33,074 nucleotides of DNA. Source: Dehalococcoidia bacterium. GTDB taxonomy: Bacteria; Chloroflexota; Dehalococcoidia; WHTO01. Every line of letters begins with the position of its first letter. Position 1 is the first letter of the stretch. The position numbers were made by a program, and so were the translations under genes. Under the pieces are notes generated by a model. That model was not told where the DNA came from. It ran no database searches and saw only the letters and a list, made by a program, of their open reading frames with translations. The stretch is from assembly GCA_009377665.1 (NCBI GenBank), contig WHTO01000012.1, positions 1 through 33,074 of the forward strand, in the 5' to 3' direction. This document shows, piece by piece, positions 1 through 33,074 of the stretch.

Positions 1-87
1 GTCGGCGAGGGCTACATGAACGCCCTCAATCGTCTGCTCACGACGAAGGGCAGCCGGGCGCCAGTTGCGGTGGAAACGACTCCCTAG
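1..87 (+). CDS. C-terminal fragment of an unassigned protein
   Basis: An open frame enters from the left edge and ends at a TAG, giving 28 residues that include VGEGYMNALNRLL. The gene is cut by the window boundary, so its start and most of its length are missing. A strong hairpin terminator with a T-rich tail follows about 20 bases later, which supports a real gene ending here. I cannot assign a family from 28 residues and give no function. Confidence 0.6.
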   Translation, partial: VGEGYMNALNRLLTTKGSRAPVAVETTP

Positions 88-108
88 CTTCGCAGCAGGA
101 CTGGGCAG

Positions 109-142
109 GCCGGCGGCGGTGCACCGCCGCCGGCTTTGTTTG
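109..142 (+). terminator. Rho-independent terminator
   Basis: An 11-bp perfect inverted repeat (GCCGGCGGCGG / CCGCCGCCGGC) with a TGCA loop is followed directly by CTTTGTTTG. The GC-rich stem plus T-rich tail is the classic intrinsic terminator layout. It sits just after the stop of the gene entering from the left and separates it from the PH-domain gene. Confidence 0.85.
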
Positions 143-182
143 TTGGCGCAGTTGGCTCGGTCGCATACGCTTGAAGCGCGTG

Positions 183-779
183 ATGTCTGAGCGAAAGAAC
201 ACGGATGCGATCCCGGCGAAGCCGCAGGGCGACATCAACCTTCCCTTCCCGCTGCACGACGACGAAGAGGTGTTCGCCTATCTGCATCGGCACTGGTTCG
301 TGCTCTACCCACGGCTGCTGGCTTACCTGGCTTTCGCGGTCGTGCCACCCGCCATCCTGATCGCTGTCGCGATCGAGCTCGACTTCCTCGAAGGCGTCGG
401 CCAGGCAATCGTGCTGATCGCGAGCCTGGCCTGGTTCCTTTTCTGGCTGTTCCGCTTCCTGCTGACCTGGTATCGCTACAACAACGACATCTGGGTCATA
501 TCGGACCAGCGCATCGTCGATTCCATCAAGCTCAACCCCTTCAACCTGAGGATGTCGAGCGCCGACCTCGTGGATGTGGTGGATACGAACATCTCGCGCA
601 GCGGGATCATCCATACGCTGCTGAACTTCGGCGACGTCCAGTGCCAGACGGCCGGGTCGTCGACGAACTTCAAGCTGGAAAACGTGCCGCAACCGGCCGC
701 CGTCCAGAGTCTGGTAGACCGCCTGCGCGATATCGCCCGGCGCGGCAACCTCGATCTCGAAACCCCAGCCGATAGGTAG
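183..779 (+). CDS. Membrane-anchored bacterial PH-domain protein (YdbS/DUF304-like)
   Basis: This gives 198 residues from the ATG; an in-frame TTG 12 bases upstream is the alternative start. After a charged N-terminus come two hydrophobic segments, at about residues 45-65 and 70-92. A soluble domain follows with the pattern WVISDQRI...VDVVDTNISRSGIIHTLLNFGDV, typical of bacterial PH (bPH2/DUF304) domains. These repeat a 'new-frame, G.l...l.yGdi' pattern near the membrane. The family is generally of unknown biochemical role and is often found in membrane or envelope-associated proteins. The gene stands alone between a terminator and the copper cluster. A weak promoter-like pair (TTGGCG, 17 bases, TACGCT) lies at 143-171. 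The family call is fairly firm; the function is unknown. Confidence 0.75.
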   Translation: MSERKNTDAIPAKPQGDINLPFPLHDDEEVFAYLHRHWFVLYPRLLAYLAFAVVPPAILIAVAIELDFLEGVGQAIVLIASLAWFLFWLFRFLLTWYRYNNDIWVISDQRIVDSIKLNPFNLRMSSADLVDVVDTNISRSGIIHTLLNFGDVQCQTAGSSTNFKLENVPQPAAVQSLVDRLRDIARRGNLDLETPADR

Positions 780-817
780 CCGTCGTTGCCGGGATTCGTT
801 CCGCGCGCGGCGGGAGG

Positions 818-866
818 GCACGTAGCGACGTGCAGCTGCAGGAGAGCCGATGCGGCGCCATCTCTC
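818..866 (+). other. Possible structured leader before the His-rich gene
   Basis: Two nested or adjacent helices can be drawn in the 102-base gap: GCACGT/ACGTGC with an AGCG loop, and GAGAG/CTCTC enclosing a small CCG/CGG hairpin. They lie just upstream of the ATG at 882. I recognise no known riboswitch consensus. Short GC-rich helices arise easily by chance in this genome, so this is a weak call. Confidence 0.25.
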
Positions 867-881
867 GTAACCTTTTAGTAG

Positions 882-1274
882 ATGACTGTTGTAGCGCCGA
901 TCCCGGCGGGACTCAAGCAATGGGCGGCGGCGCTGATCCTGCTCGCCGCGCTGCTCCCGCAGGTCCTCTACATCGACCACCACTTTCCGTTCGCCGAGAC
1001 CGCCCACAGCCATGCTGGAGCGGCTGCCGAACACACAGCCGGTGCGGAGGACGACTCCGACCACTCGCTTCACTGTCACGGCTCGCTTGGTTCGTGCTCG
1101 AACGTTCCGATGACCGCCGGGCCAGGACAGCTCCTGTCCTCGGCTCAGCTCCTCGTGCACCCCGTGATGGCCGAGCTCGGCCTCGACGCCATCGCCAACG
1201 AGAAGGCGCCCGCGCAAGCCATCGCCGCTCCGCTCGAGCGGCCACCCCAGGAATCCCTTCTCTTCACCAGCTAG
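882..1274 (+). CDS. His-rich, N-terminally anchored extracytoplasmic protein
   Basis: The protein has 130 residues. One hydrophobic segment near the N-terminus (about residues 10-30) acts as a signal peptide or anchor. It is followed by a His/Asp/Cys-rich stretch with DHHFPF, AHSHAG, DHSLHCH and two further Cys. The C-terminal 50 residues are plain and Ala/Glu/Pro-rich. The density of His and Cys just outside the membrane suggests metal binding. The next two genes encode CopC domains, so copper is the obvious candidate. No catalytic motif is seen and I cannot name a family. The start is the ATG; no clear Shine-Dalgarno is visible, and the leader may be structured. The call as a real gene rests on the signal-like N-terminus, composition and context. 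Confidence 0.6.
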   Translation: MTVVAPIPAGLKQWAAALILLAALLPQVLYIDHHFPFAETAHSHAGAAAEHTAGAEDDSDHSLHCHGSLGSCSNVPMTAGPGQLLSSAQLLVHPVMAELGLDAIANEKAPAQAIAAPLERPPQESLLFTS

Positions 1275-1378
1275 AACGAACACTGGTCGGCATCGTGGCC
1301 GGAGAGGCTGCTCTCCCCGAGGAGGCCGCCCGCCGCCAACGATCCGCCGTCCGCCCGACTAACGCCGGGCAACATGGA

Positions 1379-1403
1379 TGGGAAGGCCCGCTGGGCCCTC
1401 CCA
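1379..1403 (+). repeat. GC-rich hairpin upstream of the copC-domain gene
   Basis: TGGGAAGGCCC and GGGCCCTCCCA form an 11-bp stem with one mismatch around a tiny loop. It lies in the 145-base gap before the CopC-domain gene. There is no T tract after it. It may weaken read-through from the His-rich gene or shape the leader of the next one. Confidence 0.5.
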
Positions 1404-1419
1404 GTTGGAAGGGAACTCA

Positions 1420-2061
1420 ATGTTGAGGGTATTGTTGAGGGTATTGCTGATAGTCATGGCCGCCGCGGCGGCCGTTTACGGTGGCACGGCCGCCGTAATG
1501 GCGCACTCGGAGCCGGAGAGCTCCAACCCGCCGATTGGCGGGACCGCGACCGAGACGCCCACGCAGGTCGAGGTGATCTTCACGCAGGAGCTGGTCCGAC
1601 AGGGTGACGACAGCGCCCTGCTCGTCGTGGACGCTGACGGCGCCAGCGTCGCCGCCGGCACCGCGGAGATCGACGACGCCGACCGCACGGTCATGCGGGT
1701 GCCGTTGATCCCCGACCTCCCGAACGGCACGTATACCGTGCTTTGGAGCTCACTGTCCTCCCAGGACGGGCACCCGACGACCGGGTCATTCATTTTCACG
1801 GTCGCCGCGGACGAAGTCGTCACGCCGACCGCCGAGGCTGCGCCAGCGGCGACCGACGAGCCAGCAACGACGGAGGAGGCCTCTCCCGAGGCCACCGAAG
1901 GCGCTGCGGGGCCGTCGCCAACAAGTACCGCAGTCGTCGAATCGGAGACAGACGATGACGATGGTGGGATCCCGGCCTGGGTGATAGTGATTGCGGTGGT
2001 AGGGATCGTGGTCGTCGGCGCGGGCGCGTTTGGGGCTTCCAGGATGCTCAGGTCGGGGTAG
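1420..2061 (+). CDS. CopC-domain copper-binding protein with C-terminal membrane anchor
   Basis: The preferred start is the ATG preceded by GGAAGGG, giving 213 residues; an in-frame ATG 14 codons upstream lies in the hairpin region. The order is: a signal sequence (residues 1-28); a CopC-like beta domain beginning with the copper-binding N-terminal His (H29, in VMAHSEPES) and carrying the conserved DGHPTTGSF motif; a Thr/Pro/Glu/Ala-rich linker; and a C-terminal transmembrane helix (about 182-205) with an Arg-containing tail. CopC domains bind Cu(I)/Cu(II) outside the cytoplasmic membrane. This one would be tethered at the outer face. A 12-base tandem repeat lies in the signal-peptide codons. 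The stop touches the start of the CopC-CopD fusion gene, so the two are probably co-translated. Confidence 0.85.
   Translation: MLRVLLRVLLIVMAAAAAVYGGTAAVMAHSEPESSNPPIGGTATETPTQVEVIFTQELVRQGDDSALLVVDADGASVAAGTAEIDDADRTVMRVPLIPDLPNGTYTVLWSSLSSQDGHPTTGSFIFTVAADEVVTPTAEAAPAATDEPATTEEASPEATEGAAGPSPTSTAVVESETDDDDGGIPAWVIVIAVVGIVVVGAGAFGASRMLRSG
1423..1446 (+). repeat. 12-base tandem duplication in signal-peptide codons
   Basis: TTGAGGGTATTG occurs twice in direct tandem right after the ATG of the CopC-domain gene, encoding LRVL-LRVL. The duplication keeps the frame and lengthens the n/h region of the signal peptide by four residues. Confidence 0.9.
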
Positions 2062-4410
2062 GTGATGGCTGGCCGCCGCCCGCTGATCAGCGCCGGGCTG
2101 TTCGTCCTGATCCTTGTGGCCTTTGCGCTTTCGCCAGCGCCGAGGTCTTCGGCGCACGCCCTGCTCTCGAGCGCCGAGCCCGGGGTCAACGCCTCGCTGC
2201 GCGAGGCGCCCTCGGTCATCACCGCCAACTTTACCGAGCCCCTTCAGCACGCCTTCAGCGCGATCGAGGTGTACGCGCCCGACGGACAACGGGTCGACCG
2301 GGGTGAGGCCCTCTTCAATGAAGCCGACGCCAACCGCATGTCGGTGGAGCTGGAGGGGCTCGACCCCGCGATCTACACCGTCGTCTGGAAGACGCTGTCG
2401 GCGGTCGACGGCCACACCTACGTTGGCTCCTACACCTTCACCCTGCTCAACCCCGACGGCTCCTTTCCGGGCGGCGGCGCCTATGCCTTTGGCGGCGGTA
2501 CCGGCTCGGGCGGATCGCCGACCTGGGTCGACGGGGCGTTCAAGGCGGCCGGCCTGTTCGCCGGAGTTGCCCTCGCCGGCGGCTTTCTGTTCGTTGCGCT
2601 GGCCGGGCTCCCAGCATCACGCGGATTGGGCGAGGGCCGAGCCGCGGAGGTGCGGGCGTTCTCGCGTCTCCTCGGCGCGGCGGTGTTGTTGCTGGTGCCG
2701 TTGGCGCTGACGGCCGAGGTCTACCTGCTTTTCGAGCAGGCCAACCAGCTCGGCGAGGGCTTCAGCGTGCTCGACGAGATCGTGTTCGATACCCAGTTCG
2801 GCCGCTGGTGGATCTACCGCCTGGCGCTCTTGCTGGCGGTGCTTGCCGCGGGGATCTTCGCCGTGCGACAGGGAAGGCGAGGAGAGTCAATCGCCTGGCC
2901 CGTTGCCGTCGGAGCCGTTCTGGCGTCGGCTCAGCTCCTGGGCAGCTCGCCGATCAGCCACGGCGCCGCGGCCGCACAGGGCGAGTTCTGGGGAGTCGGC
3001 GCCGACTTTCTGCATCTTCTCTTCGTTGCTGCCTGGCTGGGCAGCCTCGGCTTCCTGATGCTCACGTTGCTCGCCCGCCGGCGCCACGTCGATCCCAGGC
3101 GCTGGCGGCGCTATTCGGCCGACATGTTGGGGCGCTTCAGCGCGCTGGCCGCTTCGAGCGTGGCGCTCGTCATCGTCACCGGTATCACGGGCGCCGTGAT
3201 CCAGCTACCGTCGCTCGACAGCATCAGCGAGACCGACTATGGCGTGACCTTCATCGTCAAAATGGCGCTCGTGGCCGCGCTCCTGGCCGTGGCGTCGACC
3301 AATGCCTTTCTCCTCCGCCCAGGGATCATCACGCGCAGGGCCTCGCCCTCCGCAGACCCTCGACTCTCGATCCTGGAGGGCCGCATGCGGTTGGCGATCC
3401 GTCTCGAGATCGCGCTGGCCATTGCGGTCGTCGGCGTTACCGGGTTGCTGACCCAGCTACCGACGGCGCGCGTCGTGACGCAGGAGGAGGCGACCCGGAT
3501 AGACCTGGATGAGGTCCAGCTCTCGGCCTTTACCGGGGACGCCGAGGTCGGCGAAGGTACTGCCTCGCTGCTGATCAACCCGGCGCAGGTTGGTCTCAAT
3601 CGGATCAGGGTCGACTTCGACGGCGACAGCGGCCCCGTGAGCGATGTGACGCTCAACGTGGAACACGCGACCGCAGGCGCCAGCCAGGTTCCACTGCGGC
3701 GCGCGGATCCCGCCACCTGGAGCGTCGATGGGTCTTTCTTCGGTCTTGACGGTCCGTGGGACGTCGTGCTTTACGTACAGCGTGAGTCGCTCGACGATAC
3801 ATTCGCCGAGTTCAGGATGCAGGTCTTCCCGGCGCCGCCGCCGCTCCCTGCCGCTGACAGCGGTGGGGCGTTCGCGCTCCCCGCGCCGCAGCTCGACTGG
3901 AACACGGTGGGTGGCCTCTGGCTCCTCACAGCGGGTGGCCTTCTGATCCTGTGGCGCGAGCCGCTTACCCGACGGACGGCGCGGGCCAGTGTCCCGGCGC
4001 TCTCCGGCGGTGCCTTCTCGATCTTCGTGGGCTTCGCGCTGGTGGTGGGCGGCGACCACAGCGAGCCCGGGGCTGACCTCGATAATCCAGTACCCCTTGC
4101 CGATGAGTCCGTGGCCACCGGCGAGATGCTCTACGTGGCGAATTGCGCCCAGTGCCACGGCGACACCGGCCGCGGCGATGGACCGCTCGCCGATGAGCTG
4201 CGCCCACCACCCGCCAACTTCCTCGTGCACGTGCCCTTCCACACCGACGGGACGCTCTACGCGTGGATCACCCACGGTATCCCCGGTACGGCCATGCCGG
4301 CGTGGCGTGAGGAGCTGACCGACGAGGAGCGCTGGCATCTCGTGAACTACCTGCGGGCCAACTTCAACGAACCGCCGCCCCTGGAGCCCGTGGAGATCAG
4401 GGCGCGGTGA
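2062..4410 (+). CDS. CopC-CopD-cytochrome c fusion protein (copper transport/redox)
   Basis: The protein has 782 residues from GTG; the adjacent ATG at 2065 is equally possible. The signal peptide ends before H32 (the copper-ligand His of CopC), and the CopC domain (about 32-128) ends with VDGHTYVGSYTF. A CopD-like polytopic region follows (about 150-475, eight or so helices, with SPISHGAAAA and DFLHLLFVAAWLGS). Next come an extracytoplasmic beta-rich segment (about 475-620), further helices (about 625-680) and a C-terminal cytochrome c domain. That domain has the haem motif C695-A-Q-C698-H699 and a likely axial Met in GTAMPAW (M745). CopC and CopD together are known for copper uptake across the membrane. 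Adding a haem c domain suggests coupling to electron transfer or oxidase assembly, which is inference. The stop overlaps the next start by four bases (GTGA). Confidence 0.9.
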   Translation: MMAGRRPLISAGLFVLILVAFALSPAPRSSAHALLSSAEPGVNASLREAPSVITANFTEPLQHAFSAIEVYAPDGQRVDRGEALFNEADANRMSVELEGLDPAIYTVVWKTLSAVDGHTYVGSYTFTLLNPDGSFPGGGAYAFGGGTGSGGSPTWVDGAFKAAGLFAGVALAGGFLFVALAGLPASRGLGEGRAAEVRAFSRLLGAAVLLLVPLALTAEVYLLFEQANQLGEGFSVLDEIVFDTQFGRWWIYRLALLLAVLAAGIFAVRQGRRGESIAWPVAVGAVLASAQLLGSSPISHGAAAAQGEFWGVGADFLHLLFVAAWLGSLGFLMLTLLARRRHVDPRRWRRYSADMLGRFSALAASSVALVIVTGITGAVIQLPSLDSISETDYGVTFIVKMALVAALLAVASTNAFLLRPGIITRRASPSADPRLSILEGRMRLAIRLEIALAIAVVGVTGLLTQLPTARVVTQEEATRIDLDEVQLSAFTGDAEVGEGTASLLINPAQVGLNRIRVDFDGDSGPVSDVTLNVEHATAGASQVPLRRADPATWSVDGSFFGLDGPWDVVLYVQRESLDDTFAEFRMQVFPAPPPLPAADSGGAFALPAPQLDWNTVGGLWLLTAGGLLILWREPLTRRTARASVPALSGGAFSIFVGFALVVGGDHSEPGADLDNPVPLADESVATGEMLYVANCAQCHGDTGRGDGPLADELRPPPANFLVHVPFHTDGTLYAWITHGIPGTAMPAWREELTDEERWHLVNYLRANFNEPPPLEPVEIRAR

Positions 4411-5150
4411 GCCGACGCTTAGCCGTGATCCTCGTGGCCGTCATCTCCCCCATCGCCTTCGCCTGTGGAGGCGGGGATGGCGCGGGTCCCCAGGATGACG
4501 CGAGCGTCACGGACGACCGGCCGCCTGGCCCCGCGGCGACCCCCGAGTTCTTTACCGCAACTCCCAAGGTCTTCGAGTCGCTGTTCGCCGATGTCGAGCA
4601 GGACGGCTTTGACCTCGGCAGCGCCGCCGCTCCCGTCGAGGTGGTGTTCTACGCTGACATGCAGTGCTCAGGCTGCGCAGGCTTCGCCCTGGAGGTCCTT
4701 CCCGCCTTGATGTCGGACTTCATCGAGGATGATCGCGTCCGCGTGCGCTTCCATCACTTCGCATTCCTCGGCAGGGAATCGCTGTGGGCTGCTGCCGCGG
4801 CGGAATGCGCGGCCAGCCAGGACCGCTTCTGGGAGTATCTCGACGTGCTGATGACCAACCAGGGCCGCCCGAACGCCGGCGCCTTCGCGAAGGCTAACCT
4901 CAAGGCCTTCGCCGAACTGGTGGGGATCGACCACTCGCGCTTCGATCCGTGCCTCGACAGCGACGAGAGGCTGCCGGCCGTCGAGGGTGCGACCCAGGAA
5001 GCCCTGGCGTCAGGGATCCAATCCGTGCCGGCGGTGACCGTCGGCGGCCTGCTGGTATCCGGGGCCGAGGACTACCAGCAGCTGCGCACGGCCATCGAGG
5101 ATGAGTTGGCCGCAGTGCGCGTCGCCGGGGACCGGGGCCTCGGGTGGTAG
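4407..5150 (+). CDS. DsbA-like thioredoxin-fold lipoprotein
   Basis: The protein has 247 residues and its GTG start overlaps the preceding stop (GTGA). The N-terminus is a short signal sequence ending in PIAFAC, so Cys20 is a plausible lipidated Cys although the lipobox is not perfect. A Gly/Asp/Pro-rich spacer leads into a DsbA/thioredoxin-like domain with VVFYADMQCSGC. The redox pair is C87-x-x-C90 and the cis-Pro loop is QSVPAVTV. The DsbA-family helical insert lies between them. Such proteins make or reduce disulfides outside the membrane. Next to copper and cytochrome c genes, it could keep Cys ligands or haem-binding Cys in the right redox state (inference). It could equally be a general oxidant. 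Confidence 0.85.
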   Translation: MSRRLAVILVAVISPIAFACGGGDGAGPQDDASVTDDRPPGPAATPEFFTATPKVFESLFADVEQDGFDLGSAAAPVEVVFYADMQCSGCAGFALEVLPALMSDFIEDDRVRVRFHHFAFLGRESLWAAAAAECAASQDRFWEYLDVLMTNQGRPNAGAFAKANLKAFAELVGIDHSRFDPCLDSDERLPAVEGATQEALASGIQSVPAVTVGGLLVSGAEDYQQLRTAIEDELAAVRVAGDRGLGW

Positions 5151-5626
5151 CCCCGGCGCGCAACCGCGCCTTCCTGGGCGTCGTCGCGGTCGTGGGCGCG
5201 CTGGTCGCCGCGCTGTTCCTGGCTCTCACGGTGCTCGGCGGGAGCGGCGATGACCAGCCCGCCTGCGATCGCGTCGCCGGCCTGCCGATCACGCAGCTGC
5301 CCATCGACCAGGAACGCTTCGACACGGCTTTCCAGGGCATCGCCGAGACGCGCGATCTGACGCAGAGAGCCTCCTCGGCGCCCCCGCAGGAAAGGCAGGA
5401 GCTGCTCAGCCAGGCATTCAGCACCTTCTATCTGAAGGCTCACGACCTGACGCACGACTTCGATTTTGACCTCTGCGAGGCCAACTACGACCTGGCCGAG
5501 GAACTCAGGTTGTCGATGGTCAACCTCGAAAACGCCCTCGGTGCTCAGAACAACCCGCAGGCCATCCTGGCCGGGCTGGACGAGGTTGAGTTGCAGATCC
5601 AAGAGGCCAACGAGTACCTGCTTTAG
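5144..5626 (+). CDS. Single-pass exported protein of unknown function
   Basis: The protein has 160 residues from a GTG that overlaps the end of the DsbA-like gene by seven bases. There is one N-terminal transmembrane helix (about residues 9-33), then a helical, Gln/Glu/Leu-rich extracytoplasmic domain with two Cys (in QPACDRV and DLCEAN) that could pair. The helical, low-Gly composition resembles a small four-helix-type domain. I do not recognise a family. Overlap with the upstream gene and the shared outside location make it part of the same operon, and it may be a partner or substrate of the DsbA-like protein. Confidence 0.7.
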   Translation: MVAPARNRAFLGVVAVVGALVAALFLALTVLGGSGDDQPACDRVAGLPITQLPIDQERFDTAFQGIAETRDLTQRASSAPPQERQELLSQAFSTFYLKAHDLTHDFDFDLCEANYDLAEELRLSMVNLENALGAQNNPQAILAGLDEVELQIQEANEYLL

Positions 5627-5671
5627 ACGCGACGGTGCCGCGGTTCGCCTATATTCCAGTTGGAGTCCCCA

Positions 5672-6133
5672 ATGGTCGAACAGCTGCCAGTCGCTGACAG
5701 GCTCGAAGAGCACCTCGAGAGCTCCGGACACCGTGTCACGGCGCCGCGCCGCGCCGTGCTGCGCTCCATCGCGGCCAGGGCGGAGCACTTCACACCCGAC
5801 GAGATCGTGGAGGACGCGCGGCCCGCCGGCCGGGCGACCGTCTTCCGGACGATGCGCCTCCTGCAGGACGAGGGAATCATCTGCCGCGTATTGATGCGCG
5901 ACGGCAGCCTGCGCTATCGAGTGGGCGAGCTGGGCCACCACCACCACCTCATCTGCATGGAGTGCGGCGACGTCAGAGACTTCAGCGGCTGCGATATCCC
6001 GGCCGGTGTCCAGGAGATCGGCGAGATGGCGGGGTTCGAGATCCAGGGTCACTCGCTCGAGCTTTACGGCCGCTGTGCCCGTTGCCGCGCGCGCGAGGTC
6101 GCGCGCGAAGGCTCATCAGCCGTCACGACCTAA
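5672..6133 (+). CDS. Fur-family metal-responsive repressor
   Basis: The protein has 153 residues from an ATG with GGAG six bases upstream; the TTG in the track at 5660 is less likely. The N-terminal winged helix (about 1-80) contains HRVTAPRRAVL and the recognition-helix region RATVFRTMRLLQDEGI. The C-terminal dimerisation domain starts with a HHHH run (89-92). It carries two structural zinc pairs, C95-x2-C98 and C135-x2-C138. These are hallmarks of Fur/Zur/PerR proteins, which repress when bound to Fe, Zn or another metal. The exact metal cannot be told from sequence. Its place directly after the copper/redox set suggests it may control that set; no clear Fur box was found. Confidence 0.9.
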   Translation: MVEQLPVADRLEEHLESSGHRVTAPRRAVLRSIAARAEHFTPDEIVEDARPAGRATVFRTMRLLQDEGIICRVLMRDGSLRYRVGELGHHHHLICMECGDVRDFSGCDIPAGVQEIGEMAGFEIQGHSLELYGRCARCRAREVAREGSSAVTT

Positions 6134-6232
6134 AGCCGCCCCTACCACCCGCCCGCCGGGCCCCACATGCTGCCCAGGTACACGACAGGATCCCCACTGA
6201 TCGGGGGCGCCTGGAGTGATTCGCCGTGCAAT

Positions 6233-6262
6233 TTGACATCTCATGGGGAAAAGTGGTAGAAA
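6233..6262 (+). promoter_or_regulatory. Promoter of the dcw operon
   Basis: TTGACA (perfect -35) is followed after 18 bases by TAGAAA (-10, four of six). The -10 and the bases around it lie inside the MraZ repeat array, so a bound repressor would block RNA polymerase. About 90 bases of leader separate the expected transcription start from mraZ. Confidence 0.7.
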
Positions 6263-6279
6263 GTGGGGTACCGATGGGA
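6244..6279 (+). promoter_or_regulatory. MraZ box (TGGGN direct repeats)
   Basis: Four repeats read TGGGG, TGGTA, TGGGG and TGGGA, with spacers of 5, 5 and 6 bases. MraZ is known to bind TGGGN repeats spaced by about 10 bases upstream of its own gene. The second repeat is imperfect and the last is shifted by one base. The array overlaps the promoter, which fits autorepression. Confidence 0.85.
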
Positions 6280-6284
6280 TCTAA

Positions 6285-6330
6285 GCCGGCGGCCCCCACT
6301 GAATCACTGTTCTCTCTCAGGGCCGCCGGC
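6285..6330 (+). repeat. 11-bp inverted repeat in the mraZ leader
   Basis: GCCGGCGGCCC and GGGCCGCCGGC are perfect complements, 24 bases apart. The 3' arm ends about ten bases before the AGGAG that probably serves mraZ. In RNA this would be a very stable stem in the leader of the whole dcw operon. There is no T tract, so it is not an obvious terminator. Confidence 0.75.
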
Positions 6331-6356
6331 GGATCCGACAGGAGTGTTGCGGCAAG

Positions 6357-6791
6357 ATGTTCCGAGGGACCTGGGACTATTCGGTCGACGATAGGGGGAG
6401 GATTCCAATTCCTCCGCGCTACAGGCCGCTCTTCGAGAAGGGCGGCGTACTCGTCGATGGCAGTGAGGGTTGCCTCGAGCTCTACACAGAGCAGGACTAC
6501 GCCGAGCGCTCCGTCGAGATTCAGCAAATCGCGGACACGACCGCGGATGGCCGACGCATTCACCGCTACTTCTATGGCACAGCCCGCGAGGTCGAGCTGG
6601 ATCGCCAGGGCCGCATCCTCGTCCCGCAGAACCTGCGCGACGCGGCGGCTATCGACGGTGGGGTTGTCGTGATGGGCCGCGGGCGTGTGCTGGAGCTCTG
6701 GAACCGCGAACGCTGGGAGCGCGAGAACGAAGTCGTCAGGGAACAATACAGCCCGGCCCTCGAGCGCAGAAGCCAGGGGCAGCCGGGATGA
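6357..6791 (+). CDS. mraZ: MraZ, transcriptional regulator of the dcw operon
   Basis: The protein has 144 residues, a normal length for the family. It holds two SpoVT/AbrB-type half-domains: the first begins MFRGTWDYSVDDRGRIPIPPRYR and the second contains EVELDRQGRILVPQNLRDAAAI. This is the diagnostic DRGRI/DRQGRI repeat of MraZ. The protein forms ring-shaped oligomers that bind TGGGN repeats, and such a box is present just upstream. AGGAG lies 12 bases before the ATG, a rather long spacing. Its stop overlaps the rsmH start as ATGA. It heads a long co-directional division and cell-wall operon. Confidence 0.95.
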   Translation: MFRGTWDYSVDDRGRIPIPPRYRPLFEKGGVLVDGSEGCLELYTEQDYAERSVEIQQIADTTADGRRIHRYFYGTAREVELDRQGRILVPQNLRDAAAIDGGVVVMGRGRVLELWNRERWERENEVVREQYSPALERRSQGQPG

Positions 6792-7738
6792 CAGTGATGG
6801 TGCTGGAGCCCGTGTCAGCTGAACGGCGACACGCGTCCGTGATGGTCGATGAGGTCATCGCCGGTCTCAACGTGAGGCCCGAAGGCCGCTATGTCGACTG
6901 CACCGTCGGCCTGGGCGGGCACGCCGAGGCCATCCTCAACGCTGGATCACCGGGTGCAGAACTGCTCGGTTTCGATCTGGACCCCGCCGCCCTCCACCTG
7001 GCCCAGGAGCGCCTTGCCCCCTTCGGGAGGCGGGCGCTTCTGGTGGAGGGTAACTTTTCGGCCGCAGCCGAGGTCGCCCGTGAAAAGGGGTTCGTCCCCG
7101 TCTCCGGCGTCCTCTTCGACCTGGGTGTCTCCTCCCTGCAGCTCGATGACCCCGGCAGGGGATTCAGCTTCCGGCACGAGGCGCCGCTGGACATGCGCAT
7201 GAGCCCGTCGCAGGAGCTGAGCGCATACGACATCGTCAATCACTACGGCCAGGACGAACTGGCCGACGTCATCTGGCGCTACGGAGAAGAGCGCCACAGC
7301 CGTCGGATCGCACGCCTGATCATCGCGAGCAGGCCGTTGCGGACGACCACCGAATTAGCCCACACAGTCGAGCGGGCTGTGGGCCATGCCCACGGAAAAC
7401 TCCACCCCGCCACCAGGACTTTTCAGGCACTTCGCATCGCCGTCAACCGAGAGCTTGATGTTCTCGAAGACGCGCTGCGCGAGGCCTGCAGCCTGCTCGA
7501 CTCTGGGAACCGCCTTGCGGTCATCTCATTCCATTCCCTGGAGGACCGCATCGTCAAGAATTTCATTCGATTCGAATCCACGGACTGCGTCTGCCCCCCG
7601 ACGACGCCGGTCTGCCGGTGTGGCCATCGTGCCTCGCTCCGCCCGGTAGGCCGGCGTCCAATCTTTCCCTCCGACGAGGAGGTCCAGACCAACCCTCGTA
7701 GCCGCAGCGCGCGGCTGCGGGTGGCCGAGCGCGTCTGA
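6788..7738 (+). CDS. rsmH: RsmH (MraW), 16S rRNA m4C1402 methyltransferase
   Basis: The track ORF begins far upstream at 6470. The true start is the ATG at 6788, which overlaps the mraZ stop by four bases and gives 316 residues, the usual family size. It begins with the conserved RHASVMVDEVIAGL. The S-adenosylmethionine site follows as YVDCTVGLGGHAEAIL, then GVLFDLGVSSLQLDDPGRGFSFR. The C-terminal part has AVISFHSLEDRIVKNF and a Cys-rich stretch with TNPRSRSARLRVAER. The enzyme methylates C1402 of 16S rRNA in the ribosomal P site. It is the standard second gene of dcw clusters. Confidence 0.96.
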   Translation: MTVMVLEPVSAERRHASVMVDEVIAGLNVRPEGRYVDCTVGLGGHAEAILNAGSPGAELLGFDLDPAALHLAQERLAPFGRRALLVEGNFSAAAEVAREKGFVPVSGVLFDLGVSSLQLDDPGRGFSFRHEAPLDMRMSPSQELSAYDIVNHYGQDELADVIWRYGEERHSRRIARLIIASRPLRTTTELAHTVERAVGHAHGKLHPATRTFQALRIAVNRELDVLEDALREACSLLDSGNRLAVISFHSLEDRIVKNFIRFESTDCVCPPTTPVCRCGHRASLRPVGRRPIFPSDEEVQTNPRSRSARLRVAERV

Positions 7739-8172
7739 TGGTAGCCATCCCTCGCAGCGCTCCGGCCGCGCTCCCCCGTACCTGGCATCTGCCCGTATCG
7801 GGCCGCACGATAGTGGTCCTCGGCCTGGTCGGATTGGCCATGCTCGGTCTCCTCCGTGTCGTGCAGAGCAGCTACACGACATCAACCGGATTCACGGTCA
7901 CAGAGCTCGAGCAGCAACGCACGGCTCTCCACGCCGAGGTCAACAACCTGGAGAACGATGTTACCGTCCACGCCTCGCTCAACCGCGTAGAGGCCGAGGC
8001 ACGCGGCCGGTTGGGGATGGTCGAACCGACGCAACGAATATTCGTCACGGTGGACGAGGCTGCGCCTCCCCTCGATCGTCTGCCTGCCCGCTATCAGCCC
8101 GCGATCGCCAAGGAGGATGCCGGAGATCTGCCCTGGTGGCAGAAGGCTCTCAGCGCCCTCGGTATTGACTAA
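7738..8172 (+). CDS. ftsL: FtsL/DivIC-like septum protein
   Basis: The protein has 144 residues and its ATG overlaps the rsmH stop by one base (TGATG). The architecture is a basic cytoplasmic N-terminus, one transmembrane helix (about 24-43) and a heptad-like coiled coil (about 55-85, TELEQQRTALHAEVNNLEND). A short segment RLGMVEPTQRIFV follows, matching the LGM.eP pattern of FtsL/DivIC proteins. It would form a coiled-coil complex with a DivIC/FtsB partner and FtsQ to activate FtsW-FtsI. Sequence conservation in this family is low, so the symbol rests on architecture and on its place between rsmH and ftsI. Confidence 0.8.
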   Translation: MVAIPRSAPAALPRTWHLPVSGRTIVVLGLVGLAMLGLLRVVQSSYTTSTGFTVTELEQQRTALHAEVNNLENDVTVHASLNRVEAEARGRLGMVEPTQRIFVTVDEAAPPLDRLPARYQPAIAKEDAGDLPWWQKALSALGID

Positions 8173-8241
8173 CAGCACCGGCGCGCTTTGCTCGGCGGAC
8201 GTCGGTGGACAGTTGAATAAATCGACCTGAAGGGGAACCAT

Positions 8242-9978
8242 TTGCCTGCCCAGGGAAAACCGACCTGGCGGCTCCTGTTCTTGGCCCTCGTGCTCCTCGT
8301 GAGCACCGGCGGGCTGATCGCGCGCCTCTTCCAGCTCCAGGTCATTGAGCACGGACGCTACGCCCGCGAAGCCTACGAAGAGCATTACGCCGAGCGGCCG
8401 ACCTACGCCACGCGCGGGCCAATCCTTGACCGCAGCGGGCAGCCCCTGGCCATGAGCGTTGAGGCCTGGGACATCTACGTCAACCGCCTCGTCTGGGAGT
8501 CGGAGACCCAGGCCGCCGCCGAATCCTCCAGCGTACTCGCGCCGATAACCGGGGAAGAGCCCTCGGCGCTCGTCGCCCGCGTCCTTAACCAGGCCAACGG
8601 CGAGCTGCTGGTGGCCGAGGCCATCGATTACAGCGTTGGCCTGAACGTCCGGGAGCAGGAACTAACGGGCGTGCGGTTCGAGCCGAGCAGCCGCCGTGTG
8701 TATCCCGAGGGAGACCTGGCCTCCGCGCTCATTGGCTTCATAGGCAGAGACAGGATTGGTCTCGCCGGGCTCGAGGAGCGCTATAACGAGACGCTCCAGG
8801 GCACTCCGGGCGTGACGATCTACGAGCAGGACAGCATGGGCAACCAGATCGCCGTTGGGCAACTCAGCGTCCTTGAGCCCGAGCCAGGAGGAAGCGTCGT
8901 CCTAACCATCGACCGCGGCGTGCAACGCGCCGCCGAGCGGGCCCTGGACGAAGCCATCGCGCACTACGAGGCGAAGGGCGGGTCGATCATCGTGATGGAC
9001 CCGTGGACCGGGGAGATCCTCGCCCTCACCAGCCGCCCATCCATCCAGTTGTCCGCCCTCGATTTCAGCAGCGAGGAGATAGTGGACCTCTCGCGCGTGC
9101 GGGCGGTCACCGACCTGTACGAACCGGGATCGCCGTTCAAGCTGATCACGATGGCCGCGGCATTGGACGCCGGCGCCGTCACCCCCGACACGACTTACGA
9201 GGACGCTGGCTCGTACACGTGGAGCGACTTCACGATCCGCAACTGGGATGGGTCCGCCAACGGCATCCAGACCATGACGCAGGTGCTGGAGAAGAGCCTC
9301 AACACCGGGGCCATCTGGGCTGCCCGTACGACGGGATCGCAGGTCTTCTACGACTACCTGGCCCGGTTTGGCTTTGACCAGGCCAGCGGCATCGACATCT
9401 CGGGCGAGGCGGTGGGCAGCTATCGCCTGCCCGATAACCCGGCGTGGTCTCCTTTGGACCTGGCGACGAACAGCTTCGGCCAGGGCATCAACGTCACGCC
9501 GCTGCAGCTGATCAACGCCGTCAGCGCGATCGCGAATGGTGGCAACCTGATGCAACCTTACATAATCAAGGAGGTTCATGGTCCTGACGGAGTTGTGCGC
9601 ACGCAGCCGGAAGTCGTTCACCGGGCAGTTTCCGAGTGGACCTCGCGCACCCTCCGCAACATGATGACGCAGGTTGTCGACGGCATCTCCGGCCAGGCCG
9701 GCATTCCCGGCTACAGCATCGCGGGCAAGACCGGCACGACTTCGATCTTCAGCAGCGCGCTGGGCGAGTACGACCTGCAGCGGGTCATCGTCTCCTTCAC
9801 GGGGATCGTACCGGCCGACGACCCGCGCTTCGTCGTCCTCGTCAAGATCGACGAGCCGGCAGGGCAGGCCTGGGGCTCCACGGTGGCGGCGCCCGTCTTC
9901 CAGCGTCTCGCCATCGAGATCGTCAGCCTCCTCAACGTGCCGCCCGATACGGCGGTTGTGCAGAGGAACGAAGAGTGA
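8242..9978 (+). CDS. ftsI: FtsI-type penicillin-binding protein (septal transpeptidase)
   Basis: The protein has 578 residues from a TTG with GAAGGGG about seven bases upstream. It has an N-terminal membrane anchor (about 9-30) and a class B PBP dimerisation domain starting ATRGPILDRSGQPLA. The transpeptidase domain has the catalytic triad of motifs: S297-P-F-K300, S352-L-N354 and K496-T-G498. There is no PASTA domain at the C-terminus. It crosslinks septal peptidoglycan with the partner FtsW encoded downstream. Its stop overlaps murF as GTGA. In most dcw clusters murE sits here, and it is absent. A gap of 69 bases separates it from ftsL. Confidence 0.94.
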   Translation: MPAQGKPTWRLLFLALVLLVSTGGLIARLFQLQVIEHGRYAREAYEEHYAERPTYATRGPILDRSGQPLAMSVEAWDIYVNRLVWESETQAAAESSSVLAPITGEEPSALVARVLNQANGELLVAEAIDYSVGLNVREQELTGVRFEPSSRRVYPEGDLASALIGFIGRDRIGLAGLEERYNETLQGTPGVTIYEQDSMGNQIAVGQLSVLEPEPGGSVVLTIDRGVQRAAERALDEAIAHYEAKGGSIIVMDPWTGEILALTSRPSIQLSALDFSSEEIVDLSRVRAVTDLYEPGSPFKLITMAAALDAGAVTPDTTYEDAGSYTWSDFTIRNWDGSANGIQTMTQVLEKSLNTGAIWAARTTGSQVFYDYLARFGFDQASGIDISGEAVGSYRLPDNPAWSPLDLATNSFGQGINVTPLQLINAVSAIANGGNLMQPYIIKEVHGPDGVVRTQPEVVHRAVSEWTSRTLRNMMTQVVDGISGQAGIPGYSIAGKTGTTSIFSSALGEYDLQRVIVSFTGIVPADDPRFVVLVKIDEPAGQAWGSTVAAPVFQRLAIEIVSLLNVPPDTAVVQRNEE

Positions 9979-11336
9979 CGCGCTTCCTCACTGCCTCCGA
10001 CGTCCGCAGGCTGCTTCAGGACCTGGTCGTGGAGAGCCGCGGTGACTTTCCCGGGCAACCCGTGGTGTTCCGCATCGATTCGCGTGAGGTAACGCTGGGA
10101 GACGGATTCTTAGCCCTGCGCGGGTCGACGGTCGACGGCAACGACTTTGTCAGCGACGCGCTGGCCCGCGGTGCAGGCGTCGTCATCACGGAGCGGCCGG
10201 CGAGCGATAACGGCGTTATCCAGGTGAACGACACCCTGGCGGCACTGCACGAGCTGGCTCGCCTCTGGCGGCGGGAGCAACAGGTGCGCATCGTCGGGAT
10301 CACCGGCAGCGTGGGCAAGACCACCACGAAGGAGCTGACGGCCGACGTGCTGTCAGCGGCCGGTCCGACGCTACGTAACGCCGCCAACTGGAATACCGAG
10401 ATCGGCGTCCCGCTGACGTTGCTCGGGCTGACCTCGGACCACCGCTGGGCCGTGCTCGAGATGGCAATGCGAGGGTCGGGCCAGATCCGCGACCTGGCCC
10501 GGATCGCCACGCCCGACGTGGGTGTCGTGACGAACGTCGGGCAGGTCCACGCCGAGCTCCTCGGGTCGCTCGACGCCATCGCCTGGGCCAAGTCCGAGCT
10601 GATCCGCGAGCTCGGGCCGGATGGGGTCGCCGTGCTCAACGTGGAGGATCCACGCGTGGCTGCCATGGCCCGGAAGGCTGCCTGCCGAGTCGTCGAGTAC
10701 GGCTTCCGGCAGAGCGCCGCGATCCGGGCCGATAAGGTCAGCACGCACGGCCTCGACGGTGTGACCTTCGACCTGGTCGCAGAGGGCAGGTCGACCGCCG
10801 TCAACCTCAAGCTGCCGGGACGTCACAACGCGCTCAACGCCGCCGCGGCCGCCGCGGTCGGCCTCACCGAAGGGCTCGCGCTCGAAACGGTGGTTGCCGC
10901 GCTCGAGTCTTCTGTGCCCTACCGGATGCGGCGAGTCAGCGGCGTGCGCGGGTCGTTGATCCTTGATGACTCCTACAACGCCAGCCCGGCGTCGATGCGC
11001 TCGGCGCTGGACGTGCTCGTCGAGACCGAAGGCCGCCACGTCGCAGTCCTCGGGGACATGCGCGAGCTGGGTCAATACGAGGAGGACGCCCACCTGGACG
11101 TTGGCGCCTACGCCGCCGACCGAGCGGACATCATCGTGACCGTCGGCGAGAAAGGACGCTTGATAGCCGACGCCGCCCGCGAGAAGGGCCATCACGCCGC
11201 CCACGCCTATCCGACCAAGGAGGATGCCGCCGCCGACCTGCGCAAGAACCTGCGGGCCGGGGACGTTGTGCTGGTGAAGGCGTCGCGTGCACTCGCCCTC
11301 GAAACCATCGTCAACGAGCTGGAGGCAGAGCCTTGA
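9975..11336 (+). CDS. murF: MurF, UDP-MurNAc-tripeptide:D-Ala-D-Ala ligase
   Basis: The track ORF starts at 9636 inside ftsI. The real start is the GTG at 9975, which overlaps the ftsI stop by four bases and gives 453 residues. The Mur ligase layout is complete: an N-terminal substrate domain (SREVTLGDGFLALRGSTVDGNDF), the ATP loop GITGSVGKTTTKE (K115), NWNTEIGVPLTLL, the central Mg/substrate segments, and a C-terminal domain with DDSYNASPASMRSAL and VLGDMRELG. DSYNA(S/N)P and LGDM.ELG are typical of MurF rather than MurE. It adds D-Ala-D-Ala made by Ddl (encoded downstream) to the UDP-MurNAc-tripeptide in the cytoplasm. Confidence 0.95.
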   Translation: MTRFLTASDVRRLLQDLVVESRGDFPGQPVVFRIDSREVTLGDGFLALRGSTVDGNDFVSDALARGAGVVITERPASDNGVIQVNDTLAALHELARLWRREQQVRIVGITGSVGKTTTKELTADVLSAAGPTLRNAANWNTEIGVPLTLLGLTSDHRWAVLEMAMRGSGQIRDLARIATPDVGVVTNVGQVHAELLGSLDAIAWAKSELIRELGPDGVAVLNVEDPRVAAMARKAACRVVEYGFRQSAAIRADKVSTHGLDGVTFDLVAEGRSTAVNLKLPGRHNALNAAAAAAVGLTEGLALETVVAALESSVPYRMRRVSGVRGSLILDDSYNASPASMRSALDVLVETEGRHVAVLGDMRELGQYEEDAHLDVGAYAADRADIIVTVGEKGRLIADAAREKGHHAAHAYPTKEDAAADLRKNLRAGDVVLVKASRALALETIVNELEAEP

Positions 11337-12313
11337 TCTACTCGCTTACGGCGGGAGCCCTGTCGTTCATCGTGACCTGGATCATCGGCCAGCCGCTGGT
11401 CAACTATCTGCGCGAGCGCAAGGTAGGCAAAGAGATCAGCGAGTGGGGGCCGCAGACCCACCTCGTCAAGGCGGGCACGCCGACGATGGGTGGGTTGATG
11501 ATCTTTGCCACCGTGGTTCTGGCGATCATCGTGTCCTACCTGACCGCGCCCCTGGCGGACCGCGCGCGGGGGCCATCGATCTTCCTCCCCCTCGGGGTGA
11601 TGGTCGTCATGGGTGTCGTCGGCTTCTGGGATGACCTCGGCACGCTGCAGGGCAGCAAGAACAAGGGCCTGTCGTGGCGCTTTAAACTAGGCGTTCTCCT
11701 GGCGGTTTCAATTGTCGCTTCGCTGGTCCTCTACTACGGGATGGATATCCACTCGATCAACGTCCCGGGGGTCGGCCAGTACGACATCGGGCTGATCTAC
11801 ATTCCGATCGCGATCGCTGTCATCGTCGGCACGACCAGCGCCGTCGCCATCACCGACGGCATGGACTCGCTCGCGGGGGGCACGACTGCCATCGCCTTCT
11901 CGGCCTACGGCATCATCGCCTTCCTCCAGGAGCAGACCTTCCTGATCACGTTCTGTTACGCCGTGGTGGGGGCGAACCTGGGCTTCCTCTGGTACAACGC
12001 GCACCCCGCGCAGGTCTTCATGGGTGATACGGGCGCGCTGGCGCTGGGATCGAGCCTGGCAGTGGTCGCCCTGATGACCGGCCACTGGCTTCTGTTGCCG
12101 CTGATCGGTGCCGTCTTCGTGGTCAACGCCGCCTCGGACGTGATCCAGATCGCCTATTTCAAGCTGACCGGCGGCAGGCGCATCTTCAGGATGGCCCCAT
12201 TGCATAACCATTTCGAGCTGATCGGCTGGTCCGAGCCGCAGGTCGTGATGCGCTTCTGGTTGATCAGCATCGTCTGCGCCATGGCCGGAATTGCCCTGGC
12301 GCTCACGGTTTAG
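11333..12313 (+). CDS. mraY: MraY, phospho-MurNAc-pentapeptide transferase
   Basis: The protein has 326 residues; its TTG start overlaps the murF stop as TTGA. It is a polytopic membrane protein of about ten helices. The family signatures are present in order: PTMGGLMIF, the DD motif in FWDDLGTL, the lipid/Mg region TDGMDSLAGG, NAHPAQVFMGDTGALALG, and the HNHFELIGWSEPQVVMRFW segment that marks MraY (HHH-like loop). It transfers phospho-MurNAc-pentapeptide onto undecaprenyl phosphate to make lipid I. The protein is somewhat shorter than the E. coli enzyme, as usual in Gram-positive-type bacteria. Confidence 0.96.
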   Translation: MIYSLTAGALSFIVTWIIGQPLVNYLRERKVGKEISEWGPQTHLVKAGTPTMGGLMIFATVVLAIIVSYLTAPLADRARGPSIFLPLGVMVVMGVVGFWDDLGTLQGSKNKGLSWRFKLGVLLAVSIVASLVLYYGMDIHSINVPGVGQYDIGLIYIPIAIAVIVGTTSAVAITDGMDSLAGGTTAIAFSAYGIIAFLQEQTFLITFCYAVVGANLGFLWYNAHPAQVFMGDTGALALGSSLAVVALMTGHWLLLPLIGAVFVVNAASDVIQIAYFKLTGGRRIFRMAPLHNHFELIGWSEPQVVMRFWLISIVCAMAGIALALTV

Positions 12314-12315
12314 GG

Positions 12316-13721
12316 ATGAAGGGAAAAGGCATTCTGGATCAGGTGAAGGGCCAGTCATCCGAGTTGAGCGGGCTTCCGGTGACGGTGGTCGGCCTCGGCA
12401 TGGAAGGCGTGGACCTGGTCCGCTACCTGGCGGCGCGGGGCGCCGAGGTCACAGTGAGCGATGCTCGCGACGCGGAGCGCCTGGCCGGCCAGATCAAACA
12501 GCTCGCCGGGCTGCGTATCCAACTCTCGCTCGGCGAGAACAGTCCAGAGGTCACGCAGCAGGCGGCTGCAGTCTACGTGTCGCAGGGCGTGCCGCTCGAT
12601 TTGCCTGCGATTGAGGAGGCGCGCCGCGCCGGTGTGCCCATCCGATCGATGATGCAGACCTTCCTGGAGGAATGCCGGGGCACCGTCGTGGGTGTGACGG
12701 GAAGCAGCGGCAAGTCGACCACCACCGCTCTGCTCGGCGACATCTTCAAGGCGGCGGGGCGCGACACGTTCGTCGGCGGCAACATAGGCGTGCCTCTGCT
12801 CTCCAACCTCGAAGCGATAGGTCCGGGGGACTGGGTGGTCCTCGAGATCAGCCACACGCAGCTGGAGCTTACCGACGTGAGCCCGCACATCGCCTGCGTA
12901 ACCAACGTCACGCCCAACCATCTCGACCGCTTCCGCTGGGACGACTACGTCGATCTCAAGCGCAACATCGTCCGGCACCAGGCGTCGGGGGACATCGCCG
13001 TCCTCAACAGGGACCACGAGGTCTCACGCGGGTTCGCCGCTGACACCCCGGCGCGGAAGGTCTTGACGTCGCTGCAGCCGATCGCCGAGGGCGACGCGGC
13101 GTTCCTGGCGGGACGGAGCATCGTGGTCCGTATCGAGGGCAGAGAGCTCGAGGCCTGCTCCCTGGACGACGTGCGGCTTCCCGGACGGCACAACATCGAG
13201 AATGTGCTCAGCGCAACGGCCACCGCCGTCAGCGCCGGGCTGGACACCGCCGCCATCAAGCGCGCGATCCAGGCCTTCCACGGTATCGCCCACCGGCTGG
13301 AGCTGGTGCGGCGGGTTAACGGCGTTCGCTACTACAACGACAGTATCGCGACTACCCCAGAGCGCACGATTGCCGGTATGAGGGCGCTCGACGGGCCCCT
13401 GGTCCTCTTGCTCGGTGGGCGTCACAAGCACCTGCCCTGGGAGCCGCTTGTGTCCGAAGTCGCCGGGCGTTGCCGCGCGGTCATCTGCTTCGGCGAGGCG
13501 GCGCACGAGGTCCGTGAGGCCCTGGCCACCGCCGGCTACCGGACGTTACTGTCGTTGACGACCTGGGCGACGCCGTGGAAACGGCCGCCGCGGCGGCGCA
13601 GCGGGGCGACATTGTCCTGCTGTCTCCCGCCTGCACCAGCTTCGACGCGTATGACAACTTCGAGCAGCGTGGCGAGCACTTTCGCCGGTTGGTCAAGGCC
13701 ATCAAGGACGGGGCCCGATGA
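12316..13721 (+). CDS. murD: MurD, UDP-MurNAc-L-Ala:D-Glu ligase, interrupted by a frameshift
   Basis: The N-terminal domain ([17 protein letters not shown]), ATP loop [12 protein letters not shown] (K133) and central domain are normal. So is the C-terminal domain up to about 13540 ([36 protein letters not shown]). After residues AGYR the track frame turns into low-complexity Arg/Pro sequence and runs to 13761. The expected MurD ending, [22 protein letters not shown] then [19 protein letters not shown], is found in the frame that starts one base earlier. It stops at 13721, overlapping the ftsW ATG as ATGA. One missing G in the CGGAC at about 13540-13544 explains this. Restored length is about 468 residues. 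The gene is probably intact in the organism, with an assembly error here; a real mutation is less likely. Confidence 0.9.
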
Positions 13722-14929
13722 CGGCGCAAGCGCGGGTGCGCCTCCGCCCGGCGGCGCCTGACTACGTCCTGATGGCCATCGCAGGCATCCTGGTGGTCGT
13801 CGGAGTGCTCGCCGTCTTCAGCTCGAGCTTCGCCGAGGGATATCGGCTCTACGGCGACGTCAACTATTTCTTCTTGCGCCAGGCCATGTGGGCTTTCGTC
13901 GGCGCCGTCTTGATGGTCACTCTGATGCACACCGACTATCACCTGCTGCGCAAGGCCAGCCCGTTCCTGATGCTGCTGGCGGTCGGCTCGCTGATCGCGG
14001 TCCTGACGCCCGGGATCGGCCTGTCCGCCAACGGGTCGACTCGCTGGATCCAGCTCGGGCCCCTGCCCGCGATTCAGCCAAGCGAGTTCGTAAAGCTGGC
14101 GATGGTCATCTACATCGCGGCCTGGCTCACAGCCAAGGGTTCGGAGATCAAGGAGTTCAAGGTCGGGCTGCTTCCGTTCGTGCTGCTGGTCGGCGCTGTC
14201 GGCAGCCTGGTGATGCTGCAGCCGGACATGGGGACGGTGATCATCATCGTCGCGACGACCGTGACCCTCTTCTTCATCGCCGGCGCTGAGCTGCGGCACG
14301 TGGCGGGGATCGTGGGTGCCGGCCTGGTCGTCGGAGCCATCCTGATCGCCGCCGGCGACTACCGGGCCGAGCGCTTTTCGGCGTTCCTGGGCGCGGAGGA
14401 TGACCCTCTTGGCAGCGGCTTCCAGATCCTTCAGCTATCGATTGCGCTGGGTAGCGGCGGTCTCACGGGCCTCGGCTGGGGCGTCAGCCGTCAGAAGTTC
14501 TTCTACATCCCCGGTGCGCATACCGACGGCATCTTCGCCATCATCGGCGAGGAACTTGGGCTGCTCGGTCTTCTTGTCGTCATCGCGCTGTTCGGGTTCC
14601 TGATCTATCGCGGGTTCCGCACCATCATCAAGGCTCCCGATCAGTTCGGGATGCTCCTGGCCACGGGTATAACGGTCTGGATCGCCTACCAGGCGTTGAT
14701 CAACGTCGGCGGAATCACCCGGTCGCTGCCACTTACCGGCATCCCGCTTCCTTTCATCAGCTATGGGGGGTCCGCCCTGGCGGCCACGATGGCCGCGATT
14801 GGCGTGCTGCTGAATATTTCGCGCCACGGCAACGTGCGCAAGCAACCGGACTTCCGCAGCCCTCATGGCGTGTCGTCGCGCCGTCCGATCACCGAGGAGA
14901 GGGCGAGTCGCCGTGGAAAGGACGGTTAG
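13718..14929 (+). CDS. ftsW: FtsW, septal peptidoglycan polymerase (SEDS family)
   Basis: The protein has 403 residues. The ATG overlaps the frame-restored murD stop by four bases. It is a polytopic SEDS protein with about ten helices, starting [23 protein letters not shown]. It carries [65 protein letters not shown] and the ending [24 protein letters not shown]. These are the conserved glycosyltransferase segments shared by FtsW and RodA. Its place in the dcw cluster, with a cognate FtsI-type PBP, makes FtsW the right name. It polymerises lipid II at the septum. The C-terminus is a basic cytoplasmic tail that overlaps the start of murG. Confidence 0.95.
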
Positions 14930-16007
14930 AAGGGTGGTGCTCGCGGGGGGCGGCACAGGGGGCCACTTCTATCCAGCCCTGGCGGTGGCTGAGGTACTGC
15001 GTTCACGCGACCCCGGGATAGAGCTTACCTATATCGGCACCTCGAAAGGGGCCGAGGTGGGGCTCGCTGCTCAGCACGGACTGGCCTACACCTCGGTTGC
15101 CGCCGGACAGGTGAGAGGGAAGTCTCCGCTGCGAATTGCTTCGTCGCTCGGCCGCATCGCGCTTGGAAGCTTCACCGCGTTGTCCCGTCTCGGCGGCGTC
15201 GACGTCGTCTTCGCTACAGGCGGATACGCCAGCGTTCCCGTGATCTCGGCGGCATGGGCAAGGCGTGTCCCGAGCGTCGTCTTCCTTCCCGACGTCGAGC
15301 CAGGATGGGCCGTACGCTCAACCATCGGCATGGCGAAGCGGGTGGCCGTCAGCAACGACGCTGCGCTGTCTGCCCTGCCGCGCTCGAAGTCGCTGGTCAC
15401 GGGCTATCCGGTGCGCAGCCGTTTCTTCGACATCGACAGGACAACGGCACGCCGGGACCTCGGGCTCCCTGCCGACGACAAGATCATCCTGATCTCGGGG
15501 GCAACGCTGGGCTCGCTGGCGATCAACCAGGCAGTCTTCTCCGTCCTCGAGGACTTGCTCAGGATGGCCCACGTCATTCATTCGACGGGCGCCGACCACC
15601 TGGCAGACGCCGAGGCCCGCGGCTGCGACCTGCCGGGACCGCTGGCCGAGCGCTACCACCCGCACGCGTTCATCGATGACATGGCGGCGGCCATGCACGC
15701 CGCCGACCTCGGGTTGATGCGTTCGGGCGCGTCGGTGCTTGGTGAGGTGCCCGCAGCCGGGCTGCCGTCCGTGTTTGTACCCGGCCGCTTTGCCGGGGGC
15801 CATCAGAGGGCGAACGCCGAAGCGCTGGCCCGGGCCGGCGCGGGCGTGGTGCTTGACGCCCCCGAACCGCGGCGGATCCTGACGCTGGTCGGCGGTCTGC
15901 TCGCGGACGACGAGAAGAGGGCGGGGATCGCCGCCGCCGCGAAGGCGCTCGCGAGGCCCGACGCCGCCCAGGAGCTCGCCGACATAGTCATGGAGAGCGC
16001 GCGCTGA
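14913..16007 (+). CDS. murG: MurG, lipid II-forming N-acetylglucosaminyltransferase
   Basis: The best start is the GTG at 14913, behind a purine-rich GAGGAGAGGG and inside the end of ftsW. It places [24 protein letters not shown] at the N-terminus as in other MurG proteins, giving 364 residues. The track start at 14865 adds an Arg-rich stretch of ftsW shadow. The GT28 N-terminal domain has the GGGTGGH glycine loop. The C-terminal UDP-GlcNAc domain has LISGATLGSLAINQ (a variant of the usual GGSqGA loop) and RSGASVLGEVPAAGLPSVFVPGRFAGGHQRANAEAL. It adds GlcNAc to lipid I at the inner face of the membrane. The stop overlaps the murC start by one base. Confidence 0.94.
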   Translation: MERTVRRVVLAGGGTGGHFYPALAVAEVLRSRDPGIELTYIGTSKGAEVGLAAQHGLAYTSVAAGQVRGKSPLRIASSLGRIALGSFTALSRLGGVDVVFATGGYASVPVISAAWARRVPSVVFLPDVEPGWAVRSTIGMAKRVAVSNDAALSALPRSKSLVTGYPVRSRFFDIDRTTARRDLGLPADDKIILISGATLGSLAINQAVFSVLEDLLRMAHVIHSTGADHLADAEARGCDLPGPLAERYHPHAFIDDMAAAMHAADLGLMRSGASVLGEVPAAGLPSVFVPGRFAGGHQRANAEALARAGAGVVLDAPEPRRILTLVGGLLADDEKRAGIAAAAKALARPDAAQELADIVMESAR

Positions 16008-17398
16008 TGGCTATGGCGATGCCACACAGCATCCCCGGCCGCGTGCACCTTGTGGGAGTCGGGGGCGCGCACATGTCGGCGATTGCCCGCATCCTGTTGC
16101 AGCGCGGCCACGCCGTCAGCGGGTCAGACCTGCGCCCCGGGCCGGTGACCGAGGGACTGGCGGAGCTCGGCCTATCCTTCCGGGCCGGACACGACGCGGC
16201 CAACGTTGGGGACGCCGAGCTCGTGGTGCACACCGTTGCGGCGAAGCCCGACAATCCGGAGCTGGCCGCCGCCCGCAGCGCCGGTCTGCCGGTGCTGACG
16301 CGCGCTCAGATGGTGGCGCGGCTGCTCGCAGGGCTGCGCCTTGTCGCGGTCGCGGGCAGCCACGGCAAGACGACGACATCCTCGCTCGTGGCGCATCTTC
16401 TGAAGGAATCGGGGATGTACCCGACGTACATGCTGGGCGGCGAGTCGCGGAACCTCGGCAGCAACGCGGGCAGCGGCGACGGCGAGTGGGCAGTCGTCGA
16501 AGCCGACGAGTATGGACGCGCCTTCCTCGAGTACGAGCCGGACATCGCTGTGGTCACCAACATCGAGCCAGACCACCTTGACTACTACGGCGACTACCAG
16601 GCCGTTAAGGATGCATTCCGGCAGTTCCTGGAACGAGTCAAAGCGGATGGCCTGGTGATCGCTGCGACAGCAAGCCAGGGGTTGGACGAAGTACTCACCG
16701 CGGCCCGCCCGCCCGCTCGCATCCTCCGTTATGGCGCCAACGGCGTTTCCACCTGGAAGGGCTACAAACTGACCTACGACGACGGCCTTCAGAGGTTCTA
16801 TCTGCTGGGCGAGGGCCGAGACTACGGAGTATTTCAGCTCGCGGTCCCGGGCCGACACAACTTCTGGAACGCCGTGGGCGCGCTCGCTGCCGCGATCCAC
16901 GCTGGCGCCGACGTCGAATCCCTGCGGCGGGCTCTCCCCCGCTTTAGCGGCGCGCGTCGCCGCTTCGAGAGCGTCGGGGAAGCGCGGGGTATCAGCATCC
17001 TCGACGACTATGCGCATCATCCCACCGAGATCAAAGCCACGATCGAGGCTGCTCGCGCCCGCTTCCCGGGACGGAGGCTGGTCATCGTTTTCCAGCCGCA
17101 TACCTACAGCCGGACAGGCTATCTCTTCGAGGAGTTCAAGGGCTGCTTCGAGGGTGCCGACGGGCTGTTCGTGCTCGATACCTACGCCGCGCGCGAGAGC
17201 GGAGGAGAGGGTCCGGGAGGGCGCGAGCTGGCCGAAGCCATCGCGCAGCCCCCGGCATCCTTCATCGCCACCCACGAGGAAGCGGTGGATGTGCTCGAGG
17301 CGTCACTGACGGACGGTGACGTTGTTTTCACGATGGGCGCGGGCGACGTGGACAGGGTCGGACCGGCACTGCTGGCACGGTTGGAGAGCGGCCAATGA
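16007..17398 (+). CDS. murC: MurC, UDP-MurNAc:L-alanine ligase
   Basis: The protein has 463 residues with the ATG overlapping the murG stop (TGATG). The N-terminal Rossmann-like domain has HLVGVGGAHMSAIARILLQRGHAVSGSD, a slight variant of the usual GIGG.GMSG. The ATP loop is AVAGSHGKTTTSSL (K121). The central domain has VVEADEYGRAFLEYEPDIAVVTNIEPDHLDYYG, and the C-terminal domain has ILDDYAHHPTEIKATIEAAR and FQPHTYSRT. These are MurC-specific signatures. It attaches L-Ala to UDP-MurNAc, the first amino acid of the stem peptide. The DEY-G-R segment replaces the common DESDGSF, which hints at a distinct MurC subfamily. A link to Mpl-like ligases can be excluded by context. Confidence 0.95.
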   Translation: MAMAMPHSIPGRVHLVGVGGAHMSAIARILLQRGHAVSGSDLRPGPVTEGLAELGLSFRAGHDAANVGDAELVVHTVAAKPDNPELAAARSAGLPVLTRAQMVARLLAGLRLVAVAGSHGKTTTSSLVAHLLKESGMYPTYMLGGESRNLGSNAGSGDGEWAVVEADEYGRAFLEYEPDIAVVTNIEPDHLDYYGDYQAVKDAFRQFLERVKADGLVIAATASQGLDEVLTAARPPARILRYGANGVSTWKGYKLTYDDGLQRFYLLGEGRDYGVFQLAVPGRHNFWNAVGALAAAIHAGADVESLRRALPRFSGARRRFESVGEARGISILDDYAHHPTEIKATIEAARARFPGRRLVIVFQPHTYSRTGYLFEEFKGCFEGADGLFVLDTYAARESGGEGPGGRELAEAIAQPPASFIATHEEAVDVLEASLTDGDVVFTMGAGDVDRVGPALLARLESGQ

Positions 17399-18330
17399 GC
17401 CGGATGGAAGCGATCGTCGGCGAATTGGAAACGATGGGCCCCGTGAAGCGCAACGAGCCGCTCTCCCGACACGTCACGTTCGGCGTTGGCGGTCCAGCTG
17501 ATATCTTCTTCACGGCGCGCAGCCGGGATCAACTCAGGAGCGCCTTCGTCATAGCGGCCGCGCATGGGATCGATTGCTTCGTCTTCGGTTCAGGCAGCAA
17601 CATCCTCGTCGGCGACGGGGGGATCCGCGGGCTCGTGATTGAGAACGACGCCTCGGCCGTCGACGGCCCGTCGCCCGTGGAGGGCGATGGGCTGGCTGTG
17701 CTCGCGGTGGATAGCGGCGTCAGCTTTGCCGGCCTGGCGCGGCGAATGTGCCGGGCGGGCTGGGCCGGTATCGAATGGGCCGTAGGGATACCCGGGTCGC
17801 TGGGCGGGGCGGTGGTCCACAACGCGGGCGCCTACGAAGGCTGTCTCGCCGACATCCTGGTGGATGCCTCGATCTCCGACCAGCGGGGGCAGGAGCGCAC
17901 CTGGGCCAATGAGGAACTCGGCTTCTCCTACCGCAACAGCATCTTCGGCACGGGCGACGCCGAGCCATCGGTTGTCCTCGGTGTCAGGCTGTTGCTCAAC
18001 AAGGACTCGGCCGACAGGCTCGCCGAGGTTGTGGGCGAGTATGACAGGTCGCGCACGACGGCCCAGCCACCAGGGCGCAACTGCGGGTCGGTGTTCAAGA
18101 ATCCGCCCGGTGACTCGTCGTGGCGTCTGGTCGCCGAAGCCGGTTTGCGTGGGGCCCGTGCTGGTAACGCCCAGATTTCCGAGAAGCACGCGAACTTCAT
18201 CCTCAATCTCGGCGGTGCTACCGCCGCGGACGTTAAGCAGCTGATAGACGCGGCTCAGTCCCGCGTCCGCGAGCGCTTCGGCGTTGAGCTCGAAACCGAA
18301 GTCAACCTCGTCGGTGAGGGATTCGCGTGA
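17395..18330 (+). CDS. murB: MurB, UDP-N-acetylenolpyruvylglucosamine reductase
   Basis: The protein has 311 residues and overlaps the murC stop as ATGA. It has the FAD-binding fold with [35 protein letters not shown] and [22 protein letters not shown]. The substrate and catalytic region contains [25 protein letters not shown] and ends with [20 protein letters not shown]. The Ser of GSVFKNP is the expected proton donor. It reduces UDP-GlcNAc-enolpyruvate to UDP-MurNAc with NADPH. The order murC-murB-ddl-ftsQ is common in Gram-positive-type clusters. Confidence 0.96.
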
Positions 18331-19388
18331 GTAAGACCACTGTGGGGATCCTTTTCGGCGGACGCAGCGGCGAGCATGAGGTCTCGGTTGTGTCGGCGCA
18401 GGGCGCCCTTGGCGCGATAGACACGGCGCGCTTCGAGCCGGTCGCCCTGGGTGTCACGCGGTCCGGGACCTGGCTCACCCCGGGTGAGACACGCGAGGCG
18501 CTACGCTCGCTGGCGCCCGGGCGTTACGAGCCCCTGCCCGAGGTCGACGCTAACCCGCTGCTCGTCCGCCACGAGGTGCTGCGGGCCGTGTCTGGGCTGG
18601 ATGTCGTCTTTCCGTTGATCCACGGACCCTACGGCGAGGATGGTTCGCTCCAGGGTTTCTTCAAGGTGGCCGGCATACCTTACGTCGGAGCTGGCGTCGC
18701 TGCCAGCGCGATTGGACTGGACAAGCAGCTGCAGAAGGCGATCTGGAAGCAGGCGGGCCTTCCCGTTGTCGAGTACCTGGCGGTGTCGCGGGAGGAATGG
18801 CTGGAGTCGCCGGACGAGGTCGCCCGCCGAGCCGAGGGCGACCTCGGGTACCCGGCCTTCGTGAAGCCATCAAACGGCGGGTCCAGCGTCGCCATCAGCA
18901 AGGTACGGTCGCGCGAGGACCTGGGCGAGGCAATGGACGCCGCGCTGGCCTATGGGCCGAAGGCCCTCGTCGAGAGGGCGATGACGGCCCACGAAGTGGA
19001 GTGCGCCGTCCTCGGCAACGAACGTCCCGAGGCGTCGCCGCTCGGCGAGATCATCCCCGGCCGCGAATTCTACGACTACGAGGCCAAGTACCTCGACGTG
19101 GGCACCAAGTACGCGGTGCCGCCGCGGATCCCGGCCGACCTGCAGCAGCAGATCAAGGAGATGGCGATAGCCGCCTACCGCGCTATCGGCTGCGAGGGCA
19201 TGGCTCGCGTCGACTTCTTCGTGGAGGACGGCGGGAGTATCTACCTGAACGAGATAAACACGATCCCCGGGTTCACGCCGATCAGCATGTACCCCCGTTT
19301 GTGGGCGGAAGCGGGTGTCTCATACACCGAACTTCTGACGAAGCTCATTGACCTGGCGCTGGAGCGTGCCGCAAGGGGTGACGACTGA
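18327..19388 (+). CDS. ddl: Ddl, D-alanine-D-alanine ligase
   Basis: The protein has 353 residues; the GTG start overlaps the murB stop (GTGA). It is an ATP-grasp enzyme with GGRSGEHEVSVVSAQGAL at the N-terminus. PLIHGPYGEDGSLQGFFKVAGIPYVGAG and the phosphate-binding VKPSNGGSSVAISKV follow. It ends with VDFFVEDGGSIYLNEINTIPGFT and SMYPRLW. The omega-loop reads EFYDYEAKY, with Tyr where vancomycin-resistance ligases differ, so it should make D-Ala-D-Ala rather than D-Ala-D-Lac. The product is used by MurF. The stop overlaps ftsQ by one base. Confidence 0.96.
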   Translation: MSKTTVGILFGGRSGEHEVSVVSAQGALGAIDTARFEPVALGVTRSGTWLTPGETREALRSLAPGRYEPLPEVDANPLLVRHEVLRAVSGLDVVFPLIHGPYGEDGSLQGFFKVAGIPYVGAGVAASAIGLDKQLQKAIWKQAGLPVVEYLAVSREEWLESPDEVARRAEGDLGYPAFVKPSNGGSSVAISKVRSREDLGEAMDAALAYGPKALVERAMTAHEVECAVLGNERPEASPLGEIIPGREFYDYEAKYLDVGTKYAVPPRIPADLQQQIKEMAIAAYRAIGCEGMARVDFFVEDGGSIYLNEINTIPGFTPISMYPRLWAEAGVSYTELLTKLIDLALERAARGDD

Positions 19389-20191
19389 TGGCGCGGGCGA
19401 TACCACGCAAGTCACCGCTACGCCGGGCCGCCCGGGCTTCCAGGCCATCGAGGCTCCGGATGCAGAGTCCGACGTTCTCGCGCCTCCCCTTCCCCGGCCA
19501 GGGTGCGGTTTTGCTGGCGCTGGTTGTCGCGGTCTTCGTTGGGCTGGCTGTCCTCGTTTACAACTCATCGTTTCTGCAGGTCCGCAGCTTCGAAGTAGCG
19601 GGCGTGCGCGTGCTGAACCAGGGAGCGCTTATTGAGCTCAGCCAGGCCTATGGCGAGAACATGCTGACTCTACGCACCGGCGAGGTCGAGGATCGCCTCG
19701 AAGCGAACGCATACGTGGCGGAGGCCACGGTCAGCCGTGACTGGCCGGGTGTCCTGCACATCCAGATAGTCGAGCGCGCTCCAATCGGCACCTGGCAGGT
19801 CGGCGGGTCGGCATTCCTGGTGGATGCCGAGGGCGTCGTGCTCGACGTACAGGTTGGAACGCCACCGGCCGGGACGATCCCGATCGCCGCCGTGGACGGG
19901 ACGGTGCCGCAAATTGGCGAGAGGGTGGACGCCGACGCGATCAACCTGATCGACCGGCTGCGCTCGGATATCCCCGCCTTGAGCGGCGAGAACGTCGCGT
20001 CGTTCGAATACAGCAGGCTCTTCGGTCTGACCGTGATTACTGCTTCAGGGATCCGCGTCGTCTTCGAGGACAGCAAGGACTACGACTACAAGCTGGCCAC
20101 CCTGGTGAGCACGCTTACCCAGGCGCGCGCCCAGGGGCTGGCTTTTTCGGTGATCGACCTCCGTTTTGGAGATAGTCCGGCATTGAGGTAA
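19388..20191 (+). CDS. ftsQ: FtsQ/DivIB-type division protein
   Basis: The protein has 267 residues, starting with an ATG that overlaps the ddl stop. A basic cytoplasmic tail of about 35 residues precedes one transmembrane helix (about 37-58). A POTRA domain follows (FLQVRSFEVAGVRVLNQGALIELSQAYGENML...). The FtsQ domain comes next, with VAEATVSRDWPGVLHIQIVERAPIGTW and AFLVDAEGVVLD. It links the FtsL/DivIC pair to the divisome outside the membrane. Its C-terminus is followed at once by AAGGAGGG, the ribosome site of a small ORF that leads to ftsA. Confidence 0.92.
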   Translation: MARAIPRKSPLRRAARASRPSRLRMQSPTFSRLPFPGQGAVLLALVVAVFVGLAVLVYNSSFLQVRSFEVAGVRVLNQGALIELSQAYGENMLTLRTGEVEDRLEANAYVAEATVSRDWPGVLHIQIVERAPIGTWQVGGSAFLVDAEGVVLDVQVGTPPAGTIPIAAVDGTVPQIGERVDADAINLIDRLRSDIPALSGENVASFEYSRLFGLTVITASGIRVVFEDSKDYDYKLATLVSTLTQARAQGLAFSVIDLRFGDSPALR

Positions 20192-20201
20192 AGGAGGGAA
20201 C

Positions 20202-20312
20202 GTGATGATGGACGCCTCGCCCGCGCCGCACGTCATCAACGACGGCCAGAACCATCATCTTTCGGCCCGGGCTTTGCCCGGGACCGCCAGTACAAGGGAG
20301 GAGCGATCGTGA
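20202..20312 (+). CDS. Candidate small ORF between ftsQ and ftsA (35-36 codons)
   Basis: This ORF is too short for the ORF track. AAGGAGGG overlaps the ftsQ stop and sits about six bases before GTG-ATG-ATG. The frame then runs 35-36 codons and ends in a TGA that overlaps the ftsA GTG by four bases (GTGA), the same junction used through this operon. The peptide starts MMDASPAPHVINDGQNHH and ends TREERS. It is soluble, has three His and no membrane segment. A CCCGGGC-TTT-GCCCGGG hairpin lies inside it, between its start and the ftsA ribosome site. It could be a small divisome protein, or a leader peptide that couples ftsA translation to ftsQ. No homologue is known to me. Confidence 0.55.
   Translation: MMMDASPAPHVINDGQNHHLSARALPGTASTREERS
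20266..20282 (+). repeat. Perfect hairpin before ftsA
   Basis: CCCGGGC and GCCCGGG form a 7-bp perfect stem with a TTT loop, inside the candidate small ORF and 26 bases before the ftsA start. It leaves the AAGGGAGGAG ribosome site of ftsA free. With no T tract it is more likely a translational or RNA-stability element than a terminator. Confidence 0.6.
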
Positions 20313-21565
20313 GAAAGTCGAACACCTTCGTCGCGATCGACATCGGCACGACGAAGGTCTGCACACTGGTCGGTGACCGCAACATCGAAGGCGACCTGAG
20401 AGTTCTCGGGATCGGGATGGCGCCGTCGACTGGAATCAGCAAGGGAATGGTGTCCTCGATCCAGGACACCATCGAGTCGGTCAGGGTCTCGGTCGCCAAG
20501 GCCGAGCGGGCTGCCGGTACCCGGATCCTCGCGGCCCACGTCGGCATTACCGGCAACCACATCGACTCGATCAACAACCGGGGCATAATCGCCGTCCCGA
20601 ACTCAGAGAAGGCGATCTCGCGGGAGGACGTCGAGAGGGTGCTGGATGGCGCCGGTATGGTTTCCCTGCCCAGCAACCGGCGGATAATGCACGTGCTACC
20701 GCGCCATTTCGAGGTTGATGGGCAGAGTGGGGTGACCGACCCGGTGGGGATGTTTGGCCTGAGGCTGGACGTCGAGGCCCACGTGATCACGGGCGCCCAG
20801 TCTGCCATCCAGAACCTGACGCGCTGCGTCGAAGCCGTGGGCGTGCAGGTCGAGAACCTTGTCCTCCAGCCCCTGGCCAGCGGCGACGCCGTCCTCGACG
20901 ACGAGGAACGGCGCCAGGGCGTCGTCCTTGCCGACATCGGTGGGGGCACCACCGATATCGCCATCTGGGTCGACGGCGCCGTCTATCACACCTCGGTCCT
21001 TCCGGTTGGTGGCTACCACCTGACCAAGGACCTCGTGGTGGGCCTGCGCACACCGTTCCACATAGCCGAGGACGCCAAGTCGCGCTATGGGCATGCCCTC
21101 CCCAGCCAGGTAAGCGCCGACGACGCCATCGAGATCGACGCCTTCGGTGGCGAGCGCCGGCGCCAGGTCACGCGGCGGAGGCTTTGCGAGATCATCCAGG
21201 CCAGGGCGGAGGAAGTGCTCGAGATGATCTTCGTCGAGGTCAAGCGGGCCGGCTTTGAGGAGCAAATCTCGGCGGGACTGATCCTGACCGGCGGCTCCGC
21301 CCGCCTGCCCGGGCTGGACGAGCTGGCCGAGCAGGTGCTGGCCGTGCCGGTGCGCATCGGTTATCCCCGCGGCGTGACCGGCCTCATCGACAACCTGCAG
21401 GACCCGGCGTACGCCACCAGCGTCGGCTTGCTCAAGTGGGCTGCGCACGGCGGCGAGGCGCCGGACGGCGCCGTCCGCAAGTCGAGCGGCGGGGCCAGCC
21501 CGTCCACTCTGCCGCGGATCTTCCGCTGGATGGGTGACCTCGTGAAGGCGCTGCTCCCGGCATGA
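20309..21565 (+). CDS. ftsA: FtsA, actin-like membrane tether of FtsZ
   Basis: The protein has 418 residues from a GTG with AAGGGAGGAG five bases upstream. The actin-like phosphate-1 motif is FVAIDIGTTKVCTLVG. The SHS2/1C subdomain follows, and phosphate-2 is VLADIGGGTTDIAIW. The adenosine motif is GLILTGGSARLPGLDELAEQVL. The last residues, LPRIFRWMGDLVKALLPA, form a clear amphipathic helix, the membrane-targeting sequence of FtsA. It binds the FtsZ C-terminal peptide and recruits the divisome. Its presence separates this organism from Actinobacteria, which lack FtsA. Confidence 0.96.
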   Translation: MRKSNTFVAIDIGTTKVCTLVGDRNIEGDLRVLGIGMAPSTGISKGMVSSIQDTIESVRVSVAKAERAAGTRILAAHVGITGNHIDSINNRGIIAVPNSEKAISREDVERVLDGAGMVSLPSNRRIMHVLPRHFEVDGQSGVTDPVGMFGLRLDVEAHVITGAQSAIQNLTRCVEAVGVQVENLVLQPLASGDAVLDDEERRQGVVLADIGGGTTDIAIWVDGAVYHTSVLPVGGYHLTKDLVVGLRTPFHIAEDAKSRYGHALPSQVSADDAIEIDAFGGERRRQVTRRRLCEIIQARAEEVLEMIFVEVKRAGFEEQISAGLILTGGSARLPGLDELAEQVLAVPVRIGYPRGVTGLIDNLQDPAYATSVGLLKWAAHGGEAPDGAVRKSSGGASPSTLPRIFRWMGDLVKALLPA

Positions 21566-21684
21566 GGATCGAGATGCTGTGCCGAGGCGCTGCCGCGGGG
21601 GGTGACTTATTGGGGTGAGCGAACGGAGCGTCCGAAGAGCGAGCTTGGAGCCCCGCCAGGGTTGCCAACACAGGAGGGACCTAT
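21566..21684 (+). other. ftsA-ftsZ spacer (leader of ftsZ)
   Basis: This is the longest gap inside the dcw cluster (119 bases). It holds a good ftsZ ribosome site, AGGAGGG about seven bases before the ATG. A weak foldable segment is also present (CGGAGCGTCCG plus outer GGGG/CCCC). No convincing -35/-10 pair was found. Extra ftsZ-specific transcription or RNA processing here is possible but not shown. Confidence 0.4.
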
Positions 21685-22749
21685 ATGTCCAACAAAGTTA
21701 GATACGACGGCCTGCCTCAGATCAAGGTGATCGGCGTGGGCGGAGGCGGCTGTAACGCCGTCAACCGCATGATCGAGGAGCGCGTCGAAGGCGTTGAGTT
21801 CATCGCCGTCAACACCGACGGCCAGGCCCTGGAACGCTGCCGGGCCGAGGTCAAGATCCGCATCGGGGACCGCGTAACGCGAGGCCTGGGTGTGGGCGGC
21901 GACCCCAACAAGGGACTGCGCGCCGCCGAAGAAAGCCGTGAGGAGCTTGTCGACGCCGTCAAGGGCGCCGAGATGGTCTTCGTCACCGCTGGCATGGGCG
22001 GCGGGACCGGCACCGGCGCCGCGCCAATCGTGGCCGAAGTCGCCAAGGAGATCGGCGCCCTTACAGTTGCGCTCGTGACCCGGCCTTTCGACTTCGAGGG
22101 GTCGCGCCGCAGGGCCCGGGCCACCGAGGGCATCGAGCGTCTGCAGGACCGGGTGGATACCCTGATCACCATCCCGAACCAGCGCCTGCTCGCGATTTGC
22201 GACCAGAACGTCACGATCGAGGAGGCCTTCAAGCAGGCCGACGACGTACTGCGCCAGGGCATGTCGGGCATCTCGGAGTTGATCACCACGCCGGGTGAGA
22301 TCAACCTCGACTTCAACGACATCCGCACGATCATGAGCGAGGCCGGACCCGCGTTGATGGCAATCGGTCGCGCCGCCGGCGAGAACCGGGCTGTTGAGGC
22401 TGCGAGACAGGCCATCCACAGCCCGATTCTCGATATCGGCATCCAGGGCGCGCGCGGCGTGCTTTTCAACATCACCGGCTCGCGCACGCTCGGGCTGCGT
22501 GAGGTGCACATGGCCGCCCAGGTGATCGCCGAAGTCGTCGACCCCGACGCCGAGATCATCTTTGGGACGGCGATTGACCCCGACCTCGGCGACGAGGTGA
22601 AGATCACGGTCATCGCGACCGGCTTCGCTGTCGACCACGAGGCGACGATCGCCGACGAGCGCATCCGCCAGCTCCGCATCGAATCGCTGGAGCAGGTGGC
22701 TGACACTGAGTTACCCACGTTCCTGCGGCGCTCTATGGCGCTGCGCTAG
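21685..22749 (+). CDS. ftsZ: FtsZ, tubulin-like division GTPase
   Basis: The protein has 354 residues from an ATG behind AGGAGGG. The GTPase domain has [25 protein letters not shown], the tubulin signature GGGTGTG (105-111) and the T7 synergy-loop region [11 protein letters not shown]. The core ends near TVIATGF (308-314). The C-terminal linker is only about 25 residues, followed by the conserved peptide ELPTFLRR (342-349) that binds FtsA and other partners. FtsZ polymerises into the division ring. It is the last gene of the cluster and is followed by a strong inverted repeat. Confidence 0.98.
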
Positions 22750-22868
22750 GACGTGCGTGGCTGGAATTCCTTGCGAAAGGAGGGCTCTGTCTAGCCGAGC
22801 AAGCAGGACCCCCGGGATGGGATTAGCTCCTGGTGTGGTCACGGCGCCCCGCCTGCGCACCAGGATCA

Positions 22869-22899
22869 GTGGCGGCTCCGCCCATGGCGGAGCCGCCAC
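22869..22899 (+). terminator. Terminator-like inverted repeat after ftsZ
   Basis: GTGGCGGCTCCGCC and GGCGGAGCCGCCAC form a perfect 14-bp stem with a CAT loop, about 120 bases after the ftsZ stop. The tail GCCTTTACG is poor in T, so termination may be partial. It is still the best candidate end of the dcw transcript. The 119 bases between the ftsZ stop and this element contain no gene I can support. Confidence 0.7.
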
Positions 22900-22964
22900 G
22901 CCTTTACGTCCGCACGATCGGATCAATGTGGAGCCTGTCGTGCGGGCCGTGCCATGCTCTGAGA

Positions 22965-23183
22965 ATGGCCGTGCGCGCCCTCTTCTTCGCCGGGCTCTTC
23001 GTCGTCTGCTGGCTGAGCGTCTGGGCACTGTTCCTTGTCTTCGGCGATTACCTGCGCACCGACCGGATAGCTGACGCGCTCGAGTCTCCCTCCGCCTCGG
23101 TTGATCTCGCCCTGGCGGCGCTGGTTACCCTGCTTTTCTCGCTGGCTGTTCTAGCCTCCTCGGCGCGGCGCAGCCGCGGCTAG
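22965..23183 (+). CDS. Small two-helix membrane protein of unknown function
   Basis: The chosen ATG gives 72 residues; an in-frame ATG at 22926 would add 13 less plausible residues. Two hydrophobic helices (about 4-27 and 46-65) flank a short charged loop with DYLRTDRIADALE. It ends in a basic tail, SARRSRG. It lies between the ftsZ terminator and the rnpB terminator. No clear Shine-Dalgarno is visible. The two clean helices with a basic end favour a real gene over chance, but no family is recognised. Confidence 0.5.
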   Translation: MAVRALFFAGLFVVCWLSVWALFLVFGDYLRTDRIADALESPSASVDLALAALVTLLFSLAVLASSARRSRG

Positions 23184-23210
23184 CCCGATTGGTGGGGCGG
23201 GAAATGGCGA

Positions 23211-23232
23211 AGCCCTCTCGGAAGAGAGGGCT
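23211..23232 (-). terminator. Terminator of rnpB
   Basis: AGCCCTCTC and GAGAGGGCT form a perfect 9-bp stem around a four-base loop, seven bases beyond the 3' end of rnpB on the minus strand. The downstream minus-strand tail, TCGCCATTTCCC, has a weak T run. It may also serve the convergent small membrane gene. Confidence 0.75.
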
Positions 23233-23238
23233 CCACAA

Positions 23239-23608
23239 GGGTTCAGCAGGCCTGTAAGCCGGGTTCTGTAGCCCACCAGGGTGGGCCGGTGGCCATCCAT
23301 CTAGCCCGTCCGTTACCGGCCGGGTCACGCGGCCAACCCGAGGGTCGAGGGCCGGGCGCCCTTCCCCGCCGTGGCGGGGGCCCTCCTATTCGGCCTTGCT
23401 CCAGGTGGGGTTTGCCCGAACCGTGCTGTCACCAGCACGACGGTGCGCTCTTACCGCACCATTGCACCCTTACCCCGAGGGGCGGTATGTTTCTGTGGCA
23501 CTTTCCGTCGTCTCGCGACGCCCGGGTGTTACCCGGCACCCTGCCCGGTGGAGCCCGGACTTTCCTCTGCCGCAACGCGGCAGCGGCCACCCGGCCTCCT
23601 GAACCGTC
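23239..23608 (-). ncRNA. rnpB: RNase P RNA (catalytic RNA, bacterial A-type by length)
   Basis: On the minus strand the RNA has the signature GAGGAAAGTCCGGGCTCC near its 5' end (complement of 23550-23567). The matching 3' strand of helix P4, ACAGAACCCGGCTTA, lies near the 3' end (complement of 23255-23269). The ends pair as helix P1: GGTTCAG (5') with CTGAACC (3'). The middle contains AAAGTGCCACAGAAACATACC, also typical. The length of about 370 bases fits bacterial RNase P RNA. It cleaves 5' leaders from pre-tRNA with the RnpA protein. All ORFs called here on either strand are shadows. Only 22 bases separate its 5' end from the sensor gene upstream. Confidence 0.95.
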
Positions 23609-23630
23609 TAAGTCTAACGGATTGCGGGCG

Positions 23631-26582
23631 CTAGCCGGCGCGCAGGACGAATGGGCGGGGGCCTCGCGAGCCGCCCTCCCCGTAGACGGCGTATCGTCCC
23701 TTGCCGTCGTTCTTCGCCGTGTACAGGGCGGTGTCGGCTCGCCGCAGGAGGTCGTCGCTGGTCGCTCCGACGAAGTCGCCAAACGCGATACCGATGCTGC
23801 CGGCGCAATGAACAACATGATGGTCAACGTTGATCGGCGCGGCAAGAGAGAGAAGCAGCCGATCGGTGATAACAAAGACGTCCTCGGGTGCCTTGACGCC
23901 GTCCAGCAGCACGGCGAACTCGTCTCCGCCGAAGCGTGCCGGGCAGTCACGGGTGCGGACACAGCCCCTGAGCCGGTCGGCGACGACCTTCAGGACCTCG
24001 TCACCCGCGCGGTGGCCCAGGCTGTCGTTGATTTGCTTGAAGCCGTCGAGGTCGAGGAACAACAGTGCGACCTCGCGATGGTCCTCGTCAGTCCCGGTAA
24101 GCGTGTCGTCGAGGCGGTGCATGAAGAGCGAACGGTTGGCAAGGCCGGTCAGGCCGTCGTAGAAGGCCTGCTGCCGAAGCTTGTCCTCGAAGAGGACGCG
24201 CTCGCTGACGTCGCGGACGTTGGTGACCATGCCGCGCACGTCCGGGTCGTCCAGGAGGTTCGTAACCGTGCCCTCGAGGTGTCGCCACGTCCCATCCCTG
24301 TGGCGATAACGCAGCGTAAACGGTGTGGTGGTCCCACCCTTGTCGGTCATCGCTTTATCGAGCGTCTTGCGAGAAAGCTTCATGTCTTCCGGGTGCATCA
24401 GGTGGAAACCGGTCGTACCGATGATCTCCTCAGGATCGTATCCCAGCACGCGCTTGATGGACGGGCTGAGGTAGGTGATAACGGCGTCTCTGTCGCGGAT
24501 GATTATGACGTCCGACGCGTTCTGCACGAGCCAGTTCATGCGGTGCTCGACACGGCGGACGGCGTCATCTGATCGCTTTCGGGCGATCAACGTTGCCACC
24601 CGGTCCACGACACCCTGCAGCAGGTCGAGCGTGACCTGGTCGATGCGGTGGATTCCGAATGCGGTGAATACGCCGAGGAGCCGGTTGTCCACCATGATGG
24701 GATAGCCCGCGAACGAGGTCATTCCCCACCCTGCGGCCCACTCCCCCGCTTCGTCATCGTCCTGCAGCATGTGGGTAACGTGTGGACGCTGGTCACGCGC
24801 GATCATCCCAACCTTGAACTTCCCGACGGCGATGCGCGTGGGCACACTGGCGAGCAGATCTGCGAACCCAGAGCTGGCCAGTGGGATCAGCATGTTGTCT
24901 ACGTCCAGCGTCCAGATCCGCGCGTAGGCCAGGTCGGTGTGGCGCGTCAGCGTGTCGACGCACTTCTGAAGCCCATCCTGGACCGTTGCCGCCTCCGCCA
25001 GGGCCAATGAGAGCTCGCTGTTCACGGCGTCCCTCTGCTGGCGCTGCACTCGCTCCGAGATGTCTCTAGCGATGCCCTGGCGTCCGACTGGTTTGCCATC
25101 GGCGTAGATCATCCGCGTCGTCACCTCGAGACGGATCCGGCCGCGCTTCGTCGTCGTCTCCAGCTCGGTGGCGGCGCGGCCTTCGGCGCGTGATCGGTGG
25201 CGCAGAGCGAACAGCTTGCGCCGTTCCTCACTGGGGACGAAGTCATCGAGGCGCGTGCCCAGGAGTTCTTCCGTCGTCATTCCCATCAGTTCGGCGCAGG
25301 CGCCGTTGGCGGAGGTGACCCTGCCCTCCAGGTCGACTGTATAGATGGCGTCGCTGGCATTCTCGAAGAGCTCGCGGAACCGCTCCTCGCTTGCCTGCAG
25401 GGCGCGCTCGGCCGCGGCCCGGTCGCTGATGTCGACCATCGAGCCGACCATTCTGATGGCTTTGCCTTCGTTGTCGCGAATGACCGTACCGCGGCCCAGG
25501 ATGTCGGCATGGTCGCCGTTGGCGTTCTTGAAGCGAAACTCCTGCGACCAGTCGTTGCCCGATGCCAACGAGCGCTTGAGTGAAGACCAGACCACGCGGA
25601 CGTCTTCGGGGTGGATATGTCTTACGCACCAGCCGAGGTCGACGTCCGAGACGTTGTACCCAAAGTGACTGCGGATCGCTCCGCCGAACAGCGAAACCTG
25701 CCGCCGGGTATCCCAATCGAACACCACGTCTCGCGTACCACGCGCCACCAGCTGGAATCGCTCGTCGCTGTCGCGAAGCGCCGCGCCGGTCTGTTCGAGG
25801 TCGGCAAGGCGTCCCTGGAGGGCCGCGTTTAGCCGCGCGTTCTCGAGCGCAACCGCGGTCAGGGTGGCGAAACGATCCAGGGCGGTCAGGTCGGCGCTTG
25901 TAAAGCGCCGGCCTTCCTCCAGGTAGCCGACGCCAAGCATGCCGATAACCAATCTTTTCGAGATGATAGGCACGGCTGTCATAGCAGCCAGTGGTGGACC
26001 GGTCCTCTGGACGATCCTGTCCGGCCAGCGCGGGTAATCGTTGACGGCCAGCGGCCGGGCGCTTTCCCAGGCTCTACCGACTGCCCCCTCGCCGCGAGCG
26101 ATGCGCCGCCCCAGCTCCGGCTCAAAGATGCCGGTGGCAAGGACGATGGCGAGCACGTCATCTCCTGGCTGCACCAGGGAAACGTGCGCGTGCTTCGTGT
26201 CGAGAAGCTTGCAGACGCGGGTGAGGATGGCGTGGAGCACGTCGTCGTCGTCGTGCTCGTTAAGCAGACTCATGCTCGTTTCGTGGAGCGCGGCAAGATG
26301 CTCATTTTGGGAGACCAGCGCGTTTTGCGCTTCGTTCAGGTGCGCGTTGGCCCTGGATAGCGCCCTCGCCCACCTGATCAGTCCATAGGTGGTCACAGCC
26401 AGGGCACCCACCAGCGCGACCTCAAGTTGGAACAACGCCGGGCGACCGGGCGATAAGGACTCAACGGGGCTGCCCAGGGCCAGGTCCAGCGCCACGAGAG
26501 CCAGCCCCGCAAGCGTGACGGCAGCCGGCAAGACGAGCCAATCAAGGCTCTGAGGGCGCAGGTGTCCCAGGATGGATCCCAT
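23631..26582 (-). CDS. Membrane multi-sensor diguanylate cyclase (GAF-PAS-PAS-GAF-PAS-GGDEF)
   Basis: The protein has 983 residues. Two N-terminal helices (about 15-36 and 48-68) are followed by a short coiled coil. Then come GAF (about 95-255), PAS (about 270-395), PAS (about 398-520), GAF (about 525-680), PAS (about 690-810) and a GGDEF domain to the end. The active site is intact, RFGGDEFAVLL (885-889). The inhibitory I-site RTRD (876-879) is placed five residues before it, so c-di-GMP synthesis with product inhibition is expected. There is no EAL domain. The signals sensed are unknown; the first region has two helices but almost no periplasmic domain, so sensing is probably cytoplasmic or membrane-level. 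It lies downstream of the recombinase-like gene and directly before rnpB. Confidence 0.93.
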   Translation of the reverse strand: MGSILGHLRPQSLDWLVLPAAVTLAGLALVALDLALGSPVESLSPGRPALFQLEVALVGALAVTTYGLIRWARALSRANAHLNEAQNALVSQNEHLAALHETSMSLLNEHDDDDVLHAILTRVCKLLDTKHAHVSLVQPGDDVLAIVLATGIFEPELGRRIARGEGAVGRAWESARPLAVNDYPRWPDRIVQRTGPPLAAMTAVPIISKRLVIGMLGVGYLEEGRRFTSADLTALDRFATLTAVALENARLNAALQGRLADLEQTGAALRDSDERFQLVARGTRDVVFDWDTRRQVSLFGGAIRSHFGYNVSDVDLGWCVRHIHPEDVRVVWSSLKRSLASGNDWSQEFRFKNANGDHADILGRGTVIRDNEGKAIRMVGSMVDISDRAAAERALQASEERFRELFENASDAIYTVDLEGRVTSANGACAELMGMTTEELLGTRLDDFVPSEERRKLFALRHRSRAEGRAATELETTTKRGRIRLEVTTRMIYADGKPVGRQGIARDISERVQRQQRDAVNSELSLALAEAATVQDGLQKCVDTLTRHTDLAYARIWTLDVDNMLIPLASSGFADLLASVPTRIAVGKFKVGMIARDQRPHVTHMLQDDDEAGEWAAGWGMTSFAGYPIMVDNRLLGVFTAFGIHRIDQVTLDLLQGVVDRVATLIARKRSDDAVRRVEHRMNWLVQNASDVIIIRDRDAVITYLSPSIKRVLGYDPEEIIGTTGFHLMHPEDMKLSRKTLDKAMTDKGGTTTPFTLRYRHRDGTWRHLEGTVTNLLDDPDVRGMVTNVRDVSERVLFEDKLRQQAFYDGLTGLANRSLFMHRLDDTLTGTDEDHREVALLFLDLDGFKQINDSLGHRAGDEVLKVVADRLRGCVRTRDCPARFGGDEFAVLLDGVKAPEDVFVITDRLLLSLAAPINVDHHVVHCAGSIGIAFGDFVGATSDDLLRRADTALYTAKNDGKGRYAVYGEGGSRGPRPFVLRAG

Positions 26583-26669
26583 CGATGTATCTCAGGGGAT
26601 TGATCGTCTTAAACGGCTTTCGAGATTAGGTCGCGCATCCGTCGCCGGAGGATCGCGCGCCGCCGGTCG
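26583..26669 (-). other. Gap between the recombinase-like gene and the sensor gene
   Basis: This is an 87-base spacer. No clear promoter, terminator or strong Shine-Dalgarno for the sensor gene was found. The sensor may be read through from the zinc-ribbon/recombinase promoter. Confidence 0.4.
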
Positions 26670-28040
26670 TTAGCGGCGCAGTGCGATCGTCACGGCCTCG
26701 CCCACCTCGACCCGGTCGAGCGTCGAGCGCAGCAGGGCCTGCGCTTCGGCGAGCCCGACATCGCCAGGGTGCTCGCAAAGCTGAGCAAGGGCTTCCCGCT
26801 CTCTTCTCACCACGGCCTCGTGGTGGCCTGGTCCTTGCTGTTCGCTAAGTGCGTACCGGCGCAGTTCGAGGTCCAGGCGCTCGCCGGCGATCGCCGCCGC
26901 CATGGTTTCGAGAGCTTCATCGAAAGAGGAGGAGCCCGCGAGCAAGCGGGCCATTCGTCCGTCGGTTGACCGCAGCTGCCTCTCGATCCCGTCCAATTCC
27001 TCGGCGACCGGAGCCGCGCTCTCGCGGTCAACGCTGGAGACGGTGACGCCTTCCGGCGGTTCCTCTGCCAGCGCGAGCAGGATCTTTTGCTCGAGGTCGT
27101 GGGCTCGCGTCGTGTTGTACTCGCAAATGCCGCGGTTGGTGCGCGATTGGCACTGGTAATAGCGGTAGACGGCTGTCTTTGATGAGCCATCGGTCTGGCG
27201 CTTCCAGGTTTGCCTGCGGCTGACGCCGATCATGTGGTTGCCGCAGCGTGCGCAGTAGACCAGCCCGGACAGCAGGAAGCCGCCGCTGGACCCACGGGCC
27301 GTGCCCGGGCTGCGACGTGAGGCCAGTTGCTCCTGCGCACGACGGAAGTCGTCCATAGCGACCAGCGGTGAATGGCTACCGGGGATGCGTACGCCCAGCC
27401 GGTTGTAATTTCCGAGGTAGGCGCGGTTACGCAGGACGTCGCGCACGCTGACCATAGTCCACATGTTTCCGAGCCGGGTGCGGTGGCCTTCCTCATTGAG
27501 ACGCCGCGCGATTGAGCGCACACCCAGGCCCTCGCGCACGTACATCGAAAAGATGTACCTCACGACGTTCGCTTCGGATGGGACGATCTGCAGCCGGCGT
27601 GAAGGACCCGCGCGGTAGCCGAATGGGAGGCGTCCGAGAACCTCCCCCCGCAGAGCCCTCTTCTGCATCGCCGCCCGAACCCGTTCGCCGGCTCCGTCGG
27701 CCGCGCTGGAGCGCGTCGCGTAGGCGCCGAAAACGTCGGTCTGGTCAAGCACAAGAACCAGGGTGCCGCACGTTCCCAGCCCGAGATAGGAGGCTACAAC
27801 GACCTCTCTTGAATCCCCGAGTGCCGAAACGCGCGGTACTACTGTCAGAGGGACATCTCCGCGGGGATCCTGCAGATAGCGAACGAGGTCGATGAAGCCC
27901 CGGCGCTCGTCCCCGCGGTCACGGAAGGTCGCGGCTACCTCGTGTCCCGACCCAGAACAATAGTCGAGGAAGGTTTGATTCTGTTCCGCGAGGCTTTCCG
28001 GGGATCCGGTGTCGCGGAAGTAGCCGCAGGCCCGCTTCAC
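26670..28040 (-). CDS. Serine-recombinase-like protein with degenerate catalytic domain
   Basis: The protein has 456 residues from a GTG that overlaps the previous stop by four bases. The C-terminal two-thirds is typical of large serine recombinases. It has a Recombinase domain (about 135-245, RLPFGYRAGP...ARRLNEEGHRTRLGNMWT...VRDVLRNRAYLGNYN), a zinc ribbon (C263-x2-C266 ... C297-x8-C306) and a helical tail. The N-terminal resolvase domain is recognisable but altered. The usual Y-x-R-x-S reads Y7-F-R9-D-T11, so the nucleophile Ser is Thr. The usual DRLxR motif reads PRVSA, keeping one Arg and losing the next. The likely Arg in ERRGF is kept. I infer a DNA-binding protein with little or no strand-exchange activity. 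No flanking att-like repeats or cargo were seen. Confidence 0.8.
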   Translation of the reverse strand: MKRACGYFRDTGSPESLAEQNQTFLDYCSGSGHEVAATFRDRGDERRGFIDLVRYLQDPRGDVPLTVVPRVSALGDSREVVVASYLGLGTCGTLVLVLDQTDVFGAYATRSSAADGAGERVRAAMQKRALRGEVLGRLPFGYRAGPSRRLQIVPSEANVVRYIFSMYVREGLGVRSIARRLNEEGHRTRLGNMWTMVSVRDVLRNRAYLGNYNRLGVRIPGSHSPLVAMDDFRRAQEQLASRRSPGTARGSSGGFLLSGLVYCARCGNHMIGVSRRQTWKRQTDGSSKTAVYRYYQCQSRTNRGICEYNTTRAHDLEQKILLALAEEPPEGVTVSSVDRESAAPVAEELDGIERQLRSTDGRMARLLAGSSSFDEALETMAAAIAGERLDLELRRYALSEQQGPGHHEAVVRREREALAQLCEHPGDVGLAEAQALLRSTLDRVEVGEAVTIALRR

Positions 28041-28735
28041 AGCGCGTACAGGATACGGTTGCAGCTACCGCAGTTGGTCAGCGTCCGCGATAGTCGCGCC
28101 GCCTTCACGATGTGATCGGGCAGCTCAACGCGGCATCCGCCGCAGACGCCTCGTGACAGGGCGACGATTGCCGGGCGTCGCCTGCTGCGCATGTCTTCGT
28201 ACTGACTCAGGGCGCCCGACGGGATTTCGGCGTTGGCCTCGCGTCTCTTACCTTCCAGCTGCTCGATGGCCTGTTGCGTGGCGTCCCGTTCGTTCGTCAG
28301 CTGCTGGCGGCGCTGGGCCCAGGCGTCCTCCTGCTGCGTGAGGTCGCGATGGATGCTGGTTTCCTCTGCGCGAGCGGTCTCGACCTCGTCCATGAGCAGA
28401 AGGACACGCTCGTCGAGCGCCTGGCGCTGCCGGCGCAGCATCTTGACGTCATTGTCCAGGTCCGTGAGCTCTTTGGGGGAGCGCACGGAGCCTGAGTACA
28501 GTTTCTTCTCCATGTCCGAGAGGTGTTGCGTCACCTCCCCGTCCTTGAGCTCTAGATCTTTCTCGGTGACGTTGAGGTCCCTGAGGCGCTCCCTCACCTC
28601 CTGGAGCTGCCCGCGCAGGTCATCGAGCCCATCGGGTTCCTCGAGCTGAGCCTCAAAGAGCTGGAGGGAGCCGCGACGCGACTCGATGTCGGTGTCTATC
28701 TGTTGGAGGGCGAATAGGTCGGAGACGAGCGTCAA
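28037..28735 (-). CDS. Coiled-coil C4 zinc-ribbon protein (DUF164/PF02591 type)
   Basis: The chosen start is a TTG with AGGAAGG five bases before it. The track ATG at 28774 lies inside the -10 box of the promoter and cannot be in the message. This gives 232 residues: MTLVSDLFALQQIDTDIESRRG, then a long charged coiled coil (about 15-170). The C4 ribbon is GVCGGCRVELP...TNCGSCNRILY (C-x2-C ... C-x2-C). KLYSGSVRSPKELTDLDND is a family hallmark. The family is widespread, often annotated as a nucleic-acid-binding zinc ribbon, and its function is not settled. It frequently sits near rnpB or Nif3-like genes. The recombinase-like gene overlaps its end. Confidence 0.88.
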   Translation of the reverse strand: MTLVSDLFALQQIDTDIESRRGSLQLFEAQLEEPDGLDDLRGQLQEVRERLRDLNVTEKDLELKDGEVTQHLSDMEKKLYSGSVRSPKELTDLDNDVKMLRRQRQALDERVLLLMDEVETARAEETSIHRDLTQQEDAWAQRRQQLTNERDATQQAIEQLEGKRREANAEIPSGALSQYEDMRSRRRPAIVALSRGVCGGCRVELPDHIVKAARLSRTLTNCGSCNRILYAL

Positions 28736-28772
28736 GTGGGCCTTCCTGGAGCGGTGGGAGGTGTGAACGGCC

Positions 28773-28801
28773 ATTATCGCGGAGACCGCTTAGCGCTTCA
28801 A
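28773..28801 (-). promoter_or_regulatory. Promoter for the zinc-ribbon/recombinase/sensor operon
   Basis: On the minus strand TTGAAG (-35, four of six) and GATAAT (-10, five of six) are separated by 17 bases. The expected transcription start is about 30 bases before the TTG start at 28735. This fixes the start choice for that gene. Confidence 0.7.
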
Positions 28802-28842
28802 TGAGGGCGTCGGGTTCCGCGCTTCCGCGCTTGGGTCGTCCC

Positions 28843-28848
28843 TATACT
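28843..28848 (+). promoter_or_regulatory. -10 box for the DUF177-rpmF operon
   Basis: TATACT matches the -10 consensus at five of six positions and lies 14 bases before the GTG at 28862. No good -35 is visible at normal spacing. If used, it would give a nearly leaderless transcript. Confidence 0.45.
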
Positions 28849-28861
28849 GGATGTGGCAGCC

Positions 28862-29395
28862 GTGGAATTCAACGTAGCCCAGCTTCTCCAGGAAAGCACC
28901 GGCGCCACCCGCCGCTATGAGGGCCTCCGCGAGGAGGTTGCCGTGATAGATGGCGGAGAGCAGGTACCCGTCGAAGGAGACGTGACTCTGACCCGCACCC
29001 CCGGTGGTGTACTGGCCGCGGCCCGCCTGCAGCTGCTCGTGGGCGAGGACTGTGCGCGCTGCCTAACACCTTTCGAGGCCCCGCTCAGGGTGACGATCGA
29101 AGAGATCTACCACCCGACGATCGACATCGTTAACGGGCAGCGGCTTCCGGCCCCCGAAGACCCCGAGGCATTCCTGATCGACGAGCACCACATTCTTGAT
29201 CTCACGGAGCCAATCCGGCAGTATCGCCTGATGGCGGGGTCGCTTGCCCCGCTCTGTCGGCCCGATTGTCGTGGCCTGTGCGCCGTCTGCGGCGCTGACC
29301 TGAATGATTCAGCCGAGCAACACCAGCACGAGCGCCCGATAGACGCTCGCTGGTCCGCCCTCAATGAGCTGCAGACCCAGCCAAGCAAGGAATAG
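28862..29395 (+). CDS. DUF177 (YceD-like) protein linked to L32
   Basis: From GTG 28862 the protein has 177 residues and starts MEFNVAQLLQESTGATRRYEG, as family members do. GTG 28853 is the alternative but lies at or before the expected transcript start. Features are GDVTLTRTPGGVLAAARLQ, then CARCLTPFEAPLRVTIEEIY, then LCRPDCRGLCAVCGADLN with four Cys in metal-ligand-like spacing, then a His-rich segment and DARWSALNEL. DUF177 proteins are nearly always encoded just before rpmF. They are linked to 23S rRNA/ribosome maturation in plants and bacteria. The stop is two bases before the rpmF ATG. Confidence 0.9.
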   Translation: MEFNVAQLLQESTGATRRYEGLREEVAVIDGGEQVPVEGDVTLTRTPGGVLAAARLQLLVGEDCARCLTPFEAPLRVTIEEIYHPTIDIVNGQRLPAPEDPEAFLIDEHHILDLTEPIRQYRLMAGSLAPLCRPDCRGLCAVCGADLNDSAEQHQHERPIDARWSALNELQTQPSKE

Positions 29396-29397
29396 CA

Positions 29398-29607
29398 ATG
29401 CCCCCTCTGCCAAAGCGAAAGTACCCCAAGTCCCGCCAGGGAAAGCGACGCAGCCACCTGCGCGCCGACGCTCCGGGCCTGGTTGATTGCCCCCAGTGCC
29501 GCAGCCCCCGGCTGCCACACAATGCCTGTCCGGTCTGCGGGACCTACAAACGGCGCCAGGTGCTCGACATCAAGACGCCGGAGCTGCCCGATCAGCGTCC
29601 GTCCTGA
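29398..29607 (+). CDS. rpmF: Ribosomal protein bL32
   Basis: The protein has 69 residues. It begins with MPPLPKRKYPKSRQGKRRSHLRADAP, a variant of the usual MAVPKRKtSKsr.r.RRsh. It has a complete zinc site, CPQC ... CPVCGTYKRRQVLD. It is a structural protein of the 50S subunit. The gene follows DUF177 directly and precedes fabD, a classic link between ribosome and fatty-acid genes. The C-terminus is slightly longer and acidic/Pro-rich. Confidence 0.95.
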   Translation: MPPLPKRKYPKSRQGKRRSHLRADAPGLVDCPQCRSPRLPHNACPVCGTYKRRQVLDIKTPELPDQRPS

Positions 29608-29643
29608 CCGCCGTCTTTCACTGAGCGGCCCGCGTGCCGCCAG

Positions 29644-29667
29644 GCGGTCGCCGCGATCGGCGACCGC
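29644..29667 (+). repeat. 10-bp palindrome directly upstream of fabD
   Basis: GCGGTCGCCG and CGGCGACCGC are perfect complements around CGAT. The element ends one base before GAGGGC and the TTG start of fabD. It could be an operator, or an RNA hairpin that affects fabD translation. There is no T tract. Confidence 0.65.
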
Positions 29668-29673
29668 GAGGGC

Positions 29674-30627
29674 TTGAAGCCCCTCATCGACCTCGCCGCC
29701 CTGCCCGACGGCGAGGACGCCTGGATCTTCCCCGGACAGGGTGCCCAGCAGATCGGGATGTCGCTCGATTTTGCCGCTGCCTTCAGCGAATCCGCCGCCC
29801 TTTTCGCTGAAGCCGAGGAGGTCCTCGGCTACTCGCTCGCCGACTTGATCAAGGATGGGCCGGACGAGACGCTCACGATGACGGTGCATACCCAGCCGGC
29901 CGTTTTCGTCGCCAGCCTGGCCGCCCTTAAGGCCGCCGAGGCTACGGGCCTGCTTTCCAGGCCGCGCTGCCTGGCCGGCCACAGCCTCGGTGAATACTCG
30001 GCGGTTGTGGCCTCGGGCTCGCTGTCATTCGCCGACGGCCTACGACTGGTCAACGAGCGCGCCCGCCTCATGCAGCAGGCCGGGGAGGCAAGTCCGGGGA
30101 GTCTCGTTGCCCTCCTCGGAGCGGACATCGAGCAGGCGCTGGCGCTGGCCGCGGACGCCGGTAGCGAGGTCTGCAACGTCAACGCCCCCGGCCAGGTCGT
30201 GCTTGGCGGTACGCTTGACGCGGTCAGGAGAACCATCGAGCGCGCCCGCGGGTTCGGCATCAAAAGGGCCGTCGAGCTAAAGGTCGGCGGGGCGTTCCAC
30301 TCCAGCCTCATGCGGCCGGCGGCGAATGGGTTGGCTCGCTTTGCGTCCGGCATCGACTTCGGCAACCCGGAGGTGCCGGTCGTCGCCAACACCAGCGGGC
30401 GGGCTCTTACCTCGGGCAGCGGCCTGGCGGAAGAGCTCATTCAGCAGATAAGCAATCCCGTAATCTGGAGGACAGCGTGCGGACCATGATTCGGCCGCGG
30501 AGTGGGGCGGTTCGTCGAATTCGGCCCGGGGAACGTGCTGACCGGAATGGTTAAGAGAATCGATGTCGGGATGTCGACCCTGAGTGTCAGCACGGTCGAT
30601 GACCTGGCGACGAGATCGCCGTCATGA
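29674..30627 (+). CDS. fabD: FabD, malonyl-CoA:ACP transacylase, reading frame interrupted near the C-terminus
   Basis: From TTG 29674 the enzyme has WIFPGQGAQQIGM, the nucleophile motif LAGHSLGEYSAVVASG, NVNAPGQVVLGG and VGGAFHSSLM (active-site His). After NPVIW the track frame gives RTACGP and a TGA at 30487-30489. The expected W-x-x-S-V-x-x-M pattern appears in another frame as EDSVRTMIRP, and the original frame then resumes with GVGRFVEFGPGNVLTGMVKRI. It continues to a TGA at 30627 that overlaps the fabG ATG (ATGA). So a 1-base loss after the TGG at about 30466-30468 and a 1-base gain at about 30495-30500 cancel out. Restored length is about 317 residues, normal for FabD. It loads malonate onto ACP. 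This is most likely an assembly error. Confidence 0.88.
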
Positions 30628-31370
30628 TCGACCTCAGCGGCAGGAGCGCGTTGATCACTGGCTCGTCACGCGGGATCGGCGCGCAGATCGCCCGTGTCCT
30701 GGCGTCGTGTGGCGCCGATATCGCGATCAATCACAGCAAGAGCCCCGATCAGGCCCAGGCCGTGGCGGCCGAGATCCGGGCGCTCGGCCGCAGGGCTGCT
30801 GTGATCCAGGCAGACGTACGGAAGGCTGCGGACTGTAATCGCCTCGTCGGCGGCGTCGTCGATGAGCTTGGCGCCATCGACATACTGATCAACAACGCGG
30901 GTACGACGAGCGATAGCCTCGTCATGCGGATGACCGACGACGCATGGCAGTCCGTGCTGGACCTGAACCTGACGGCGGCCTTCAACTGCATACGCCCGGC
31001 CGTGCGCCAGATGATGCGTCAGAGGTGGGGTCGAATAGTCAACATAACCAGTGTGGGGGGTTTGCGCGGAAACGCTGGCCAGGCCAATTACGCCGCTTCC
31101 AAAGCGGGTATGATCGGACTGACCAAAGCTATAGCCCGCGAGATGGCGACCAGGAATGTCACCTGCAATGCCGTCGCTCCCGGCCTTGTCAAGACCGAGC
31201 TCACTTCGGATCTGCGCCAGGAGCAAGAGCGGTACTACCTGGAGATAATACCGATGCAGAGACTCGGAACAGAAGCCGAAATCGCGCCCGCCGTCGCGTT
31301 CCTCTGTTCGGAAGAGGCCGCCTACATTACCGGCCAGGTGTTGAGCGTGGACGGCGGATTGGCGATGTAG
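30624..31370 (+). CDS. fabG: FabG, 3-oxoacyl-ACP reductase
   Basis: The protein has 248 residues, a classic SDR length. Its ATG overlaps the restored fabD stop by four bases. It has the NADPH loop TGSSRGIGAQIA, NNAG in ILINNAGTTSDSLVMRM and the catalytic Asn in LDLNLTAAF. The Ser-Tyr-Lys set is in NITSVGGLRGNAGQANYAASKAG, and the end is CSEEAAYITGQVLSVDGGLAM. It reduces 3-oxoacyl-ACP in fatty acid synthesis. Other SDR roles are possible by sequence alone, but fabD and acpP beside it support FabG. Confidence 0.94.
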   Translation: MIDLSGRSALITGSSRGIGAQIARVLASCGADIAINHSKSPDQAQAVAAEIRALGRRAAVIQADVRKAADCNRLVGGVVDELGAIDILINNAGTTSDSLVMRMTDDAWQSVLDLNLTAAFNCIRPAVRQMMRQRWGRIVNITSVGGLRGNAGQANYAASKAGMIGLTKAIAREMATRNVTCNAVAPGLVKTELTSDLRQEQERYYLEIIPMQRLGTEAEIAPAVAFLCSEEAAYITGQVLSVDGGLAM

Positions 31371-31838
31371 ATGGCGACCACACCGAGGCGTAAGGCGAGG
31401 GTCGCCGCGCTCCAGGCGCTTTACGAGGCCGATGTGGCCGGGCATCCGCTGGAAGAATGTCTCGAACGTCAACTGAGCGAGCGGATCGATGACCCGCAGG
31501 CGGCCGAGATGACCACTGAGCTTGTGCGAGGGGTGAGCGCAAACGCGGTGGCGATAGACGAGACGATCCGCAAGACGGCGCCGGGTTGGAAGCTGGAGCA
31601 GATGGGCGCGGTCGACCGCAACATCCTCCGTCTTGCCGTCTACGAATTGCTTCACAATAATGAAGCACCGCTGAGCCCTACCATCAACGACGCTGTTGAG
31701 CTGGCGAAGACTTATGGAGGCGAAAGCTCAGGAAGGTTCGTGAACGGCGTTCTTGGTGCAATCAGTCTTACAGGGGACCCCGAGCGGGACGCTTTAACCA
31801 GGATTCAGAAAAGGAGCCACAGTGGCCACAGTCTATGA
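31371..31838 (+). CDS. nusB: NusB, transcription antitermination factor
   Basis: The protein has 155 residues with the ATG directly after the fabG stop. The all-helical NusB pattern is clear: [68 protein letters not shown], then [27 protein letters not shown]. It binds boxA RNA with NusE (S10) in rRNA antitermination. Its 3' end overlaps acpP by 17 bases, so it is translationally tied to that gene. A nusB placed between fabG and acpP is not the usual order. Confidence 0.95.
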
Positions 31839-32079
31839 CCGCGTAAAGAAGATCATCGTCGACCAGCTTGGTGTGGAAGACGAGCAGGTTCTATCAACCG
31901 CTTCCTTCGTCGATGATCTCAACGCTGACTCGCTCGACCTTGTCGAGCTGATCATGTCGATGGAAGAGGAATTCTCGACGGACGGCCAGGCTCTTGAGAT
32001 TTCAGACGAGGACGCTGAGAAGATCATCACAGTGCAGGATGCCGTGGACTTCCTCAAAGACCACGGTGTCGAAGACTGA
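31822..32079 (+). CDS. acpP: Acyl carrier protein
   Basis: The protein has 85 residues from a GTG preceded by AAAAGGAG. The acidic four-helix ACP has [20 protein letters not shown] and [24 protein letters not shown]. The phosphopantetheine Ser is S37 in the DSL motif. The end is [22 protein letters not shown]. It carries acyl intermediates for FabD, FabG and other Fab enzymes. It overlaps the end of nusB in a different frame. Confidence 0.97.
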
Positions 32080-32129
32080 AGCGAGGAACACTCGGGCTTC
32101 AGAACCTCATCAACTAGGCTAGGGCAGCT

Positions 32130-32552
32130 ATGCAATTCTTCGGTGTCGGCCTCTTCGAGCTGACGATGGTCCTGCTCGTGGCCCTCCTCGTCGTCGGCCC
32201 CGACAAGCTGCCACAGACAGCTCGTGAGATCGGCAAGGGCGTGCGCACCCTGCGCCGCTACGCCTTCGATGTCCGGCAGGAGCTCGGGGAAGGCTTCAAC
32301 GAGTTGACGCAGGAGCTGGAGGAAACCAGGTCGGAGCTTCGCGACCTGCGGCGCGAGCTTACCGCCACCGGCTCTTTGGTGGAGGAGGACCTGCGCGAGG
32401 CGGGCGCTGCCATTGAGGGCGAGTTCGTGGATGCCGAGGAGCAGCCCGACCAGCCCGAGCAACCCGCAAGCCATTCGAGCTCGAACGGGTCGAGTGGAGC
32501 GTCCGCCAGGAGAACTCGCAGCGCCGGCCGGCGCCGCGAAACCGAGGACTGA
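32130..32552 (+). CDS. tatB: TatB-like (TatA/B family) twin-arginine translocase subunit
   Basis: The protein has 140 residues. One N-terminal helix, then LLVVGPDKLPQTAREIGKGVRTLRRY, form the hinge and amphipathic helix of TatA/B proteins. A long charged coiled-coil region follows (about 45-95, FNELTQELEETRSELRDLRREL), then an acidic and finally basic low-complexity tail. Glu at position 10 in the membrane helix (GLFELTMVLL) and the length above 100 favour TatB over TatA. The distinction is not certain in monoderm-type systems. It works with TatC, encoded next, to export folded proteins. The stop is followed closely by tatC. Confidence 0.88.
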   Translation: MQFFGVGLFELTMVLLVALLVVGPDKLPQTAREIGKGVRTLRRYAFDVRQELGEGFNELTQELEETRSELRDLRRELTATGSLVEEDLREAGAAIEGEFVDAEEQPDQPEQPASHSSSNGSSGASARRTRSAGRRRETED

Positions 32553-32632
32553 CCCCGGTGGCCACGACGACACGTCCTCACTCGCCCGAGCCACCGCCGG
32601 CCCCCGAACGGTCCGAGTTCCAGGAGAGGTCC

Positions 32633-33074
32633 ATGACCATCCTGGAGCACGTTGCCGAGCTGCGGACGCGGATGATGATCTGCGCCGGCGCCATGGTCAT
32701 CACCACTGCGGTCTCGTTCTATTTCGCGAAAGAGGTGATGGACTTCCTGTTGATGCCGGCTGAAAGCGCCCGCCCGGGATTCCGGCCCATTCAGACCGAG
32801 CCGCTCGAGTTTATCGCGTCATACTTCAAGATCGCGTTGCTGATGGCGCTCGCCGCGTCGATGCCTGTGCTGGTGTGGCAGCTGATAGCCTTCGTGTCGC
32901 CCGGTCTGACTCCCCAGGAGCGGCGCTGGATGCTGCCCATCGTGCTGGGCACCGGGTTGTCCTTCCTGTCTGGTCTCGCTTTCGGTTTCTTCGTCGCCCT
33001 CCCGCCTGCCATCGACTTCCTGATCAACTTCGGCGACGACGTTGCCGAGCCGACTTTGCGCATAGGGCCCTACA
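32633..33074 (+). CDS. tatC: TatC, twin-arginine translocase core (5' part, cut by window end)
   Basis: The chosen ATG has AGGAG six bases upstream and gives the canonical start MTILEHVAELRTRMMICAG. An in-frame GTG at 32558 would add 25 Pro/Glu-rich residues. There are 147 codons before the window ends, in the fourth helix region. Characteristic features are EHVAELR.RM, FRPIQTEPLEFIASYFKIALLMALAASMPVLVWQLIAFVSPGLTPQERRW, and then LSFLSGLAFGFFV. TatC binds the twin-arginine signal and forms the translocase core. The reading frame continues past the edge. Confidence 0.94.
   Translation, partial: MTILEHVAELRTRMMICAGAMVITTAVSFYFAKEVMDFLLMPAESARPGFRPIQTEPLEFIASYFKIALLMALAASMPVLVWQLIAFVSPGLTPQERRWMLPIVLGTGLSFLSGLAFGFFVALPPAIDFLINFGDDVAEPTLRIGPY

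Follow-up and report, generated by a model that had tools for sequence, protein, structure and literature searches.

Termination–reinitiation at ATGA and TGATG junctions couples the translation of adjacent cistrons (PMC10666635, PMC6728339), and in the gene pairs tested, reinitiation and coupling drop almost to zero at a spacing of about 20 nt (PMC10666635). Here we describe a short open reading frame (ORF) that lies in the 117-nt spacer between ftsQ and ftsA of a Dehalococcoidia bacterium, within a 33,074-nt stretch of DNA that was analysed as a whole (the window), together with ORFs that span the same junction in other members of the class (bridging ORFs, or bridges). The junctions at the ends of bridges are standard −4/−1 overlaps; what distinguishes them from plain termination–reinitiation is that two or three of these overlaps are strung into a relay via an ORF that is not a recognised gene.

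The closest precedent is provided by the ORFs borne on mycobacterial MIRUs, elements that insert at start codons (senX3-regX3 and other sites) and carry an ORF that is thereby joined to the gene by coupling at −4 (Supply et al. 1997, cited in PMC12548453); the encoded peptide is not considered important. The logic is the same, with an ORF in inserted sequence ending 4 nt over the downstream start, and the window ORF likewise ends at −4 on the ftsA start codon. However, MIRUs are dispersed, mobile and repeated, whereas the window spacer and the hairpin within it are each single-copy in the genome, and for this reason the spacer is not classed as a MIRU and a repeated element is ruled out. Unlike MIRUs, moreover, the bridges of Dehalococcoidia have no sequence in common from one lineage to another and are found at one junction, ftsQ–ftsA. 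In coupling uORFs and bicistronic-design leader cistrons (PMC12548453), a short ORF likewise brings the ribosome to an overlapping start and clears structure, yet these head transcripts or are engineered, whereas the window ORF joins two genes within an operon. In Salmonella, the 8-codon mgtQ, located between mgtC and mgtB and 51 nt after mgtC, promotes mgtB translation (PMC8092293). It resembles the window ORF in that a strong Shine-Dalgarno sequence and a short ORF occupy an intra-operon spacer of unusual length and aid downstream translation, but it does not span its spacer and its mechanism relies on destabilised ribosomes and alternative stem-loops, features of which we saw none in the window ORF. 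We found no description in the open-access literature of a relay of overlaps via a non-gene ORF at ftsQ–ftsA.

A 36-codon ORF lies between ftsQ and ftsA

The upstream cistron, ftsQ (19388–20191, forward strand; Pfam POTRA_1, E 4e-12, and FtsQ_DivIB_C, E 8e-9), ends with a TAA stop at 20189–20191, and the C-terminal end of its product, IDLRFGDSPALR, aligns with the FtsQ ends of relatives. The Shine-Dalgarno sequence AAGGAGGG (20191–20198, forward strand) shares the last base of this stop and precedes a bridging ORF of 36 codons (20202–20312, forward strand), recognised from the sequence and its codon statistics, which opens with GTG and two in-frame ATGs, translates as VMMDASPAPHVINDGQNHHLSARALPGTASTREERS and closes with TGA at 20310–20312. 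The end of AAGGAGG is 4 nt from the GTG and 7 nt from the first ATG. The Shine-Dalgarno sequence of ftsA (AAGGGAGGAG, 20294–20303, forward strand) is contained within the 3′ end of the ORF, and the stop of the ORF overlaps the ftsA start codon (GTG, 20309–20311) by 4 nt in the sequence GTGA (20309–20312, forward strand). The downstream cistron, ftsA, extends from 20309 to 21565 on the forward strand (Pfam FtsA, E 4e-48, and SHS2_FTSA).

An earlier note on this DNA had proposed an uncalled ORF here, and the frame, the GTG-ATG-ATG at 20202, the ribosome site at the ftsQ stop and the 4-base overlap with ftsA that it listed are all correct to the base; its remark that neighbouring genes are joined in the same way holds for murC–murB (17395) and murB–ddl (18327), both upstream, which share the 4-nt overlap. 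With its start 10 nt downstream of the ftsQ stop and its end overlapping ftsA at −4, the ORF lies at both ends within the spacing of coupled cistrons, taken as a −4/−1 overlap or a gap of at most about 20 nt. Homologues fix the FtsQ end and the FtsA start as called, so the ORF is part of neither neighbour, and a mis-called ftsQ end or an N-terminal extension of ftsA is ruled out. Elsewhere in the window, the 119-nt ftsA–ftsZ spacer (21566–21684) contains no bridging ORF under the same criteria, and a 456-aa ORF on the reverse strand (26670–28040) appears, by eye, to resemble a large serine recombinase.

The ORF has gene-like codon periodicity

To what extent such an ORF arises by chance was estimated from 20,000 dinucleotide shuffles of the window spacer with the ftsA ribosome site held fixed. 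An ORF crossing the whole gap and terminating on ftsA arose in 14.5% of the shuffles, so its mere existence is no argument; one that also has a Shine-Dalgarno match of at least 5 nt arose in 4.3%, and of at least 7 nt in 0.01%. The bridging ORF by itself is therefore unremarkable in GC-rich DNA, and what is remarkable is its strong Shine-Dalgarno sequence.

The codon usage of the ORF is gene-like and periodic. With a codon model trained on the window's own genes, its log-likelihood is +3.5 bits, versus −29.5 and −7.6 in the other two frames of the same strand; this score ranks low among real coding stretches, at their 9th percentile, but exceeds that of every out-of-frame stretch and of 99.1% of open shuffles. 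The GC fractions at codon positions 1, 2 and 3 are 0.64, 0.53 and 0.81, compared with 0.68, 0.48 and 0.83 in the window genes, and the excess at position 3 (GC3) has a p value of 0.012. The first half of the ORF is the more gene-like (0.67, 0.33 and 0.94), and the second half, which holds both the hairpin and the ribosome site of ftsA, is less so.

Bridging ORFs recur at the ftsQ–ftsA junction

The window genome (2.96 Mb, 86% complete) is the only member of its genus, family and order among the genomes compared, its nearest relatives being other orders of Dehalococcoidia. A profile search of genome contigs with an FtsA alignment gave matches only in Dehalococcoidia outside the order of the window genome, and a search with FtsA alone gave none; the closest FtsA proteins, from Dehalococcoidia, are 55–61% identical to that of the window. 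The junction was surveyed at 108 distinct ftsQ–ftsA loci across the class, where spacers mostly measure −4 to 32 nt. Spacers of 40–200 nt occur at 28 loci, and in 18 of these a single ORF spans the gap and ends on the ftsA start.

Two related groups, f2 and f66, are prominent among these. In f66, all six genomes carry a bridging ORF of 26–46 codons whose start lies at −4 relative to the ftsQ stop and whose end lies at +4 on ftsA; the spacers (73, 82, 85, 97, 109 and 133 nt) are all 1 mod 3, because overlaps at both ends require that length. In f2, long spacers are nearly all bridged, by ORFs that begin in the same −4 overlap with the ftsQ stop but end at +1 on ftsA, with spacers of 46, 64, 67, 88 and 100 nt (1 mod 3) and exceptions of 48 and 57 nt. 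At the 57-nt exception (L066), the link from ftsQ to ftsA consists of two successive mini-ORFs, 5 and 15 codons long, in a chain of 4-nt overlaps; at the 48-nt exception (L072), the bridging ORF ends 14 nt inside ftsA. The start overlaps on the ftsQ stop are ATGA or GTGA. Across both groups, spacers range from 46 to 133 nt and the frames that fill them are unrelated, and the differences in length are, with few exceptions, multiples of three. The double-junction architecture of the window ORF, whose anatomy and codon periodicity are described above, is thus observed again with unrelated sequence in other lineages. The 133-nt spacer of one f66 locus (L229, whose junction is the same as that of L036) opens with near-repeats, each about 18 nt long and with an ATGA in it (CCCGGTGCAATGA, CCTGGTGCGATGA and CCTGGTGCAATGA), which resemble duplications of the ftsQ end in units of three.

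Long spacers are not always bridged. The locus with the nearest, though weakly placed, FtsA in the tree (L019, f26) lacks a bridge in its 54-nt spacer, and no bridge was found in the long spacers of f60 (2/2), of f17 (1/2) and of five further loci. On the FtsA tree, in which f2 and f66 each weigh heavily in the counts, the bridge label requires 9 changes, at least 7 of them forced by well-supported branches; since these changes may be gains or losses, they do not fix the number of bridge origins.

For a stricter count, a relay was accepted only if every junction was a −4/−1 overlap or a gap of 0–15 nt with a Shine-Dalgarno sequence. Such relays occupy 17 of the 29 long ftsQ–ftsA spacers (36–200 nt), versus 10.1 (sd 1.8) expected from fixed-length shuffles and 4.7 (sd 1.8) when spacer length is also randomised, among loci that are not independent, since f2 and f66 supply most of the statistical signal. 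In fixed-length shuffles, the length and ends of a spacer already hold the frame, which makes the expected number high, and much of the relay signal therefore sits in the lengths. At the ftsA–ftsZ junction of the same class, used as a control, strict relays were found in 3 of 49 spacers versus 2.3 expected. Pooled over 18 bridging ORFs, the GC3 excess over positions 1 and 2 relative to open shuffles has a z of 3.5 (2.9 without the window ORF); the same test is negative out of frame and gives a z of 0.8 in ftsA–ftsZ spacers.

A minimal AUG-stop element precedes ftsA in other lineages

Where ftsA has no recognised ftsQ upstream, a Shine-Dalgarno sequence followed by AUG and an immediate stop was found at 27 of 52 loci, compared with 0.8 expected from shuffles. 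The element lies 49–70 nt upstream of ftsA, and its stop is UGA in 21 cases, UAG in 3 and UAA in 3. One match (L143) may be merely the end of its upstream gene. A profile of the other 26 (L089, L091, L093, L094, L096, L098, L099, L102, L103, L105, L108, L110, L111, L118, L119, L122, L123, L125, L128, L131, L132, L137, L138, L142, L145 and L148) conserves only the Shine-Dalgarno sequence, an A-rich spacer and the AUG-stop. The upstream gene is rsmH at L094 and L142, the element loci checked. None of the 108 ftsQ–ftsA and 78 ftsA–ftsZ junctions carries the element. The stop codon varies yet a stop stays, which argues for translation of the element. That the out-of-frame GTG in AUGUGA is the real start in the rsmH–ftsA lineages is judged less likely, because the AUG-stop is kept without that GTG in 6 of the 26 profiled loci. 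The element suggests that mini-cistrons upstream of ftsA are a more general feature of Dehalococcoidia.

A bridge that may relay ribosomes from ftsQ to ftsA

On balance, we think that 20202–20312 is probably a translated bridge cistron that relays translational coupling from ftsQ to ftsA. In the proposed mechanism, the spacer of the window lineage would have grown to 117 nt, beyond the reach of a ribosome that terminates on ftsQ to reinitiate ftsA; since coupling nearly vanishes at about 20 nt (PMC10666635), such a spacer would uncouple the two genes. A ribosome that has finished ftsQ, or one that the strong Shine-Dalgarno sequence at the ftsQ stop attracts, would initiate at the GTG or ATGs of 20202–20210, translate 34–36 codons, melting the hairpin and clearing the ftsA ribosome site on its way, terminate on the GTGA overlap and reinitiate ftsA. 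Continuous translation would thereby be restored, with a 10-nt step at the start and a 4-nt overlap at the end; the frame would matter and the peptide would be dispensable. Translation of the ORF, its coupling and its effect on the FtsA level are what we infer. Counter to such a bridge, ftsA has a good Shine-Dalgarno sequence of its own, from which it could be translated without coupling.

Readings in which the peptide or the RNA itself acts account less well for these data. The gene-like codon usage, the strong Shine-Dalgarno sequence and the location in the dcw cluster would all suit a small divisome protein of the window lineage, one of the two roles that the earlier note had put forward. 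The peptide, however, is hydrophilic without a membrane segment, matches no Pfam family and has no homologue among 393 Dehalococcoidia genomes, where the best match other than itself has an E value of 0.015, nor is it kept in any of these relatives, all of which lie outside the window's order; the bridge peptides of other lineages are unrelated between families and strongly variable within them. In the sole alignable close pair (L031 and L229, f66), pN is 0.058 and pS 0.118 in the bridge, versus 0.013 and 0.266 in ftsA, so that the bridge changes more at amino-acid sites than ftsA does; this is a weak comparison, on five changes in all (2 synonymous and 3 non-synonymous, against 83 and 12 in ftsA), in which strong amino-acid constraint is not seen. 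A conserved divisome protein is unsupported, because homologues and Pfam matches were not found and the closest FtsA relatives mostly have no frame here, and we regard a lineage-specific protein acting as a peptide as very improbable. At the RNA level, the perfect 7-bp inverted repeat CCCGGGC-TTT-GCCCGGG (20266–20282, forward strand; arms at 20266–20272 and 20276–20282), which had been noticed correctly and is unique in the genome, and an 8-base inverted repeat (GATGATGG/CCATCATC) that links the start region of the ORF with its middle might point to an attenuator-like gate, in which the hairpin, or translation of the peptide through it, controls ftsA. Yet the region folds no better than its shuffles (z −0.50) and matches no Rfam family, the ORF has no terminator-like site, the hairpin is neither followed by a T-run nor able to pair with the ftsA Shine-Dalgarno sequence, and the bridges of other lineages contain no such hairpin. 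These checks revealed no known RNA family, unusual RNA structure or terminator, and no stable conserved structure before ftsA, and the 7-bp repeat is probably incidental; regulation at the RNA level seems to us quite improbable. The second role that had been put forward, a leader peptide that sets ftsA levels via coupling, fares differently in its two parts: recurrent frame-maintained ORFs, overlaps at both ends and codon periodicity favour the coupling, whereas nothing favours a regulatory role of peptide or hairpin.

The main rival is a chance ORF in a GC-rich spacer, perhaps translated but without a role, whose upstream site AAGGAGGG is the old ftsA ribosome site displaced by a spacer insertion. 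Close-by families have spacers of 10–25 nt with a single Shine-Dalgarno sequence and start ftsA at the same distance from the ftsQ stop, and the upstream site therefore resembles an old ftsA start; moreover, the GTGA overlap supplies the TGA free, and shuffled spacers yield a bridging ORF as often as noted above. Chance fits less well with the codon periodicity of the frame, which places it in the top 0.9% of open shuffles, and with its GC3 excess; nor does it account for the enrichment of relays at ftsQ–ftsA and not at ftsA–ftsZ in the same class, or for f2 and f66 spacer lengths that vary almost only by multiples of three. We consider it a serious but rather unlikely explanation. The bridge and the displaced start are not exclusive, and a displaced start is a likely origin of the bridge.

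Extending the bridge reading to the class, we propose, tentatively and with more doubt than confidence, that ftsA of Dehalococcoidia is commonly served by an upstream mini-cistron that hands over ribosomes, either an in-frame bridge of 15–46 codons with sequence turnover or a bare Shine-Dalgarno-AUG-stop after rsmH, and that this relay, rather than the gene's own ribosome site, sets FtsA synthesis. If true, selection can maintain a frame purely as a path for ribosomes, without selection on the peptide, and bridge ORFs would mimic small genes in their footprints, gene-like starts and kept frame, which matters for the reading of small-protein catalogues. It would also offer a test case from nature for the idea that coupling depends on overlaps and not on scanning, and would mean that strict ftsQ–ftsA coupling is worth keeping in these bacteria despite expansion of the spacer.
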